Part shown: piece by piece, positions 1-64,000 of the stretch
Position numbering within the stretch: the first letter of the stretch is position 1
How the letters are laid out: every line of letters starts with the position of its first letter
DNA from: Silvibacterium acidisoli
GTDB taxonomy: Bacteria > Acidobacteriota > Terriglobia > Terriglobales > Acidobacteriaceae
Direction of reading: 5' to 3'
Length of the DNA: 64,000 nucleotides
Assembly: GCA_022870745.1 (NCBI GenBank)
Contig: CP085323.1
Coordinates: 248,001-312,000, forward strand
Notes under the pieces: generated by a model
Told to the model about the DNA's origin: nothing
Database searches by the model: none
The model's input: the letters and a program-made list of their open reading frames with translations, nothing else
Made by a program: the position numbers and the translations under genes

Positions 1-840
1 AAACAGCGAATCATATTGGGCGCGGCGAAGAGCGTCGCTGAACTCGCGCATCGTGGCAAATCGATGCGAAGGATTCTTCGCCATCGCCTTACAGACCACC
101 TGGCTGACAGCCTCGCTCACGTCCTTGTTCACCGAACTCGGCGGCGCTGGATGATGCGAGCGGATTGCCTCCGCAACTCCGTCTTCGCTCGATCCGAAGA
201 AGGGCTGTTTGCGCGTCAGCATCTCGTAGCACACCACCCCGAGCGAAAAGACGTCCGAAGAGCGCGTCAGCCCCTTCATCGCCAACTGCTCGGGAGACAT
301 GTACAGCAACGTGCCCTTGCGGCCGGTCGTGAGGCTCAGGTCAAGACGATGCGCAACGCCGAAGTCAAGTAACTTGACCGAGTCATCCTCCAGGACAAAG
401 AGGTTGCTCGGCTTGATGTCACGATGCAGTAATCCCGCATCGTGCGCCGCCTGCAGCCCGCGGCTTGCCTGCGTAATGATGTCGAGGCATCGCTCTGTCG
501 GTAGAGGTTGGGAGTGCGAGCGGATCAGCGCGGAGAGCGTTTTGCCGCGCAACAGCGGCATGACTATATAAGGTGTACGTACCGACCCGTCTTCGAGCGT
601 TCCCTTGTCACGAATTTCGACGATGTTCGGATGCGTCAGCGCCGCCTGCTTCTCGCATTCCTCGTAGAAAAGGCGCAGTGCATTGGGATCATGCACATCG
701 AGCAGCAGCTTCATCGCCACGTCGGTTTCGAGTGCCGTATCAAAAGCGCGCCAGACGGCGCCCATTCCGCCCTCGCCCAGCTTTTCTTTCAACTCGTAGC
801 GCCGTTTTGTCTTCTTTGCAACAGCTTCTGCGAAAAACAT
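1..840 (-). CDS. Serine/threonine protein kinase, N-terminal part (runs off left edge)
   Basis: Open reading frame of 280 codons without a stop up to the window edge, starting at the ATG at 838-840. It is a Hanks-type (PknB-like) kinase domain that should phosphorylate Ser/Thr on cytoplasmic targets. Visible motifs: glycine loop GEGGMGAV (residues 23-30), VAMK with the ATP-binding Lys at about 44, HRDIKPSN catalytic loop (139-146), DFG (159-161) and the SPE activation-segment motif (182-184). All key catalytic residues are present, so an active kinase is expected. The C-terminal half, where sensor or TPR/WD40 domains often follow in this family, lies outside the window, so the signal cannot be predicted. 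Identification as a kinase is very secure. Confidence 0.95.
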   Translation of the reverse strand, partial: MFFAEAVAKKTKRRYELKEKLGEGGMGAVWRAFDTALETDVAMKLLLDVHDPNALRLFYEECEKQAALTHPNIVEIRDKGTLEDGSVRTPYIVMPLLRGKTLSALIRSHSQPLPTERCLDIITQASRGLQAAHDAGLLHRDIKPSNLFVLEDDSVKLLDFGVAHRLDLSLTTGRKGTLLYMSPEQLAMKGLTRSSDVFSLGVVCYEMLTRKQPFFGSSEDGVAEAIRSHHPAPPSSVNKDVSEAVSQVVCKAMAKNPSHRFATMREFSDALRRAQYDSLF

Positions 841-1154
841 ACGGGTGTGGGGTCGCTCGTATTGGCTTCAGCCTGCACCGGCGGCCTTTGCGGTTGATTA
901 TGCAAAGGCCGTGGCTTTGCAAGAAGCATACCGATTTAAAGGCATGGCGCTTTGCCAAAACCGGCCTTGAATTTATCTGAAATGACTATTTGCGCAGCGG
1001 CTTTCAAGCGGGAACGCAAGAAGCAATCGATGCTGTCAATGAAGGCGCCGATGAACTTTGGAATCCTGCAAGGCTGAGTGATCCTGCCATTTCACCCATG
1101 AAGATCACACGAGGATAGACTTTGCAGGTGCATCCGATCGACACAACAAAGAAA
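841..1154. other. Intergenic gap between kinase start and yihY stop
   Basis: About 310 bases between two minus-strand genes. It must hold the kinase promoter and the 3' end of the yihY-like transcript. No convincing small gene, strong terminator hairpin or consensus promoter was seen. Confidence 0.5.
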
Positions 1155-2030
1155 CTAGCGGCCGCGCCTCTTGCACAATTCCGCATTCATTTCCGCGCCG
1201 ATCAGGATGGCGATCGCCGTCAGATAACACCACAGCATCAAGCTGATGATCGCGCCCATCGATCCGTACGTGACGTTGTAGTTCGACAAGTGGCCCAGGT
1301 AGAAACTGAGGCCCGCCGACCCCAGAAACCATATCCCAATCGCGAACGATGCCCCCGGCAGCGTCGAGAGAAAGCTGTGGCGCACGTTCGGGCCTAGAAA
1401 GTAGACAATCTCCAGCGCAGCCACAAATGTGACGACCGTGATCGAAACACGCAGAACCGGCCAGAAATGCTCCAGCTGCGCCGGGATGGGAAAAAGCACA
1501 GTCATGAAGTGCCCGACCCTCGGCCCGGCGATCAGCGCCAGAAGTGAGAGCACCACCAGCCCACCGCTGGTGAAGGTAAGAAGCAAGGCCCGTAGCCGGT
1601 CACTCCACCAGGAGCGTGAGATTTCCACGTCATAGGCAATGTTGAGCGATTCGATCAGCGATGAAAATCCACCCGAGGCCGACCACAGATACCCGAGAAT
1701 GCCAAAGGAAAGCAGCTTGCCACGGCCAGGCTTGAGGATGCTCGTCAGCATGGTCTGCACAAAGCTCATCGAATCCGTTGGCACCAGTTCAGCCATCAGG
1801 TCGAGCAACTGGTCGAAGAGATTCGGAATCGGCAGATACTGCAGCAGAGACGAGAAGATCAGCAGCAGCGGAATCAGCGACATCATAAAGTAGAAAGCCA
1901 CCGCCGCCGCGTTGGTGAAGATGCGGGTACGCCAGAGCTCGTTATACATGAGCACGGAAAATTCCCACACCGCTCGCCACCACTGAAGGCGTCTCCGTCG
2001 CGCCGTCGAATTGAGTGTGGCAATCTGCAT
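1155..2030 (-). CDS. YihY/RNase BN-like family integral membrane protein
   Basis: 291 residues, close to the usual family length, with about six hydrophobic segments (for example around residues 40-62, 105-120, 145-170, 185-215, 225-245 and 255-280). The N-terminal stretch with NAAAVAFYFMMSLIPLLL and the YGSMGAIISLMLWCYLTAIAILIGAEMN-type C-terminal helix are typical of YihY (UPF0761). The family was once annotated as ribonuclease BN, but that activity belongs to another protein, so the function is best left as a membrane protein of unknown role. The ATG at 2028-2030 has only a weak Shine-Dalgarno sequence (ACGGA). It stands alone. Confidence 0.85.
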   Translation of the reverse strand: MQIATLNSTARRRRLQWWRAVWEFSVLMYNELWRTRIFTNAAAVAFYFMMSLIPLLLIFSSLLQYLPIPNLFDQLLDLMAELVPTDSMSFVQTMLTSILKPGRGKLLSFGILGYLWSASGGFSSLIESLNIAYDVEISRSWWSDRLRALLLTFTSGGLVVLSLLALIAGPRVGHFMTVLFPIPAQLEHFWPVLRVSITVVTFVAALEIVYFLGPNVRHSFLSTLPGASFAIGIWFLGSAGLSFYLGHLSNYNVTYGSMGAIISLMLWCYLTAIAILIGAEMNAELCKRRGR

Positions 2031-2893
2031 TCCGTTATCCGTTACTGAGTCCGATGAGCAATTTGAGCCCCCGGATGCGCGCGGCGCGCAATGCCCGTTC
2101 AGGAAACGCTTCTACGAGGCCGCCAATAGTGCCGGGGATACCAGCTCGTCTTTCCGAGCCTTGCTGCAAAATCTTTCTTCGGCATTCAGCGCAGGAACCA
2201 ATCTACGGGCAGCCGGCAATAAAATCGAGCCCCTACCGATTCCTTCCTTGACCTCTCAAAAGACACCAGCCCGGACCCACTCATGAACGACTGACATATT
2301 TGCAATCGATTACCTTAGTACCCGCACATCTTGTTCAAAACACTCGTATTTGCACCAGCCGCTACGGGTTCGGAGTACAGTAGGGCTCCACGGCTTCTTC
2401 CTTACTCCTCGGTAAGGCACTGAAGGTCCGCAGGGCTCTGGCTTGCTCTGGCAGGCTGTTTGCCAGGGAGATCCTTCGCTGATTCCTGAAGTCTTTTCAA
2501 AGCGATCCAACGCGCCATTGATGAACCGTTTCGTTCAATATAAATTGCCGTTAAAGCAATCATATACAAGAGTTTGACGAACAATGGAGTGAAGCGAATC
2601 AGGACAGGTTAAAGAGTATTCAGAACCCGGACGAAGGCTTATGGAACGGCAAAGCCAGGCTGTCCGGCAGACGCGTGATCAGTCACTGGGTAAGTGCGCA
2701 TCCCCACTTCATTTTCCTGCCGCCGGAGATGAGAGGCAACCAATAAGGAATCACCCTAGGTTATTTTTTCCGGCAACTGTTAACTCTTTTACGAATGTGC
2801 TTGCTTTCGGCTTCCGTTGCGTGTTAACTATGCAGCCAACACTGTAAGAAACCACCCGGAGACGGGGGAAAGTGTTTGATTAAGGTAAGACCC
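2031..2893. other. Long intergenic region without a recognised gene
   Basis: About 860 bases with no reading frame that looks coding. Two GTTAAC hexamer palindromes at 2779-2784 and 2823-2828, 44 bases apart, precede the XRE regulator and could be operator half-sites; this is weak evidence. An AT-rich stretch near 2535-2575 could hold a promoter. An unannotated small RNA is possible but nothing in the sequence demonstrates one. Confidence 0.4.
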
Positions 2894-3241
2894 ATGCAAA
2901 TTGGCATCACGATCCGCGGATATCGCCTCCAGAAGGGGCTTTCTCAAGGAGACATCGAAAAACGCACCGGCCTTTTGCGCTGCTATCTCTCACGCGTCGA
3001 AAACGGCCATACCGTTCCTTCACTCGATACCCTCTCAAAGATCGCCCAGGCGCTCGACTTACCACTTGCTCAGTTCTTTGCCGACGACACCCTCGGCCAG
3101 GATCTGACGAATCAGAAGCTTTCCGACGATGAACTGCGGTTCCTGACGCAGATCCGCCGCTACTCGAGCAACTTAAACGACAGCGACCGTAAGCTGCTGT
3201 TAGCCATGGTGAAGAAGTTCGCCGCCACTGCAGTACGGTAA
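2894..3241 (+). CDS. XRE-family helix-turn-helix transcriptional regulator
   Basis: Small protein of 115 residues with an N-terminal Cro/CI-type HTH: IGITIRGYRLQKGLSQGDIE, then a recognition region RCYLSRVENGHTVPSLDTLSKIAQALD. The rest is a short helical tail (residues about 70-115) that may dimerise. The ATG at 2894 is chosen because AAGG lies 8 bases upstream; a TTG at 2876 in the same frame would add six residues and cannot be excluded. No enzyme or toxin gene is next door, so it may act on its own promoter or at a distance. Target genes are unknown. Confidence 0.85.
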   Translation: MQIGITIRGYRLQKGLSQGDIEKRTGLLRCYLSRVENGHTVPSLDTLSKIAQALDLPLAQFFADDTLGQDLTNQKLSDDELRFLTQIRRYSSNLNDSDRKLLLAMVKKFAATAVR

Positions 3242-3340
3242 ATAGATTCCTGCGGCGGTTTCCCCCAACCGCCCTTCCACTGCGGAACATTTCAGGACGC
3301 GTGTGCGTAATCCCTCACTGAGTTCTTCAGGAGGCTTTTC

Positions 3341-3532
3341 GTGCTGAAATTTCTTCTCTGGTGTGTCCTGTTGCTGCTCTGCTGGCCCCTTGCATTGCTC
3401 GCCCTCATCGCGTGGCCCTTCATATGGCTGCTGCTGCTCCCCTTCCGCATCGTCGGCATCGCCGTGGGCGGAGCACTGGATCTTGTCGGAGCGCTCATTT
3501 TCCTGCCCGGACGCCTGCTGCGGGCAATCTAG
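3341..3532 (+). CDS. Small hydrophobic membrane protein (63 aa)
   Basis: GTG start preceded by a strong AGGAGG at about 3329-3334, which argues that this short frame is translated. The product is nearly all Leu, Ala, Ile, Val, Trp and Gly and probably forms two membrane helices (about residues 3-25 and 27-52) ending in a basic tail GRLLRAI. No family was recognised. Its last 38 bases overlap the 3' end of the opposing tetR-type gene, so the two mRNAs would be antisense over that stretch. Confidence 0.6.
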   Translation: MLKFLLWCVLLLLCWPLALLALIAWPFIWLLLLPFRIVGIAVGGALDLVGALIFLPGRLLRAI

Positions 3533-4136
3533 CGCTCGCCGCGCCCATCGCCTTCAAGGCGAAGTTGGCAAGGTAGCGTGCTTCCTCTTCGGTGGAAGAC
3601 CGGGGCTGGAGAATACGGCGTTCATGGATGCCACGGATCATATCCATCAATGCCCAGGCAGCCGCTTCCACGTCCTGCTCGGGAATCTCCTCCTGCTTAA
3701 CTGCCTCCCCGAAAAGAGATAGCAGGTAATCCACCGCCATTCGCTGCCATCTCAGGCTGCGCTTCCGGTCTTTCACATCGCGTTTCAGGCTGGAAATAAC
3801 GCGATAAAGTTCCTGTTTTTCGCGCCAGTATTCCAGCCGCACTGCGATAAACGCATGAACCTTCCCGGCGAAATCCGCGGCTGAGGAAACCCTCTCCTCC
3901 GTCAGAGCCATGATCTCGGTCAGAGCCCGCTTGACGACCGCCTCGAAAATCTCGTCTTTCGACCGGAAATAGACATAAACCGTAGCCTTCGCGAGCCCCG
4001 CCTGAGCAGCCACGTCGTCCATGCGGGAGTCATCGACGCCCTTCTCGCTGAAGATTTTCGTCGCCGCGTCGAGAATTTCGGTTCGCCGGAACTCGGTGAC
4101 AACCTGCCGTTTTTTGTCTTCGATCGTCTTCGCCAT
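3495..4136 (-). CDS. TetR/AcrR-family transcriptional repressor
   Basis: 213 residues with a typical TetR layout: N-terminal HTH (about residues 17-63, RTEILDAATKIFSEKG ... DVAAQAGLAKATVYVYFRSK) and a helical ligand-binding/dimerisation domain. It is divergently transcribed from the DHA2 drug exporter that begins at 4238, the classic arrangement of a repressor and the pump it controls. The 101-base shared promoter region has a perfect short palindrome (see 4202-4215). The inducer is unknown. The ATG at 4134-4136 lacks a strong Shine-Dalgarno sequence. Confidence 0.92.
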   Translation of the reverse strand: MAKTIEDKKRQVVTEFRRTEILDAATKIFSEKGVDDSRMDDVAAQAGLAKATVYVYFRSKDEIFEAVVKRALTEIMALTEERVSSAADFAGKVHAFIAVRLEYWREKQELYRVISSLKRDVKDRKRSLRWQRMAVDYLLSLFGEAVKQEEIPEQDVEAAAWALMDMIRGIHERRILQPRSSTEEEARYLANFALKAMGAASARLPAAGVRAGK

Positions 4137-4201
4137 GAAGGTTCTGAATCTCTGCCCCAGTGTAAAGCGTCAGATAAAAAGACCCAACAGTTCAATAAAC
4201 T

Positions 4202-4215
4202 ATACTCATCAGTAT
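4202..4215. promoter_or_regulatory. Candidate TetR operator: ATACT-N4-AGTAT palindrome
   Basis: Perfect inverted repeat ATACTCATCAGTAT in the tetR/MFS divergent promoter region, 22 bases before the exporter start. The left arm overlaps TATACT (4201-4206), a -10-like hexamer for the plus strand, so a bound repressor would block exporter transcription. The assignment as the operator of the adjacent TetR is inference from position. Confidence 0.45.
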
Positions 4216-4237
4216 GATCCGTTGATGTAGCAGGAAG

Positions 4238-5875
4238 ATGACCCAGGTACAGGAAGCAACCGGCGCGGAAGCGTCGCTCGCCAGCAGCATTCCATCATTT
4301 GACGGCCAGCATCTTCCGCCTGCCCGCGTCTTCAGTCCATGGACCGTTGCGCTGGTCGTCACCATCGGCACATTCATGGAGGTGCTGGACACCAGCATCG
4401 CCAACGTCGCCTTGCCGCATATTGCCGGCAGCCTTTCCGCGTCGCAGGATGAAGGCGCCTGGGTGCTGACGAGCTACCTCGTCGCCAACGCAATCATTCT
4501 TCCCATCAGCGGCTGGATCTCGAGCGTAGTCGGGCGCAAGCGGTTCTATCTTGTCTCCGTTCTCTTCTTCACCATCTTTTCCGCGCTTTGCGGCGTTGCT
4601 CCCACGCTCGGGCTGCTGATTCTTTTCCGCGTCCTGCAGGGTCTGGCCGGTGGAGGACTCCAGCCTTCGGTACAGGCTATCCTCGCAGATGAGTTTCCAC
4701 CGGAAAAGCGCGGCATGGCCATGGCGCTCTACACCATCGCCATCCTCGTGGCTCCCGTACTCGGCCCCACACTTGGCGGATGGATCACCGACAACTATTC
4801 CTGGCGCTGGATCTTCTACATCAACATCCCCGTCGGCATCATTTGTTTCTTCCTCACGCGTGTAGTGCTCGAGGATCCCGCTCACATCAGGAATGCTCTC
4901 GCCGCCAATCGCAGAAACCTGCGTATCGACTGGACTGGCCTGAGCCTGCTCAGCCTTGGGCTGGCCACGCTCGAAATCGTTCTCGACAAAGGCCAGGAGC
5001 TCGACTGGTTCGGCTCGAACTTCATCACCTCGTTCGCCATCGTCGCGGGTGTGTCTCTCGCCGGCGCCGTGATCTGGGAGTGGAATCACAGCAAACCGGT
5101 AGTCAACCTGCACCTGCTTACCGAGAGGAACTTCCGCTCCTGCTGCATCATTGTCCTCTGCCTTTATTCGGTGCTTTACGCCACCACATACCTGTTGCCG
5201 CTCTTCATGCAGCAGATGTTAGGCTACGACGCGACCACAGCGGGTATCGCATTGTCGCCCGCGGGGCTCTTCACCATGGCGCTCGTACCGTTCGTCGGCT
5301 TTGTACTGACGAAAGGCTTCGATCCACGCAAAATGATCTTCGCCGGCCTCAGCTTCATCGCCATTTCCTGCTGGTGGATGGGCTCGATGAACCTGCAGGT
5401 CTCCGAATGGGACATGATTGTCCCGCGTATTCTGCAGGTCGTCGGAGTAGGCCTTACAACCGTGCCGATCAGCACCATCATGTTCCGGTTTCTGCCGAAA
5501 GAACAGAGTTCGCAGGCAGCCGGCATTTACGCACTCGTTCGCAACGAAGGCGGCAGCATCGGCATCGCCGTCAGCAGTACACTGCTGCAACGCAAGGCGC
5601 AGGTGCACCAGCAGATTCTCAGCCAGCACATCGATGCTTCATCAACAGTGGTACAGCATGCGCTCGCGGGCATGACCTCGCAGGTTGGCAACGCTGCGGA
5701 CAATCACTACAGTGCAATGGCAAGACTCTATGGCATGATGCAGCAGCAGGCGAACCTGCTCTCCTACATGGAGCAGTTCCGCTTCCTCGGCCTCGTAATC
5801 CTCCTCCTGTTGCCGCTGATCCTGATGCTCAAGCGCCCACCAGTACAGAAGAAGATCGAACTCGACGCGCACTGA
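4238..5875 (+). CDS. DHA2-family MFS drug efflux permease (EmrB/QacA-like)
   Basis: 545 residues with about 14 hydrophobic segments, the DHA2 hallmark. It is a proton-driven exporter of toxic compounds in the inner membrane. Seen motifs: TFMEVLDTSIANVALPHIAG in the first helix (motif D1), SGWISSVVGRKRFY (motif A), and APVLGPTLGGWITDNYSWRWIF (motif C) in helix 5. An AGGA lies just upstream of the ATG. No HlyD/EmrA membrane-fusion partner gene is adjacent, so it either works alone or with a partner elsewhere. Regulation by the divergent TetR is likely. The substrate cannot be inferred. Confidence 0.92.
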   Translation: MTQVQEATGAEASLASSIPSFDGQHLPPARVFSPWTVALVVTIGTFMEVLDTSIANVALPHIAGSLSASQDEGAWVLTSYLVANAIILPISGWISSVVGRKRFYLVSVLFFTIFSALCGVAPTLGLLILFRVLQGLAGGGLQPSVQAILADEFPPEKRGMAMALYTIAILVAPVLGPTLGGWITDNYSWRWIFYINIPVGIICFFLTRVVLEDPAHIRNALAANRRNLRIDWTGLSLLSLGLATLEIVLDKGQELDWFGSNFITSFAIVAGVSLAGAVIWEWNHSKPVVNLHLLTERNFRSCCIIVLCLYSVLYATTYLLPLFMQQMLGYDATTAGIALSPAGLFTMALVPFVGFVLTKGFDPRKMIFAGLSFIAISCWWMGSMNLQVSEWDMIVPRILQVVGVGLTTVPISTIMFRFLPKEQSSQAAGIYALVRNEGGSIGIAVSSTLLQRKAQVHQQILSQHIDASSTVVQHALAGMTSQVGNAADNHYSAMARLYGMMQQQANLLSYMEQFRFLGLVILLLLPLILMLKRPPVQKKIELDAH

Positions 5876-5880
5876 AGAAA

Positions 5881-5910
5881 AGGGCCGTTCCGCTTTCACG
5901 GAACAGCCCT
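5881..5910 (-). terminator. Terminator hairpin after the rsr-like gene
   Basis: Stem AGGGC-c-GTTCCG with CGGAAC-a-GCCCT and loop CTTTCA. On the minus strand it is followed by TTTTCTTC, so it fits termination of the rsr-type transcript, whose stop lies immediately before it. It also separates the convergent MFS gene. Confidence 0.7.
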
Positions 5911-7230
5911 CTATGCTTCCATCGCACGAATGTAGCCGAGGATAGCCTCGCTCCATCCATCGATGTGTGTCCATTCACCATAGCCAACACCATTGCGGTA
6001 GCTGGCTACGTTGATCATGTATCCACGACCCGCCGGGCCGGAAACACGGTCGCGCGACTGCTCATCCGTGATCACGATCAACCGGTCATACGATGACGGC
6101 AGCCCGGCCAGCGCCCGGCCGAGTTGCGTGCCACCGTGCGGCTGGCTGTTCACGATCGCATCGCGCAGTGCGAAGCCGCGACGATTCGGAACCAGCTTGA
6201 GGTTTTCCGAAAAGGTGTAAACGCTCACCTCTTCGGAGATCTCACGCAGCAACACGGCGAGACCCGCAGCCGCATCCATGCGCACCATCTCCGAACGGGC
6301 AGACAGCCGCGCATCCATGCTTCCGGAAACGTCGACCAGCAGTACCGTGCGGCCGGTCAGCGCAGCCTGGCCACGGAGGCTGGCGAACATGGCCTGCTCG
6401 ATCCACGGCTCCCACTGCGGTGCATGACGCGCGGCAGCAAGAAAGCGGAAAGGCAGAACACGCTCGACACGGATCATCTCCAGTGCCTGCCGTACCAGCT
6501 CCGGCTCAACGCCCGCGGCCTGCATGTTGCGCAGGTTACGAAGCAGAGCGAGCGCGCCGAGGCTGTTCTCCACCAGCATCGACTCCCACACCTCGCGCTT
6601 CTGCTCACCGCGCGACAAACGCACCTCCCACGTCTCCGGAGAAGGCAGCGTGCCGTCGATCAGCTGACGCCACAGCAGCGCCTGGTCCGCGGTGAGCGGC
6701 TTGGCATGCGTGAGAAAGAGCACGTCGCGCAGCTTCACCGGCCCGCTGCGGTCATACTTCGCCAAAGCGTAGGCGTCGAACTTCGCGAAAGCTGCTGCGA
6801 GTCCCTTCTTCACCTGCGCGGAGAGTGGCTGGCGTCCGTCCTTCCAGTAGATGGCAAGGAACTCAGCCAACTCGTCCGCACGCTGGATCACGCGAGCGAG
6901 CGTTTCGGCCACAAGCGCACGATGGGTTGCAGAACGCGCCATCTCACGAACAAGCAACAGCGGCGCATGACGCAGCTTCATCGCCTCGCGCGCTTCCACT
7001 GCGAGCGCAGCGACCTGCGCCGCATCCACGCGCGGAACCAGCTTCGCGATGCGCTCGGCAATGGTTTCGCCATCCTCGTAGAATTGGTCTTCCCACAGCA
7101 TGCAGGCAAGCACAGTACGGCGAAGCTGTGCCTCCGCGCTGATCGCCACAGCCGGCGCACCTTCATAGGTACGCAGAGGCGCTCCCGTGAATCCGAGATG
7201 GCTGAGCTTTAAAACATTCAGGCGCGACAT
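5911..7230 (-). CDS. rsr: TROVE/VWA-domain RNA-binding protein (Ro60/Rsr family)
   Basis: 439 residues from the ATG at 7228-7230, chosen because AAGGAC lies upstream; longer in-frame starts at 7284 and 7296 have no better signal. The N-terminal two thirds match the TROVE (HEAT-repeat ring) module of Ro60 proteins. The C-terminal VWA domain carries an intact MIDAS: DVSGSM (residues about 300-305), the GGT Thr near 368 and ITDEQS near 388. Ro/Rsr proteins form a ring that binds ends of misfolded RNAs in the cavity and Y RNA on the outer surface; in Deinococcus and Salmonella they work with Y RNA and exonucleases such as PNPase in RNA decay and rRNA maturation. Here four Y-RNA-like units and a small Cys4 protein lie upstream on the same strand, which strongly supports the assignment. 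No RtcB/RtcA RNA-repair genes are adjacent. Confidence 0.93.
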   Translation of the reverse strand: MSRLNVLKLSHLGFTGAPLRTYEGAPAVAISAEAQLRRTVLACMLWEDQFYEDGETIAERIAKLVPRVDAAQVAALAVEAREAMKLRHAPLLLVREMARSATHRALVAETLARVIQRADELAEFLAIYWKDGRQPLSAQVKKGLAAAFAKFDAYALAKYDRSGPVKLRDVLFLTHAKPLTADQALLWRQLIDGTLPSPETWEVRLSRGEQKREVWESMLVENSLGALALLRNLRNMQAAGVEPELVRQALEMIRVERVLPFRFLAAARHAPQWEPWIEQAMFASLRGQAALTGRTVLLVDVSGSMDARLSARSEMVRMDAAAGLAVLLREISEEVSVYTFSENLKLVPNRRGFALRDAIVNSQPHGGTQLGRALAGLPSSYDRLIVITDEQSRDRVSGPAGRGYMINVASYRNGVGYGEWTHIDGWSEAILGYIRAMEA

Positions 7231-7316
7231 GACGCCCGTCCTTTCGAGATGCCTTGTTGGGTCGCGTTCGCTCGTGTCCGGCATCCTTGAGGACAAAGCG
7301 AAATCAGTGGGAGCGG

Positions 7317-7631
7317 TTATTCATCATCCGCCTCGGGCTTCTCAATCTTCAAAACCGCGCCGCCGAAGCCGGTGCGGCCATTGCCCTTCTTCACGTCGAT
7401 GACAAATGCGATCTTCTGCATCTCGTAAAGAGTCGGCGTGAGCTTATCGAGAAAATCGGTGCAGCGGCTGACCGCATAGGCGACAAGCCTAGGGCTGTCG
7501 TAGAAGAAACCGCAGCGAACCTCTTCCTCGCTGTCGGCATAACCGCTCTGAATGTGCGCGTGACGGCAGTTGCGGCAGAGCGATTCCTGCCCGACCGCCG
7601 TGCCGTTACGCACACTGATCGTGGTGCTCAT
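7317..7631 (-). CDS. Small four-cysteine protein between Y RNAs and rsr
   Basis: 104 residues; ATG at 7629-7631 with AGGAG ten bases upstream. Four cysteines, Cys19-x2-Cys22, Cys40 and Cys57, with nearby His24 and His26, suggest a small zinc- or iron-sulfur-binding fold. The C-terminal part is hydrophilic and basic around KKGNGRTGF. I recognise no named family. It lies 86 bases upstream of the rsr-like gene and 35 bases downstream of the last Y-RNA-like unit on the same strand, so it is probably co-transcribed. A role in RNA handling with Rsr is inference from position only. Confidence 0.75.
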   Translation of the reverse strand: MSTTISVRNGTAVGQESLCRNCRHAHIQSGYADSEEEVRCGFFYDSPRLVAYAVSRCTDFLDKLTPTLYEMQKIAFVIDVKKGNGRTGFGGAVLKIEKPEADDE

Positions 7632-7666
7632 GATGTTGCTCTCCTGCCGGTTAAGGGTTGAAGGTT

Positions 7667-7799
7667 TGCGCCGGGGTACAGGCAGAACGGGTGTTATGAC
7701 GATTGCTCTTCCTCTGAGCTAATGCGCGTTACCACGCATGCAGGACTCGAACCTGCGACCTATCGATTAGAAGTATCCCGTTCTTACGCCACCGGCGCA
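7667..7799 (-). ncRNA. Y-RNA-like ncRNA unit 4, with full circularly permuted tRNA-like tip
   Basis: On the minus strand TGCGCCGG (7799-7792) pairs perfectly with CCGGCGCA (7674-7667). A bulged U and GG/CC follow, then an internal loop and an 8-bp helix AGAACGGG/CCCGTTCT. The invariant ATACTTC comes next. The tip then holds, in order: CGAT, a five-base AGGTC, a T-arm GCAGG-TTCGAGT-CCTGC, ATGCGTG, a GTAA tetraloop, CGCGCAT, TA, a D-arm GCTC-AGAGGAA-GAGC, A, ATCG. This is a tRNA in permuted order, with the acceptor stem closed by the tetraloop and the Y stem taking the place of the anticodon arm. Known YrlA-type bacterial Y RNAs carry such tRNA-like modules. Folding was done by eye; ends are those of the terminal helix. 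Confidence 0.85.
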
Positions 7800-7810
7800 G
7801 TTACAAATAT

Positions 7811-7902
7811 GCAGTCCCCAGGGATAAGCGGCCCGGGTGGTGGTTCGCTCACCACCAAGGTTTGAGCGCGAAGTATCCCGAGCCTTCGCCACTGGAGACT
7901 GC
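7811..7902 (-). ncRNA. Y-RNA-like ncRNA unit 3, hairpin/pseudoknot tip
   Basis: Terminal helix of 11 bp with one wobble: GCAGTCTCCAG (7902-7892) with CTGGGGACTGC (7821-7811). Then a bulged U plus GG/CC, an internal loop, and an 8-bp middle helix GGCTCGGG/CCCGGGCC with one wobble, followed by the invariant ATACTTC. The tip is a 6-bp hairpin GGTGGT-GAGCGA-ACCACC whose loop is complementary to an upstream CGCTC, so a pseudoknot or an alternative hairpin is possible. There is no TTCRA-type loop, so this unit is not an obvious tRNA mimic. It is separated from unit 4 by 11 bases and from unit 2 by 6. Confidence 0.8.
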
Positions 7903-7908
7903 TGTTTA

Positions 7909-8023
7909 GCGCCAGGGAAGAATCGTGCGCGGCTTACCGGACGCATTGCTGCGAACGGTGCGGGGTCGAACCGCCTTGCCTTAAATGGGCTACCGAAGTA
8001 TCCGCACACTACGCCACTGGCGC
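7909..8023 (-). ncRNA. Y-RNA-like ncRNA unit 2, partial tRNA-like tip
   Basis: Terminal helix GCGCCAG (8023-8017) with CTGGCGC (7915-7909), bulged U plus GG/CC, internal loop, then an 8-bp middle helix GTGTGCGG/CCGCGCAC with one wobble, followed by ATACTTC. The tip has a T-arm-like hairpin GCGG-TTCGACC-CCGC, whose loop keeps the canonical TTCGA, next to an acceptor-like stem (ACCG, two mismatches, CGCA) capped by a GCAA tetraloop. No D-arm is visible, so the mimicry is half of that in unit 4. A small hairpin GCC-CATTTAA-GGC lies between ATACTTC and the T-arm. Confidence 0.8.
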
Positions 8024-8032
8024 ATCTCTCTA

Positions 8033-8113
8033 TGCAGTGCGAGGGAACGATCGCGACACGGCAGGTTTCATGGACAGATGAAGTATCCGTGCCCTGCACC
8101 ACTCGCGCCTGCA
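8033..8113 (-). ncRNA. Y-RNA-like ncRNA unit 1, minimal form
   Basis: Terminal helix TGCAG/CTGCA and GCGAG/CTCGC separated by a small internal loop, bulged U plus GG/CC, then a 7-bp middle helix GGCACGG/CCGTGTC with one wobble, followed by ATACTTC. The tip is only a short hairpin TTCAT-CTGTCC-ATGAA, so this unit holds little beyond the shared core. It is first in the direction of transcription. A loop reading CTTCATC superficially resembles an anticodon loop with TCA, but no cloverleaf surrounds it. Confidence 0.75.
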
Positions 8114-8366
8114 AAGAATTTGGATTTTCGCTTGAGTTGCTGGATTCAGCAGAGGATCTAACGCAGCTTAACGATTTGCGTCAGGAAGCAGAAGCCAGCC
8201 ATAGCTCAGCGCAAAATCCTGCACTGGCATTGTCTGGTGACCGAATTGGGTTTTGGTGGTCATTGTGGTTTCCTCTGCTCGAAATACAGTGCCACAGGTC
8301 GCCTGTTGAGATCAAGCGTTATTACAAAATATTTTTATTTGTAACCGATGTGGTTTCAAATAGAAG
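8114..8366. other. Leader region upstream of the Y-RNA cluster
   Basis: About 250 bases between the DUF4188 gene and the first Y-RNA-like unit, all transcribed leftward. The right part is AT-rich and holds the candidate promoter and palindrome described at 8322-8359. The remainder shows no gene. If the promoter is real, the leader before unit 1 would be about 210 nt. Confidence 0.5.
8322..8359 (-). promoter_or_regulatory. Candidate promoter with overlapping palindrome for the Y-RNA/rsr operon
   Basis: TTGAAA on the minus strand (8359-8354) and TAAAAA (8337-8332), spaced 16 bases, resemble -35 and -10 elements. A perfect inverted repeat TTACAAA-N9-TTTGTAA (8322-8344) overlaps the -10, as an operator would. 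It is the most AT-rich spot in an otherwise GC-rich neighbourhood. Assignment is inference from sequence; the regulator is unknown. Confidence 0.35.
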
Positions 8367-8864
8367 CTACTGCGGCGACACGACCGAATCTACTTCGCCG
8401 AGACGCGACTTCGCGCTCTGCAATCTGCCGATCGCCGGAAGCATCTCACCCGCTTTCGCCAGGCCGAACTGGGGCATGTTCGCATAGACACACTCATACG
8501 CGCCGTTTTTGACCAGGTAGGTTTCATGAAAGATGCCAACGGCTCCATTTCCGCCCACACGGCGGTTGAATGCCGCCCATGCTGGCAGATGTTCCAGGTT
8601 TTTGGCGTGCGCGTAGGCATGCAACTGCTCGAAACTGCGCCAATACTGAATCGTCATCAGTGTGCGTCCGCCCAGGTAAGCCGAAGCGTCCAGCAACCCC
8701 ATCTCGGGATGCTTCGCCAGTTCCCGCAACATGCGCGGCATTGCCGCGGCCACCGGCATCCACTTGTGCGGCAGCAGAAAATAATTGATCCGCATGCCGA
8801 TGATGAAGACGACGAAGTCCCCGTCGATCTTCGCAGTAAAGCGTCCCTTGTGAATCGGCGGCAT
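8367..8864 (-). CDS. DUF4188 family protein (monooxygenase-like fold)
   Basis: 165 residues, full length for the DUF4188 family, which belongs to the dimeric alpha/beta barrel superfamily and is often labelled monooxygenase or phenylacetaldoxime dehydratase-like. Typical stretches are FVVFIIGMRIN (residues about 18-28), LMTIQYWRSFEQLHAYA (69-85) and the FHETYLVKNGAYECVYANMP segment (112-131). ATG at 8862-8864 has GGGAGG five bases upstream. It follows the esterase gene at 8878 by 13 bases on the same strand, suggesting one transcript. The substrate is unknown. Confidence 0.8.
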   Translation of the reverse strand: MPPIHKGRFTAKIDGDFVVFIIGMRINYFLLPHKWMPVAAAMPRMLRELAKHPEMGLLDASAYLGGRTLMTIQYWRSFEQLHAYAHAKNLEHLPAWAAFNRRVGGNGAVGIFHETYLVKNGAYECVYANMPQFGLAKAGEMLPAIGRLQSAKSRLGEVDSVVSPQ

Positions 8865-8877
8865 CGCAGCCTCCCGG

Positions 8878-9591
8878 TCAGAGATACTCGTTCATCATCC
8901 TGCCCCACGTCGGCCAGTCGTGGCTGTTCCATGTGTCCCAGATGTAGAGCCGGTGCGGAATATGCTTTTCGCCCATCACCCGCGCCAGGTGCTGATTATC
9001 GCCGAGGCAATGGTCGTCCCATCCAGTGGCCAGCACGTATGTATTGCGGCGGTAGCGCTCGTAGTACCACGCATCGCTCAGGTTTGAGAGATACGCGGGC
9101 GGCGTGTTGAAGTACACGTCGTCGTCATGATATCCCCGCAGAAAGCGGTCGGGAATGTTATACGCGCCGCTCATTGAGAGAAATCCGGTAAAGCGGTCGG
9201 GATGGCGCAGCGCGATGTTGACCGCGTGATAACCGCCAAAGCTGCAGCCCAGGCTGATGCAGTTGGGGTTCCAGTTCTTCTGCCGGACCAGCGGCAGTAC
9301 CTCATCCATTACGTACTGCTCGTACTGCACGTGGCGCGCAATGCGCCAGCGCGGCGGCACGTTGCGGTTGTACCAGCTCTCGGCATCCACGCTGTCGAGG
9401 CAGTACATCTGGATCTCGCCACGGTCGATCTTGTGCGCGACCGCGCCGATCAACCCGCGATCTTCGAACTCGAAAAAGCGCCCCTGAGAGCTTGGAAAAA
9501 CAACGACCGGCACACCGCCATGTCCAAAAACGAGCAGCTCCATTTCGCGTCCCAGCCGGGGCGACCACCATTTGCGATATTCACGATTCAT
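8878..9591 (-). CDS. Putative esterase, alpha/beta-hydrolase fold (esterase D-like)
   Basis: 237 residues from the ATG at 9589-9591, preceded by AAGG. Nucleophile elbow SLGCSFGGYHAV (Ser in the GxSxG position), candidate Asp in GWDDHC and His in SHDWPTW near the C-terminus form a catalytic triad, as in the PF00756 esterase family. A longer in-frame reading to 9756 would overlap the divergent esterase gene and lacks a good start signal. No signal peptide is seen, so a cytoplasmic enzyme is likely. It is head-to-head with a second esterase of the same superfamily. Confidence 0.85.
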   Translation of the reverse strand: MNREYRKWWSPRLGREMELLVFGHGGVPVVVFPSSQGRFFEFEDRGLIGAVAHKIDRGEIQMYCLDSVDAESWYNRNVPPRWRIARHVQYEQYVMDEVLPLVRQKNWNPNCISLGCSFGGYHAVNIALRHPDRFTGFLSMSGAYNIPDRFLRGYHDDDVYFNTPPAYLSNLSDAWYYERYRRNTYVLATGWDDHCLGDNQHLARVMGEKHIPHRLYIWDTWNSHDWPTWGRMMNEYL

Positions 9592-9653
9592 AAGGCCTTC
9601 ACAATTCCTGTTACTGTAACAGCAGGCCCCTGCCACGGTTTTACAGTGGAAAG

Positions 9654-10532
9654 ATGCCGAAGCGCACGAGCGAATCCAGCAAAAGGAGCGGGCGGGTATT
9701 GCCGTCTCAGCATTCAACCCAACCAGAGCTCGAGCCAGCGATCTTCGAAGGACCACTCCACCCGCGTCTGCGCCTTCACTCGCAGTTCAAGAGCCGCTTT
9801 CTGCCCGACGCGCGCGACCTGACGGTCTATCTGCCGCCGGGCTACGAGGAAAACCCCGATCGCCACTACCCCGTCATGCTGCTGCATGACGGTCAGAATC
9901 TCTTTGACCCCAACACGGCGTTCATTCCCGGGCGCACCTGGAAAGTCGCCGAAGCAGCGGACGAGGCCATCAGCTGCCGCATGGTTGAGCCTCTGATTAT
10001 TGTCGGAGTAGCCAATACCGGTGAGCGCCGGCTGGCCGAGTACACTCCTGACGCCGACTGGAAGCTGGGTGGCGGAGAGGCAGCCCGCTACGGCGAGTTG
10101 CTCGTCAAAGATTTGCTTCCCTTCATTGCTTCGCAGTACCGGATTCGCACCGGTGCGGAGAACACCGGCCTTGGGGGATCATCGCTTGGCGGGCTGGTCA
10201 GCCTCTATCTGGGCCTAAAGTACCCCGAAGTATTTGCGCGCCTCGCCGTGCTCTCGCCGTCGGTCTGGTGGAATCACCGCTCGATCATCGGCTATGTAAA
10301 CGAAACAGCTCCGGCCCTTCCAGAAAAGCCGCGCATCTGGCTCGATGTGGGCGAGGGCGAAGGCCGCCGGACCGTGCTCGATGCCGACCTGCTCGACCGG
10401 AGACTGGTCTCCAACGGATGGAAACCAGGCGAGAACCTTTCGTATCTGCGGGTTCCGGGCGGCATGCACGACGAAACCTCCTGGGCGGCACGCGTGGCCC
10501 CCATGCTTGGCTTTCTCTTTCCTGCAAAGTAA
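9654..10532 (+). CDS. Putative esterase of the PF00756 family
   Basis: 292 residues. It has the family pattern: LTVYLPPGYEENPDRHYPVM near residue 56, HDGQNLFD (78-85), nucleophile motif GLGGSSLGGLVS (172-183) and the catalytic His in GGMHDETSW (266-274). Related proteins hydrolyse small esters or ferric-siderophore esters, but nothing here fixes the substrate. The first 30 residues are hydrophilic and variable, so the true start may be a little downstream. It is divergent from the esterase at 8878-9591 with a 62-base gap. Confidence 0.85.
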   Translation: MPKRTSESSKRSGRVLPSQHSTQPELEPAIFEGPLHPRLRLHSQFKSRFLPDARDLTVYLPPGYEENPDRHYPVMLLHDGQNLFDPNTAFIPGRTWKVAEAADEAISCRMVEPLIIVGVANTGERRLAEYTPDADWKLGGGEAARYGELLVKDLLPFIASQYRIRTGAENTGLGGSSLGGLVSLYLGLKYPEVFARLAVLSPSVWWNHRSIIGYVNETAPALPEKPRIWLDVGEGEGRRTVLDADLLDRRLVSNGWKPGENLSYLRVPGGMHDETSWAARVAPMLGFLFPAK

Positions 10533-10643
10533 ATGGCGCTTCCTGCTATACTAAGTTGCTGGGATTTCCATGGCGGTACGGTCCTCCGGGCCTGTGTATG
10601 CAACCGCATCCCGTAAACAAGCAGTTTCGAAAGGATTTGCACT

Positions 10644-10895
10644 GTGTTGATGATTCGTTTGGCGCGCGTTGGCGCCCGTAAGCAGCCGTACTACCGCGTC
10701 GTCGTTATCGAGAAGGATCGCGCCCGCAACGGCCGTTCGATCGAAGTGGTGGGCACCTACAATCCCCGTACCAACCCCGCTTCCATCGACCTGAAGCGTG
10801 ACCGCATCGATTACTGGACCGGCAAAGGCGCGCAGTTCTCCGACCGCGTTGCCAAGCTTTACGCGGCCACTCCGGCTGCGACCCCGGCGGCTTAG
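10644..10895 (+). CDS. rpsP: 30S ribosomal protein S16
   Basis: 83 residues starting at GTG (AAGGA eight bases upstream), reading MLMIRLARVGARKQPYYRVV, a textbook S16 beginning. The protein binds 16S rRNA and helps assemble the 30S body. It is the first gene of the rpsP-khpA-rimM-trmD cluster. The C-terminus is short and Ala/Pro rich (TPAATPAA). Confidence 0.98.
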   Translation: MLMIRLARVGARKQPYYRVVVIEKDRARNGRSIEVVGTYNPRTNPASIDLKRDRIDYWTGKGAQFSDRVAKLYAATPAATPAA

Positions 10896-10954
10896 TCTCC
10901 ACCGCCCGGTTCATCCCATATCCCGGTACACATTGCCGACCGCTACCCACGGAA

Positions 10955-10981
10955 GACAGGAGAATTCTGCATTCCCCTGTC
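10955..10981 (+). other. Hairpin between rpsP and khpA
   Basis: Eleven-position stem with one mismatch (GACAGG-a-GAAT with ATTC-c-CCTGTC), loop TCTGC. There is no clear T-run, so it may be a weak attenuator or an mRNA-end stabiliser rather than a terminator. Confidence 0.4.
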
Positions 10982-11049
10982 CTCCGTGCTGCGTAGCTGA
11001 TAAGATTTCCCGAGCCCGAGAGTGAAACACCCACGACCTCAAGGGGGCA

Positions 11050-11340
11050 ATGAGAATGACCCACGAAGAACGGCCGGATGACATGCAGGAACTGGTGACA
11101 GAGATCGCCAGAGCGCTCGTTGATGAACCTGAAGCGGTAATAGTTGAAGCCGTCGAACGAGAAGAGAGTACCGTATTGCGGTTACGTGTCGCCCCCAGCG
11201 ACGTTGGCAAAGTGATCGGCAAGCAGGGACGCACTGCGCGCTCCATGCGAACCATCCTTGGCGCGGTGAGTATGAAACACCATCACCGATACACGCTGGA
11301 CATTTTAGAGGAAGACAAACAGGCAGCGGCGAGCGAGTAA
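11050..11340 (+). CDS. khpA: KH-domain RNA-binding protein KhpA (YlqC family)
   Basis: 96 residues with a single type II KH domain; the GxxG loop is GKQG in VGKVIGKQGRTARSMRTIL (about residues 52-70). KhpA binds RNA, often with KhpB/Jag, and affects cell elongation and small RNAs in Gram-positives; the acidobacterial role is untested. It sits at its usual place between rpsP and rimM. The ATG at 11050 follows a purine-rich AAGGGGG; an ATG at 11056 is an alternative. Confidence 0.93.
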   Translation: MRMTHEERPDDMQELVTEIARALVDEPEAVIVEAVEREESTVLRLRVAPSDVGKVIGKQGRTARSMRTILGAVSMKHHHRYTLDILEEDKQAAASE

Positions 11341-11367
11341 GCCCGGGTTCCAGAGGAGCGAACGCCC

Positions 11368-11946
11368 ATGACTGAATCGAATTGGGCGATCGTAGCCCGT
11401 CTTGTGCGCTCGCAAGGGCGCCATGGCGAGATCCTCGCCGAAATCCACACCGACTTCCCGGAGCGTTTCGCGGAGCGAAAGCGGCTCTTCCTGCTCTCAG
11501 ATGAGAGCAGCGAGACTCCTGTTCGCGAAATCACCCTCGAAAGCCACTGGCTTCACAAGGACCGGGTTGTGCTCAAGTTTGCCGGCGTTGATTCCATCAA
11601 CGATACCGAGCCGTTGCGCGGACTCTACGTCGCCATCCCGGCCTCGGAACGCACTCCCCTGCCCGAAGATGAGGTCTATATCTCCGACCTGATCGGCTGC
11701 GAACTCTTCGATCATTCGACGGGGCGAGTCATAGGCAAGGTCGACGACTTCGACCGCGGCGCGAACCTGCTCATCGTGCGAGAGGGCAGGAACGAACACC
11801 TGGTTCCCTTTGCCAACGCCTACATCGAAACCATCGATCTCTCAGCCAGACGCATCGAGATGCGCCTGCCAGCAGGCCTGCTCGAAATCAACGCCCCGCT
11901 CACTGCCGACGAGAAAAAACAGATGCAGTCGGAACGCGAGGGCTAG
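11368..11946 (+). CDS. rimM: 16S rRNA processing protein RimM
   Basis: 192 residues with the N-terminal RimM barrel (VARLVRSQGRHGEILAEIHTDFPERF) and the C-terminal PRC-type barrel (YISDLIGCELFDHSTGRVIGKVDDFDRG). RimM binds ribosomal protein S19 and helps mature the 30S head. Its stop codon is directly followed by the trmD start, so the two are translationally coupled. AGGAG lies 11 bases before the ATG. Confidence 0.97.
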   Translation: MTESNWAIVARLVRSQGRHGEILAEIHTDFPERFAERKRLFLLSDESSETPVREITLESHWLHKDRVVLKFAGVDSINDTEPLRGLYVAIPASERTPLPEDEVYISDLIGCELFDHSTGRVIGKVDDFDRGANLLIVREGRNEHLVPFANAYIETIDLSARRIEMRLPAGLLEINAPLTADEKKQMQSEREG

Positions 11947-12750
11947 ATGCGCTTCGACATCGTAACCATCTTCCCCGATTTCTTCTCGAGCATCCTGGCC
12001 AACGGAGTCGTGCGCCGCGCACTGGCCAACGGCCTGATCGACGTCCAGGCACACGACCTGCGCAGCTTCACCCATGACCGCCATCGCACCGTGGACGACC
12101 GTCCTTTCGGCGGCGGCGAGGGCATGGTGCTCAAGCCGGAGCCGCTAGTTGCTGCCATTGAATCCCTCGAAGTCACTCCCAAGCCGGAGCGTGATCCGAG
12201 CCGCGAAACCGTCATCCTGCTCTCCGCGCAAGGCTCGCGATTCACCCAGGCCACGGCCCGCGAGCTCTCGAAGCTCGACCGAGTGGTGTTGATCTGCGGG
12301 CGATATGAAGGCGTGGACGAGCGCGTGAACGAGCTGATGTGCGACCGCGAGCTCTCGATCGGCGACTATGTTCTTTCAGGCGGCGAGCTGGGCGCGGCGG
12401 TAATCGTCGATGCGGTCATGCGCCTCATCCCCGGAGTGCTCGGCAACGAGGCCTCAAGCGCCTACGAAAGCTTTGGCATCGCCGACGAACATTTCTCCGA
12501 CGATCCCGACGGGCCGCCTCGTTCGATGCACGGCGCCGGCGGCCTGCTCGACTATCCGCACTACACGCGTCCACCAGAATTCCGCGGCCTCGCCGTGCCG
12601 GAAGTGCTCGCAGGCGGCGACCACGCGGCCATCCGCAAATGGCGCCGTGCGCGAGCGCTCGAGAAGACGCTGCGCAATCGTCCCGATCTGCTGGAACAAG
12701 CGGATCTATCGAAGGCCGATAAAGCACTGCTCGCTAAGCTGCGCTCCTAG
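11947..12750 (+). CDS. trmD: tRNA (guanine-N1-)-methyltransferase TrmD
   Basis: 267 residues. TrmD methylates G37 of tRNAs that read CNN codons, using S-adenosylmethionine, and prevents +1 frameshifting. Hallmarks of the SPOUT trefoil knot are visible: [28 protein letters not shown], and [21 protein letters not shown]. The ATG abuts the rimM stop. A strong palindromic terminator follows. In most bacteria rplS comes next; here it lies 7 kb away. Confidence 0.98.
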
Positions 12751-13076
12751 TCGAATCTGTGTGCCCCATCCATGACGTTTTTGTCATGGATGGGACCGCA
12801 CAAACTCGTCCGTCGCCGGATAAGGCCATAGGCATAGCATCTGTTTTCTGGAAGCGAAGAACGATGGGCGCGGGCTAAAGCCAGCGCCACCAATCGTGCA
12901 TACGTTCACGAGTACATCCATGAGCCGAAACGCCTCCAAAGAGCCGCACATGACAAAAGCGTAATGGTGCGGCACACAATACAGGCCACTTCTGCGATTC
13001 ATGGAATATTGACTGCGGCACCGTTGCAAACTCCTCTCTTCGCGCAGTATTACAGTGCGCGAACAAAGGAGGCCCC
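12751..13076. other. Intergenic region with repeat-type palindrome after trmD
   Basis: Holds the terminator palindrome at 12765-12794 and then a stretch (about 12850-12890) with AAGAACGATGGGCGCGGGCT, which recurs almost identically (AAGAACGGTAGGCGCGGGCT) at about 14909-14928 on the far side of the next gene. The gene at 13077 is thus bracketed by two copies of one dispersed intergenic repeat. No coding frame seen. Confidence 0.6.
12765..12794 (+). terminator. Palindromic terminator/repeat R1 after trmD
   Basis: Perfect 12-bp stem CCCATCCATGAC / GTCATGGATGGG with loop GTTTTT, preceded by GTGTGCC. One member of a family of dispersed palindromes (see 14818, 14984, 21830, 36735). Confidence 0.7.
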
Positions 13077-14792
13077 ATGAAGTTACCCACGATTCTTCTT
13101 CTGGGAGTGAGTGTCGCGCTAGCATCGGCGGCGCATGCGCAGAGCCCTGATGACTGGAACCGCAGTCCGGTTCATCACGTTCTGCTGATCAGCATCGACG
13201 GCATGCATGCCGTCGACTACCTGAATTGCTCCCATGGAATGGAAGGCATAAACAACGGAGCGCCGTACTGCCCTCACCTTGCCTCGCTAGGAGGGACCGC
13301 CATCAACTTCGTGAACGCTAGCACTTCTAAGCCTTCCGACTCCTTCCCCGGCCTCATGAGCATTGTGACCGGTGCTACTCCCCGCACGATGGGCGTCTAC
13401 TACGACGTTGCATACGACCGCTCGCTCGATCCGCCAGCAAAGACGACGGGGAACGGAGTGGCCGCCGGTGCCTGCAAAGCAAATGCCACGCCTACCGGAA
13501 CGACCACTGAATATGAAGAAGGAATCGACATCGACCAGACCAAGCTCAACGGCGGAGCACCAGGAGCCGGGCTTACAGATGGAGGCATCGCTTCCATCGA
13601 CAAGTCCCGCCTCGTGCGTGATCCCGCCGCCGGATGCGCGCCCGTCTGGCCATGGAACTTCGTTCGCGTGAACACCATCTTCGGTGTCATTCACGCATGG
13701 GGCGGCTACACCGCATGGTCTGATAAACATCCGTCGTATTCGTCTATCGCCGGACCAGGCGGCCAACCGCTCGACGACTATTACTCGCCAGAAATCAATT
13801 CAATAGTCGTAGGCCTGCCTGGAGTCACCACGCCTACTGGAATCGGCTGTTCCTCCATTCCCGATCCGTCGCAGACGGGCTCATGGACCGACAGCTTCCA
13901 GAACATCCAGTGCTATGACACGCTCAAGGTCAATGCGATTCTTCGGGAGATCGATGGGAAGACACACAATGGCGCTAAGGCCAAAGTTCCCACGATCTTC
14001 GGAATGAACTTCCAGGCGGTGAGCGTCGGACAGAAACTGATCGAAGCGAATGTCGCCACAGGCGGCTATACGAACGCCGAAGGTACGCCGACGGCTTCTC
14101 TGCTGCAGGAGATTCAGTTCGTCGATGCCTCGGTCGGAGAGATGATCAATGAGCTGAAGGATCATGGCCTTTACGATTCGACACTCATCGTCATCACCTC
14201 AAAGCATGGCCAATCTCCCATCGATCCTCATCGCTACAAGGCTGTTCCCGGCAAGACTGACAGTGGCGTATCGCCGGCCACTGTGATCGCGAGTCTCCTG
14301 CCACACTCCGAATCGCCTTTGAACCCAACCGGCATCGGATCGACAGAGGACGATATCTCCCTCTTATGGCTCGCAGATACAGCCAACACACCGGCTGCGG
14401 TAGACATGATCGAGGAGAACGCAGACAAAGAGGGGCTTGGGCAGATCTACTACGGCGCATCGCTCCGCCTGAATTACAACAACCCTGGCCTGCCTCCATA
14501 TGGAGATCCGCGCACACCGGACATCATCGTAACGCCGAACGTGGGGGTGACATACACCGGCAGTTCAGCAAAGCTCTCCGAGCACGGCGGCTTCGCGCAT
14601 GATGATGTCAATGTCGTCCTGCTGGTCGAACATCCGATGTTTCACCGGGAGACGGTCTCCACAAGCGTAGGAACGAACCAGGTAGCGCCGACGATTCTCA
14701 AAGTCCTCGGCATACCTACGGGAACGCTGCAGGCGGTGCAGATGGAAGGAACACCGGTATTACCGGAAATCCCTCTCAATCTGCTGCGCTAA
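13077..14792 (+). CDS. Secreted alkaline-phosphatase-superfamily phosphodiesterase
   Basis: 571 residues with a clear Sec signal peptide (cleavage after AAHAQ, about residue 22). It belongs to the type I phosphodiesterase/nucleotide pyrophosphatase group. Metal and nucleophile sites visible: VLLISIDGMHAVDYL (Asp near residue 42), SKPSDSFPGLMS with the candidate Thr/Ser nucleophile, VITSKHGQSPIDPHRY with the Asp/His pair, and SEHGGFAHDDVN near residue 505. It should hydrolyse phosphodiester or phosphonate bonds in the periplasm or outside the cell; the substrate is unknown. It is flanked on both sides by copies of an intergenic repeat and splits the trmD-rplS neighbourhood. The ATG follows AAAGGAGG, a strong ribosome binding site. 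Confidence 0.88.
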   Translation: MKLPTILLLGVSVALASAAHAQSPDDWNRSPVHHVLLISIDGMHAVDYLNCSHGMEGINNGAPYCPHLASLGGTAINFVNASTSKPSDSFPGLMSIVTGATPRTMGVYYDVAYDRSLDPPAKTTGNGVAAGACKANATPTGTTTEYEEGIDIDQTKLNGGAPGAGLTDGGIASIDKSRLVRDPAAGCAPVWPWNFVRVNTIFGVIHAWGGYTAWSDKHPSYSSIAGPGGQPLDDYYSPEINSIVVGLPGVTTPTGIGCSSIPDPSQTGSWTDSFQNIQCYDTLKVNAILREIDGKTHNGAKAKVPTIFGMNFQAVSVGQKLIEANVATGGYTNAEGTPTASLLQEIQFVDASVGEMINELKDHGLYDSTLIVITSKHGQSPIDPHRYKAVPGKTDSGVSPATVIASLLPHSESPLNPTGIGSTEDDISLLWLADTANTPAAVDMIEENADKEGLGQIYYGASLRLNYNNPGLPPYGDPRTPDIIVTPNVGVTYTGSSAKLSEHGGFAHDDVNVVLLVEHPMFHRETVSTSVGTNQVAPTILKVLGIPTGTLQAVQMEGTPVLPEIPLNLLR

Positions 14793-14812
14793 CCGGTCTG
14801 ATCTGCCAGCCG

Positions 14813-15020
14813 GGTGCCCCACTCATGACGGCTTCATCGTCATGGGTGGGAATCGCACAACCCCGTTCACAACTGTAGAGACTGCACGCACGCCTTTCGC
14901 AAGAGCAAAGAACGGTAGGCGCGGGCTTCAGCTCGCACATTTCCACGCACAATAAGGGCCTTCAGGCCCTGAGGCGCACGGAACCCATCCATGACGATGA
15001 AGCCGTCATGGATGGGGCAC
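14813..15020. repeat. REP/BIME-like element with two opposed palindromes
   Basis: Left end GGTGCCCCACTCATGACG with its hairpin partner (stem 14818-14830 with 14838-14850, one wobble) and right end CGTCATGGATGGGGCACC with its own hairpin (14984-14996 with 15004-15016) form an inverted pair about 200 bases long. The left half probably also terminates the upstream gene. Similar palindromes elsewhere in the window make this a dispersed repeat; mobility is inference. Confidence 0.6.
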
Positions 15021-15067
15021 CCGCATCCTGTAATTCTCGCCATCGACCACCTCCAAATTTTCCTCTT

Positions 15068-15119
15068 CCCATAGTCATCCGAGGGGAGTATAAATCTCTC
15101 CCATAGCCATTCGAGGGGA
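15068..15119 (+). promoter_or_regulatory. Two 20-base direct repeats before padR
   Basis: CCCATAGTCATCCGAGGGGA at 15068-15087 and CCCATAGCCATTCGAGGGGA at 15100-15119, 18 of 20 identical, 32 bases apart (three helical turns). The second copy supplies the padR ribosome binding site (GAGGGGA). TATAAAT lies between them. They could be tandem operator sites for PadR autoregulation or a local duplication. Confidence 0.5.
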
Positions 15120-15127
15120 AACAGCCA

Positions 15128-15496
15128 ATGGTTTTGAAACGGCAGCCGGAGGCAGGAGACATCCTGCAAGGCACGCTTGACCTGCTGATTTTGCGCACAC
15201 TGGTGATGGGTCCGGCGCACGGACACACCATTGCCCAGGTAATCGAACGCACCTCTGAGAACGCTCTCGAAATCGAAGAGGGTTCGCTCTACCCTGCCCT
15301 GCACCGGCTCGAGGATCGCGGCTGGCTCGTCTCCGAGTGGGGACTGAGCGAGAACAATCGTCGCGCCAAGTTCTATCAGCTCACCGCAAAAGGCCGGAAA
15401 GAACTGGACGCAGCCAGCAGCCGCTGGCGCAGGATGACGCGGGCCATCGGCCTCATCCTCGGGGACATCCCCGGCGAGGCCAAGGAGGAAGCATGA
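15128..15496 (+). CDS. PadR-family transcriptional regulator
   Basis: 122 residues, a minimal PadR winged helix: LQGTLDLLILRTLVMGPAHG (about 13-32), IEEGSLYPALHRLEDRGWL (48-66) and NRRAKFYQLTAKGRKEL in the wing. Acidobacteria commonly have such a regulator directly before an ADOP permease gene; here the padR stop overlaps the permease ATG (ATGA), so the two are coupled. It probably represses its own operon. The inducing ligand is unknown. Confidence 0.93.
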   Translation: MVLKRQPEAGDILQGTLDLLILRTLVMGPAHGHTIAQVIERTSENALEIEEGSLYPALHRLEDRGWLVSEWGLSENNRRAKFYQLTAKGRKELDAASSRWRRMTRAIGLILGDIPGEAKEEA

Positions 15497-18174
15497 GCTT
15501 TGAACGCTTTCGCAATCGCAACCGTAAAGATGCAGACCTCGCCGAAGAGCTCGAGTCCCACCTCGCTCACTCGCAGGACATGCGCGAGGCACGCGGCGTA
15601 TCTCCAGACGAAGCCTACCGGCAGGCGCGCGTGAAGCTGGGCAATGCGCGCACCGTGCGCGAGAATGTCTGGCGCTATCGCTCCATCGGCTGGATCGAAG
15701 ACGTCCTCCGCGACATGCGCTTCGCCGTGCGCTCGCTCGGCAAGACTCCCGGATTCACGCTCATCGCACTCGCGGTCATCGCAGTCGGCATTGGCGTAAA
15801 CACGGCTGTCTTCTCAGTCATCAACACCGTCCTGCTCAAGCCGCTGCACTATCCCGACCCGCAATCGCTGGTACAGGTTCAAAATGTAGGTCCACATGGC
15901 CGGGACGGCGGCGCCAATGTTCCCAAACTGAACATCTGGCGCAGGCAGACCGGCGTCTTCCAGGACGTCGCCGCATACGACTTCGGCGGCGCGGGCATGA
16001 ACCTGACCGGAGGCAACCAGCCGCAACAGGTGCAGGCGGTGCATGTCACGGCGAATTACTTCGCCGTCTTCGGCGCGCCCGTCGCGCTGGGACGAACCTT
16101 CACGCAGCAGGAAGACAGTCCGCACGGCGGCGATGTGGTTGTACTCAGCTACGGCCTGTGGAAGAGTCACTTCGGCGGCAATCCGCAGACCGTCGGAAGG
16201 ACCATCCAGCTCGACAACCGACCCTATCTCGTCGTAGGTGTGCTCGGACAGCAGTTCGTTACAGAGAAGAGTTTTGGAGCCGAGCAACAGGCTGATCTTT
16301 GGACACCATTCCAGTTCGACATGAACTCGCAGGATATGGCCCATTACTTCACCGCCATTGCACGGCTGAAGCCAGGCGTAACCGTAGCCCAGGCCGAAGC
16401 GCAGATGAAGCTGGCGGCCGATGAATACCGGCGAACCTACGGAGCAAACTCGATCGGTCCGCAGAGCAGCTTCGGCGTGGAGAACCTGCAGGAATGGATG
16501 ATCGGCAGCAATCGCAAGCCGCTGCTCATCCTCATGACGGCCGTAGGATTCGTTCTGCTGATCGGCTGCGCCAATGTAATGAACCTCCTGCTGGCACGGG
16601 CCTCTGCGCGGAAACGCGAGCTGGCCACGCGTGCCGCACTCGGCGCGGGACGCGCACAGATCATCCGCCAGTTGCTCGTCGAGAGCGTGATGCTTTCCCT
16701 CACCGGCGGAATCCTCGGGCTGATCCTCGGCTACCTCGGCGTGCGCGCACTGCTGGCACTCAGTCCTGGCGACCTGCCCCGTCTTGGCGAAAACGGCGCG
16801 GCCGTCACGCTCGACCTGCACGTGCTGGCCTTCACATTCATTGTTTCTGTCCTCACCGGCATTCTCTGTGGGCTCATACCCGCAATCGGCTCGGCGCGCT
16901 CGAACCTGCTGACCGCAATCAACGAGGGCTCGCAACGCTCCGGGCTGAGCTTCCGGCGAGGCAAGCTCCGGTCGTCGCTCGTTATTGGCGAGATGGCGCT
17001 GGCGCTGATCCTGGTCATCGGCGCGACTCTGCTCATTCGCACCTTCAGTAAGGTGGCCGGCGTCGATCCCGGCTTCGAAACGCACAACGTCGTCTCCATG
17101 GCCATGTCCGTAAGCGGAGACCGTTTCCAGAAGACCTCGGGTATTGCACAGGTCGTCCGCGATGGTACCGACCGTTTGAAGAATCTGCCCGGCGTCATCG
17201 ATGCAGGAAACGGCAACGGACTGCCGATGGTGGGTGGATTTGGCATGACCTTCGATATCGTAGGCAGGCCGAAAGGAAAAGATCCGTTTACCGGCGGTGC
17301 GGGCTACCTCTCCGTCGGCGGCGACTACTTCCAGACCCTCAAAGTCCCGCTTATTCGCGGACGCTACTTCAACGAGCACGACGATGGTGCTGCTCCCGGT
17401 GTCGTCATCATCAACGAAGCATTCGCAAAGCAATACTGGCCGCACGGCGATCCGCTGAAAGACCGTATGCAAATCGGCGTAGGCGCGGGACCGGTCTTTG
17501 CAGAACCGGCTCGCCAGGTGATCGGGATCATCGGCGACACGCATCAGTTCAGCCTGGATCAGCCCGCGCCCCCGATCATGTACACGCCTCTCGCGCAGCT
17601 TCCCGATGCGGAAACCGCGCTGAACTCGCGTGTCGCTCCGCTGTTGTGGATCGTACGCACACAGTCTGACCCTCACGCCATGGTCAACTCCATCACCAGT
17701 GCCCTGCGCGACGCCAGCGGCGGGCTGCCTGTCGCCCACATCCGCACCATGGAAGAGGTCGAAGGCCTCAACATGGCTCGTCAGCGCTTCAACATGACAT
17801 TGCTCATCATCTTCGGGGCGGCGGGCCTGCTCATGGCCGCTATTGGCGTTTATGGAGTGATGGCTTATTCCGTGCAGCAGCGTACACAGGAACTGGGCGT
17901 GCGCATGGCGCTCGGTGCGCAGGCAGCGAATTTACGCAACATGGTCATTGGCCAGGGCATGATCCTGGCGCTCGCGGGAGTAATTCTTGGCGTTGGCGGA
18001 GCCTTCTGGCTCACGCGTTTCCTTGCCGGATTTCTCTTCGGCGTAAAGACCTGGGATCCCACCACCTTCATCGCCACTCCTCTGCTCCTGGCAATAGTTG
18101 CCCTTCTGGCAACCTGGATTCCAGCAAGGAGGGCTACGCGGGTCGATCCGATGACCGCGCTCCGGCTCGAATAG
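15493..18174 (+). CDS. ADOP-type duplicated ABC transporter permease (MacB/FtsX family)
   Basis: 893 residues from the ATG at 15493 (GGAGG just upstream, overlapping the padR stop). Layout: a soluble N-terminal segment of about 75 residues typical of the acidobacterial duplicated orphan permease family; first membrane helix (about 85-110, ALAVIAVGIGVNTAVFSVIN); a MacB-type periplasmic domain; three helices of the first FtsX domain (about 385-490); then a second copy with helix, periplasmic domain and FtsX domain ending at RRATRVDPMTALRLE. No ATPase gene is adjacent, as is usual for ADOP proteins. The role is unknown; related MacB proteins act in mechanotransmission and export. Confidence 0.93.
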   Translation: MSFERFRNRNRKDADLAEELESHLAHSQDMREARGVSPDEAYRQARVKLGNARTVRENVWRYRSIGWIEDVLRDMRFAVRSLGKTPGFTLIALAVIAVGIGVNTAVFSVINTVLLKPLHYPDPQSLVQVQNVGPHGRDGGANVPKLNIWRRQTGVFQDVAAYDFGGAGMNLTGGNQPQQVQAVHVTANYFAVFGAPVALGRTFTQQEDSPHGGDVVVLSYGLWKSHFGGNPQTVGRTIQLDNRPYLVVGVLGQQFVTEKSFGAEQQADLWTPFQFDMNSQDMAHYFTAIARLKPGVTVAQAEAQMKLAADEYRRTYGANSIGPQSSFGVENLQEWMIGSNRKPLLILMTAVGFVLLIGCANVMNLLLARASARKRELATRAALGAGRAQIIRQLLVESVMLSLTGGILGLILGYLGVRALLALSPGDLPRLGENGAAVTLDLHVLAFTFIVSVLTGILCGLIPAIGSARSNLLTAINEGSQRSGLSFRRGKLRSSLVIGEMALALILVIGATLLIRTFSKVAGVDPGFETHNVVSMAMSVSGDRFQKTSGIAQVVRDGTDRLKNLPGVIDAGNGNGLPMVGGFGMTFDIVGRPKGKDPFTGGAGYLSVGGDYFQTLKVPLIRGRYFNEHDDGAAPGVVIINEAFAKQYWPHGDPLKDRMQIGVGAGPVFAEPARQVIGIIGDTHQFSLDQPAPPIMYTPLAQLPDAETALNSRVAPLLWIVRTQSDPHAMVNSITSALRDASGGLPVAHIRTMEEVEGLNMARQRFNMTLLIIFGAAGLLMAAIGVYGVMAYSVQQRTQELGVRMALGAQAANLRNMVIGQGMILALAGVILGVGGAFWLTRFLAGFLFGVKTWDPTTFIATPLLLAIVALLATWIPARRATRVDPMTALRLE

Positions 18175-18214
18175 CTTTTCGCTTTCATCCTGCATTTCTA
18201 GGTAGGATGGAAGT

Positions 18215-19705
18215 ATGCCCGACGTGGTGGAAATACCGAGTGAAGAGTATAAGCGCCTACGCGAAAACGAAATGCTTTTCCGGGAGATCGCCGACACGGC
18301 CCCGGTCCTGATCTGGCTCTCCGACAGCACTGCGCAATGCACCTGGTATAACCGGCCATGGCTTGAGTTTCGCGGCCGGACCATGGAACAGGAACTCGGC
18401 AGCGGATGGTCCGAGGGAGTGCATCCGGAAGACCTGGAAAACTGCGTCAAGCTTTACCTGGACAGCTTCGGAAAGCGCCTGCCATTCTGCCTCGAGTACC
18501 GGTTGAAACAATACGACGGCGAGTATCGCTGGATGCTGGAACGTGGTGCGCCCCGCTTCTCCGAACCGGGCAGCTTTCTCGGCTATATCGGCACCTGTGT
18601 CGACATTACGGAAATTCGCGAAATCCGGCGCAATTCATCGAAATATCTCGGGGAACTGGCAGCCATCGTCGAATCCTCCGACGACGTCATCCTCAGCAAA
18701 GACCTCAACGGCATCGTCACCAGCTGGAATGCAACCGCCACGCGCATCTTCGGATATTCCGCGGAGGAGATGATCGGCAACTCCATCCTGAAGCTGATCC
18801 CGGAAAACCTGCACGCGGACGAAAACAAGATTCTTGAAAACATTCGCGCAGGCAGGCGCGTGCAGCATTTCGAAACGGTGCGACTCACCAAGGCCGGAGA
18901 ACTGCTTGACGTTTCCCTGACGGTATCGCCAGTAAAGGATGAGCACGGAAATATCATCGGAGCATCGAAGATCCTGCGCGATATCTCCGACCGCAAGCGT
19001 ATCGAAAAGTCACTGCTGAACGCTGAGAAGATCGCCGCGACCGGGCGCATGGCCGCGACCATCGCACACGAGATCAACAATCCCCTGGAAGCGGTGATGA
19101 ACCTGCTGTATCTTCTGCGCTCGACGATCACCGATCCCCAGGGCCTGCAATACCTCGAAACCGCGGAGAGCGAACTCAATCGCGTCTCGCATATCGCCAA
19201 GCAGACACTGGGCTATTACCGTGAACATGCCTCCGCAACCCCACTCTCCATGGCGGAAATTGTCCAGCACGTCTGCATGATCTATGCGCCCCGCTGCGCG
19301 GCTGCGGGAATCCGGATCGACAAACGGCTTGAGCCGGTGCAGGCAGTCATGATGCGTCGCGGTGAGATCGTCCAGGTGATCTCGAACCTGCTGGCAAACT
19401 CCATTTACGCAATGTCCGAAGGCGGCGCACTTACCGTCACTGTCGAGGAGTCTCCGCAGGGAGTTCTTCTCACGGTCACCGACAACGGTGTTGGCATTTC
19501 CCTCGAAAATATCGGGCGCGTATTCGAGCCGTTTTTCACCACACGCAGCACCGTCGGTACCGGCATCGGCCTTTTCATCGCCAGGCAGTTTGTGGAAGGG
19601 CACGGCGGCAGTATCAGCCTGGAGAGCAGCGTTCAGCCAGAATCTCACGGCACGACAGTCCGGGTCGCTCTCCCATTGAAAACACTCTATGAAAATCCGG
19701 CGTGA
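18215..19705 (+). CDS. PAS-domain sensor histidine kinase (soluble, orphan)
   Basis: 496 residues without membrane helices. Two PAS domains (about 20-135 and 145-262), then a HisKA helix with the phosphoacceptor His285 in HEINNPLEAV, and a HATPase_c domain with N-box NLLANS (391-396), G1 DNGVG (423-427), F-box FEPFFTT and G2 GTGIGL. All catalytic boxes are intact. No response regulator gene is next to it, so its partner lies elsewhere. It starts 40 bases after the ADOP stop; joint regulation is possible but not shown. Confidence 0.93.
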   Translation: MPDVVEIPSEEYKRLRENEMLFREIADTAPVLIWLSDSTAQCTWYNRPWLEFRGRTMEQELGSGWSEGVHPEDLENCVKLYLDSFGKRLPFCLEYRLKQYDGEYRWMLERGAPRFSEPGSFLGYIGTCVDITEIREIRRNSSKYLGELAAIVESSDDVILSKDLNGIVTSWNATATRIFGYSAEEMIGNSILKLIPENLHADENKILENIRAGRRVQHFETVRLTKAGELLDVSLTVSPVKDEHGNIIGASKILRDISDRKRIEKSLLNAEKIAATGRMAATIAHEINNPLEAVMNLLYLLRSTITDPQGLQYLETAESELNRVSHIAKQTLGYYREHASATPLSMAEIVQHVCMIYAPRCAAAGIRIDKRLEPVQAVMMRRGEIVQVISNLLANSIYAMSEGGALTVTVEESPQGVLLTVTDNGVGISLENIGRVFEPFFTTRSTVGTGIGLFIARQFVEGHGGSISLESSVQPESHGTTVRVALPLKTLYENPA

Positions 19706-19762
19706 TCTTCTCCTGATTTTCGTGTAAACTGAAGTTTCTGAATCAAGTGCCAGGAAAGTCCT

Positions 19763-20116
19763 ATGTCTATACATCCAGTTATGCAGCGGCTTGCCGATAA
19801 GTTGAACCGTACCGATCTTCCCGCGTTTGTTGCCGGAGACACGGTTCGCGTGCAGGTCAAGATCAAGGAAGGCGACAAAGAGCGTCTTCAGGCATTCGAA
19901 GGTATTGTGATCGCCCGTAAGAACGGCGCACAGGGTAGCTTCACAATCCGCAAGATGAGCTTCGGCCATGGCGTGGAGCGTATCTTCCCCTTCAACTCCA
20001 AGGTCATCGACAAGATCGAAAAGATCCGTTCGGCCAAGGTTCGCCGCGCCAAGCTGTTCTACCTGCGCGGACTCCGCGGCAAGGCTGCCCGTCTCAAGGA
20101 AGTCGAGCGCGCCTAG
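19763..20116 (+). CDS. rplS: 50S ribosomal protein L19
   Basis: 117 residues. Typical L19 motifs: [55 protein letters not shown]19 sits at the 30S-50S interface. The gene normally follows trmD; here a 7 kb block intervenes, so it must have its own promoter, probably in the 57 bases before it (GTGTAAACTGAAG stretch). Terminator at 20130-20159. Confidence 0.98.
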
Positions 20117-20129
20117 TTTCTGTTCCGTC

Positions 20130-20159
20130 AACGCCCCGCGCCTTTCAGGCCGGGGCGTT
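20130..20159 (+). terminator. rplS terminator
   Basis: Stem AACGCCCCG / CGGGGCGTT extended by GCC/GGC, followed by TTTCG. Confidence 0.8.
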
Positions 20160-20192
20160 TTCGCGTGCGCGAAATACTCTTCCCCAATAATT

Positions 20193-20223
20193 GTCATTCC
20201 GAGCGCAGCGAGGAACCTGCATC
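20193..20223 (+). repeat. Dispersed intergenic repeat GTCATTCCGAGCGCAGCGAG
   Basis: The string GTCATTCCGAGCGCAGCGAG followed by GAACCTGCA recurs as GTCATTCCGGACGCAGTGAG plus GAATCTGCA at 35589-35617. Such a repeat is common between genes in Acidobacteria and some other phyla. Function unknown. Confidence 0.65.
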
Positions 20224-20311
20224 TCCTTCCAGTGCTCTGAGCTCTGTTTTCTAAGCCCTGGGCTCTGGGCCCTGTGCTCCGCCATCCTAGAAACGCGTTA
20301 AAATTTCCCTG

Positions 20312-21061
20312 ATGCCCCGCGCTCCCAAGCCCACCGCGCCGCCCGATCTGATCGAGGAAGGCGTCGAAGAACTTTCGCCCTCTACTCGCAAGATGCGAAT
20401 GCTGCGCACCCTAGTCTGCGGCAATAAATATGAGAAAGCGGCCAGGCTCGAAGGCGCGACCTCCATTGCCGGGGTCGATGAGGTTGGCCGTGGAGCGCTC
20501 TTCGGACCGGTCGTAGCCGCCGCCGTTGTCCTGCCCCCAGATACGCGCATCCGTGGCCTGCGCGATTCCAAGCAGCTCGTCCGTGAAGACCGTGAGCGCC
20601 TCGCCGAGGTTGTCACGCGTAAGGCGCTGGCCGTCGCCGTTGCTGAAGTCGACTCCGTGACCATCGACCGTGTGAACATCTACCAGGCCAGCCGCATGGC
20701 GATGGTGGCAGCCGTGATGAAGCTTACCGTTGCTCCCGACCACCTGCTCATAGACGCCATGACGCTCGATCTCAAGTGTGCGCAGACGAAGATCTACTAC
20801 GGCGATTCGCTCTCCATCTCCATTGCCGCTGCTTCGGTCATCGCCAAGGTCTACCGCGACAAGCTCGTCGCCGACATGCACGAACACTATCCGCAGTACG
20901 GCCTCGCCTCGCACAAGGGCTACGGCACGCCGGAGCACCTCGCAGCGCTGCGCCAGCATGGGCCGTCCCCTCTGCACCGCCGCAGCTTCCGGCCTGTAGC
21001 CGAGCTGCTTCCTCCCCTCATGGAACCGCTTCCCTTCACCGTTGTCGAGGTCCAGGCTTGA
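20312..21061 (+). CDS. rnhB: Ribonuclease HII
   Basis: 249 residues. RNase HII cuts the RNA strand of RNA-DNA hybrids and removes ribonucleotides misincorporated in DNA. The family signature AGVDEVGRGALFGPVVAAAV carries the catalytic Asp56-Glu57; further active-site Asp lies in LLIDAMTLD; the C-terminal HKGYGTPEHLAAL region is typical. The first 45 residues are a variable extension. Its stop overlaps the TTG start of the next gene. Confidence 0.96.
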   Translation: MPRAPKPTAPPDLIEEGVEELSPSTRKMRMLRTLVCGNKYEKAARLEGATSIAGVDEVGRGALFGPVVAAAVVLPPDTRIRGLRDSKQLVREDRERLAEVVTRKALAVAVAEVDSVTIDRVNIYQASRMAMVAAVMKLTVAPDHLLIDAMTLDLKCAQTKIYYGDSLSISIAAASVIAKVYRDKLVADMHEHYPQYGLASHKGYGTPEHLAALRQHGPSPLHRRSFRPVAELLPPLMEPLPFTVVEVQA

Positions 21062-21819
21062 ATCGAAGGCTTCTCTGCGTTACCGCACATCCTGATGACG
21101 AAAGCGGAGGCTTTGGCGGCGCTCTGCTAAGCTCCCACCGCGAAGGCATCGAGACCAACCTGCTCTGCTTCACCGACGGCCAGGCCGCTCACTATCGTGG
21201 CGACGCCAAAGATGCAGCCGACCTTGGTCAACGGCGCCGCTCGGAACTGGCCGAGGCCTGCGACGTGCTGGGAGTTACGCGGCACGAGGTTCTCGACTAC
21301 GAAGATGGCGAATTGATGAAGGAAGCCATTCACCTGATCATCGGTGAAGTCGTGCAGCGCATCCGTCTGCTGCGCCCGCAGGTGGTACTGACCTTTGGCG
21401 GCGACGGAGCCGTCAACCTGCACCGGGATCACACCGTCATCTCGCTTGCAACCACAGCGGCCTTCCATTGGGCCGGACGCCCCGAGTTCTTTCATGAGCA
21501 GGTCGACGGCGGCCTGGCAGCCTACACCCCGCGAAAGCTCTACTATCTGAGCACGCCGTTCGTGGCGGTTCGCGATCGTCCCGAGCTCTCCAATGCCGCC
21601 GTAGTGCCCTGGTCGCTCTCTCTCGACACCTCCGGCGATCTCTGGGAGAAGAAGATCGAGGCCTTCAGCAAACACACCACCCAGGCCGGAGTTCTGGACC
21701 GCGTCCGCGAGATGATCGGCGAACACAAGGACTATGAGCGTTACCTGCTGGCTGCAGCCCCGCAGAGTCTCGACGTGTCTGAAGACACGGCTCTATTCCA
21801 GGGTGTCACCGCAGACTAA
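21058..21819 (+). CDS. PIG-L family deacetylase (LmbE/BshB-like)
   Basis: 253 residues starting at TTG, whose last bases overlap the rnhB stop (TTGA), so translation is coupled. Zinc site: AHPDDE (residues 10-15) and HRDH in VNLHRDHTVISLA. The family removes acetyl groups from N-acetylglucosamine conjugates, as in bacillithiol or mycothiol synthesis. Without bshA or bshC nearby the exact substrate is uncertain; bacillithiol-type or general sugar deacetylation are both possible. Confidence 0.85.
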   Translation: MNRRLLCVTAHPDDESGGFGGALLSSHREGIETNLLCFTDGQAAHYRGDAKDAADLGQRRRSELAEACDVLGVTRHEVLDYEDGELMKEAIHLIIGEVVQRIRLLRPQVVLTFGGDGAVNLHRDHTVISLATTAAFHWAGRPEFFHEQVDGGLAAYTPRKLYYLSTPFVAVRDRPELSNAAVVPWSLSLDTSGDLWEKKIEAFSKHTTQAGVLDRVREMIGEHKDYERYLLAAAPQSLDVSEDTALFQGVTAD

Positions 21820-21829
21820 AGCAGAATCC

Positions 21830-21867
21830 GGGTGCCCCACATCTCGCTTTTGAGATGTGGGGCACCC
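21830..21867. terminator. Palindromic terminator/repeat R4
   Basis: Perfect 16-bp stem GGGTGCCCCACATCTC / GAGATGTGGGGCACCC with loop GCTTTT between convergent genes. Same family as R1, R2, R3, R5. Confidence 0.8.
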
Positions 21868-21874
21868 AAGTTCT

Positions 21875-22495
21875 CTAGGAAGCTGCGCGTACAGTACGCC
21901 GCTTCGACCACCAGGACGTCAAAGGACGCGCCAGCATCAGCATCCAGAACACGATGGTGATGGGCACCGGCGTCAGCACGCCCTGCTTCACTCCCCACCA
22001 GTAGTGCGTGAGCCCGGCAAAGGCCGAGAGATAGGCCAGCCGGTGCAGCCGCGCCCAGTTCTTTCCCAGCTTGCGGATCGACCATGTCGTCGAGGTCAGC
22101 GCTAGCGGCAGCATCAGTAGCCAAGACACAAGACCGGCAACGATGAAACGGCGCCGCGTGATGTCGTCGATCATCGCCGCCACGCTGAAGCCCGCATAGA
22201 GGCCGACATAGGTCAGCAGGTGCAGGCATCCGTAGAAGAAGGCGTACAGGCCCAGCATCCGGCGAAAGCGGATGATCCACGCCAGTTGAGGAATCAGCCG
22301 GCGCACCGGCGTTATCGCCAGCGAGAGCACCAGCAGGCGCAGCGTTCCACGCCCGGTAAAGAACGTAACCGTGGCCGTGGGATCGGGGCCGAGGTTGTTC
22401 TCAACCATCCTCCACAGCAGCCATGCCACCGGCGCAAGACAGGCGGCATGGACAAGCACTTTTAGTCCAACAATCGTTCGATTCGAAATGGCCAT
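21875..22495 (-). CDS. msrQ: MsrQ, heme-binding membrane subunit of MsrPQ
   Basis: 206 residues from the ATG at 22493-22495, five bases after the msrP stop; an ATG at 22528 would overlap msrP. About six membrane helices with heme-ligand histidines, for example in YGCLHLLTYVG and GLTHYWWG, and the conserved WARLHRLAY. MsrQ passes electrons from the quinone pool or FMN reductases to periplasmic MsrP, which reduces methionine sulfoxide in oxidised proteins. Confidence 0.92.
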   Translation of the reverse strand: MAISNRTIVGLKVLVHAACLAPVAWLLWRMVENNLGPDPTATVTFFTGRGTLRLLVLSLAITPVRRLIPQLAWIIRFRRMLGLYAFFYGCLHLLTYVGLYAGFSVAAMIDDITRRRFIVAGLVSWLLMLPLALTSTTWSIRKLGKNWARLHRLAYLSAFAGLTHYWWGVKQGVLTPVPITIVFWMLMLARPLTSWWSKRRTVRAAS

Positions 22496-22499
22496 GCGA

Positions 22500-23474
<975 letters not shown>

Positions 23475-23637
23475 GCATCCTCTCTGGTAATTGGACTCGC
23501 AGCGGCGCTCCCGGTTACATTACGCACACGCACTCCGTTTGGACGCTTTGACTGCATACAAACAAGGGAGAATCTTTCCTGCAACAGGCTTCCCGAACCC
23601 AGCCCGTTGCAATCCTAACCTGCAGCCAGGAGGTACC

Positions 23638-24453
23638 ATGTCCACCGCTCCCACCTCACAAACCATCGCACACAGACCCATCCCTATCCAGCGAGAGACG
23701 CACATGCGCAAAGCGGCTGAGTTGATGCTGCACGCGCGCCGCCATCTGCGCCCCTTGCCCGAACTTCCCATGGAACTGCGGCCGGTGAACATCGACGAGG
23801 CCTACGCCCTGCAGGACATCATCGCTGAAGCCATGCTCCAGACCGGCGGATGGAAGGTCGGAGCCTCAGCCCCGGATGCCACGCCCGTCAGCTCGCCCAT
23901 GCCGCTTTTCGGAGGGTTTGGCAAATCCGGCGAGGTGGCCTCGGCACACATGCGCCGCCTGCGAGGTATTGAGGGGGAAATCGCTTTCCTGATGGGAAAG
24001 GATCTACCGGCGCACGAAGCTCCCTACAGCCGGGAACAGGTGATCGCGGCGATTGCCAGCGCACACCCGGCGATCGAACTGCTGGAATCGGCCTTCTACG
24101 ATCCCGATAAGGTGGACCGCTTCTCAACCCTCGGCGATCTGGCCAGCAATGGCGGATTCTTCCACGGTGCGGCGATCCCGGACTGGCAGCAGATCGACCT
24201 CACGAAAGAGTCCATCGTCGTAACTGTCGACGGTGCGGTTCGCTTTGAGGGCACCGCTTCCAACACCGCAGGAACCGACCTTATCCGCCTCGTCGAATGG
24301 CTGGCCAACGTCGGATCCCTGAACCACGGCGGCCTGCGCAAGGGGCAATGGGTCACAACCGGAAGCTGGTCAGGCAAGACTCATGTCGATGCCGGCGGTT
24401 CGGCGCTCGTGGAGTTCGCAAACTTCGGAGACGTTGCGATTCGGTTCGAATAA
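23638..24453 (+). CDS. 2-keto-4-pentenoate hydratase family protein
   Basis: 271 residues from the ATG at 23638 with AGGAGG six bases upstream. It belongs to the fumarylacetoacetate hydrolase superfamily, MhpD/4-oxalocrotonate decarboxylase branch: DEAYALQDIIAEAM, GGWKVGASA, GIEGEIAFLMGKDLP with metal-binding Glu residues, and HPAIELLESAF. No meta-cleavage pathway genes are adjacent, so its substrate is uncertain. It may hydrate 2-hydroxypentadienoate-like acids. Confidence 0.82.
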   Translation: MSTAPTSQTIAHRPIPIQRETHMRKAAELMLHARRHLRPLPELPMELRPVNIDEAYALQDIIAEAMLQTGGWKVGASAPDATPVSSPMPLFGGFGKSGEVASAHMRRLRGIEGEIAFLMGKDLPAHEAPYSREQVIAAIASAHPAIELLESAFYDPDKVDRFSTLGDLASNGGFFHGAAIPDWQQIDLTKESIVVTVDGAVRFEGTASNTAGTDLIRLVEWLANVGSLNHGGLRKGQWVTTGSWSGKTHVDAGGSALVEFANFGDVAIRFE

Positions 24454-24470
24454 CGTCCACTACAAATAAA

Positions 24471-24501
24471 AGAGCCCGGAGCCTTTATGGCTCCGGGCTC
24501 T
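24471..24501. terminator. Bidirectional terminator between hydratase and trxA
   Basis: Perfect 13-bp stem AGAGCCCGGAGCC / GGCTCCGGGCTCT, loop TTTAT, with A-run on the left and TT on the right, serving both convergent genes. Confidence 0.85.
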
Positions 24502-24514
24502 TCAATTTTCGGGC

Positions 24515-24847
24515 TTAGCCGATCACGCGCTCAATGCTCTTGTCGATCGTTTCCTTGGGAACGTAGCCCACGATCTGGTCGGCAACCTTGCCATCCTTGA
24601 ACAGAAGCAGAGCAGGAATGCCACGGATGCCATAGCGCATCGGAGTCGCCTGATTCTTATCGACGTCCATCTTCGCAACCTTCAGCTTACCGGCATTTTC
24701 GGTCGCAACTTCGTCAACGGTCGGCGCCAACGCCTTACAGGGACCGCACCAGGCTGCCCAGAAATCCACCAGAACCGGCTGCGCTGACTGCAGAACTTCC
24801 TGGTCGAAGTTTGCATCGTTTACTTCGAGAATTGTCTCAACCGCCAT
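24515..24847 (-). CDS. trxA: Thioredoxin
   Basis: 110 residues with the canonical active site FWAAWCGPCKALAP (Cys at about 34 and 37), the cis-Pro region GIRGIPALLLFKDGK and usual length. It is a general cytoplasmic disulfide reductase, fed by thioredoxin reductase, and would also recycle MsrA/B. It stands alone. Confidence 0.97.
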   Translation of the reverse strand: MAVETILEVNDANFDQEVLQSAQPVLVDFWAAWCGPCKALAPTVDEVATENAGKLKVAKMDVDKNQATPMRYGIRGIPALLLFKDGKVADQIVGYVPKETIDKSIERVIG

Positions 24848-25117
24848 GACTTTTAAAAATCCCTTCCCTGTCCGGACTTGACTTGCTCCTGAACAGTGTA
24901 CCGAACTAATAGATGAGAAGATGCGGGAAAAGTCGCAAGGGTAGGCGGGGCGGCAAACCGGCTTTGGCTGGCCGAAATTTAAAGCGCCCGGATTCCGAGA
25001 CCGGAACCCGAGCGCTAGAGCAGCCCTCCCCCAGAACTGCCCACGCTGCGAAAGTATTTCTTTCTTAAGGAACTTGCAAGAAATCTTAGGTACTGTCTAG
25101 GTAATACAGGACTTAGG

Positions 25118-26038
25118 TTACGACTGTGGTAGCAGAACCACAGTCATTTCAGCGGCTTGGCGAGCCAGGTTGCAGCGCAGAATTTCCACCGGTCCGAGCT
25201 CTGCAACCGCCGCCTGAACACGCTTCTCCACACCGCTGATTTCTTCCTCCGACGCCACCAGAAGCAGCACCGCAGGCCCCGCTCCGCTAAGCGCGACTCC
25301 AAGAACACCCTCCGTGCCCGAGAGCGGCAGCAGGCGCGGTAGAAGCGGAGCCACCTTACTGCGGTAGGGCTGGTGCATACGGTCTCGCATGGCCTCGGCC
25401 ACCAGGTCGCCGCGTCCTGTTGCAAAGGCAGCCGTTAACACCGCAACACGCTGCAGGTTGGCGACTACGTCGGCACGGTCGTAGCTTGCGGGCAGCACGG
25501 CACGCGATGCCGTCGTTGCCAGCGGCTTGTCAGGAATCACGACCAGTGCGCGCCACTCCGCGGGCGGAGCGAAGGTTACAGCTTGCAGCTTCTTACCATC
25601 CCAGCATCCGGCGACGAACCCGCCCAGCCAGCAGGCAGCGGCGTTGTCAGGATGCCCTTCAAGCTGTGTCGCCTCGGCGAGAATGCGGTCGCGGTCCCAG
25701 TCAAGCTTTCCGAAGTGCGCGGCAAGCGCAAGCCCCGCCAGACGCGCCGCGGCGGAAGAACCAAGCCCCATGCCGATCGGAAAGCCGTTATTGACTTCGA
25801 GCGCCAGCGGCTGAAGCTGTTTGCCATGCGCGGCAAGCGTGCGCTTATAGACGTCGAGAAGCAGGTTGCGGTCGAGAGCACCGCAGATCTCCGCACTGCG
25901 GCCAGTGGCGCGAATGCTGAAGCTTTCCGCCTCCTTTGCGCGCACCTCGAGAGAATGATCGAGAGCAAGTGCAAGGGTGTCGAAACCCGGCCCGAGATTG
26001 GCCGAGGTCGCAGGCAGCTTCAGGTAGAGTTCGCTCAT
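25118..26038 (-). CDS. thrB: Homoserine kinase
   Basis: 306 residues, GHMP kinase. Signature NNGFPIGMGLGSSAAARLAGL (about 83-103) is the ATP-binding loop; the N-terminus LPATSANLGPGFDTLALAL is characteristic of ThrB. It phosphorylates homoserine for threonine synthase. Its start overlaps the stop of thrC by four bases (ATGA), so thrC-thrB form an operon. The intergenic region after it (24848-25117) shows no gene. Confidence 0.96.
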   Translation of the reverse strand: MSELYLKLPATSANLGPGFDTLALALDHSLEVRAKEAESFSIRATGRSAEICGALDRNLLLDVYKRTLAAHGKQLQPLALEVNNGFPIGMGLGSSAAARLAGLALAAHFGKLDWDRDRILAEATQLEGHPDNAAACWLGGFVAGCWDGKKLQAVTFAPPAEWRALVVIPDKPLATTASRAVLPASYDRADVVANLQRVAVLTAAFATGRGDLVAEAMRDRMHQPYRSKVAPLLPRLLPLSGTEGVLGVALSGAGPAVLLLVASEEEISGVEKRVQAAVAELGPVEILRCNLARQAAEMTVVLLPQS

Positions 26039-27405
26039 CGCGAAGCCCCCTCCAGGGCGCGGAGCACCTGGTCGGCATCGGCTTCAAGGCCGAAGGTGTT
26101 GCGCCGGGTCGCATCGATCTCGGCGCGCAGATCGCCGTACTCCTCGTCACGCAGCAGTTCACCGCGGTGGTAGTGAATCGTGTAATCGGAATCCTTGAGC
26201 GTGTGCCCGGTGAGCACCAGCACGACCGATTCATGCGGTTGCACATGGCCTGAATTCAGGAATTTTTTCAGACCTGCCAGCGTCACGGCAGAGGCCGGTT
26301 CGCAGCCGATGCCTTCCGCGCCAATCTCCGCCTTGGCCAGTGCAATCTCGGCTTCAGAAACCTGCTCGACCGCGCCACCCGTCTCACGAATCACGCGCAC
26401 GACCTTCTTCCACGAAGCAGGATTGCCAATGCGGATCGCAGAGGCGCGAGTATTGGCTTCCACCGGAGCCAACCGCTCTCCATTGCTCGACCGCATGGAG
26501 CGGTAGAGAGGATTCGCTCCCTCGGCCTGAACAACCGAGATCTTCGGTACGCGATCGGTCAGCCCAAGCTGCTTCATTTCAAGGAAGCCCTTACCCAGTG
26601 CCGACCCGTTAGCAAGGTTTCCACCCGGCACGATCACGTGGTCGGGGACTCGCCATTCGAATTGCTCCGCGATCTCCATTGCGGGAGTCTTCTGCCCTTC
26701 CAGGCGATACGGATTAACCGAGTTCAGCAGATACACCGGAGCGCGGCGCACGACTTCCGTCAGCACGCGAACGCAGCCATCGAAATCCGTTTTGAGCTGG
26801 CAGGTGAGCGCGCCATAGTCGACCGACTGCGACAGCTTGCCCCAGGCGATCTTGCCTTCAGGAATCAGGACCAGGCTCTTCATGCCAGCGCGCGCGGCAT
26901 AAGCAGCCATCGCGGCGGAAGTGTTTCCAGTAGAGGCGCAGGCGACCCAGTTAAATCCGCGCTCCTTGGCGACGGAAAGCGCGGTGGTCATGCCTGCGTC
27001 TTTGAAAGAGCCGGTTGGATTCATGCCCTGGTGCTTGGCGTAAAGCTGAGAGATACCCAGCGCCTTTGCAGCACGGTGCAGCGGATACAGCGGAGTGTTG
27101 CCCTCGCGCAGAGAGACGATATTCGACTCATCGCGCAGAATGGGCAGCAGGTCGCGGAAGCGCCAGATGCCGCTCTGGTCCTTCAACTCAGTCGAGGAGC
27201 GCCGTTCCTTCCACAGCCAGCGCAGCGCGCTGGGGTTCGGCACATTGCGTTTTTCTGCCGTGGCATCGGGCTTCGTGCTCCATGCGGGATACTCCACCTC
27301 GAAAAGGTCTCCGCAGTGCTCACAGCGAAAATTCTCTTTCAGCTCGTCAAGCCCGATCACACGGGCGCAGCCTGTGCAGCGCAGTTGATGTACGTCTTGC
27401 ATCAT
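26035..27405 (-). CDS. thrC: Threonine synthase
   Basis: 456 residues if started at the ATG at 27403-27405 (a second ATG follows directly). PLP-dependent enzyme converting O-phosphohomoserine to threonine. The N-terminus has a zinc-ribbon-like module with Cys10-x2-Cys13 and Cys28-x2-Cys31. The PLP Lys lies in NPTGSFKDAGM, with CASTGNTSAAMAAYAARAG and VPGGNLANGSALGKGF as cofactor-binding stretches. A longer frame to 27519 lacks family similarity. Weak ribosome binding site. Confidence 0.95.
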   Translation of the reverse strand: MMQDVHQLRCTGCARVIGLDELKENFRCEHCGDLFEVEYPAWSTKPDATAEKRNVPNPSALRWLWKERRSSTELKDQSGIWRFRDLLPILRDESNIVSLREGNTPLYPLHRAAKALGISQLYAKHQGMNPTGSFKDAGMTTALSVAKERGFNWVACASTGNTSAAMAAYAARAGMKSLVLIPEGKIAWGKLSQSVDYGALTCQLKTDFDGCVRVLTEVVRRAPVYLLNSVNPYRLEGQKTPAMEIAEQFEWRVPDHVIVPGGNLANGSALGKGFLEMKQLGLTDRVPKISVVQAEGANPLYRSMRSSNGERLAPVEANTRASAIRIGNPASWKKVVRVIRETGGAVEQVSEAEIALAKAEIGAEGIGCEPASAVTLAGLKKFLNSGHVQPHESVVLVLTGHTLKDSDYTIHYHRGELLRDEEYGDLRAEIDATRRNTFGLEADADQVLRALEGASR

Positions 27406-27608
27406 GATGATTGTTATCAGGTTATCAGGGTTTGCCAAGTGGCCGCGCCATGGCAAATCCCATCTTTCGCTGGCGGAGACCGTTTCGGGCGAGACAACCT
27501 GCTGACAATCGAATGTCAATCGCGTGATATTTGCCCCATCCGCCGGGCCTAAGGTTTCTAGTCGAGCCGGCAGGCTTCAAACGGCCGGTTTCAGAAACAG
27601 GTGCAACA

Positions 27609-28727
27609 ATGCAAAACACAACCCACCTCCCAGTAAATCCTGCGACTAACCCATTGAATCGACGCTCGCTCCTCAAGCACGGTCTGCTCGCAGGAGGAGC
27701 GGCAGCCACCCTGGCTGCCACAAACGCTTTCTCTCAGTCCCAAAGCTTGTTCGAGCTGGACCGTGGAGATATCGCCATCCTCCGCTTCCTGGCCGCCGCC
27801 GAACTCCTCGAGAGCGATCTGTGGACCCAGTACGCCGAGTTAGGCGGGGTCACCGACGGCGCCCAGAGCACGTACCAGCAAGCCCTCTCTTTTCTCGACG
27901 GCGACGGCTCACAGTACATAACCTCCAACACAATCGACGAAGTCAGCCACGCCAACTTCCTGAACGCTTACCTTGAAAGCGCTGGCGCAGATCCCGTCAA
28001 CCTCGATGCATTCAGGACCCTTAAAGGCTCCACCGCCACCGGTGCGGCAGATGTCCCTCGCCTCACCAATCTGCTCCACCTCAACGTCGACACAAGCTGG
28101 TACATCCGTTATCGATCCACGACAAACCCTGACACGGGCGCAACTTACCCGCAGGCCATCACCATCCACAACCGTCCTGCCATCCCCGCTACTGACTCGG
28201 ATTTCGAAAATGCCAACCACATCCAGGCCATTGCCAATACCGCGGCATTCCACTTCGGATCCATCGAGCAGGGCGGCACCAGTCTCTACGCTTCCCTGTC
28301 TCAGAAGGTGACGCACGCCCAGGTCCTCGAGATCACGCTCGGCATCGGCGGCGATGAGATCGCTCACTTCCTAGAATGGGTAGATTTTGCCGGCAACGCT
28401 GTCCAGCCCGGCGGCCCGAACGGCGATCAGTTCAACTTCGAGGGATCCACCACACCGGTTACGGACAAGGGGCTGACCTTTCCCGACTTCACTAAGAAAG
28501 GTCCTCTCTTCCAGCCCAATCTCATCTTCCCCGTCCCGTCTGAATTCGTCAGCTCCAGGCTCCCACGCTGCGCCGTGATCCGCCCCATTACATACAGGTT
28601 CGGAGGAGCCAGGGCAGCCGTAGCGGCTCTCACTGCCAGCGGACTCTTCACCGGCCAGTCCAAGCAATTCTTCTCTGCCGTGCAAGCCATGGCCAACGCG
28701 GCAGATGCAGCCATCCGCGGAGTCTAA
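27609..28727 (+). CDS. Tat-exported ferritin-like domain protein
   Basis: 372 residues starting at ATG 27609. Twin-arginine-type leader NRRSLLKHGLLAGGAAATLA (residues 17-36) followed by a ferritin-like four-helix region (FLAAAELLESDLWTQYAELGG; later HFGSIEQGG and LGIGGDEIAHFLEW with Glu/His candidates for a diiron site). Such proteins are related to plant and Deinococcus desiccation-associated proteins. The function is unknown; an extracytoplasmic oxidative or desiccation stress role is plausible. A short gap separates it from divergent thrC. Confidence 0.85.
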   Translation: MQNTTHLPVNPATNPLNRRSLLKHGLLAGGAAATLAATNAFSQSQSLFELDRGDIAILRFLAAAELLESDLWTQYAELGGVTDGAQSTYQQALSFLDGDGSQYITSNTIDEVSHANFLNAYLESAGADPVNLDAFRTLKGSTATGAADVPRLTNLLHLNVDTSWYIRYRSTTNPDTGATYPQAITIHNRPAIPATDSDFENANHIQAIANTAAFHFGSIEQGGTSLYASLSQKVTHAQVLEITLGIGGDEIAHFLEWVDFAGNAVQPGGPNGDQFNFEGSTTPVTDKGLTFPDFTKKGPLFQPNLIFPVPSEFVSSRLPRCAVIRPITYRFGGARAAVAALTASGLFTGQSKQFFSAVQAMANAADAAIRGV

Positions 28728-28913
28728 ACTCAACAATCCGTAACAAAATCTACGCATACCGGTCCTTTGTTCACCCACTTCTCCCTCTGCTGGTTCGAGA
28801 TGTGGGATTTTTTTTAGCCCGCTGCTCTCTTCGGCTACGGCTTGCGAGACGGATCACTGCATTGAGGTTGTGTTGATCCGAAGTCCCACAGGGACTGGTA
28901 TCATCGCCGCGAG

Positions 28914-30200
28914 ATGACCCTGAAGACCGAAACCGCTCCTCGCATCTTCATCTCGATCGCCTCTTACCGCGATCTGCAGCTTGGCCCCACGGTCGAAGAC
29001 TGCCTGCGCAAAGCGGCTCACCCCGAGCGCCTGCGCTTCGGTATCTGCTGGCAGCACGGGGCCGAAGAGCTTCCCCTCGAACTCTTCAGCGACCCCAACT
29101 GCCGCGTGTTCGACATCGACTGGCGCGAAAGCCGCGGAGCCTGCTGGGCGCGCGCCGCCATCATGGATCTATGGCAGGGCGAAGAATGGTTTCTGCAGGT
29201 GGATTCGCACTGCCGCTTCGCGCCGCGCTGGGATGAAACACTGCTGCGGATGGCGGCGGAATGCGGCAGCGCAAAACCCATCCTCAGCACCTACGCCACC
29301 CCATTCACTCCTGACGCGAACGAACAGCTGACGGAGCGCCCGCTGCAAATGCTGCTGCAGGGTTTCTCTCCCGAGGGCATCCTCACGTTGAAGCCGGGCG
29401 ATTTCAACGTAAAACCGGACCGCCCGGTGCGGGCACGCTTCGTCTCCGCTGGATTCCTCTTCGCACCCGGCTCTTTTGTCGCGGAAGTCCCCTACAACCC
29501 CGAGCTGTACTTCCTGGGTGAGGAGACTGCGCTTACCCTCCGCGCCTTCACCCATGGCTACGATTTCTTCCATCCTCCGGAAACGGTCATCTGGCACGAC
29601 TACATCCGCGCCGACGCAAAGAAACACTGGGGCGACCACCAGGCGCAGACCTCCGCACAGCCCTGGAGCCAGCTCGACGAAGCCAGCCGGGCCAAAGTGA
29701 GAAGGCTCATGCTGGGCGAGGACACCGGGCGCTTCGGGCTGGGTGCGGCTCGCACTCTGGCAGATTACGAAGCATTCTCAGGAATCAACCTTCAGCAGCA
29801 GAAGGCCCAGACGTACACCATGCGTGGCGATCCGCCGCCAAATCCCGAGACCGAACCGGGATGGGAGGAGCGCATCTACCCGTGGATTGCGCGCATCGTC
29901 GTGGAAGGAAACCACCTGCCGCCTCAAGCTCTCGATGACATGGTGCAGTGGTACATCGGCATTCATGATGCCGATGGCTGCGAGATCTACCGCGAAGATA
30001 TTCCAGCAGCACAGATTGCGCCCCTGCGCGATCAGCCTGTCGTCACTGTTATCTGCGAGTTCGCCGCGGAGACGATTCCCGTTTCGTGGACGATCTGGCC
30101 AGTTCACGGCTCGCGCGGGTGGCTGAGGAAGACCACCGGAAGATTCGGCGAAGACGATTTCGCCATTCTGAAACCGGAGGACGTTTCTTCGACCTCCTGA
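28914..30200 (+). CDS. Skp1-type GlcNAc glycosyltransferase (PF11397)
   Basis: 428 residues. The start RIFISIASYRD and the sequence LRFGICWQHG, DIDWRESRGACWARAAIMDLW, and WFLQVDSHCRF (Asp97-Ser98-His99 in the place of the DxD metal site) match the GlcNAc transferase family best known from Dictyostelium Skp1 hydroxyproline glycosylation and found in scattered bacteria. FLGEETALTLRAFTHGYDFFHP is also typical. There is no signal peptide, so it acts in the cytoplasm, probably transferring a sugar from a nucleotide donor to a protein or small acceptor. The acceptor is unknown. The C-terminal 120 residues are extra to the catalytic core. Confidence 0.82.
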   Translation: MTLKTETAPRIFISIASYRDLQLGPTVEDCLRKAAHPERLRFGICWQHGAEELPLELFSDPNCRVFDIDWRESRGACWARAAIMDLWQGEEWFLQVDSHCRFAPRWDETLLRMAAECGSAKPILSTYATPFTPDANEQLTERPLQMLLQGFSPEGILTLKPGDFNVKPDRPVRARFVSAGFLFAPGSFVAEVPYNPELYFLGEETALTLRAFTHGYDFFHPPETVIWHDYIRADAKKHWGDHQAQTSAQPWSQLDEASRAKVRRLMLGEDTGRFGLGAARTLADYEAFSGINLQQQKAQTYTMRGDPPPNPETEPGWEERIYPWIARIVVEGNHLPPQALDDMVQWYIGIHDADGCEIYREDIPAAQIAPLRDQPVVTVICEFAAETIPVSWTIWPVHGSRGWLRKTTGRFGEDDFAILKPEDVSSTS

Positions 30201-30266
30201 ATCTGTTCGCTTTTTGTTCGCTACAATGGTTAGAGATGAGCCTCTGCAACCTCATCCCATAACCGC

Positions 30267-31517
30267 ATGAACACTGAGGCAAAACTCGCGATCCTGGCCG
30301 ATGCGGCAAAGTACGACGCATCCTGCGCCAGCAGCGGGTCGGTGCGCAGCGGCAATGGAAAAGGGATTGGCCACACCGACGGCACCGGCATCTGCCACAG
30401 TTACACGCCCGATGGCCGCTGCGTTTCGCTGCTTAAGATCCTGCTGACCAATTACTGCACCTATGACTGCGTCTTCTGCGTGAACCGCATTTCGAGCGAT
30501 ATCCGCCGGGCACGGTTTACTCCGCAGGAAGTGGTCGATCTTACGCTCAATTTTTATAAACGGAACTACATCGAAGGCCTGTTTCTGAGTTCGGGCATCA
30601 TCCAGTCGCCCGACTACACAATGGAACAGCTGATCGAAGTTGCGCGGCTGCTGCGTGAGGTACACGCTTTCGGTGGATACATTCACCTGAAAGCGATCCC
30701 CGGCGCCTCGGACCGTTTAATTGAACTGGCCGGAACCTACGCGGACCGCCTCAGCGCGAACATCGAGTTGCCAACGCAGCAGGACCTCGTGCAGCTTGCT
30801 CCCGAGAAGAAGACGCAAGTGATCGAAGGCACGATGTCACAGATCCACACGCAGCGCGAAGAACGCGAAGAGGATCGCCGCCGCTTCCGCTCGGCACCGA
30901 AGTTCGTTCCCGCCGGGCAGTCCACGCAGATGGTCATCGGAGCGACGCCCAGCACCGACCGGCAGGTGCTTTCGACAGCGTCAAATCTCTACTCGTCCTA
31001 TAAGCTGCGCCGCATCTACTTCTCCGGTTTCAGCCCTTATCCCATGGGCGACGCGCGGCTGCCGCAAAAGCCGGCTCCATTGGTGCGCGAGCATCGCCTC
31101 TACCAGGCAGACTGGCTGATGCGTTACTACGGCTTCGAAGCGAAAGAGCTGACGAGCGACGAGCAGCCCAACCTCGACCTCAACCGGGACCCGAAGCTGA
31201 CCTGGGCTGAAGCGCATGATGAGTTCTTCCCTGTCGATGTGAACGCCGCGCCCAGAGAAGCCCTGCTGCGCGTGCCTGGCATTGGTTATCGCAACGCCGA
31301 CCGCATTCTGCAGATCCGCCGCTACCATCGCCTTTCACAGGATGATCTGCGCAAGCTGAATGTTCGCGTGAAGCTAGCGGCACGTTTTGTAATCACCACT
31401 GACTCTTTTCCTGTCATGTCGCATGAGCCCGATAGCGCCATCGGCACTCCCGCACCGGCTGCCATGCAGATGGAGCTCTTCTCAGCGGCGAACGCATCGG
31501 TCACAGGAGAGCTCTGA
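30267..31517 (+). CDS. UDG-linked radical SAM protein, putative DNA modification/repair
   Basis: 416 residues. The [4Fe-4S] cluster motif is Cys64-x3-Cys68-x2-Cys71 (NYCTYDCVFC). Near residues 325-365 a helix-hairpin-helix (VNAAPREALLRVPGIGYRNA) suggests DNA binding. The family is always found next to a UdgX-type gene, as here, where the partner starts 3 bases after the stop. It resembles spore photoproduct lyase-like enzymes and may repair or modify a base by radical chemistry; the lesion is unknown. Confidence 0.92.
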   Translation: MNTEAKLAILADAAKYDASCASSGSVRSGNGKGIGHTDGTGICHSYTPDGRCVSLLKILLTNYCTYDCVFCVNRISSDIRRARFTPQEVVDLTLNFYKRNYIEGLFLSSGIIQSPDYTMEQLIEVARLLREVHAFGGYIHLKAIPGASDRLIELAGTYADRLSANIELPTQQDLVQLAPEKKTQVIEGTMSQIHTQREEREEDRRRFRSAPKFVPAGQSTQMVIGATPSTDRQVLSTASNLYSSYKLRRIYFSGFSPYPMGDARLPQKPAPLVREHRLYQADWLMRYYGFEAKELTSDEQPNLDLNRDPKLTWAEAHDEFFPVDVNAAPREALLRVPGIGYRNADRILQIRRYHRLSQDDLRKLNVRVKLAARFVITTDSFPVMSHEPDSAIGTPAPAAMQMELFSAANASVTGEL

Positions 31518-31520
31518 AGC

Positions 31521-32978
31521 ATGCTCCCCTTCGTGCCCGAAGTGGTAATCGAGCCGGCCTTCGAAGCGTGGCGTGACCAGGCGCGAAGCCTGCTCACGCA
31601 AGGGATAAGTCCCGATGCGGTGAAGATCATCGACACGCTCACGCAGCCCGGGCTTGCCTTCACAAAGATCGAGCCGGTAGAAGCAGGCCGCAACATCTCC
31701 GTGCCGAGGGATTTTCTCGAACGCGCTTCTGTTGTCGCCTGCCACCGAAATCCCGAACGATGGCAACTGCTTTACCGCCTGCTTTGGAGGCTGCAAAGCG
31801 AGCGCAACCTGCTCAAGGTGGATATCGACGAAGACGTAGCTCTCTTTCGCCGCCTCGAGCACCAGGTGCGGCGCGATCTGCACAAGATGCACGCCTTCCT
31901 GCGCTTTCGCCGCGTGAACTTCGAGCGCGATGAGCTTTACGTCGCATGGTACGAGCCGGACCACTACATCTTGAATCTCGCAGCACCGTTTTTTCGCGAG
32001 CGCTTCGCCGTCATGCGCTGGTCGATTCTTACGCCCGATGCCTCCGTCTCCTGGGACCCCGACGCAAAACGTATCCAGTTCGGACTCGGAGTTTCGCGTG
32101 AAGCGGCTCCGCAGGAAGATGAACTGGAAAGCGTCTGGCGCACTTACTACGGTTCCATATTCAACCCGGCGCGTTTGAACACGCGCGCCATGCGCAACGA
32201 GATGCCGGTGCGCTACTGGAAGAACCTGCCCGAGCTGAATGTCCTGCCGCAGTTGTTGGAAAAAGCCGGCGGGCGGGTAGATGCAATGATCGGTGGGCAA
32301 GGCAAGCTCTCGGCCGCGGCCTACGTGCCGGAGGCGCATGAGCTGCCGGTTTTGCGTGAAAGCATTCCACAGTGCCGCGGTTGCGATCTGCATGCGGGAG
32401 CAACACAAGCGGTTTTCGGTCAGGGTCCTGAGAACGCGCGGCTGATGCTGATTGGCGAGCAGCCCGGCGACGAGGAAGATCGCAGCGGCCAACCGTTTGT
32501 CGGCCCTGCGGGTCGATTGCTAAATGAGATCCTGCGCGAATCCGGCATCGATCGCCAGCAGGTCTACGTGACGAACGCGGTCAAGCACTTCAAGTACGTG
32601 CAGCGCGGCAAGCTGCGCTTGCACCAGTCTCCGCGCATGAGCGAAATCGTGGCCTGCCGCCCATGGCTGCTCGCCGAACTCGACGCCATCAAGCCGGAGC
32701 TCGTAGTGTGTCTCGGCGCATCGGCTGCAAAATCACTGCTGGGCGCGCAATTTGCACTGATGCGCGAGCATGGAAAAATACTCAGCTCCGCTTATGCGCC
32801 GCAGGTAATGGCTACGTTGCACCCCTCTGCGATTCTGCGCGCCACGGAGGCAACCCGGGAAGAAGAGATGCGAACGATGATGACGGAAGATCTCAAAGCT
32901 GCCGTCGCCCACATGCAGGCGGTCAAGCCAGCCATCCAAAGCCCGGTTGAGCATCGGCCTACCCGAATTTTCGTATAA
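31521..32978 (+). CDS. DUF4130 - UdgX fusion, uracil-DNA glycosylase-like repair protein
   Basis: 485 residues. The N-terminal 255 residues are a DUF4130-type domain that usually accompanies the radical SAM partner. The C-terminal part (about 280-470) is a family 4-like UDG with Fe-S cysteines (CRGC at 285-288), motif A GEQPGDEEDRSGQPFVGPAG (312-331), and HPSA near 434. The insertion GKLRLHQSP (363-371) corresponds to the R-loop whose His (His368 here) forms a covalent bond with the uracil site in UdgX proteins. It therefore likely traps uracil in DNA and hands it to a repair process with the upstream radical SAM enzyme. Confidence 0.9.
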   Translation: MLPFVPEVVIEPAFEAWRDQARSLLTQGISPDAVKIIDTLTQPGLAFTKIEPVEAGRNISVPRDFLERASVVACHRNPERWQLLYRLLWRLQSERNLLKVDIDEDVALFRRLEHQVRRDLHKMHAFLRFRRVNFERDELYVAWYEPDHYILNLAAPFFRERFAVMRWSILTPDASVSWDPDAKRIQFGLGVSREAAPQEDELESVWRTYYGSIFNPARLNTRAMRNEMPVRYWKNLPELNVLPQLLEKAGGRVDAMIGGQGKLSAAAYVPEAHELPVLRESIPQCRGCDLHAGATQAVFGQGPENARLMLIGEQPGDEEDRSGQPFVGPAGRLLNEILRESGIDRQQVYVTNAVKHFKYVQRGKLRLHQSPRMSEIVACRPWLLAELDAIKPELVVCLGASAAKSLLGAQFALMREHGKILSSAYAPQVMATLHPSAILRATEATREEEMRTMMTEDLKAAVAHMQAVKPAIQSPVEHRPTRIFV

Positions 32979-32987
32979 AATCGTCGC

Positions 32988-33389
32988 GTGGATACCCTCC
33001 TCACCCCTCGCTCCGCAGCCCTGAGACTGGGAATTTCTTACCCGACGATCAAGCAGTGGATCTACCACGGCAAGATCAAGACGGTGAAGACGCCGGGAGG
33101 GCACTATCGCATTCCCGAAGCCGAACTCGATGGTTTCCTGCATAAGGCGAAGCGCCCTGAAACACCGAAGCGAGCCATGCTGCGAACCGTCAGCGGTCGG
33201 AACCAGCTCACTGGACGCATCGTGGAGCTGAAATACGACGGCCTGCTGGCGCAGGTGAAGCTCTCCATCGGCGGACAGATCATTACCTCGATCATCACCG
33301 CCGACGCCGCGCATGAAATGCAGCTTGAGGTCGGTGAAACCGTGGCCGCGCTGATCAAATCCACAGAAGTGATGGTGCTGCGTGTCTGA
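32988..33389 (+). CDS. HTH-TOBE molybdate-responsive regulator
   Basis: 133 residues from a GTG. The N-terminal half is an excisionase/MerR-like HTH (AALRLGISYPTIKQWIYHGKI ... TPGGHYRIPEAEL, about 10-50) and the C-terminal half a TOBE (Mop) domain (NQLTGRIVELKYDGLLAQVKLSIG, about 70-133) that binds molybdate. This is a small ModE-like design in which the usual ModE HTH is replaced. It overlaps the modA start, so it is part of the operon and probably represses it when molybdate is plentiful. Confidence 0.88.
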   Translation: MDTLLTPRSAALRLGISYPTIKQWIYHGKIKTVKTPGGHYRIPEAELDGFLHKAKRPETPKRAMLRTVSGRNQLTGRIVELKYDGLLAQVKLSIGGQIITSIITADAAHEMQLEVGETVAALIKSTEVMVLRV

Positions 33390-34146
33390 GATACGACGAA
33401 TTGTTCTGCTCGCCCTGCTGCTCGTTCTCGCTCCCGCGCTCTGGGCACAGCAGACGCTGCGCATTGCCGCAGCCGCTGACCTGCAGCCGCTACTGCCGGA
33501 TATCCTCACGCAGTTTGAGAAGCAGACCGGCATCCACGCAGAGGCTTCGTTTCAGTCTTCGGCAACGCTGGCTGCGCAGATCATCAACGGGGCGCCGTTT
33601 GACGTTTTCATGGCCGCCGACATGGGGTTTCCGCAAAAGGTCATCGCCGCCGGTCTGGCCGAAGAAACCGAGCCCATTGCCTACGCGCGCGGCACGCTGG
33701 TGCTGTGGACGCGCAAGGATTCCGGTATCGCGACACTCAGCGTCGGCACCTTGAAAGATGCGGCGATCAAATCGATCGCCGTCGCCAACCCGGAGCATGC
33801 TCCATACGGCCGCGCCGCGCAGGCATCGCTTCAGAAGCTCGGCCTTTATGACACCCTCAAGCCTAAGCTGGTGACGGCAGAGAACATCGCGCAGACCGCT
33901 CAGTATGCAGAATCCGGGAACGCACAGCTCGGCCTCATCTCGCTCACCTCCGCGCTCACGCCGCGTCTCGATTCCATCGGGCGATATGTAAAGATGCCCA
34001 CCGATTCCTATCCGCCCATTCTGCAGGGAATCATCATCGTCAAGCACCCGGCGGGCACACAAAACGCGCATCGCTTCCTCGACTTCCTTACTTCGGCTCC
34101 GATCAGGCAGCAACTCGCCTCTGGCGGCCTGGCGTCCCCGAAGTAA
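33382..34146 (+). CDS. modA: Molybdate-binding periplasmic protein ModA
   Basis: 254 residues from a GTG that overlaps the stop of the upstream regulator. Sec signal peptide (residues 1-23, ending LWAQ). Typical ModA sequence: LRIAAAADLQPLLPDILTQFEKQTG, and EHAPYGRAAQASLQKLGLYD. It captures molybdate or tungstate and delivers it to ModB. Molybdenum is needed by MsrP encoded in this window. Confidence 0.95.
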   Translation: MSEIRRIVLLALLLVLAPALWAQQTLRIAAAADLQPLLPDILTQFEKQTGIHAEASFQSSATLAAQIINGAPFDVFMAADMGFPQKVIAAGLAEETEPIAYARGTLVLWTRKDSGIATLSVGTLKDAAIKSIAVANPEHAPYGRAAQASLQKLGLYDTLKPKLVTAENIAQTAQYAESGNAQLGLISLTSALTPRLDSIGRYVKMPTDSYPPILQGIIIVKHPAGTQNAHRFLDFLTSAPIRQQLASGGLASPK

Positions 34147-34153
34147 CCGGCCC

Positions 34154-34831
34154 ATGGACTCGCCTTTGGACACGCAGGCGTTGACTCTCACGCTGCGGCT
34201 CGCCGCAGTGACTACCTTCGTACTGCTCGTAGCAGCGATTCCGCTTGCCTACTGGATCACGTTTACGCATTCGCGGCTGCGGGCGTTCGTAGAATCCATC
34301 GCAACCTTGCCGCTGCTGCTGCCTCCGACCGTGCTTGGCTTTTACCTGCTGGTCCTGTTGGGGCCGCGCACCACATTTGGACGCCTATGGGTTCATCTCT
34401 TCGGCCATCCTTTGGCTTTCTCGTTTTCAGGACTGGTCATCGGCTCCGCCATTTACAGCCTGCCCTTTGCGGTGCAGCCGATGGTCGCAGGCTTCTCCGC
34501 AGTCGATCGGAGCCTGATCGAACAGGCGTGGCTGCTCGGCGCTGACTGGAAACGGCTGCTGCGCGAAATCCTGCTGCCGCTGTCAAAGCATTCGGTCCTG
34601 GCGGCGGCGGTGCTCTGCTTTACACATACAGTCGGCGAGTTCGGCGTGGTGCTGATGATCGGCGGCGATATCCCTGGCCAGACCCGAACCCTCTCGATTT
34701 CGATCTTCGACCAGGTGCAGGATTTTGCCTACGCGCAGGCAAATCGCACCGCAACGATGCTGGTAGCCATCTCCATCGTTGCGCTGGTGCTGTTGTACAC
34801 CCGTCGCCGCAGAGGAGAAGCTCATGGCTGA
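34154..34831 (+). CDS. modB: Molybdate ABC transporter permease ModB
   Basis: 225 residues, about five membrane helices, with the EAA-type loop EQAWLLGADWKRLLREILLPL contacting the ATPase, and TVGEFGVVLMIGGDIPGQTRTLS, typical for ModB. Its stop overlaps the modC start. Confidence 0.95.
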   Translation: MDSPLDTQALTLTLRLAAVTTFVLLVAAIPLAYWITFTHSRLRAFVESIATLPLLLPPTVLGFYLLVLLGPRTTFGRLWVHLFGHPLAFSFSGLVIGSAIYSLPFAVQPMVAGFSAVDRSLIEQAWLLGADWKRLLREILLPLSKHSVLAAAVLCFTHTVGEFGVVLMIGGDIPGQTRTLSISIFDQVQDFAYAQANRTATMLVAISIVALVLLYTRRRRGEAHG

Positions 34832-35522
34832 GACTTCCCTCTCCGTCAACCTGAGCTATCGCCGCGAAGACCTGGCGCTCGACGTATCATTTGTGCTGCG
34901 CTTGCAGTGGACGGTGCTCTTCGGATCCTCGGGGGAAGGCAAGACAACGCTGCTGCGGCTGATCTCGGGTTTGCTCACGCCCAAAGAAGGACGCATATCT
35001 CTTGGCGACCGCGCCTTTTTCGATTCCACTTCGCGAACGAACCTGGCTCCCTCGCAAAGAAAAGCTGGATTCGTTACCCAGCACGCCTCGCTGTTCCCTC
35101 ACCTGACAGCCCGCGAGAACGTCGCGTTCGGGCTTCATAAACTCAACCCGTCACAACGCGACTCCCGTGTCGAAGAGATGCTCGACCTCTTCGAGGCGCG
35201 AACGCTCGCGGAGCGGCGGCCCGAGAAGCTGTCAGGCGGAGAAAAGCAGCGAATCGCACTCGCGCGAGCGCTCGCTCCGCGCCCAAGCCTGCTTCTGCTC
35301 GACGAGCCCTTTGCTGCGCTCGACCTCTCGGCTCGCAGCCTGATCACCGGCCGTATCAGAGAGACCGGTGTCCCGGTCCTGCACGTTTCGCACGACCTCG
35401 CAGACGCATGGCAGATGGATACAGAGGCCCTGATTCTCGAAGACGGCAGAATTCAGGCTCAGGGCGATGCTCGGAAGGTTCTGACGCCCTACAGGGATCG
35501 GCTGCTGGCACAGCTAAGCTGA
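34824..35522 (+). CDS. modC: Molybdate ABC transporter ATPase ModC, lacking the TOBE domain
   Basis: 232 residues from the ATG at 34824. Walker A GSSGEGKTT, signature LSGGEKQRIALARALA, Walker B LLLLDEPFAALD and the switch His in HVSHDLADA are intact. Most ModC proteins are about 350 residues with a C-terminal molybdate-sensing TOBE domain; here the protein ends after the nucleotide-binding domain. The TOBE function may reside in the HTH-TOBE regulator at the head of the operon (inference). Overlaps modB by eight bases. Confidence 0.94.
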   Translation: MAETSLSVNLSYRREDLALDVSFVLRLQWTVLFGSSGEGKTTLLRLISGLLTPKEGRISLGDRAFFDSTSRTNLAPSQRKAGFVTQHASLFPHLTARENVAFGLHKLNPSQRDSRVEEMLDLFEARTLAERRPEKLSGGEKQRIALARALAPRPSLLLLDEPFAALDLSARSLITGRIRETGVPVLHVSHDLADAWQMDTEALILEDGRIQAQGDARKVLTPYRDRLLAQLS

Positions 35523-35588
35523 GAATCGGGGCCGTGTCTCGATTGCACAGGGGTGACGAAACTCTTCCCACCGGAAACGAGAGATTTG

Positions 35589-35680
35589 TCATTCCGGACG
35601 CAGTGAGGAATCTGCACCCTCTCTTTTCGCCGGAGCCCAGACGGCAGATCTCCCGTCTCTCTCAGAACGACAAAAGACAT
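35589..35680 (+). repeat. Dispersed intergenic repeat, second copy
   Basis: GTCATTCCGGACGCAGTGAG followed by GAATCTGCAC matches the element at 20193; the end TCTCAGAACGACAAAA is roughly complementary to the start, making an imperfect inverted repeat between convergent modC and murB. Confidence 0.55.
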
Positions 35681-35697
35681 CCGGCGCCTCGATTTGC

Positions 35698-36717
35698 CTA
35701 TCCGAGTAGAACAGGCTCCGGCTCAAGATGAATGCCGAACTTCTCCTCTACCCCGGCGATAATCCGATCGCGGAGAGCGAAGACATCCACAGCCCGGGCG
35801 TGGCCGCGGTTGATGAGCGCCAGCGTGTGGCGGCTGGAGATGCCGGCCTCGCCCAGCGCGTATCCCTTGTGGAAACCGGCCTGCTCCACCAGCCAGGCGG
35901 CAGGAAGCTTTACCTGCTCCTCGGGTGCGGGATAACTCGGTACACCACTGGGATTGTTCGCTGCAATCCGCGCGTAATGCTCCGGTGTGACAACTGGATT
36001 CTTGAAGAAGCTTCCCGCACTGCGGCAGTCGGCATCGCCCTCGACGATCAGCATGCCCTTGCCCCGGCGGATTTCGCGAACCGCATTCGCTGCTTCGGCT
36101 AAACCTGGCGCCTGCTTATCCTGAAAGTAGCGCTTTAAGTCCGCGTAGGAAAGTGATGGCTTTGCGTCGAGGTGTAGGTTGTAGACAACCGCCGTGACGA
36201 TATACCTGCCGCGCTCGGTGCTGTTGAAGATGCTGCGCCGGTAGGCGAAACCGCAGTTGCTGGCCTGCATTCCTTCGATCGTAAGGGTCTCGAGGTCCAG
36301 AACGCTCACGCCCAGGATCGTATCCGCTACCTCCTGCCCGTAAGCGCCCACATTCTGCACCGGCGTACCGCCGACAGTGCCAGGGATTCCGGCAAGACAC
36401 TCGATGCCGCCGTAGTTCAGGCCGACGGCGTGAGAGACGAAGCCATCCCAGTCCTCGCCAGCGGCGACGTAGAACTTGTCCCCGCTCTTACGGATACCCC
36501 TGAGAGCCATGCGCAGCACCAGGCCGGGAAAGCCTTCGTCCGAGACCAGCAGGTTACTACCTCCGCCGAGAACAAACAGCGGCAAGCCTTTGCTGCGAGC
36601 GAACTGAACCGCTTCGAGAACATCTTCATCCGAAGACGCCTCGGCAAACCAGCGGGCTGGGCCGCCGATCCGGAAAGTTGTGTAGGGGGCGAGCGGGACG
36701 TTTTCGCGGAAGTCCAT
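35698..36717 (-). CDS. murB: UDP-N-acetylenolpyruvoylglucosamine reductase
   Basis: 339 residues. MurB makes UDP-N-acetylmuramic acid for peptidoglycan using FAD and NADPH. Seen: NVPLAPYTTFRIGGPARWFAEA, FVLGGGSNLLVSDEGF (FAD-binding), GGIECLAGIPGTVGGTPVQNVGAYGQE, the catalytic Ser region CRSAGSFFKNPVV and terminal Glu region. The length and the YRRSIFN-type insert fit the longer type I MurB. It lies outside the usual dcw cluster. Confidence 0.96.
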   Translation of the reverse strand: MDFRENVPLAPYTTFRIGGPARWFAEASSDEDVLEAVQFARSKGLPLFVLGGGSNLLVSDEGFPGLVLRMALRGIRKSGDKFYVAAGEDWDGFVSHAVGLNYGGIECLAGIPGTVGGTPVQNVGAYGQEVADTILGVSVLDLETLTIEGMQASNCGFAYRRSIFNSTERGRYIVTAVVYNLHLDAKPSLSYADLKRYFQDKQAPGLAEAANAVREIRRGKGMLIVEGDADCRSAGSFFKNPVVTPEHYARIAANNPSGVPSYPAPEEQVKLPAAWLVEQAGFHKGYALGEAGISSRHTLALINRGHARAVDVFALRDRIIAGVEEKFGIHLEPEPVLLG

Positions 36718-36734
36718 TTCGTTCAGGGTTAGAA

Positions 36735-36772
36735 GGGTGCCCCACGTCTCAAAATCGAGACGTGGGGCACCC
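36735..36772. terminator. Palindromic terminator/repeat R5 between thiC and murB
   Basis: Perfect 16-bp stem GGGTGCCCCACGTCTC / GAGACGTGGGGCACCC, loop AAAATC. It directly follows the thiC stop on the minus strand. Confidence 0.8.
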
Positions 36773-36774
36773 GA

Positions 36775-38307
<1,533 letters not shown>

Positions 38308-38314
38308 TCATTGG

Positions 38315-38320
38315 ATTATA
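38315..38320 (-). promoter_or_regulatory. Candidate -10 element for thiC
   Basis: Perfect TATAAT on the minus strand, about 68 bases before the thiC start. No good -35 is seen upstream, so the promoter is only tentative. Confidence 0.35.
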
Positions 38321-38370
38321 AATGCGGCCGATTCAGACCGCTCGAAATCACAGCCGCCGGATTTCCTCAG

Positions 38371-39237
38371 CTAGAGCAACTTCTTCACGCTGTCCGCCAC
38401 GATTTCCGTCACCGCATCCTCATTGAGAATCTCATGTCCCTTACCCGACAGAGTAAGCAGCAATGCCTTGATTCCACGGCTTCGGGCAGCACGCGTGTAG
38501 GCGCGGGCGTACTGCGGCAGAGTCGTTCGGTCCTCTGCTCCCGAGACAGCGATGATGCTCATGTCGCAGGACATCTGCTTAAGCGTTTCCATCGGTGACA
38601 GGCTTTTCGCCGGCACCAGCCACAGAGGATTCAATTGCGACATAGCCATGTGATGCCGGAAGGCAGGCACATCGCACGGGCAGCTGACCAGGAAAAGCTG
38701 CTTCACCAGCCCCGGACGCAGCGCGGCAATATCGGCGGCGATAGCCGCTCCGCCGGAGTGACCGACGAGCACCACAGTCTTCGCGCCATACTGTGTGCGC
38801 AGCGCGGAGATGGCGTCGGCCAGCGCGAGCGCCACATCCGGCGTGTAGTTCTCGCCCGCCGCGAAACCGCGATTTCCATCGGACTTTGCGCCATAGGGAT
38901 CGGCGTAGCCAGGGCGCAGCAACGCCGCCACTCGAACCCCGGGAAGGAGTTGCGAAACAGTGGAGGCAAACCGGTACTGATAGCCCGGCTTGCGGAAGGG
39001 CGCGTCGCCGTGCAGGACGACCACCAGCGGAGCTCCAGGGATGGGGTTCCCCTCAAAATAAATGCGGCCGGCTATCCGCGGCTTGCTCGCGCCGATTGAA
39101 ATTGGCTCTCCACTGGCGGCGGAGGCGGGGAAGGTTGGCGCAAATGTGCCGCGTACGGCCAGCAGCAAAGCAGCGATTGCCAATACCAGCACCGCGAGAA
39201 GGGCGAGACGAATGCGGACTCTTGAAGTTCGTTCCAT
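38371..39237 (-). CDS. Membrane-anchored or secreted alpha/beta hydrolase
   Basis: 288 residues with an N-terminal membrane helix (about 8-27, ALLAVLVLAIAALLLAV) that is a signal peptide or anchor. Hydrolase pattern: VVVLHGDAPF near residue 70 and nucleophile elbow VLVGHSGGAAIAADIAA (Ser in GHSGG); late SGAEDRTT and SGKGHEIL supply the Asp and His. The catalytic triad is complete. Substrate unknown. It stands alone, convergent with nothing and divergent from ccmE. Confidence 0.82.
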   Translation of the reverse strand: MERTSRVRIRLALLAVLVLAIAALLLAVRGTFAPTFPASAASGEPISIGASKPRIAGRIYFEGNPIPGAPLVVVLHGDAPFRKPGYQYRFASTVSQLLPGVRVAALLRPGYADPYGAKSDGNRGFAAGENYTPDVALALADAISALRTQYGAKTVVLVGHSGGAAIAADIAALRPGLVKQLFLVSCPCDVPAFRHHMAMSQLNPLWLVPAKSLSPMETLKQMSCDMSIIAVSGAEDRTTLPQYARAYTRAARSRGIKALLLTLSGKGHEILNEDAVTEIVADSVKKLL

Positions 39238-39309
39238 CGGTTGATCCCAGCCTAATCGTTTCTTCCGGATTGCGTTTGTCTTCGGTGGCCTACTACACTA
39301 GTAGCGTCC

Positions 39310-39774
39310 ATGAAAAAGAAGAATCAGGGCCTGAAAATCGGCGTTGCGATGGTGATCGTGCTCGGTGTGATCGCCTACCTTGCTGTCACAGGCGCCAGCG
39401 CGACCAAGAGCTATTACGTCACCATCCAGGAACTGAATGCCATGGGCCAGAAGGCGTACACGCGCAACCTGCGTGTGGCCGGCAATGTGCAGCCCGGCTC
39501 CATCGTGCACTCGGGCACCAACGCGGAATTCGTACTGGTTGAGAACGCCAATCACCTGCGCGTCTCCTACCAGGGCGAAGAGCCGCCGCCGGACACCTTC
39601 AAGGACAATTCGCAGGCGCTGGCCATTGGCACCTTTGGACGCGACGGCGTTTTCCACGCCACGCAGCTACAGGCCAAGTGCGCGTCGAAGTATGCACCAG
39701 CGGCTCCCGGGGCAACGCCCGGCGCGAAGCCTGCCACTGCCAGTTCCGCCGCTGCGATGGTACAAACCCGCTAA
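39310..39774 (+). CDS. ccmE: Cytochrome c maturation heme chaperone CcmE, CxxxY type
   Basis: 154 residues: N-terminal membrane anchor (about 10-27), then the OB-fold: YYVTIQELNAMGQKAYTRNLRVAGNV and VSYQGEEPPPDTFKDNSQALAIG. In most CcmE proteins heme binds covalently to a His in an HxxxY motif; here the position is Cys124-x3-Tyr128 (KCASKY). The CxxxY variant is known from archaea and Desulfovibrio. The C-terminal tail is Ala/Pro rich. The other ccm genes lie 2-5 kb downstream, not adjacent. Confidence 0.9.
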   Translation: MKKKNQGLKIGVAMVIVLGVIAYLAVTGASATKSYYVTIQELNAMGQKAYTRNLRVAGNVQPGSIVHSGTNAEFVLVENANHLRVSYQGEEPPPDTFKDNSQALAIGTFGRDGVFHATQLQAKCASKYAPAAPGATPGAKPATASSAAAMVQTR

Positions 39775-39817
39775 GTTTCGAGCACGCATGTTATGACGCC
39801 GTGCATGAGCTGATGCC

Positions 39818-40153
39818 ATGATCCTGCGCTCACTTAACTCTCAGACGCTCTTCTATGCGGCATTGGGCTTCTTCATTGTCGTTCCGTTGCTGGCCAGCTG
39901 GATCTCAGGCGTAAATCGCTTCACTCTGACGTTGCGGCTCGTGCAGAAATTTGCGCTGGGCATACTGTGCCTGCTCTTCGCCGTCCTGCCCGGTATGTAC
40001 TTCACTTACGACCATGGCAATCCCGCTCCCGAATGGAGTGGACGCGTCGTGTTTGGAGTCATGGCCCTCCTGATGGTCGGCACAGGCCTTCGTACTCTTC
40101 TGCGCTGGCGAAAAGGCCTGCCTTGGGAGGACTTCGACAACCAGACGGACTAG
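39818..40153 (+). CDS. Small three-helix membrane protein of unknown function
   Basis: 111 residues with hydrophobic stretches at about 11-31, 43-63 and 76-93, ending in a charged tail. I recognise no family. It follows ccmE by 43 bases on the same strand and might share its transcript. Its stop overlaps the stop of the convergent NAD(P)-binding protein gene. Confidence 0.65.
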   Translation: MILRSLNSQTLFYAALGFFIVVPLLASWISGVNRFTLTLRLVQKFALGILCLLFAVLPGMYFTYDHGNPAPEWSGRVVFGVMALLMVGTGLRTLLRWRKGLPWEDFDNQTD

Positions 40154-41025
40154 CCGGCGGCTGTCCTCTCTTCTCCCAGGAATGCCGGGCGGAAATCCCG
40201 AGTGAACTCTGCGAAATTGCGAGGCGCGTTGTTCGTGACTTCCTGCACCGCGCCTGAAATATCGGCGGCCTCGCCACGCCGGTAATGAGCGTAATCCTCG
40301 ACCAGCCCCTCAGCCTGCCAGCCGGGCATGTGGAAAGCAGCCAGGGCGCTGCGAAACTCGCTTTCGGGAATATCGACGAATGCGACCGGCTTGCTGATGG
40401 CGGAGGATATCCTGGCAGCCATCTCGGCGTGCGTCAGGGCCTCGGGGCCGGTGAGATCGTATGTTCTGCCCTCGTGCCCAGGTTCGGTGAGCGCAGCTAC
40501 CGCAACAGAGGCTATATCGCGGACATCGATAATGCTCACGCGGCAGTCTCCGGCAGGCGCGAACAGCTTGCCTTCGCTGGCGATCGACTTGCCGAGCATC
40601 AGAATGCCCTGCATATAGAGGTTGGGCCGCAGGTTGGTGTACGCCATGCCCGAGCGGGCTAGTCCCCTCTCCACAACAGCGTGATAGTGCAGAAAACGAC
40701 AGGGCGAATTCAGAGCCGCGTGGAGTTGCGAGAGATAGACAACGTGCTGGACGCCCGACTCGGTTGCGGCCTTCACAAACCGTAGTTGTTGCTTCTCGAC
40801 ACGGTCCGACGAGTTGGTGACCAGGAAAGCCCGTTCGACACCATCAAGGGCTTTACGAAGACTCGCCTCGTTGTCAAAGTCAGCCGGCACGTACTCAACG
40901 TTCGCAGGCGCATCCTGTGAACCGTTCCCGCTGCGGGACATCGCGCGTACTTGCACGCCTTTTGCCGCAAGACGGCCAATTATTTCTGAGCCATTTTGCC
41001 CGGTCGCTCCAGTGACAAGGATCAT
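40150..41025 (-). CDS. NmrA-like NAD(P)H-binding protein (atypical SDR)
   Basis: 291 residues from the ATG at 41023-41025 with GGAGG six bases upstream. The Rossmann loop is MILVTGATGQNGSEIIGRL (TGATGxxG), followed by FLVTNSSDRVEKQQ and YLSQLHAALNSPCRFLHYHA, typical of the NmrA/quinone oxidoreductase 2 group. It may reduce quinones or sense NADP(H); the substrate is unknown. Confidence 0.85.
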   Translation of the reverse strand: MILVTGATGQNGSEIIGRLAAKGVQVRAMSRSGNGSQDAPANVEYVPADFDNEASLRKALDGVERAFLVTNSSDRVEKQQLRFVKAATESGVQHVVYLSQLHAALNSPCRFLHYHAVVERGLARSGMAYTNLRPNLYMQGILMLGKSIASEGKLFAPAGDCRVSIIDVRDIASVAVAALTEPGHEGRTYDLTGPEALTHAEMAARISSAISKPVAFVDIPESEFRSALAAFHMPGWQAEGLVEDYAHYRRGEAADISGAVQEVTNNAPRNFAEFTRDFRPAFLGEERTAAG

Positions 41026-41130
41026 GGAAACCTCCACCTGAAATGATCGCGAACAGCCGAAACCGGGTTGTACATGAAGTTGATTTGCTATGTGAATTCC
41101 CGGAGACGAAGTCTTTATACTTTCAGGAGC

Positions 41131-41787
41131 ATGCCGCCACTCGTAGAGTTACATGACGTATCGAAGCTGTATGGCAGCTTTGCCGCGCTGCGCAAGATTT
41201 CCCTTGGCTTCGAGCAAGGCCGCTGTTACGTTCTGCTGGGCGAAAACGGCGCGGGTAAATCGACGCTGCTGCGCATAGTCGCCGGACTGATCAAGCCGAC
41301 CCATGGCAGGCTTGCACTCTTTGGCGATCTTTCTCCGGAAGAAGCCCGCAGCCGCATCGGCTACATGAGCCACGCACCGATGCTTTACGATGAGTTTTCC
41401 GGGGTTGAAAATCTTCGCTACTTCGCCGACCTCTATCGCGAACGTCCATGCCTTACTCCTGAAGATGCACTCCGCGCGGTTGGACTCGATCCCACCCTGA
41501 AGCGCACCGTCGGGCACTACTCGCAGGGCATGCGCCAAAGGACATCGCTTGCGCGCGTGCTGCTGCCGCAGCCCGATCTCCTGCTGCTCGACGAACCGTT
41601 TTCCAATATGGACGCAAACAGTGCAAGGCAGATGCTGGATCTTGTTGCGAAGCTGCGCGAAGAAGGTAAGACCGTTCTGCTTACGACTCACCAGCGTGAA
41701 CTGGCCGAACCAGTCGCCGACTACCTTCTTACCCTGCGGGCTGGTAGTGTCGCTTCGCTAATCGATACAAAGGTGGTGGCATCGTGA
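41131..41787 (+). CDS. ccmA: Heme exporter ATP-binding protein CcmA
   Basis: 218 residues if started at ATG 41131; the AGGAG there is unusually close to the start, and an ATG at 41074 in the same frame is possible. Walker A LGENGAGKST, signature YSQGMRQRTSLARVLL, Walker B LLLLDEPFSNMD, switch His THQRE. With CcmB and CcmC it forms the ABC complex that releases holo-CcmE in cytochrome c maturation. It overlaps the next gene by four bases (GTGA). Confidence 0.9.
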   Translation: MPPLVELHDVSKLYGSFAALRKISLGFEQGRCYVLLGENGAGKSTLLRIVAGLIKPTHGRLALFGDLSPEEARSRIGYMSHAPMLYDEFSGVENLRYFADLYRERPCLTPEDALRAVGLDPTLKRTVGHYSQGMRQRTSLARVLLPQPDLLLLDEPFSNMDANSARQMLDLVAKLREEGKTVLLTTHQRELAEPVADYLLTLRAGSVASLIDTKVVAS

Positions 41788-42278
41788 AGACAAATGCGGC
41801 ACGATTCCTCGATTCGCTTGGCATTGCATACGAACTGCGCGAGTACAAGCTCGATCCGGAAGAGTTTTCGGCCATCATCGTTGCCGAGAAGATCGGTCTC
41901 CCGCCGGAGCAGGTCTTCAAGACGCTGCTTTGCACCACCGCAGAACGCGGACATGTTTTCGCAGTCGTGCCTGGCAACGAGGAGCTCGACTTCAAGAAGC
42001 TGGCCCGCGCCGCCGGCACCCGTAAAACGGAGATGGTGTCACTGAAAGATGTAGAACCGCTGACCGGATACGTTCGTGGCGGCGTAACCATCTTCGGAGC
42101 GCGCAAGGACTTTCCCGCTTACGTCGATGAGACGATTGAGCTGTTCGACGTGATCTCTGTCTCAGCCGGAACACGAGGCGTGCAACTCATGCTTTCGCCC
42201 GCGGATTACCTGAAGGCCGCGCAGGCTCGCCAGTCCAATGCAGAACTTGCTGACCTCTCAAAAGAGATGCACGCATGA
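41784..42278 (+). CDS. ybaK: YbaK/EbsC-type Cys-tRNA(Pro) deacylase
   Basis: 164 residues from a GTG. YbaK trans-editing domain: KTNAARFLDSLGIAYELREY, AAEKIGL-like LPPEQVFKTLLCTT with the catalytic Lys region, and the GGxxPFG-like loop replaced by YVRGGVTIFGARK. It hydrolyses Cys mischarged on tRNA-Pro. It is inserted between ccmA and ccmB with four-base overlaps on both sides, so it is translated together with the heme exporter. A functional link is unclear. Confidence 0.88.
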   Translation: MKTNAARFLDSLGIAYELREYKLDPEEFSAIIVAEKIGLPPEQVFKTLLCTTAERGHVFAVVPGNEELDFKKLARAAGTRKTEMVSLKDVEPLTGYVRGGVTIFGARKDFPAYVDETIELFDVISVSAGTRGVQLMLSPADYLKAAQARQSNAELADLSKEMHA

Positions 42279-42949
42279 AGCGGCCTTATTTCCTGCTGCA
42301 CCTGTTGAAGGATCTGCGGCTCGAATGGCGCTCGCGCGACGCCATCAACGCCATGCTTTTCTTCGCGCTGCTGGTGGTGGTGATCTTCTCGCTGGCCTTC
42401 GATCCCACGCGTTCGGTGGCACGGCAGATCTCGGGGCCGGTGCTGTGCGTGGCGATTCTGTTTGCCGCCGTCAGCGCCCTGAACCAGGCATGGGCGCGCG
42501 AGTTACGGCACGCCGTGCTTGATGCGCAGCGCATGACTCCTGCCCCGGCGTCTTCGCTGTTTCTTGGCAAGGTGCTGGCCAATTTTCTATTTGTATCCGT
42601 AATTGAGTTAATTCTGGCTCCGCTCTTCACAATCTTCTACAACCTGCACCCGCTCGGAAACGCATGGCTGCTACTGGTTGCCGTGCCTCTGGGAACCTGG
42701 GCGATCCTGATCAACGGAACCTTCTTCGCTGCGCTGTCGATCCGCTCGCGCAACCGCGAACTGCTGCTGCCGCTGATCCTGTTTCCGATCTTCATGCCGG
42801 CACTGCTGGGAATGGTGCTGGCCATCTCGGCAGTTCTCAGTGGTGAGACGGACCCGATGCTCTGGATCAAAATGCTGGCAGGTTACGACGTGATCTTCAC
42901 AACGATCAGCTTGCTGATGTTCGAGATCGTGCTGCACGCAGAGGACTAG
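42275..42949 (+). CDS. ccmB: Heme exporter membrane protein CcmB
   Basis: 224 residues with six membrane helices; the start LLHLLKDLRLEWRSRDAINAMLFFALLVV and the QAWARELRHAVLDAQRMTPAPAS and LLPLILFPIFMPALLG stretches are standard for CcmB. The start overlaps the ybaK stop. Works with CcmA and CcmC. Confidence 0.95.
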   Translation: MKRPYFLLHLLKDLRLEWRSRDAINAMLFFALLVVVIFSLAFDPTRSVARQISGPVLCVAILFAAVSALNQAWARELRHAVLDAQRMTPAPASSLFLGKVLANFLFVSVIELILAPLFTIFYNLHPLGNAWLLLVAVPLGTWAILINGTFFAALSIRSRNRELLLPLILFPIFMPALLGMVLAISAVLSGETDPMLWIKMLAGYDVIFTTISLLMFEIVLHAED

Positions 42950-43074
42950 AAGCCGGGGATCAGACGGGTGCGCCCGTTTCGATTTTTGGACCTTATTCGA
43001 AGAAAAGTCCCAACCGGAATCTCAGAATCGAGGTGTGGAGGACCCGCACCCGTTTGCGCCTTAGTTTGCAAAAA

Positions 43075-43106
43075 GCAAAAGGCAGGGCCGAAGCCCTGCC
43101 TTTTGC
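43075..43106. terminator. Terminator between ccmB and the small minus-strand gene
   Basis: Perfect 14-bp stem GCAAAAGGCAGGGC / GCCCTGCCTTTTGC with CGAA loop; A/T tracts on both sides suit both convergent genes. Confidence 0.8.
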
Positions 43107-43159
43107 TTTGTCTTTGCGCCAGAGGCGCGGTCACCTGGACGGTGAGTCCCGGCCAGTCC

Positions 43160-43378
43160 CTACCAGTGACCGGTAGAGTGCAGGTGAAGAAGATGCACGG
43201 CCGAGAATGCTACGAGCCAGAGACCGGCAACTGTGGAAGCGACGCGCATGACAATACGTCCAGCGTGACGATCTTCGTGATGGACAGGATGGCCTTTGCG
43301 GGTTGCAAACATCTGTCCCGCCAGGCCGATCAGGAGAATAATGCCGCCAAAAATGAGGGTGAACCAAGCCATGGGCAT
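43160..43378 (-). CDS. Small two-helix membrane protein (72 aa)
   Basis: The ATG at 43376-43378 is chosen because GGGAG lies eight bases upstream; longer readings to 43474 have no such signal. Hydrophobic helices at about 4-22 and 47-65, with a His-rich loop between (GHPVHHEDRH) and a His-rich end (HLLHLHSTGHW). The many histidines could bind metal or heme; this is a guess. It lies between ccmB and ccmC on the opposite strand. No family recognised. Confidence 0.6.
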   Translation of the reverse strand: MPMAWFTLIFGGIILLIGLAGQMFATRKGHPVHHEDRHAGRIVMRVASTVAGLWLVAFSAVHLLHLHSTGHW

Positions 43379-43538
43379 ACGTTCTACTCCCTTCCATATA
43401 GAGTTGTGAAGTGTTTTTTCTAATTTTTGTTGGCTGTCCATCCGATCAAAATGCCGGGGATGCGGTGCCGTCACTTACGGATGCTTCTATCTTCAGGTCG
43501 ATGCCGAATTCTCAGGCCACTCCGGTAGACTATTACCG

Positions 43539-44243
43539 ATGACTAAAGCGTTTCGATGGTTATGGTTCGCGGCTACGGCGGCGGTTCTCGCCAACGGATT
43601 TCGTATTGCCATGTACGTGGTTCCGGAGGATGTGAACCAGGGCGAGATCTCGCGGATCTTGTATTATCACGTACCTTCCTGGAGCGGCATGGGGACCTTC
43701 TTTGCCCTCAACCTTCTCTGCTCGGTGGCCTACCTTGCATTTCGTAACAGCAGGAGTGCGCTGGCCGACAAGGCCGATGCCCTGGCCGTCGCCTCGGCAG
43801 AGATGGGCGTTGTCTACTGCCTCATCGGCATGGTGACCGGCTCGCTCTGGGGACGCGCTGCCTGGGGTATCTGGTGGACCTGGGATGCGCGGCTTACGAC
43901 CACGCTGGTGCTCTGGCTCATCTATGTTGCCTATCTTCTGCTGCGCCGTTTCACTGGAGGCGCGCAGATGAAAACGCTTTCGGCGGTAATGGCGATCTTC
44001 GGATTCGCGGATGTGCCTATCGTTTACATGTCCACGCGTTGGTGGAGAACGCAGCATCCTGCCCCGGTCTTCTTCGGCGGACCGAACTCGGGCCTCGACC
44101 CCAGCATGCTGCCGGCGCTCTTCTGGAACCTTGCCGGATGGCTGATGTGGGGTGTATTCGTCGTATCCCTTCGCTACTCCGCCGAACGGCGTCACCAACG
44201 GGCTGAACAGCAGGCAGCAGCCGCGGCACTGGAGGCAGCATGA
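43539..44243 (+). CDS. ccmC: Cytochrome c biogenesis protein CcmC
   Basis: 234 residues with six membrane helices. The heme-handling tryptophan-rich motif is WGIWWTWDARLTTTLVLW; heme-ligand His appear in ILYYHVPSW and near MSTRWWRTQHPAP. CcmC loads heme on CcmE. Its stop overlaps the ATG of a short ccmD-like frame. Confidence 0.95.
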   Translation: MTKAFRWLWFAATAAVLANGFRIAMYVVPEDVNQGEISRILYYHVPSWSGMGTFFALNLLCSVAYLAFRNSRSALADKADALAVASAEMGVVYCLIGMVTGSLWGRAAWGIWWTWDARLTTTLVLWLIYVAYLLLRRFTGGAQMKTLSAVMAIFGFADVPIVYMSTRWWRTQHPAPVFFGGPNSGLDPSMLPALFWNLAGWLMWGVFVVSLRYSAERRHQRAEQQAAAAALEAA

Positions 44244-44362
44244 GCTCACTCTCGCACCGTCACCTTATTTACTCCTACACCGTTACCTGGGTGATTCATC
44301 TGGCCTATCTCGCCTATGTCGGCCTGAAATGGAAAGCCTCGAAAAAATCGGCCGATCAGTAG
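44240..44362 (+). CDS. ccmD: CcmD-like small membrane protein (40 aa)
   Basis: 40-residue frame whose ATG overlaps the ccmC stop (ATGA). One membrane helix (about 9-29, LIYSYTVTWVIHLAYLAYVG) followed by a basic tail KWKASKKSADQ, the typical shape of CcmD, which helps release holo-CcmE from CcmABC. Identification rests on position, size and topology. Confidence 0.75.
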   Translation: MSSLSHRHLIYSYTVTWVIHLAYLAYVGLKWKASKKSADQ

Positions 44363-44446
44363 CCTGCCCTGCGGCTCATCGCGCGTTCAATACGTCTAAC
44401 TGCGTGCGCTCTGTTCTCAACTTCAGCGCACGCAAAGACATCCAAA

Positions 44447-45607
44447 ATGCCTAGAATTCCGCTGCAGCTTGCCGCGATTGCGGCCACTCCTCTGCTCTCA
44501 TTCAGCCTGCTTGCACAGCAGCCCGCGGCAACGCCCTCCTCAACTTCTCAGCCGCCAACCGCTCCCACCACGCTCAAGGTCAACGTGAAAGCTGTGACGA
44601 TGACAGTGACCGTGCGCGACAAGCACGACAACATCGTTCCCAACCTGACAAAAGACGACTTCACACTGCAGGAGGACAATCGTCCGCAGGTCATCAGCTA
44701 CTTCACGCGCGATACCAACCTGCCGCTGAACCTTGGCCTGCTGGTCGATACCAGCGGCAGCCAGCGCAACGCGCTCGACGACGAGCGCACGGCCAGCGAG
44801 CACTTCCTCGACCAGATGATTACCGACGCGAAGGACAAGGCCTTCCTGATCCAGTTCGACCGCGAAGTGGATCTGCTCGTCGATCTCACCTCGGACAAGG
44901 GCAAGCTGCGGGCGGCAGTCGATAAACTCGGCGCTCCACAGTTTCAGAACGCCAATGGCGACCCCACACAGGGCGGCGGTGGTCGCGGCGGCACGCAGCT
45001 TTATGACTCGATCTATCTCGCCTCGAACGAGCTGATGCAGAAGCAGCCGGGCCGCAAGGCGCTCATCATACTGACGGATGGCGTGGACCGCGGCAGCAAG
45101 GAGACCATTAACGGAGCTCTCGAAGCTGCGCAGCGAGCCGACACCGCGATCTACGCGATCTACTTCAAGGGCGAGGAGAATCACGACAACAACGGCAACC
45201 ATCGCGGCTTCGGCCGTGGTGGAGGATTTCCTGGCGGTGGAGGCGGCTATCCGGGCGGCGGAGGCGGGTACCCTGGTGGCGGTGGCTATCCCGGTGGTGG
45301 TGGCGGATACCCGGGCGGCAATGGCGGCGGTCAACAGCGGCAGACGAATCCGCACGTCGACGGCAAGAAGATTCTGGAGCGGCTTTGCGGAGAGACAGGT
45401 GGCCGCATGTTCGAGGTGTCGAAAAAAGATACCGTCGATGCCATCTATTCGAAAATTGCCGAAGAACTGCGCGCCCAGTACATCCTGAGCTACACGCCTG
45501 ACAAGCAGAGCAATGACAACAGCTTCCATCGCATCCTGCTGACAGGAAAGAAGAAAGACTGGGACATCCAGACCCGCTCCGGCTACTACGCCGGTCAACA
45601 GGAATAG
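44447..45607 (+). CDS. VWFA-related acidobacterial-type secreted protein
   Basis: 386 residues with a Sec signal peptide (ending LLAQQ, about residue 25). A domain typical of the acidobacterial VWFA-related family follows: VRDKHDNIVPNLTKDDFTLQEDN, the MIDAS LLVDTSGSQRN, ALIILTDGVDRGS, and the C-terminal YILSYTPDKQSNDNSFHRI and RSGYYAGQQE. Around residues 250-297 lies an unusual low-complexity insert of PGGGGGY repeats. Function unknown; probably extracytoplasmic protein-protein contact via the metal site. Confidence 0.92.
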   Translation: MPRIPLQLAAIAATPLLSFSLLAQQPAATPSSTSQPPTAPTTLKVNVKAVTMTVTVRDKHDNIVPNLTKDDFTLQEDNRPQVISYFTRDTNLPLNLGLLVDTSGSQRNALDDERTASEHFLDQMITDAKDKAFLIQFDREVDLLVDLTSDKGKLRAAVDKLGAPQFQNANGDPTQGGGGRGGTQLYDSIYLASNELMQKQPGRKALIILTDGVDRGSKETINGALEAAQRADTAIYAIYFKGEENHDNNGNHRGFGRGGGFPGGGGGYPGGGGGYPGGGGYPGGGGGYPGGNGGGQQRQTNPHVDGKKILERLCGETGGRMFEVSKKDTVDAIYSKIAEELRAQYILSYTPDKQSNDNSFHRILLTGKKKDWDIQTRSGYYAGQQE

Positions 45608-45669
45608 TGATTGCTATCGCCTGCCAACGCGGAGTGTTCGCGTGGCGTCCTAGTTATGAGGAGAGAATC

Positions 45670-45882
45670 ATGACCAATCGCAGCGACGAAAGACAAAGCG
45701 AACGGCAGGCGGAACGCAACGAAGCGAGCGAAATACAGGAGCGCGGCACGCTCACTCCGGAAGGCAAAAAACAAGGCGTCACCTCTCACCTCCCCACGGA
45801 GGAGACGGAATATATGTATCGCACCGAGGACAACAGCGATCTGGTGGAGACAGAGGAAGAGACGCTCCGAAAGAGCGCCTGA
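45670..45882 (+). CDS. Small hydrophilic protein (70 aa), unknown
   Basis: ATG at 45670 with GGAGAG upstream. Rich in Glu, Arg, Gln and Ser, and probably disordered; no Cys and only one Tyr-containing stretch (ETEYMYRTEDN). It is followed by a strong terminator. Stress-related small hydrophilic proteins look similar, but no family was recognised. Confidence 0.6.
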   Translation: MTNRSDERQSERQAERNEASEIQERGTLTPEGKKQGVTSHLPTEETEYMYRTEDNSDLVETEEETLRKSA

Positions 45883-45895
45883 TCAATCCGCCAAA

Positions 45896-45935
45896 ACACG
45901 AAAAAGACCGCCTCTACCGGCGGTCTTTTTCGTGT
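45896..45935. terminator. Strong bidirectional terminator
   Basis: 17-bp stem ACACGAAAAAGACCGCC / GGCGGTCTTTTTCGTGT with loop TCTACC, between the small hydrophilic protein gene and the convergent fucosidase. Confidence 0.9.
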
Positions 45936-45939
45936 CCCA

Positions 45940-47319
45940 CTACTTCGAGGTGATATTTACCGCCAGCCGCGGCTTCTGCAGGCGCAGTTCGTGGTCGGTG
46001 TTCATACGCGGCTCGCTTTCGCACTCGAGCACGATGGTTGTCGCGGGACGGTCCGGCGCCTCAACCGGGAGACCCGTAATGTGGACACGGGTTTCATCCT
46101 GCATGAACTGCAATGGCTGCTGCGTGCGCAGGTACCTCACTGACTTTACTCTGGTCTGCAGTCCCGGTAATGAAACATCGCCGCCGGGCCACATGTGCAC
46201 ATGCATGTACAGCGTATTCCCTCTGCGCGTGTAGAGAGCGTAATTGGGCCGCCAGGGCTGGCATAGATCTGTATTGAAAATAGCCTCGTGGTTCCCTTCA
46301 AGCCACTCACCAACCTCGGTGAGGATGCGTACTGAAGGCTCGGGAAAGGTTCCGTCACCCATCGGCCCGACGTTAATCAGGTAGTTTCCCTGATCGCGAG
46401 CGCAGGTGATGATGTTGGAAAGCAGCCTTCGTGGCGACTTCCATTCATCGTCTGCGGCGTCGTAGCCCCAGCTCTCGTTCAGCGTCATGCAGCTTTCCCA
46501 GGCGCGGCCGTTGCCATCGGCGGTGATGTGTTGCTCGGGTGTGGAGAAATCTCCAACAGACTGGTTGCGGCCGTTGACGACGATATCGGGCTGCAGCTCA
46601 AAGACCATTTTGTCCATGCGCTCGCTCTCCCAGCCCTTCGCATCCATCGGCATCGCGGCGTCGTACCAGAGGATGTCGATCTTTCCATAGTTGGTCAGCA
46701 GTTCGCGAATCAGCCCGAAGGTGTAATCTACGAATCGCCGGCGCGCCTCTTCATCGACTGAGCAGCGCTCGCCATCCGGATGATGCCAGTCCATCAGCGA
46801 GTAATAGATGCCGACGCGCATGCCTCCTTCACGAGCCGCTTCCACGTATTCGCGAACGAGATCGCGCTTCGGTCCCTGCTTCACGGAGTTGAAGTCCGTC
46901 AACTTCGTATCGAAGTTGCAGAAGCCTTCGTGGTGCTTGGCTGTAAATACCATGTATTTCACGCCGGAGGCTTTGGCAATCCGCACCTATTCCTTCGCGC
47001 AATCGGGCCGGGGAGAAAATCCGTGAGCGAGCTTTTCATATTCCAGCCAGGGAATGGCTTCCTTCTCGACATCCCACTCCTGCCGCCCGCGCATGCTGTA
47101 AAGGCCGTAGTGGATAAACAATCCATACCGGGCCTCGCGCCACCACTTCAGTCTCCGGATCTGGTCGGCAGTCGGTGCGGGAAACTGCTCCCTGGCTGGA
47201 ACACTCGGACACGGTGCGGCAGTCTTCCCGGTCCTGGTTTGCGCCTCAACAGGAACAACGGCGCTGAGCAGTGAAGCTCCTGTGCCAAGAAGGACGCTGC
47301 GACGGCTGATACGGTCCAT
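45940..47319 (-). pseudogene. Alpha-L-fucosidase (GH29) interrupted by an in-frame TAG
   Basis: One continuous reading frame of 459 codons carries a single in-frame TAG at 46987-46989. The first part (110 codons) has a twin-arginine-like leader ISRRSVLLGTGASLLSA and ARYGLFIHYGLYS; the second continues directly with VRIAKASGVKYMVFTAKHHEGFCNFD, the conserved GH29 catalytic core, with the nucleophile region ILWYDAAMP. GH29 relatives usually have Trp before VRIAKA, so a TGG to TAG change would explain the break. Either a recent nonsense mutation or a sequencing error. No frame shift or other damage is seen, so decay would be recent. Confidence 0.85.
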
Positions 47320-47406
47320 GAATCGATTTCTTCTCCCATGTCTGGAACTGGTGGGTTTAGGTCAATTCTGTCACGCTTTCCCAGTCATCGCCGGGCGCAA
47401 AGCAAA

Positions 47407-47433
47407 ACGCGGAGAGGCCATGCCTCTCCGCGT
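47407..47433. terminator. Terminator after the epimerase-like gene
   Basis: Perfect 12-bp stem ACGCGGAGAGGC / GCCTCTCCGCGT with loop CAT; on the minus strand followed by TTTTGC. Confidence 0.75.
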
Positions 47434-47459
47434 CTTTATCGTTCCGATTACAGCTGCGT

Positions 47460-48692
47460 TTACTTCGTTGCAGGTGCTGCCGGCGGCGTGAACAGCTCGA
47501 GCCGAACATGCCAGGTGACAGATTGTCCGGGCTTCAGCATCACCATGCCGGTGTCCATGTTGTGCCATTCCTTACCGAACGGATCACCGAAGTTGAACTG
47601 CTCTTCGATGGCGACAAGCTGGCGGGCAGGGGGCGCATACGCCTGTACGGTCTTGATCTCGGGCGAGATGCCTTCGATCCTGATACCGTATTTCACCGCC
47701 GGATCGGTCAGCTCCACATCGACGTTGCCGTTGGTGCGGGTCAGGCTCGACCAGTTGTCGTCGAGGAACATCTCATCGAGCGGCTTGCCATCGGGGGCGT
47801 TGAAGTCATACTTCGTCCCCTTAACCGGGATGAGCTTTCCCGTCGGGAAGACATCGTCGTAGTTATTGACCTCGGCATACTGCTCGGCGGGGACGTGAAG
47901 GCGAGCCTGCTTCCGGTCTCCGCTGGGAATGGCGAAGTAGGGGTGCCAGCCGATGCCGAGCGGCTCAACGTCGGTCCCGACGTTCTTTGCAGTAATCGTG
48001 GCATCCACATCGCTGCCGCTAAGCGCGATGCTGAAGTTCAGATCAGTGTTCGAGGGCCAGCCCACGCCAAAGTCCTTGGCATGAAGCGTTCCGGTGACCG
48101 TCTGACCATCCGCCGTGTCTTCGACCTTCACATCCTGCACCTGCGACTGCAGGATCAGGCCATGGATCGAGTGCGGTTCAGCGCCCATCGCCTTACCGCG
48201 GAAATTGGCAGGCAGCGTCAGGCTGCGGTCGCGCCACTGGGTGGTAATGGTCTTGCCGTCATCGGAGATGCGTCCGCGAATTCGATTGGCGTACGGCACC
48301 AGGAAGGCGCCGCCGAAGCTGAAGCTGTTGTTGCCGTCCTCGTCCTCATCGGCTCCGGTAAGCTTCGCAGCCGCTTCCGGCACGCTGGGCGAGGCAAAGA
48401 TGGGAATGACTCCCTTGCCGGGAAGGTTTGCCGTGATCTGGAAGAGATTCATGCCGCGCCCGGGAAAGACCGTCGCTGAAAGGAACTCCGGCTTCTGCCC
48501 GTTGTTGGTTGCCTTGCGATTGAGCACGACCACCGGCTCACCGCCGACCTCAGGCTCAACCGCCTTCTTCGCGTGGTATTCCGATTCCTGGTGAGGAGGA
48601 GTAGCTTTGCATCCAGATGAGCCAAGGACTGCGGCTGATACAAGAAGAGCTGTGCACGTGAACGAAGCGGAAGGAATTCGGGAACCTCGCAA
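47460..48692 (-). CDS. Aldose 1-epimerase-family lipoprotein
   Basis: 410 residues from a TTG with AGAGG nine bases upstream. A lipobox LGSSGC (Cys at about 28) predicts a lipid-anchored envelope protein. The galactose mutarotase-like fold is seen in FGGAFLVPYANRIRGRI, SIHGLI (active-site His), GIGWHPYFAIPSGDR and VAIEEQFNFGDPFGKEW, with the catalytic Glu likely in the last. It may interconvert sugar anomers in the periplasm. Next to a broken fucosidase, suggesting a glycan-use locus. Confidence 0.85.
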   Translation of the reverse strand: MRGSRIPSASFTCTALLVSAAVLGSSGCKATPPHQESEYHAKKAVEPEVGGEPVVVLNRKATNNGQKPEFLSATVFPGRGMNLFQITANLPGKGVIPIFASPSVPEAAAKLTGADEDEDGNNSFSFGGAFLVPYANRIRGRISDDGKTITTQWRDRSLTLPANFRGKAMGAEPHSIHGLILQSQVQDVKVEDTADGQTVTGTLHAKDFGVGWPSNTDLNFSIALSGSDVDATITAKNVGTDVEPLGIGWHPYFAIPSGDRKQARLHVPAEQYAEVNNYDDVFPTGKLIPVKGTKYDFNAPDGKPLDEMFLDDNWSSLTRTNGNVDVELTDPAVKYGIRIEGISPEIKTVQAYAPPARQLVAIEEQFNFGDPFGKEWHNMDTGMVMLKPGQSVTWHVRLELFTPPAAPATK

Positions 48693-48805
48693 TGCGGGAA
48701 CCTCTACTTTCTTCGATATAAATTTGGACTGCGACGCGAAATAATTCTACGCCCATTGATATGACGCACATAGCGCCGGAATCATGCCGATAAAATTGTC
48801 TGAGC

Positions 48806-49528
48806 ATGGCGAAGAATCTCCCCGTTGCGGGCAATCCCCTGCCGGTTGCAAACCTGGACGAACTGAACGCGCGGGTCATCGCCTGCGAGCTCTGCCCACG
48901 GCTGCGTGAATACTGCACGCAGATCGCCGAAACACGCAGAAAAGCCTACCGCGATCAGCAGTACTGGGGTAAGCCGGTACCTTCATTCGGAGATCACAAA
49001 GCCCGTGTGCTCATCGTCGGCCTCGCTCCGGGCGCACACGGCTCCAACCGCACGGGACGCCCGTTTACGGGCGACGGCTCGGGAAATTTTCTTTACCCGG
49101 TACTCTACCAGACGGGGTTTGCTTCGCAGCCGGACGCAACCGGCCGCGACGATGGCATGAAGCTCAAGGACCTGCAGATTACCTCCGTCGTGCGATGCGC
49201 TCCGCCTGACAATAAGCCGTTTCCGGAGGAGCAGGCGCGATGCGCCCCGTATCTCGATGAAGAAGTTGGAGCACTGACGAAGCTGAAGGTCATGGTGTGC
49301 CTGGGAAAGATCGCCTTCGATGGCGTGGTGCAACACCTGATGCGGACCGGAAAGATCTCCCGGCGCGGCGAACTGAAGTTCGGACACGCAGCCGAATATC
49401 GCATTCCCGGCGGGCCATACCTGCTGGCGAGCTACCATCCCTCGCTGCAGAACACCAACACCGGCAAGCTGACCGAGCCGATGTTCCTGGCCATCTTCCA
49501 CCGTGCCCGGGAACTTGCCCGGAAATAA
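48806..49528 (+). CDS. Family 5 uracil-DNA glycosylase (UdgB)
   Basis: 240 residues. Cysteines in CELCPRLREYC (about 27-37) and later RCAPP and VCLGK supply the 4Fe-4S cluster. Motif A GLAPGAHGSNRTGRPFTGDG lacks the polar catalytic Asp/Asn of family 1, as expected for UDGb, and motif 3 is SYHPSLQNTNTGKLT. It removes uracil and other deaminated bases from DNA. Together with the UdgX fusion the window encodes two separate UDG-type proteins. Confidence 0.94.
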   Translation: MAKNLPVAGNPLPVANLDELNARVIACELCPRLREYCTQIAETRRKAYRDQQYWGKPVPSFGDHKARVLIVGLAPGAHGSNRTGRPFTGDGSGNFLYPVLYQTGFASQPDATGRDDGMKLKDLQITSVVRCAPPDNKPFPEEQARCAPYLDEEVGALTKLKVMVCLGKIAFDGVVQHLMRTGKISRRGELKFGHAAEYRIPGGPYLLASYHPSLQNTNTGKLTEPMFLAIFHRARELARK

Positions 49529-49548
49529 TCGGCTATCCTAGGCACACC

Positions 49549-49698
49549 ATGGTGATTCTTCTGATTGTCGTCGCGCTGCTGGCCATCGCAGCCCTGCCCA
49601 GGTGGCCGCACAGCCGCGAGTGGGGATACACGACGGCGGTAGGCCTCGGTGTCATAGCCCTGGGCATTGGCGCACTTCTGTTTTTCTACGTGGTTTAG
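49549..49698 (+). CDS. DUF3309-like small membrane protein (49 aa)
   Basis: Two hydrophobic helices (about 2-16 and 29-48) around the conserved PRWPHSREWGY, which matches the DUF3309 pattern (LPxWPxSRxWGY). Start ATG at 49549. Function unknown; tiny stress-related membrane proteins of this kind are common. Confidence 0.75.
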   Translation: MVILLIVVALLAIAALPRWPHSREWGYTTAVGLGVIALGIGALLFFYVV

Positions 49699-49718
49699 CG
49701 GCAAGCCTGAAAAGACTT

Positions 49719-49794
49719 TTCACCGCAAAAACGCAAAGAAAAGCCGCAAAGCCGTGGCGGTTTTTCTTTGCGTTCTTTGCGTCTTCGCGGTGAA
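49719..49794. repeat. Inverted repeat TTCACCGC ... GCGGTGAA
   Basis: An imperfect palindrome with ends TTCACCGC and GCGGTGAA and inner ACGCAAAGAA / TTCTTTGCGT, a widespread dispersed type of intergenic repeat. It may end the DUF3309 transcript. Function unknown. Confidence 0.6.
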
Positions 49795-49807
49795 TGATTC
49801 TTTGCGA

Positions 49808-50011
49808 CTAAGGCTCGCAGACCAGTTCAATGAATGGCTGCATCGGGTTGCTGAGATCGAACCAGCGCTGGGTGATCTGGTAATTCCGATCGTCAACGCC
49901 GATATAGTCTCCCGGCACGGGAATAAGTTCGGAAAGCGACAGCGGCAACAGCCAGGGTTCCTTGACCGAGCCATCCTGAAAACTGAATTCAACGCGAATC
50001 TGGGGATTCAT
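49808..50011 (-). CDS. Small conserved-looking protein (67 aa), unknown
   Basis: From the ATG at 50009-50011, with AAGGA upstream. Mixed polar/hydrophobic sequence beginning NPQIRVEFSFQDGSV and containing LIPVPGDYIGVDDRNYQI, likely a small beta-rich domain. Located directly after tRNA-Gly on the same strand. No family recognised. Confidence 0.5.
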   Translation of the reverse strand: MNPQIRVEFSFQDGSVKEPWLLPLSLSELIPVPGDYIGVDDRNYQITQRWFDLSNPMQPFIELVCEP

Positions 50012-50031
50012 GCAGAAACAATCCTTCTTCC

Positions 50032-50106
50032 TGGAGCGGGAGACGGGGATCGAACCCGCAACCAACGGCTTGGGAAGCCGCTACTCTACCATTGAGCTAC
50101 TCCCGC
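50032..50106 (-). tRNA. tRNA-Gly (anticodon CCC)
   Basis: Complete cloverleaf on the minus strand: acceptor GCGGGAG/CTCCCGC, U8-A9, D-arm GCTC-AATGGTA-GAGT, anticodon arm GCGGC-TTCCCAA-GCCGT with anticodon CCC, T-arm GCGGG-TTCGATC-CCCGT, discriminator T and an encoded CCA. Confidence 0.96.
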
Positions 50107-50129
50107 CTGGTGAGCTTGTTCATTAGATT

Positions 50130-50159
50130 AACGCCCCGCCCCTTTCAGGGCAAGGCGTT
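50130..50159. terminator. Hairpin after the LytTR regulator gene
   Basis: Stem AACGCC / GGCGTT with inner GCCC / GGGC, five bases from the regulator's stop on the minus strand and also downstream of nothing on plus. Confidence 0.55.
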
Positions 50160-50163
50160 CCTC

Positions 50164-50919
50164 TCAGCGGGCAAGCAGCTGTGCGATACGGCCGCGATAG
50201 CCGCGGCTCATAGGTACGCGCTGGCCATTCTGCATCTGCACGTAGGATTCGCCTTCATGCGAGTCGGTGCGAATCTCTTTCACATGCTGCAGGTTTACGA
50301 TGGCCGAACGGTGCACGCGAATGAAGCACTCCGGATCGAGGCGCGTCTCGAAGTGCGCCATGGTTTCGCGCAGCAGGTGGCTTTCGGTTTCCGTACAGAT
50401 GCGAACGTAGTTCTCTTCTGCGCCTACCCAGCGGATATCCGTCATCGGTAGAAACAGAATGCGGCCCTTCGACTTGAAAACCAGTCGCGAGGCGTATTGG
50501 GATTCCTCGCCGGTGCGTTTCTTGTCGCCGTTGCCGTCACGTGCCAGCGCAACCTGCTCACGCACGCGCGCGAAGGCCTGGCCGAGCCGCTCGCGGGTAA
50601 ATGGCTTCAACAGATAATCGACAGCGTTGATCTCGAAGGCCCGCAGCGCGTACTGGTCGTGCGCCGAGGTGAAGATGATGCGCGGCGCAGGGCCGGGCAT
50701 ATCGGACTCAAGCTTCGAGATGACATCGAAACCGTCCATATCCGGCATCTGGATGTCGAGCAGAACAAGGTCGGGCCGGGTATGACGCACGAGGTCGATC
50801 GTCTCTAATGCATTCGCACCCTCGCCAAGGATCTCCACTTCCGGATCGTCGCGCAGCAGCTGTCGCAGCTTCTGCCTGGCAAGGACTTCGTCATCAGCAA
50901 TAATCGTTCTTATTTTCAT
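50164..50919 (-). CDS. LytTR-family response regulator
   Basis: 251 residues. Receiver domain (1-120) with acidic pair Asp9-Asp10, phosphoacceptor Asp55 in LVLLDIQMPDMDG and Lys in YLLKPF. The C-terminal LytTR domain (about 150-250) has the typical RILFLPMTDIRWVGAEENYVRI and HRSAIVNLQHVKEI. It binds DNA as a dimer. Overlaps the sensor kinase gene upstream by four bases (ATGA), so the pair forms a two-component system. Confidence 0.96.
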   Translation of the reverse strand: MKIRTIIADDEVLARQKLRQLLRDDPEVEILGEGANALETIDLVRHTRPDLVLLDIQMPDMDGFDVISKLESDMPGPAPRIIFTSAHDQYALRAFEINAVDYLLKPFTRERLGQAFARVREQVALARDGNGDKKRTGEESQYASRLVFKSKGRILFLPMTDIRWVGAEENYVRICTETESHLLRETMAHFETRLDPECFIRVHRSAIVNLQHVKEIRTDSHEGESYVQMQNGQRVPMSRGYRGRIAQLLAR

Positions 50920-52067
50920 GCAATGTATTCCGGTACTTCTGCTGGAGTAACTGTTGGACTACTTGAGAAAGTAAGCGGTAGCATCAGCACAGCGTGTACT
51001 TCCCCATCGGAAAATTCATTGAGAGAAAAACGATGATGGTTGCCGTAATGCAATTCAAGGCGCGCTTTTACATTCGCGATGCCAACGCCATGCCCTTCAT
51101 GGCCGTCGCTCGCTATCGGCTCGTCGGCGCGCTCGCGCAAGCCTGTTCCTGAATTCCGGACACATATTCTCAGCTGCCCTTCGCTCCTCTGCGCCTCGAT
51201 GCCGAGAAAGGCTTCGCCCTTTGTTTTGGCGACGCCATGGAAATAAGCGTTTTCCATCAGAGGCTGCAGAATCATCGTGGGCACAAGCGCATCTAGCACC
51301 TCCGGCTCGACCGCTACGTAACTATGCACCTTGCCGGTAAAACGCGTCTGCTGGATCGACAGGTACATCTGGATGAACTCAATCTCCTCTGTCAGGGTGA
51401 TGAACTTCGCTTCGCCCCTGTTCAACGTCATACGCAACATGCTGCTGAGTTGTTCCAACACTCGATCGGCATCATCCACGTCACTGTGCATGAGACTCGA
51501 CACACTATTGAGCGTGTTGAAGAGAAAGTGCGGGTTCAGCTGCATACGCAGCGCGCGCAGCTGTGCGTTGTTCAGCTCCGATTCGAGCCGAACCGATGCC
51601 ACTTCCTTCTCGCGCAACCGCTGATAGTAGCCGATCCCCCGGAAAAGAAAGAACATAATCCAGAAGATCACCAGGTTACTTACAAGTTCTGAATCGAGGT
51701 AATAACGGAGCCGGTGCAGATATGTCCAGGAATGGGCACGGACGGGGACATTGGGAAAACACGCTACCCAGATGGCTTCCTGCAAGACGCTCACCAGGAG
51801 GCTGAGCGGTACGACATAAAGCACGATACATCGCGAAGATGCAGTCTCTATCCGTTCGCGCAGCTTCCACCACATCACCAGGCAGATGACGCCCCAGAGA
51901 ATGAAGTCAAAGGCCCAGAGCTCAAACACATAGCCGAAGCTCAGTGTGTGATTCCAGCTCCGGTCGGCGACATACTCCTGCGCCGCAAAGAGGCATGCCA
52001 GAAGAACCCATCCCGAAAGAAAAACGACAGGGTGAAGAAGTGCCGGACGGTGCTTTCGACTGGACAT
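50916..52067 (-). CDS. LytS/YehU-type sensor histidine kinase
   Basis: 383 residues. The N-terminal half has about four membrane helices (14-30, 46-66, 82-104, 128-148). The His_kinase domain has the phosphoacceptor motif LRMQLNPHFLFNTLNSVS and ATP-binding LVPTMILQPLMENAYFHG, with C-terminal GHGVGIANVKARLE. It signals to the LytTR regulator encoded next. The stimulus is unknown; these systems often sense pyruvate, peptides or envelope state. The large TonB-dependent receptor is divergent from it and could be a target. Confidence 0.93.
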   Translation of the reverse strand: MSSRKHRPALLHPVVFLSGWVLLACLFAAQEYVADRSWNHTLSFGYVFELWAFDFILWGVICLVMWWKLRERIETASSRCIVLYVVPLSLLVSVLQEAIWVACFPNVPVRAHSWTYLHRLRYYLDSELVSNLVIFWIMFFLFRGIGYYQRLREKEVASVRLESELNNAQLRALRMQLNPHFLFNTLNSVSSLMHSDVDDADRVLEQLSSMLRMTLNRGEAKFITLTEEIEFIQMYLSIQQTRFTGKVHSYVAVEPEVLDALVPTMILQPLMENAYFHGVAKTKGEAFLGIEAQRSEGQLRICVRNSGTGLRERADEPIASDGHEGHGVGIANVKARLELHYGNHHRFSLNEFSDGEVHAVLMLPLTFSSSPTVTPAEVPEYIA

Positions 52068-52476
52068 GAGGTAAGTTCGATATCTGTTCCGTGACCTACG
52101 CAGGATACAACCTTGCTAAATCGATGCGCGAGGGCATTCTCCGCGAATCTGGATTCGCTCACCTCGTCTCGGTCTGCTCGATCCCTGGCATGCGTCATCT
52201 CGAGAGCCGGAAAAAGCCATTTGCCACGGAATTGCCGCGCTTCGTCCCCACTTCATAAAAACGTATTCACTCAAAACGAGTTTTCTGTTTCGGAGATAAA
52301 AACAAACCTTTCGTCCCACAAGGATCGAGTTCAGGGGGCCGCCGCATATCTTGATACGCCCTTCTAATGTTACTCGTCCGGTGTCGGCGTTGACTCGTCA
52401 CAAATGCTTTAATAACGCAATTGCGGGGCCTTCAGTTGCATAGACCTCCTCCATGAAGAATTGGAGGAGTGCCAGA
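52068..52476. other. Divergent promoter region between sensor kinase and Oar-like receptor
   Basis: About 410 bases. TTGACT at 52390 looks like a -35 but has no well-spaced -10 partner. A 10-bp palindrome CGCAATTGCG lies at 52416-52425, about 50 bases before the receptor start, a possible regulator site. No small gene seen. Confidence 0.5.
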
Positions 52477-55400
52477 ATGAAACTGCTTCGTGCAGCACTG
52501 ACTGCTGCTGCGATATTGATTCTTTTTACGCCTGCCTCGACAGTCGGCTCGCGTGCGTTTGCGCAAGGGATCACCACCGGCGTCATCATAGGCACAGTAG
52601 CCGACCAGCAGGGCGCAGTGATTCCGCAGGCAACAATCAGCGCCGTGGATGTTGCCTCCGGCGCAAACTTCAAAACCGAGAGCGACGCCAACGGACTCTT
52701 TTCGCTGCGTAATCTTCCCATCGGCGTCTACGATCTGACGATCGAAAGCGGCAGCTTCAGCCCCTTACAGGTAAAGGCGCTTCGTATCACCGCGGGTGTT
52801 ACGAATGACATCGGCATAAGAAAAATGACGGTCAGCAACACCTCGACGGTAACCGTGGAGTCTGCTGCGCCGGTGCTCGAAACCAGTCACGCGCAGGTGA
52901 CGACATCTTTTGAACCGGAACAGCTGCAGGGACTGCCGCTGAACACCAGCTTCGACAATGTCGCGCTGCTCGCTCCCGGCGTTGCGCAGACGCATGATGC
53001 AAACTTCAGCAACAGCAATGGCGATGGTATCTCCGCGAACGGCCAGCGCGGCCGCTCGAACAACTTCGAGCTCGACGGTCAGAACAACAACGACAACAGC
53101 GTCGGCGGCCCGCAGGTTTTCTTCGGCAATGCTGATGCGCTGGCCGAGATCCAGGTCATCACCAATAACTTTGGCGCACAGTACGGACGCAACATGGGCT
53201 CGATCGTCAATTATGTAACCAATTCGGGCACAAATACCTTCCACGGCAGCGGGTTCGAATATTACACCGGATCATGGCTGAGCTCCCTGCAGAACGGTCA
53301 GAAAACTCCTCTGGACGGCTTCTGCGCTCCCGGCGAAGATCCCGCCGATGGCTGCACTCCTGTAACCGTGCCGCGCAGTGTAGACAATAAGTACGGCGGC
53401 ACCTTTGGCGGTCCCATCATCAAGGACAAGCTGTGGTTCTTCGGCAGCACTTACTGGGATCGCACCCGCGATGGCGGCGCGGTATCCACGTCGCAGGGCG
53501 CGCTTACACCCACACCGAACGGCCTCGCAACATTGCAGTCTGCGTTCCCGAACAATCCGGCAGTCACCTCGCTCGTGAACCAGGGCCCCTATGGCATTAC
53601 GAATGGCAATCCAACTCCGATTGCGAGCGCCGCGGAGATGATTCCGGTCACCGTCGGCGGAAATACTGCGAATGTCGAATTTGCTCCGGTACAGAGAACC
53701 GTCCCTGCGCTCTTGAACGACCAGGAAGACATGGGACGCCTCGACTGGCAACCTTCCACGAAGGATCGCTTCTTCATCCGCTACTTCTATCAGGATGAAA
53801 CCGAAACCGGCGGTCTAGCCAACGGCGCGACGGCCATCGCTTCCGGCGGCTACGTCGACATCCTCGACACCGCGCACTCCATCGGAGCCGACTGGACCCA
53901 CACCTTCTCGCCCGCATGGGTCAACCAGCTGCGCTACAGCTATGAACAGACCAAGAGCTACTTCCAGGGCGGCGGAGTTCCCAATTGCACCGCGGCCAAC
54001 CTCACAGCCTGCCCCAGCCAGGTGAGCTTCCAGGATCCAACCATCTTCGGCTACGGCTACAACAGCGCCCTGCCGCAAGACAAGATCATCAAGGTCACGC
54101 AGGTGCAGGACAACGCCAGCTGGCTGCACGGCAAGCACACCATCGCGCTGGGCGGCGAGTACGACTACCAGAATTCGCCGAGTGTCTATCTGCCCAACTA
54201 CAACGGCAGTTTGCAATACGCCGACTTCGACTCGTTCGCAGCCGACACCAACGGTTCGCTTACGCTCACCGATGGCAACCCTGTCATTCCGCTTACAGAA
54301 AACGACATCGCTCTCTACTTCCAGGATGACTGGAAGATCACCCAGGCGCTGACCCTGAACCTCGGCCTGCGCTGGGAATACTTCGGCCAGGCGGTGAACG
54401 AGTTGCACGACATGACGCTGAAGCGTGAGACTGGCCCAAATCCTTTCTGGGATCCCTCGCTGCCTCTAAGCGTGCGCACCTTCCAGCAGGTGCCCGACAA
54501 CTGGAAGAACTTCCAGCCTCGCATCGGCTTTGCCTGGAACCCGGCGAACAGCCGGCTGGTGGTGCGCGGTGGATACGCCATCAACTTCGATCCGTCGTTC
54601 TACAACATCTTCACGAACGCCGCGATCCAGGCCCCGGTGGCGAACTCAGGCTTCGTAAACTGCGCAGCCGGCTCGCCCTGCCTGCCTGCGGACGGCACGA
54701 CCGGCGCAACCGTACGTGCGCAAAATCTCGCAAGCCTGCCCGTTGGAGGCGACCCGCGCTTCGACGTGGAATCGCCGCTGCTTCCCCACTTCCGCAATCC
54801 GTATACGCAGACCTACTCGCTTGGTATCCAGTATGGAATTGGCGACGCAGCAGTGATAGAGGTTCGCTACGTGGGCAACCACGCGACCGCGCTCTTCCAG
54901 GCGATCGACGCGAACCCGACTCTAACCGACCTCGCCACCAGTTTCCCAACCTACGCTTCGCCGGGCTCTCTCTGCCAGGACCAGACCGCGCCTGGCTATG
55001 GCACCCGGAACTGCAATGTCGGTGCGCTTCAGGCTGCAGTCGGCAACACCGCATTCTCGAACTACAACAGCCTGCAAGCCAACCTGACCACTCGCGCCTT
55101 CCACGGACTCACTGGCACGATGCAGTACACATACAGCCGCACTATCGATAACGCCAGCGAGATTCTGCCCACGGGCGCAGGCGGACAGACGCTTGAGTTC
55201 GCGCAGAACCCCCTGAATACAAACCTTGCCGAACGCGGTGTCAGCGGCATCTCGTATCCGAACGTCTTTGCCTTCGGCTTCGGTTATGCGGTGCCCTCGC
55301 TGGCAAAGGAAAGCAGCATGGTGGGCAAGCTGGCAAACGGCTACTCCATTAGCGCGATCTACGGATACAACAGCGGCCAGCCCTTCACGCCCTACCAGGG

Positions 55401-55803
55401 CTTGCAGGCAAACGGCACCTTCTGCGATGACTACTTCAACCAGTACGTCCTCGCTGTGTCGAGTTGCCGTCCTACACTGACCAATCCCGCTGCACCGAAC
55501 TCACCCAACTCATGGCAGGACACGGACCAGTTGACAGCGATTGCAGCCGGCAATCCTTTCCCGGGTGTCGGACGCAACACGCTGCGCGGCCAGTCCTACA
55601 ACAATCTCGACGCCGATATCTATAAGACAACTTCACTCGGTGAGCACGCTAAGCTGCAGTTGCAGCTTAGCGTCTTCAACGTGCTGAATCGTCAGTTCCT
55701 GGGCACTCCGGGAGCCTTCGTCGGCGCATCGGACTTCCTGACCGGGGCGTACAACACAGGTAGCAATCGCACCGTGCAGTTGGGAGGCAAGATCACCTTC
55801 TAG
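52477..55803 (+). CDS. Oar-like TonB-dependent receptor with N-terminal carboxypeptidase-regulatory domain
   Basis: 1108 residues from the ATG at 52477, with GGAGGAG nine bases upstream (an ATG at 52453 lacks one). Sec signal (about 1-30), then a CarboxypepD_reg domain (IIGTVADQQGAVIPQATISA ... IGVYDLTIE, about 35-110), a plug domain with FELDGQNNNDNSVGGPQVFFG and MGSIVNYVTNSGTN, and a long outer-membrane barrel ending in GGKITF with aromatic terminus. Acidobacteria have many such receptors for glycans or other large substrates. The substrate is unknown. Confidence 0.95.
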   Translation: MKLLRAALTAAAILILFTPASTVGSRAFAQGITTGVIIGTVADQQGAVIPQATISAVDVASGANFKTESDANGLFSLRNLPIGVYDLTIESGSFSPLQVKALRITAGVTNDIGIRKMTVSNTSTVTVESAAPVLETSHAQVTTSFEPEQLQGLPLNTSFDNVALLAPGVAQTHDANFSNSNGDGISANGQRGRSNNFELDGQNNNDNSVGGPQVFFGNADALAEIQVITNNFGAQYGRNMGSIVNYVTNSGTNTFHGSGFEYYTGSWLSSLQNGQKTPLDGFCAPGEDPADGCTPVTVPRSVDNKYGGTFGGPIIKDKLWFFGSTYWDRTRDGGAVSTSQGALTPTPNGLATLQSAFPNNPAVTSLVNQGPYGITNGNPTPIASAAEMIPVTVGGNTANVEFAPVQRTVPALLNDQEDMGRLDWQPSTKDRFFIRYFYQDETETGGLANGATAIASGGYVDILDTAHSIGADWTHTFSPAWVNQLRYSYEQTKSYFQGGGVPNCTAANLTACPSQVSFQDPTIFGYGYNSALPQDKIIKVTQVQDNASWLHGKHTIALGGEYDYQNSPSVYLPNYNGSLQYADFDSFAADTNGSLTLTDGNPVIPLTENDIALYFQDDWKITQALTLNLGLRWEYFGQAVNELHDMTLKRETGPNPFWDPSLPLSVRTFQQVPDNWKNFQPRIGFAWNPANSRLVVRGGYAINFDPSFYNIFTNAAIQAPVANSGFVNCAAGSPCLPADGTTGATVRAQNLASLPVGGDPRFDVESPLLPHFRNPYTQTYSLGIQYGIGDAAVIEVRYVGNHATALFQAIDANPTLTDLATSFPTYASPGSLCQDQTAPGYGTRNCNVGALQAAVGNTAFSNYNSLQANLTTRAFHGLTGTMQYTYSRTIDNASEILPTGAGGQTLEFAQNPLNTNLAERGVSGISYPNVFAFGFGYAVPSLAKESSMVGKLANGYSISAIYGYNSGQPFTPYQGLQANGTFCDDYFNQYVLAVSSCRPTLTNPAAPNSPNSWQDTDQLTAIAAGNPFPGVGRNTLRGQSYNNLDADIYKTTSLGEHAKLQLQLSVFNVLNRQFLGTPGAFVGASDFLTGAYNTGSNRTVQLGGKITF

Positions 55804-55808
55804 CCTTC

Positions 55809-55847
55809 AAAGGAAAAAGCCCGGCCAATGGCCGGGCTTTTTCCTTT
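55809..55847. terminator. Bidirectional terminator after the Oar-like receptor
   Basis: 18-bp stem AAAGGAAAAAGCCCGGCC / GGCCGGGCTTTTTCCTTT, loop AAT, between convergent genes. Confidence 0.9.
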
Positions 55848-55855
55848 TGAACAAA

Positions 55856-56899
55856 CTACTGCACCTTGCCCTGGGGACGCATCTTGCGAAGGTCCAGTGC
55901 GCATGCGACAGCATTGAGCGATGCCACCTTGAGGTTGTCGAACGAGGCCCAGATCCAGAAGCCTTTCGTTGCAGCGTTCTCGCCGGATTGCGTGCGAGCA
56001 CGTACCAGTATGTCGCTCTGACCAGCGGACGTGAGGTTGTTCGGCGGTTCTGCGTCACCCAGCACCAGGTCGAGATGATCTCCGCCAAGCGCCGCTTCCA
56101 CGTGCTCGAGGAGCAATGGTTGATCGAACTCCACGGCAAGCGAAAGATTGTAGCCATGGAAGACCGGCGCATGGATCAGCTGAATGCCGACATGCGGAAG
56201 GCGGTTCCCGGCCAGCAGCGCATAGTGGCGGCGTATGCGCGCTTCGCTTGCTCCAAGATTTACCTTTGCCTCTTCGCCGAATGCAGGAGCGGCTGTGAAA
56301 GCTACCTGCGTGTCGTAAACCTCCTTCGGCATGTTCTGGAAGCTCAGCAGGCCAACCGTCTGCTGATGCAGCTCGTCCATCGCCGCCCGCCCATACTCCG
56401 TTGAAGGCTCAAGCACGGTTGCGGCAGCGAAGCGAAGATTCCCAATCTCTGTGAGGCGGGAAGTCAGCAGGGCCAGGGCCAGCGATACGGGATGCGCCGG
56501 GATGACCGCAGGCGTCCGCAGATCGGGCTGTTTCTGCGGCGCGCCCTCACCGGCTTCCGCCAGCCAGGGAGCTTCGATCAGCACGCCAGGAACCTTCTCC
56601 ATTGCATAGGAAAGATCTATCAGGCTCGCACCCGAGGCCTGCGCGATCTGCCAGTGTTTTTCCGTCACCTCGGCATCGCCTGCGAAGAAAACGAAGTCGG
56701 TGTGATCGAACGAGTCCTTCTCGATGCGCTGAATGAAGGTGGCCTCATCGCCAGCAACATCGAGCTGCCCTGCCAGTTCCTCGTCATCGATCAGAATCAC
56801 GTCGGCTGTCACAAACGAGCTCTCGGTCAAAGTATCTTTCAGCTCTTTGCCGCGCAGCGAGGCAGCGCCAACGATTGCAATCCGGTACTTGTCTGTCAT
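55856..56899 (-). CDS. Aspartate-semialdehyde dehydrogenase-like protein lacking the catalytic Cys (Usg-like)
   Basis: 347 residues. N-terminal NAD(P)-binding RIAIVGAASLRGKELKDTL and C-terminal dimerisation domain resemble Asd/ArgC. In true Asd the catalytic Cys is in NPNCS; here the corresponding segment reads VIPAHPVSLALAL, with no Cys. The protein is probably not a dehydrogenase. E. coli Usg is a similar degenerate paralogue. The gene is the last of psd-pssA-this, overlapping pssA by four bases, so it is tied to phospholipid synthesis in expression. Confidence 0.82.
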   Translation of the reverse strand: MTDKYRIAIVGAASLRGKELKDTLTESSFVTADVILIDDEELAGQLDVAGDEATFIQRIEKDSFDHTDFVFFAGDAEVTEKHWQIAQASGASLIDLSYAMEKVPGVLIEAPWLAEAGEGAPQKQPDLRTPAVIPAHPVSLALALLTSRLTEIGNLRFAAATVLEPSTEYGRAAMDELHQQTVGLLSFQNMPKEVYDTQVAFTAAPAFGEEAKVNLGASEARIRRHYALLAGNRLPHVGIQLIHAPVFHGYNLSLAVEFDQPLLLEHVEAALGGDHLDLVLGDAEPPNNLTSAGQSDILVRARTQSGENAATKGFWIWASFDNLKVASLNAVACALDLRKMRPQGKVQ

Positions 56900-57741
56900 G
56901 GAATGGTTGTACCCGTGGGGGATGGAAGTGGTTCTGCGTGGATCGATTTACGTCGCTGCCGCGCATACATCGCGCGCGCCACGATACCCGAGAACATGTA
57001 ACCGAGGGCCATGATCAGCAGCACCTCGCGGGAAAAGAATACAAGCATGTAGATCAGCAGTGCCAGCAACACGATCCAGCGAAAAGGATGCCGTTGCGAG
57101 AGATTGATCTCCTTACCGCTCCAGAATCGCCAGGTGCTGACCATCAGGAAGCCGACCATGCCGACCATCCCGATCCATAGCACCGCGAGCCACCAGTTGA
57201 AGATAGGGCGGCCAAAAGCATGGACCACCGCCGCAATTACACCAGCAGCCGCAGGAATCGGCATGCCGACAAAGTACTTTCGGCCTGGTTTGCCGGGATT
57301 CTTCGGCACCGGATTCACGCTGATGTTGAAGCGCGCCAACCGGCTCGCGCCGCACATCAGGAACAGGAAGCAGACGAAGCCGCCGATCTGGATCAGCTTC
57401 TCGCGCAGCAGGGGGTCCATGCCGGGCGGCAGCATGCGAAAACCCCAGCTGAATGCCAAGATGCTGGGCGCGACCCCGAAAGTGATCACATCCGCCAGCG
57501 AGTCGAGCTCCTTGCCAAACTCGCTGGTGGTGTTCGTCATGCGTGCGATGCGTCCGTCGAGCGCGTCGAACGGAATCGCGAAACCGATGGCGAGCGCCGC
57601 ATAGTCGAAGTGGTGCGGTTCGGTGATCGTACCCTGCAGGCTCTGCGTGATTGCATAGTAGCCCGCAGCGATGTTTCCCGCAGTGAAGACCGACGGCAGG
57701 ATATACATCCCGCGGCGCGACCTGATTCTGCGCTCCTTCAA
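56896..57741 (-). CDS. pssA: CDP-diacylglycerol-serine O-phosphatidyltransferase
   Basis: 281 residues, about eight membrane helices. The CDP-alcohol phosphotransferase motif D-G-x2-A-R-x8-G-x3-D-x3-D is complete: [19 protein letters not shown] followed by SLAD. It makes phosphatidylserine, the substrate of Psd encoded just upstream; overlaps on both sides (ATGA) indicate an operon. Confidence 0.96.
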
Positions 57742-58403
57742 GCGAGAATCTCCTCGGCGCTACGCGAGCTCAGCCCAGCAGCTGCGGCATCCACACGGGC
57801 CAGCACAGTCGATCCGCCTTTTACGTGGTCGCCTACCTTTACCTGCAGTTGGGCGTTCACCGGCATCAGCACGTCCACGCGCGAGCCGAACTTGATCAGC
57901 CCAACGCGCTGACCGCGCTCCAGACGGGCTCCGGCAGCGTAGTTAAAGACGATTCGCCGGGCCAGCAGACCGGCTATCTGCTTGAAAGTAACCGTATAAC
58001 CCTCATCTGAATCGATTACGACAATGTTCTGCTCGTTCTCGTCCGCTGAGGCTGGGTTCATCGCGTTCAGGTATTTGCCTTTCTGATAGCGCGTTTCGCG
58101 CAGCACGCCGCTCACCGGTGACCGGTTTACATGCACGTTGAAAACGTTCAGAAAGATGCTCATACGAAGAACATCGCCCTGGGGCGTGCCGATACGCGCC
58201 ACCTGGGTCACCTTGCCGTCTGCGGGAGAAACCAGAAGTCCGTTCCCCTGGGGGATAGTGCGCCGTGGATCGCGGAAGAACCACAGGAAAAAGATTGCCA
58301 ACAGTATTGGGATGATCGGCCAGATAAAGCCGCCAAGAAAGAAGTGCAGCAGAGCTGCAACAGCGAAGAGTGCTATTCCGTAGAAATATCCGTCACGAAC
58401 CAT
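57738..58403 (-). CDS. psd: Phosphatidylserine decarboxylase (short type)
   Basis: 221 residues. The self-cleavage site that gives the pyruvoyl group is in [12 protein letters not shown] (Gly-Ser); [16 protein letters not shown] and [10 protein letters not shown] are further family marks. Two N-terminal membrane helices anchor it. It makes phosphatidylethanolamine. First gene of psd-pssA-Asd-like. Confidence 0.95.
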
Positions 58404-58461
58404 AGTTTAGGAAAGGTGCAAGTTGTCTTCCCGATTATAGTTCCCTACGGCAGGTCGCAGT

Positions 58462-58491
58462 ACGGACGGGACATTTTCTCGTCCCGCCCGT
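58462..58491. terminator. Hairpin between DUF465 gene and psd
   Basis: Eleven-position stem ACGGACGGGAC / GTCCCGCCCGT with one mismatch, loop ATTTTCTC; downstream of the DUF465 gene on the minus strand. Confidence 0.6.
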
Positions 58492-58513
58492 AACTTCATG
58501 CAGGAAAGGTCGG

Positions 58514-58717
58514 TTAGACGACCATGCCTCGCCTGGCGGTGATCTGATCCTTGACTCTAAGCTTGAGTTTTTTCAGGCGGACTTCTTCGATTTGTTCGTC
58601 GTCGGAGAGATAAGGCTTTTGGGTGAGAGATTCAAGTTGCTGCGAGTACTGCCTGTGCTGGGCTTCCAGGCGATCGATCTCGGTGTTGGCAGAACGGCTC
58701 TTTGATTCCAGGTCCAT
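58514..58717 (-). CDS. DUF465 (YdcH-like) small coiled-coil protein
   Basis: 67 residues; ATG with GAGGAGG eight bases upstream. Helical, charged sequence EIDRLEAQHRQYSQQLESLTQKPYLSDDEQIEEVRLKKLKLRVKDQI, typical for DUF465. Function unknown. Confidence 0.88.
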   Translation of the reverse strand: MDLESKSRSANTEIDRLEAQHRQYSQQLESLTQKPYLSDDEQIEEVRLKKLKLRVKDQITARRGMVV

Positions 58718-58794
58718 TGAAACCTCCTCTGAACTCTAGGACGATTACCGTAGCACCGGGGTAGTCTGCGATCAACCGAATTCTGCAAGAAATT

Positions 58795-59265
58795 TCAACC
58801 GGCTCGCAGCTCAAGCGCCATCAATACCGCGGCTTCGTCCGGATGACGGTAGTACTCTTCTCGCCGCCCTTCCGGCAGAAAGCCGAGCCGCTCGTAGAAG
58901 CGGATCGCACGTCTGTTGCTCTCCCGCACCTCGAGTTCGATCCGCTCACAGGCATGCTGCCTCGCCCACGCGTTTATCGCGCCCATCAGAGCCAGGCCTA
59001 TACCCTGCTTGCGGCAGGGCGCAGCGACAAAAACAGATTCGAGGTCGCAGATTTCAAAGACAATGCGGGCTGCCGCAAAGCCAATTCGTTCACCGTCACA
59101 CGTTGCCACCCAGGCGGCGTGCTGCACATTGGGCGCTTCCGAAGGGATCAGAAAGCTTTCATACGCCGCGCGCTCCCAGTGCGGAGCTTCAGGTTCCGGC
59201 GACTCCAGCGCAAGCACAGGATCGAGGTCATCCGCCCGCATGGAGCGGACGGCAAAATCGCCCAC
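58795..59265 (-). CDS. rimI: Ribosomal-protein-alanine acetyltransferase RimI (GNAT)
   Basis: 156 residues from a GTG at 59263-59265, right after the tsaB stop; longer readings would overlap tsaB. GNAT motif A LESVFVAAPCRKQGIGLALM and motif B ERIELEVRESNRRAIRFYERLGF are complete. RimI acetylates the N-terminus of ribosomal protein S18. The tsaB-rimI order is common. Confidence 0.9.
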   Translation of the reverse strand: MGDFAVRSMRADDLDPVLALESPEPEAPHWERAAYESFLIPSEAPNVQHAAWVATCDGERIGFAAARIVFEICDLESVFVAAPCRKQGIGLALMGAINAWARQHACERIELEVRESNRRAIRFYERLGFLPEGRREEYYRHPDEAAVLMALELRAG

Positions 59266-59266
59266 T

Positions 59267-59941
59267 CTATACCCCGACGCCTTCGGTAGCAGGCTGCTCT
59301 GAGGGTTTCGCAAAGAGTTCGGCGTCGGTGCGGCGCACATAGTTGCTGTCGAGCGTGGCGACATTGTCATACCGGCCGCTCATCAGCCTTTGCGCCGCCA
59401 GTTTCAACGCGTCGGCCGCATGGGGCGGCTCAATCAAGGTGGCTTCGGGAAAAGCTTTTGCTGAATTCTCCTCGCAGATGGCCAGCGAGGCCAGTCCCAG
59501 ATCGCGCAAGCGTTCGCGGATGGCGACCGGGGTCAGCAGGGATTCCTCCTCGCCGATGCGAAAGTAAAATTCACCACGGCCGGCATCGAGTGCGGCGGAC
59601 GGGCATTCTGTTTTTGCCATCAGCAGCGCCAGGCGCGAGACCGCGACAATCGGCACCTCCAGCACTTCCGCCAGAGCCTTGGCGGAGCTGACGCCGATAC
59701 GCACGCCGGTAAAGCTGCCAGGGCCATTCACGACCACGATTCCGGAGATGTCCTCCATTGTCATGCTCTGCTCATCGAGCAGTGCCTGAAGCGCCGGGAT
59801 CAACAATGCGGCATAAGCCTTGCTCGGGATGGCTGTCTCGGCAAAGACGCACAGCTCATCGTCGCCACGTCCGTCCGCATATTTCCATCGCCCGAATGCG
59901 ATGCTTCCCGTGCCTCCACAGGTGTCCAGCGAAAAATACAT
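59267..59941 (-). CDS. tsaB: tRNA threonylcarbamoyladenosine synthesis protein TsaB
   Basis: 224 residues from the ATG at 59939-59941 with AAGGAG eight bases upstream. ASKHA fold: MYFSLDTCGGTGSIA, VVVNGPGSFTGVRIGVSSAKALAE and DAGRGEFYFRIGE. It is the partner of TsaD in making t6A37 on ANN-decoding tRNAs. Adjacent rimI is coupled. Confidence 0.95.
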   Translation of the reverse strand: MYFSLDTCGGTGSIAFGRWKYADGRGDDELCVFAETAIPSKAYAALLIPALQALLDEQSMTMEDISGIVVVNGPGSFTGVRIGVSSAKALAEVLEVPIVAVSRLALLMAKTECPSAALDAGRGEFYFRIGEEESLLTPVAIRERLRDLGLASLAICEENSAKAFPEATLIEPPHAADALKLAAQRLMSGRYDNVATLDSNYVRRTDAELFAKPSEQPATEGVGV

Positions 59942-60248
59942 GTCCCGCTCCTTGCCCGGCCCTGCCTGATGCTTGTCTATATCGTTTCTCGCAGTGCCGA
60001 GGAGAACCCTGCCCGCGTGGCCGCAAACCCCAACAATCGAATCCGCAACAACAAGGGGCGAACCACGTTTCGATGCAGCCTGAGACCTCATTTCGCAAAA
60101 AACGGCATAGAGGCGAGACTCGGTGGTTGGCTCACAACATTCTAGTCCGACTCGGGCACTACGTCTGCCCACCGGCGATTCTTTTCTGATTCAGAAAGAC
60201 CTGTGCCCTCGCGATTGATAGAATGGCTCCGATTTCGCTGGCTTCACG
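59942..60248. other. Divergent intergenic region before the secreted protein gene
   Basis: About 300 bases between tsaB and the divergent secreted protein gene. No promoter consensus, hairpin or small gene stood out. Confidence 0.4.
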
Positions 60249-61574
60249 ATGAAAACATCTTCGCTGAGTATTTCCACCCTCATGGCCGGATTCCTGCTGC
60301 TTCCTGCGCCTCTGAATGCGCAGGAAGCTCCGAAGGACGTAGACAAACCGCCCGTCCTCTCGCCGACCGAAGCTTACCGCTATGCGATGCAGCCTTTTCA
60401 GGATGCGAGAAGCGCTCCAAACGACATGACCGAGGCCGATCAGTGGGCGCTGGGGCTTGGCATTTCGCGTGCCCAGCAGCAATGCGAGGCCATTGCCCCA
60501 AACAAGCCGCAAGGGGAAGATCTGCTGGCCTTCGGAAAGCTCTGCGTCTTCGGACGCGACCTGGGCCCCGCCGAAGACGCCCTCATCGATTATCTCGGTC
60601 TGCCGCAAAAAGCGGACGAGAAGACGGCGCGTCTTCTGCTGACCCGGGTCTTTGTACAGACGAACTCCATCACCGCGGCGGAGAGCCAGATCGATTCGCT
60701 TACCAGCACTTTTCCTTATGACGCCGATCTGCACTGGGCAATCGACCAGGTGATCGACGTGGCCCTGACGGAAGAGGGCGGCGTCAATCATATGGTGGAC
60801 AAAGACGGCAAGCTCATACGTGACCTGATCGTGCTGCCCGGCGGAGCTGGCGTCATTGGCAGACTTGACGCCCTGCAACTGCCGTTCATCATAAAAGCTC
60901 TCGAAGGCGCGGGCACGCTGACCTCGCCCGACAATACGGTAAGTGCCGCACAGCTGACGCGCGACGCGCTCCGCTGCGCCGACCAGATGCGGAGAAGTGG
61001 TGATACGAAAGGCGCGGCCGACCTTGTCGCTCAACTGCACACGCTCACTGCTGCACCTGCCATCGCACAGACCGCTGCGAAACCTGCCATCGACAATGCT
61101 TTCGCCCGTTATGCCCTGGTGGGACAATCCTCCCCGGTAATCGAACTCCACGGCACTCTGGTTGCTAAAGTTCCCACTCCCGCCGTGCGGCGGATCGCCG
61201 GAAAAAATACGCTGACGATTGTCTTTTCACTGGGATCGCCGCAATTTCACGACGCCGTAGAGAAGATTGCAGCCGCACTGCAGAAGGATCCGCCGAAGAA
61301 GCCGCTGCAGATCATCGCCATCACCTCCTATGCGTCCATGAATGGCATCGATGAGAAATCGGCTCCCGTTCTCGCCACGTTGCAGTCCCTGCAGGCAACG
61401 ATGCCGGCGAGCGTTCCCATGCTGATCGTTCCGGAGACGGTGCTGAAGTCATTCGCCATCGACGCAGTTCCGGCAGCCATCGTGACCGACGCAGATGGCC
61501 GCGTCACATATCTCGATCTCTTTCCGGGAACTCCCGGCAGCATCGCGCAGGTACTCCGTACAGCCAAGGAGTAG
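60249..61574 (+). CDS. Secreted protein of unknown function (441 aa)
   Basis: Sec signal peptide (MKTSSLSISTLMAGFLLLPAP ... NAQE, about 1-25). Residues about 40-230 are alpha-helical and TPR-like in character (TEADQWALGLGISRAQQQCE, RLLLTRVFVQTNSITAAESQ). The last 150 residues have a mixed pattern (LTIVFSLGSPQFHDAVEKI ... AVPAAIVTDADGRVTYLDLFPG) that resembles a thioredoxin-like fold without the CxxC. No family recognised. It is followed 29 bases later by engB. Confidence 0.7.
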   Translation: MKTSSLSISTLMAGFLLLPAPLNAQEAPKDVDKPPVLSPTEAYRYAMQPFQDARSAPNDMTEADQWALGLGISRAQQQCEAIAPNKPQGEDLLAFGKLCVFGRDLGPAEDALIDYLGLPQKADEKTARLLLTRVFVQTNSITAAESQIDSLTSTFPYDADLHWAIDQVIDVALTEEGGVNHMVDKDGKLIRDLIVLPGGAGVIGRLDALQLPFIIKALEGAGTLTSPDNTVSAAQLTRDALRCADQMRRSGDTKGAADLVAQLHTLTAAPAIAQTAAKPAIDNAFARYALVGQSSPVIELHGTLVAKVPTPAVRRIAGKNTLTIVFSLGSPQFHDAVEKIAAALQKDPPKKPLQIIAITSYASMNGIDEKSAPVLATLQSLQATMPASVPMLIVPETVLKSFAIDAVPAAIVTDADGRVTYLDLFPGTPGSIAQVLRTAKE

Positions 61575-61603
61575 AGCAGCGCGTCGTTATACTGAAGATT
61601 CGT

Positions 61604-62215
61604 ATGCGCATCTTCCCCAAGTTCCTTCTCTCCGCCATGGCCCCGGCGCAATTCCCCAAGCCACAGGTTCCGGAGATCGCCTTCCTCGGCCGCTCCAATG
61701 TCGGCAAATCAAGCCTGCTGAATGCCCTGCTGCAATCGAACCAGGCGAAGGTGTCGTCGACGCCGGGACGAACACGCGCGATCAACTTCTTCGCCATCCA
61801 CGACCGGCCCGAGAGCCAGCAGCCACAGATGCTCTTCGCCGATCTGCCCGGCTACGGCTACGCGAAGATCTCCAAGTCGATCTCTGCCGAGTGGCCCAAG
61901 TTCATCGAGCCGTACATCAAGGAGCGCCCGACGCTCGCGCTCTGCCTCTGCCTGGTCGACAGCAACATTCCGCCACAACCCTCCGATGCGCAGCTCATCG
62001 AGTTCCTGAAGCACGCCGGGCGCAATTATCTTGTTGTCGCCACCAAGGCGGATCGCCTCAGCGGCAACGGACGCACCAAGGCAAAGATCACGCTCGAAAA
62101 AGGTCTGGATACAGAAGGAATTCTGCTCTGCTCCTCAAAGACTGGAGCAGGAATGAAAGAAGTATGGGGGGCTATTCAGGCGGCAGCGGCTGGAGAAGAC
62201 GTCTCCCCGGCGTAG
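61604..62215 (+). CDS. engB: Ribosome biogenesis GTPase EngB/YsxC
   Basis: 203 residues. GTP-binding motifs: G1 GRSNVGKSSLLNAL, G2 region STPGRTRAINFF, G3 DLPGYGYAK, G4 TKAD, G5 CSSKTG. Essential for late 50S assembly. Usual family length. Confidence 0.97.
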   Translation: MRIFPKFLLSAMAPAQFPKPQVPEIAFLGRSNVGKSSLLNALLQSNQAKVSSTPGRTRAINFFAIHDRPESQQPQMLFADLPGYGYAKISKSISAEWPKFIEPYIKERPTLALCLCLVDSNIPPQPSDAQLIEFLKHAGRNYLVVATKADRLSGNGRTKAKITLEKGLDTEGILLCSSKTGAGMKEVWGAIQAAAAGEDVSPA

Positions 62216-62422
62216 CGGTTTATCTGAGTATCGCGTTCAGATGGAATATACACGTTAAATCGCCATTCCCTCAGGGCTAAAGCCCCCGACTTTTAAGCAG
62301 GCAGATGCGGTATGGCTGAAGCCGTGCCCTGACACAAAACCGGCCCCTTCTGCACAATATCCGCACAGGAAAATACAGCGCGAGATGTGCATACACCCTG
62401 ACACCAGGAGCAGACAAGAAAA

Positions 62423-62443
62423 AGGCCACCCAACGGGTGGCCT
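62423..62443. terminator. Terminator between engB and pseudopilin genes
   Basis: 9-bp stem AGGCCACCC / GGGTGGCCT, loop AAC, followed by GATTTTT on plus and TTTTTC on minus. Confidence 0.8.
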
Positions 62444-62493
62444 GATTTTTGGGCGGCAAAGCCGCGACCCGCTGGACGCGCAGTCCCGCGCAG

Positions 62494-62910
62494 TTACCAG
62501 CTTGAGTAGGGCTGGCCGTCGGAGCCGGTTTCCTCGGAGCCGCTGTGCACGTCGCTGATGCCCGGCTCCGATTGGTCGACGCTCTCGAGCGTGTCGTCCA
62601 TGGCCGGCTGCCAGCTTTCACTGGAGTGCGTCATCGGATCCTGCGGAAGCGTCTTGAGGTAGCCCGACTGCACCAGGTCATCGAGCGACTGCGGAGCCTT
62701 ACCCTTGTCCATGGTGTAAGAGTCGATGGCATTGCGCAGCACATGAAGATCTTCCTTGAGAACGGCTTCCTTGGCGCTCTTGATGGAGGAGATATAGCTG
62801 GGAATGGCAATGGCCGCCAGCACGCCGATGATGAGCATAACCACCATCAGCTCGACCAGCGTAAAGCCGCGCTCCGTGCGCCTCGATTTGTACCCTGCTG
62901 TCTGCGCCAT
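62494..62910 (-). CDS. GspG-like type II secretion pseudopilin
   Basis: 138 residues. Prepilin leader cut before F in ERGFTLVELMVVMLIIGVLAA, with conserved Glu5 of the mature protein, then a C-terminal region (HVLRNAIDSYTMDKGKAPQSLDDLVQSGYLKTLPQDPMT) typical for GspG/PulG. It would form the pseudopilus of a type II secretion or related system. The start overlaps the stop of the second pseudopilin gene (TAATG). Confidence 0.92.
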   Translation of the reverse strand: MAQTAGYKSRRTERGFTLVELMVVMLIIGVLAAIAIPSYISSIKSAKEAVLKEDLHVLRNAIDSYTMDKGKAPQSLDDLVQSGYLKTLPQDPMTHSSESWQPAMDDTLESVDQSEPGISDVHSGSEETGSDGQPYSSW

Positions 62911-63383
62911 TACCAGTCCTTGTATTTCGTTCCGTCGAGTGCTGTTCCTTCGGACTTCGAATACACATCGAAGAGATTCTGTCCGCCGAAGGAATCGCTG
63001 GTCGGGTCATCCTGCATCGAGCGCATGCCCCAATCGTCCTTACCCGTCATCGGATCTATCGGAATCCTGCGCAGGAAGCGAACCTTCTTGCCCTGCACAT
63101 CTACCCCTTGCACCAGCGTATCGAGGTCGGGCGGATACCCCTGGCTATCGACCTTGGTCTGAAAAGCATTGCGGTCGGCGGCATCCTTGTATTTATCGAT
63201 TGCCGTCCGCATCTGCCACAGGTCGTAGCGCAGTTCACGCTCCTTGGTGCGCTTCACCTCGAAACGAGCGACCGGCACCGCGGCTGAGGCGACGATCGCG
63301 AGAATCGCGACCGTCACGATCAGCTCAACCAGTGTCAGGCCGGCTTCGCTCGTCCTGCTACGAAATGGAGGCCGATGCTGCAT
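62910..63383 (-). CDS. Type II secretion pseudopilin (GspG-like paralogue)
   Basis: 157 residues with leader cut in EAGLTLVELIVTVAILAIVASA and a GspG-type body (RYDLWQMRTAIDKYKDAADRN ... FLRRIPIDPMTGKDDWGMR). Two tandem GspG-like genes, coupled with the protein at the right edge, suggest a pseudopilus/secretin locus. Confidence 0.9.
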   Translation of the reverse strand: MQHRPPFRSRTSEAGLTLVELIVTVAILAIVASAAVPVARFEVKRTKERELRYDLWQMRTAIDKYKDAADRNAFQTKVDSQGYPPDLDTLVQGVDVQGKKVRFLRRIPIDPMTGKDDWGMRSMQDDPTSDSFGGQNLFDVYSKSEGTALDGTKYKDW

Positions 63384-63394
63384 GGGCTTGTCCG

Positions 63395-64000
63395 CTACGG
63401 ACGCACCTGTACAAGCGCCCGCGATCCGGTTGCCGGCTGGGCCTGCTGCGCGCTGTTGCGCACCACAGGACGGGTGAGGATCACCGGCGCATCGCCTGCC
63501 GCCTTTGCCTGGAAGGTCAGCACACAGACCGTACCCGATCCGTTGACACCCTTCGTGCCCGGCGGACGCGAGGCCGAGATGGAGACCGTACCGTTGCCGT
63601 CGTCACGATGGACCAGTGCAACTGCCTGACCATCCTGCCCCAGCAGGTTCGTGCTCTTTGACTGCGGATCGCCAAGATCCACGTTCACCAGACTCAGCTT
63701 GCTCTGGTCGTACTTAAGCTGCATCGGCACTGAGAAGACGTCGTTGCCGTTGTCGAGATGAACGGCCATCTGGAAGGTCGAACCAACCTTCTGCTGACCC
63801 ATCTCCGGCGTCAACTGCAGCTTCACCGGCCCCGGCTGACCAGGCAGACCGACAGCAGCCGAATCTTCCTGCATGCTGGCGATGGCTCCAGCAGCGGCTG
63901 CGGCAGCTGTGACCGGCCCGTTCGCCGAGGTCGTCTGCGAAGTGGTCGGAGGAACAGCGAACTGACCTTGCGACTGGGCCTTCTGGATCGCGGCCTGCGC
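63395..64000 (-). CDS. Cohesin-type domain protein, C-terminal part (runs off right edge), likely a secretin
   Basis: 201 codons open to the window edge, ending at the stop at 63395. The visible part has a low-complexity Ala/Gln/Thr linker (QTTSANGPVTAAAAAAAGA) and then a cohesin-like domain (VKLQLTPEMGQQKVGSTFQMAV, FSVPMQLKYDQSKLSLVNVDLG, GTVCVLTFQAKAAGDAPV). In Acidobacteria GspD-like secretins often end in such a domain, and the pseudopilin genes next door support that reading; the secretin core itself lies outside the window. Confidence 0.75.
   Translation of the reverse strand, partial: AQAAIQKAQSQGQFAVPPTTSQTTSANGPVTAAAAAAGAIASMQEDSAAVGLPGQPGPVKLQLTPEMGQQKVGSTFQMAVHLDNGNDVFSVPMQLKYDQSKLSLVNVDLGDPQSKSTNLLGQDGQAVALVHRDDGNGTVSISASRPPGTKGVNGSGTVCVLTFQAKAAGDAPVILTRPVVRNSAQQAQPATGSRALVQVRP

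What the first reader, a model, noticed from the sequence alone, without database searches (positions are those of the whole stretch)
7667..8113. Cluster of four tandem Y-RNA-like ncRNAs upstream of an Rsr/Ro60-type gene
Seen: four adjacent units on the minus strand (7667-7799, 7811-7902, 7909-8023, 8033-8113), spaced 6-11 bases. Each has its own perfect or near-perfect terminal helix, a bulged U followed by a GG/CC extension, an internal loop beginning with YGNA, a middle helix of 7-8 bp and then an invariant ATACTTC. Helix sequences differ between units while pairing is kept (middle helices GGCACGG/CCGTGTC, GTGTGCGG/CCGCGCAC, GGCTCGGG/CCCGGGCC, AGAACGGG/CCCGTTCT), which is covariation inside one locus. 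Known: Ro/Rsr proteins bind Y RNAs through a conserved bulged helix, and bacterial Y RNA genes lie next to rsr. Inference: this is a four-member Y RNA array, the shared core being the Rsr-binding site. I am not aware of so many distinct Y RNAs in one array.
Basis: partly seen in the sequence, partly recalled or inferred. Interest (0 to 1): 0.95.

Follow-up and report, generated by a model that had tools for sequence, protein, structure and literature searches.

The report
Four bacterial Y RNAs beside Rsr
This soil-bacterium locus encodes four small structured RNAs, one of them a tRNA look-alike, next to the gene for the Ro60-type ring protein they probably bind; such arrays turn out to be common rather than unique, but this set has kept its four distinct members, in order, across related species.

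Summary
Four RNA units lie in tandem on the minus strand (7667-8113), upstream of a small Cys4-protein gene and a true Ro60/Rsr gene, and are the only strong copies in the 5.36-Mb genome. The same core occurs in about 100 of 105 fetched rsr loci. With 3' arms chosen by motif alone, 77% of helix positions pair in register against 34-47% when slid. Across 120 family genomes the core and TROVE co-occur (23 both, 1 core only, 2 TROVE only).

These are bacterial Y RNAs. The heptamer is HUACUUC family-wide. Array size is not exceptional: three to five core sites per locus are common, one MAG has seven, phage CcrColossus eight.

Less expected: the four members have orthologues in conserved order, with single members lost in some lineages; a conserved 31-codon leader ORF; a Terriglobia Cys4 protein; and orphan unit-A-like Y RNAs beside or inside tRNA arrays, with RtcB and Hen1 in two genomes. 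Transcription, Rsr binding and function remain untested.

The parts
8033..8113 (-). Y RNA unit A (first in transcription order): shared Rsr-type core, short upper loop, no tRNA features
   Evidence: sequence and fold, R1 51 bits, orthologues
7909..8023 (-). Y RNA unit B: shared core, upper half with a T-arm-like hairpin (GCGGTTCGACCCCGC) and a second hairpin
   Evidence: (78 bits)
7811..7902 (-). Y RNA unit C: shared core, hairpin upper half
   Evidence: z -5.2; 56 bits
7667..7799 (-). Y RNA unit D: shared core, permuted tRNA-like upper half (T arm, acceptor-like hairpin, D arm); YrlA type
   Evidence: RF02553 39.8 bits, E 3.5e-7 over 7681-7784, model 1-114; R1 73 bits
7317..7631 (-). P0002, 104-aa protein with four invariant Cys (C19, C22, C40, C57), Terriglobia rsr-locus partner
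   Evidence: no family match; homologues
5911..7230 (-). rsr (Ro60 orthologue: TROVE ring plus vWA/MIDAS). Open frame runs to TTG 7296; homologues support the ATG at 7230
8168..8263 (-). conserved leader ORF of 31 codons (MTTKTQFGHQTMPV...) about 55 nt before unit A, with a GAGGAA Shine-Dalgarno-like sequence
8284..8359 (-). putative promoter region: promoter-like hexamers 8359-8331, and blocks conserved in five relatives (TATTTGTAAC on the + strand at 8336-8345; CCTGTGGCACTGTAT on the - strand at 8298-8284)

Best explanation
The locus is a Ro/Y RNA operon read from the minus strand: leader ORF, four Y RNAs (A-D), a Cys4 protein (P0002), then Rsr. Each Y RNA uses the same lower half (about 8-bp end helix, bulged U, GG:CC, asymmetric 4/7-nt loop, second helix, HUACUUC) to sit on the Rsr ring, and carries a different upper half: short loop (A), T-arm hairpin (B), hairpin (C), permuted-tRNA module (D). 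Shown here: the structures, their covariation, linkage and co-occurrence with Rsr, the orthology of the four members and the YrlA match of D. Inferred from known Ro RNPs: Rsr binds the shared half, bound Y RNAs gate the ring, the upper halves recruit different partners (D perhaps PNPase or tRNA enzymes, as for YrlA), and the RNAs are cut from one transcript. One ring protein would thus form up to four RNPs that act on structured or damaged RNA. The confidence given is for identity as Rsr-partner Y RNAs; about 0.5 for a PNPase-tether role of D, and about 0.3 for four distinct client or partner specificities.
For: Rsr is genuine. About 100 of 105 rsr loci carry the core (93 by pattern, seven more by model). 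Covariation with motif-only arm choice. Only four strong copies genome-wide, all at rsr. Core and TROVE co-occur in 23 of 25 TROVE genomes and 1 of 95 others, P 2.6e-21. Where rsr is a remnant (G117) no core remains, and where it is truncated (G040) only a 22-bit possible remnant is seen. YrlA match. Core geometry parallels the vertebrate Ro60 site: helix, single bulged pyrimidine, three extra nucleotides on the other strand (PMC4726728). H197 of Rsr aligns with Ro60 H187, needed for Y RNA binding (PMC11277228). In bacteria Rsr binds the lower stem of Y RNA, and Y RNA tethers Rsr to PNPase (PMC4726728, PMC7790460, PMC8394870).
Against: No transcript, binding or functional data. The Rfam YrlA score is below the gathering cut-off, and A, B and C have no Rfam match. 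Ro60 residue R174 is not conserved in place (S184, with R183 adjacent). A few orphan units lie far from rsr, one in a genome without TROVE. Single members are lost in relatives, so none is indispensable.
Confidence: 0.93

Rival explanations
1. The units are cis-acting structures in the leader of the P0002-rsr mRNA (attenuator or autoregulatory Rsr site) rather than free small RNAs; the leader ORF would be part of that control.
For: Same strand, directly upstream, no terminator between the units; a conserved leader ORF precedes them. Autoregulation by Rsr binding its own leader would also conserve the core.
Against: Each unit is closed by its own end helix and has a separate orthologue; unit D carries a tRNA-like module known from free YrlA; orphan copies occur away from rsr with no rsr downstream. 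The two roles are not exclusive.
Confidence: 0.05
2. Degenerate tRNA genes: remnants of a tRNA array next to rsr.
For: T- and D-arm sequences in D and a T arm in B; weak tRNA match of 15 bits; orphan relatives sit in real tRNA arrays.
Against: ARAGORN finds no tRNA here; A and C have no tRNA features; the non-tRNA core is what is conserved and covaries; the arm order is permuted, as in YrlA.
Confidence: 0.01
3. The conserved feature is protein-coding: minus ORF 7767-8114 or plus ORF 7837-8487.
For: Open frames exist.
Against: No Pfam match for the minus ORF; orthologous units differ in length and by indels that are not multiples of three; helix covariation.
Confidence: 0.01
4. Y RNAs bound to Rsr, but acting mainly as decoys or inhibitors for tRNA-cleaving or tRNA-modifying enzymes rather than as ring gates and PNPase tethers.
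For: Unit D mimics tRNA; the Salmonella YrlA tRNA-like domain was proposed as a possible inhibitor of an anticodon nuclease (PMC7790460); orphan unit-A-like RNAs sit in tRNA arrays, with RtcB and Hen1 in two genomes.
Against: A and C lack tRNA features, and D is lost in relatives that keep Rsr; this genome has no RtcB.
Confidence: 0.15

Closest known systems
YrlA / bacterial Y RNAs with Rsr (Rfam RF02553; Salmonella, Deinococcus, Mycobacterium)
   Same: Encoded with rsr; closed end helix with an inner helix, then AUGCUU (RF02553) or AUACUUC (here); permuted T arm, acceptor-like hairpin and D arm in unit D.
   Different: Scores below the Rfam cut-off in all family genomes. Three of the four units lack the full tRNA-like module. 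No RtcB in this genome.
Rhodococcus plasmid Y RNAs beside TROVE (L144)
   Same: YrlA matches; UACUUC after the inner helix; weak R1 matches of 26-31 bits.
   Different: Lacks the GGYGNAG core of this subfamily.
Vertebrate Y RNAs (hY1, hY3, hY4, hY5)
   Same: End helix, single bulged pyrimidine on the 5' strand, three-nucleotide excess opposite, variable upper loop (PMC4726728); four clustered genes (PMC11277228).
   Different: Sequence GGUCCGA is not the core here; no Rfam match to Y_RNA at E up to 5. Bacterial Y RNAs are described as not homologous to the vertebrate clades (PMC4726728).
Salmonella rsr-yrlBA-rtcBA RNA-repair operon
   Same: rsr and more than one Y RNA in one operon (PMC7790460).
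   Different: No RtcB in this genome; P0002 instead; four Y RNAs upstream of rsr.

Membership tests
Bacterial Y RNA (Rsr partner RNA) | Gene linked to rsr/TROVE | tested here: met
Bacterial Y RNA (Rsr partner RNA) | End helix formed by 5' and 3' ends, with conserved bulged core | tested here: met
Bacterial Y RNA (Rsr partner RNA) | Binds Rsr | not testable with these tools
   No binding data; pull-down or gel shift needed.
Bacterial Y RNA (Rsr partner RNA) | Expressed as a discrete small RNA | not testable with these tools
   No RNA-seq available.
YrlA (Rfam RF02553) | Score above the curated gathering cut-off of 69 bits | tested here: not met
   Unit D scores 39.8; no family genome passes the cut-off, though rsr-linked hits reach 60 bits.
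YrlA (Rfam RF02553) | Full-length alignment with T arm, acceptor-like hairpin and D arm in permuted order | tested here: met
   Unit D only: model 1-114, E 3.5e-7 in 801 bases.
Vertebrate Y RNA (Rfam RF00019) | Match to the family model | tested here: not met
   No match at E up to 5 in 7600-8400.
Ro60/Rsr protein | TROVE domain and vWA domain with MIDAS (DxSxS) | tested here: met
   Pfam TROVE 52.9 bits, cut-off 23; D322, S324, S326 invariant.
Ro60/Rsr protein | Ro60 ring fold | tested here: met
   AF2 pLDDT 81.8; the 13 best PDB fold matches are all Ro60/Rsr, TM 0.59-0.71 by query.
RYPER (Rsr-Y RNA-PNPase complex) | Y RNA tethers Rsr to PNPase | not testable with these tools
   Needs co-purification.

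The most novel reading that the evidence does not exclude
One Ro60 ring is equipped with a fixed, orthologous repertoire of four Y RNAs with different effector halves plus a new Cys4 protein subunit, giving several RNPs with different clients: a bacterial parallel to the four-gene vertebrate Y RNA cluster in which the tRNA mimic is optional.
Probability: 0.3. Interest if true: 0.65.

Novelty: new member of a known kind. Interest (0 to 1): 0.45.

Why it matters
Why one Ro60 ring needs several Y RNAs is an open question. Here four members persist as orthologues in conserved order, and relatives carry natural deletions of single members, which makes member-specific function testable. The core model detects rsr-linked Y RNAs that Rfam's YrlA model scores below its cut-off or misses, including phage units annotated as tRNAs. 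It also exposes a candidate protein partner and Rsr-distant Y RNAs in tRNA/RNA-repair arrays.

Tried and rejected
Pairing of the 5' GAAG loop with CUUC of the heptamer: rejected, because the third loop base varies (A, C, T) while CUUC is fixed. A general UUCG tetraloop at the heptamer: only unit B fits. A sigma54 promoter at TGGCAC: judged by eye, the spacing does not fit. The first scanner chose 3' arms by pairing and so was partly circular (156 of 287 real sites passed, against 10-12% of swap and shuffle controls); pairing was therefore retested with motif-only arms. The P0002 fold failed (pLDDT 37), so no structural claim is made for it; zinc binding is only suggested by four Cys. No PADLOC match for Rsr or P0002, so no support for a defence role. 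Chen 2014 and the Sim and Wolin 2018 review are not held, so earlier descriptions of multi-Y-RNA arrays could not be checked. In one search the rsr query had P0001 and P0002 joined by mistake; rsr positions there agree, and the remnant loci were re-searched with separate queries. The pattern count of tRNA-like units is approximate: it misses the D arm of L002 unit D.

Full report
OBSERVATION. The four units are present at the stated coordinates on the minus strand. In transcription order they are A 8033-8113, B 7909-8023, C 7811-7902 and D 7667-7799. RNA folding returns the described architecture in each; folding energy beats all 200 shuffles for C and D, 198 of 200 for B and 181 of 200 for A, so energy alone does not establish A. 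A covariance model built from 25 units of this and other species, searched through the whole genome, gives four strong hits, all here (E 1.9e-13 to 1.5e-7), and nothing else better than 0.36. The four belong to the training set, so their scores are by construction; their exclusivity in the genome is not.

NEIGHBOURS. The downstream ORF has TROVE (E 4e-14) and vWA matches. By profile it is related to phage Ro60, human and Xenopus Ro60 and D. radiodurans Rsr, and its AlphaFold2 model (pLDDT 82) has Ro60/Rsr structures as its 13 best Foldseek hits. Xenopus Ro K170 and H187 align with K180 and H197; R174 aligns with S184, with R183 adjacent. H187S loses Y RNA binding according to PMC11277228; the roles of K170 and R174 are from memory. 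Between the RNAs and rsr lies P0002, 104 residues with four invariant Cys and no family match. It occurs in 18 of 120 family genomes, 16 of them with TROVE. Upstream of unit A lies a 31-codon ORF (8168-8263) with homologues in the same place in relatives, preceded by conserved promoter-like blocks.

COMPARATIVE EVIDENCE. In 105 loci around TROVE genes the core plus UACUUC occurs 287 times on the sense strand and 4 times on the antisense; 93 loci have at least one, and the model adds seven more (L009, L022, L063, L067, L075, L078, L118). To avoid circularity the 3' arm was then chosen only by a single TTCCC motif: 86 non-redundant units from 53 loci pair at 1082 of 1376 helix positions, against 781 +/- 14 after permutation, and 77% in register against 34-47% when slid. 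Outer H1 positions carry up to four Watson-Crick types each. Consensus: H1 - U - GG - YGNA - H2 - HUACUUC - variable - H2' - NNNNGUU - CC - H1'.

CO-OCCURRENCE. Of 120 family genomes, 23 have both core and TROVE, one only the core (G069) and two only TROVE (G051, at a contig edge; G082, a different TROVE type); Fisher P = 2.6e-21. In a 297-genome phylum sample the six core-positive genomes all have TROVE, while the nine TROVE genomes outside this family lack the core. In G117, same genus, only a 40-residue rsr remnant survives and there is no core hit; in G040 rsr is reduced to a 107-residue match and only a weak possible remnant (22 bits) is seen. Genomes are related, so the P values overstate independence; the covariation and the co-losses are separate lines of evidence.

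THE FOUR MEMBERS. Orthologues of A-D lie in the same order in L002, L004 (with G400) and G066. Same-type units of different species average 68% identity, different-type units of one species 52%, and every unit's best match is its own type in another species. Members are lost singly: D in G119, most of C and all of D in Acidobacterium sp. S8, B in G401. D is the YrlA-type tRNA mimic: full-length RF02553 match, 39.8 bits, in permuted order T arm, acceptor-like hairpin, D arm. B keeps a T-arm hairpin; A and C have no tRNA features. By pattern, 70 of 93 loci have a unit with both T- and D-arm motifs, an approximate count. Acidobacterium sp. S8 (G070) and G119 keep Rsr and other Y RNAs without any strong YrlA match in the genome (9.6e-4 away from rsr in G070, none in G119), so the tRNA mimic looks optional in this family.

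HOW IT PROBABLY WORKS. The shared half is the likely Rsr site. Its geometry (helix, single pyrimidine bulge on the 5' strand, short helix, three-nucleotide excess on the other strand) parallels the vertebrate Ro60 site (PMC4726728), though the sequence differs. HUACUUC is present in units with and without tRNA features, so it belongs to the common half; its role is unknown. The upper halves are then exchangeable effectors. In D. radiodurans a Y RNA tethers Rsr to PNPase and gates the ring (PMC4726728, PMC7790460), and YrlA's tRNA-like domain is modified by tRNA enzymes (PMC8394870). Extending this to unit D is inference; partners of A, B and C are unknown. No terminator separates the units, so processing from a common transcript is likely but not shown.

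NOVELTY. Bacterial Y RNAs beside rsr are established, with more than one per operon in Salmonella (yrlBA; PMC7790460). Arrays are common in the loci examined here: Bradyrhizobium loci typically show four core sites and MAG L007 seven, and Caulobacter phage CcrColossus has eight. The window is therefore a new member of a known kind. Less expected are the stable orthologous four-member set, the optional tRNA mimic, the Terriglobia Cys4 partner, and orphan Y RNAs in tRNA arrays with RtcB and Hen1.

LIMITS. No expression or binding data were available. The founding comparative paper (Chen et al. 2014, RNA 20:1715) is not in the held library, so overlap with its list could not be checked.

Noticed in passing
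L149 4026-4102 (-), L150 3999-4075 (+), L151 4006-4081 (+), L152 2151-2226 (-): Orphan 76-77 nt unit-A-like Y RNAs far from rsr. In G069, G056 and G029 the RNA lies between two tRNA-Gln genes of a 13-24 gene tRNA array; in G069 and G056 RtcB and, in G069, Hen1 RNA-repair genes follow. G069 has no TROVE gene. In L152 two tRNA genes follow directly.
   Followed up: partly
window 7317-7631 (-): P0002 family: small protein with CxxC-C-C, in 18 of 120 family genomes, 16 with TROVE, no family name in Pfam, NCBIfam, PHROGs or PADLOC.
   Followed up: partly
window 8168-8263 (-): Conserved 31-codon leader ORF (MTTIFQFGYQMQP-like in relatives) just upstream of the Y RNA array.
   Followed up: partly
L141 1716-2917; L142 2370-2965: Phage rsr genes carry Y RNA arrays (eight units in Caulobacter phage CcrColossus, four or five in Xanthomonas phage 10KY502B); one unit in each is annotated as a tRNA gene.
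   Followed up: partly
L003 4250-4592; L127 3300-3827; L156 1-900: Natural deletions of single array members: C and D in Acidobacterium sp. S8 (a short C remnant is left), D in G119, B in G401.
   Followed up: partly
window 7800-7810 and 8336-8345: TTTGTAAC just before unit D, and TATTTGTAAC (+ strand) in the promoter region, recur in relatives in inverted orientation; possibly a regulatory site.
   Followed up: no
L146 6432-7553 (G040); L158 4780-4899 (G117): Decayed rsr loci: truncated rsr with intact P0002 and a 22-bit Y RNA-like remnant in G040; a 40-residue rsr remnant without Y RNAs in G117.
   Followed up: partly
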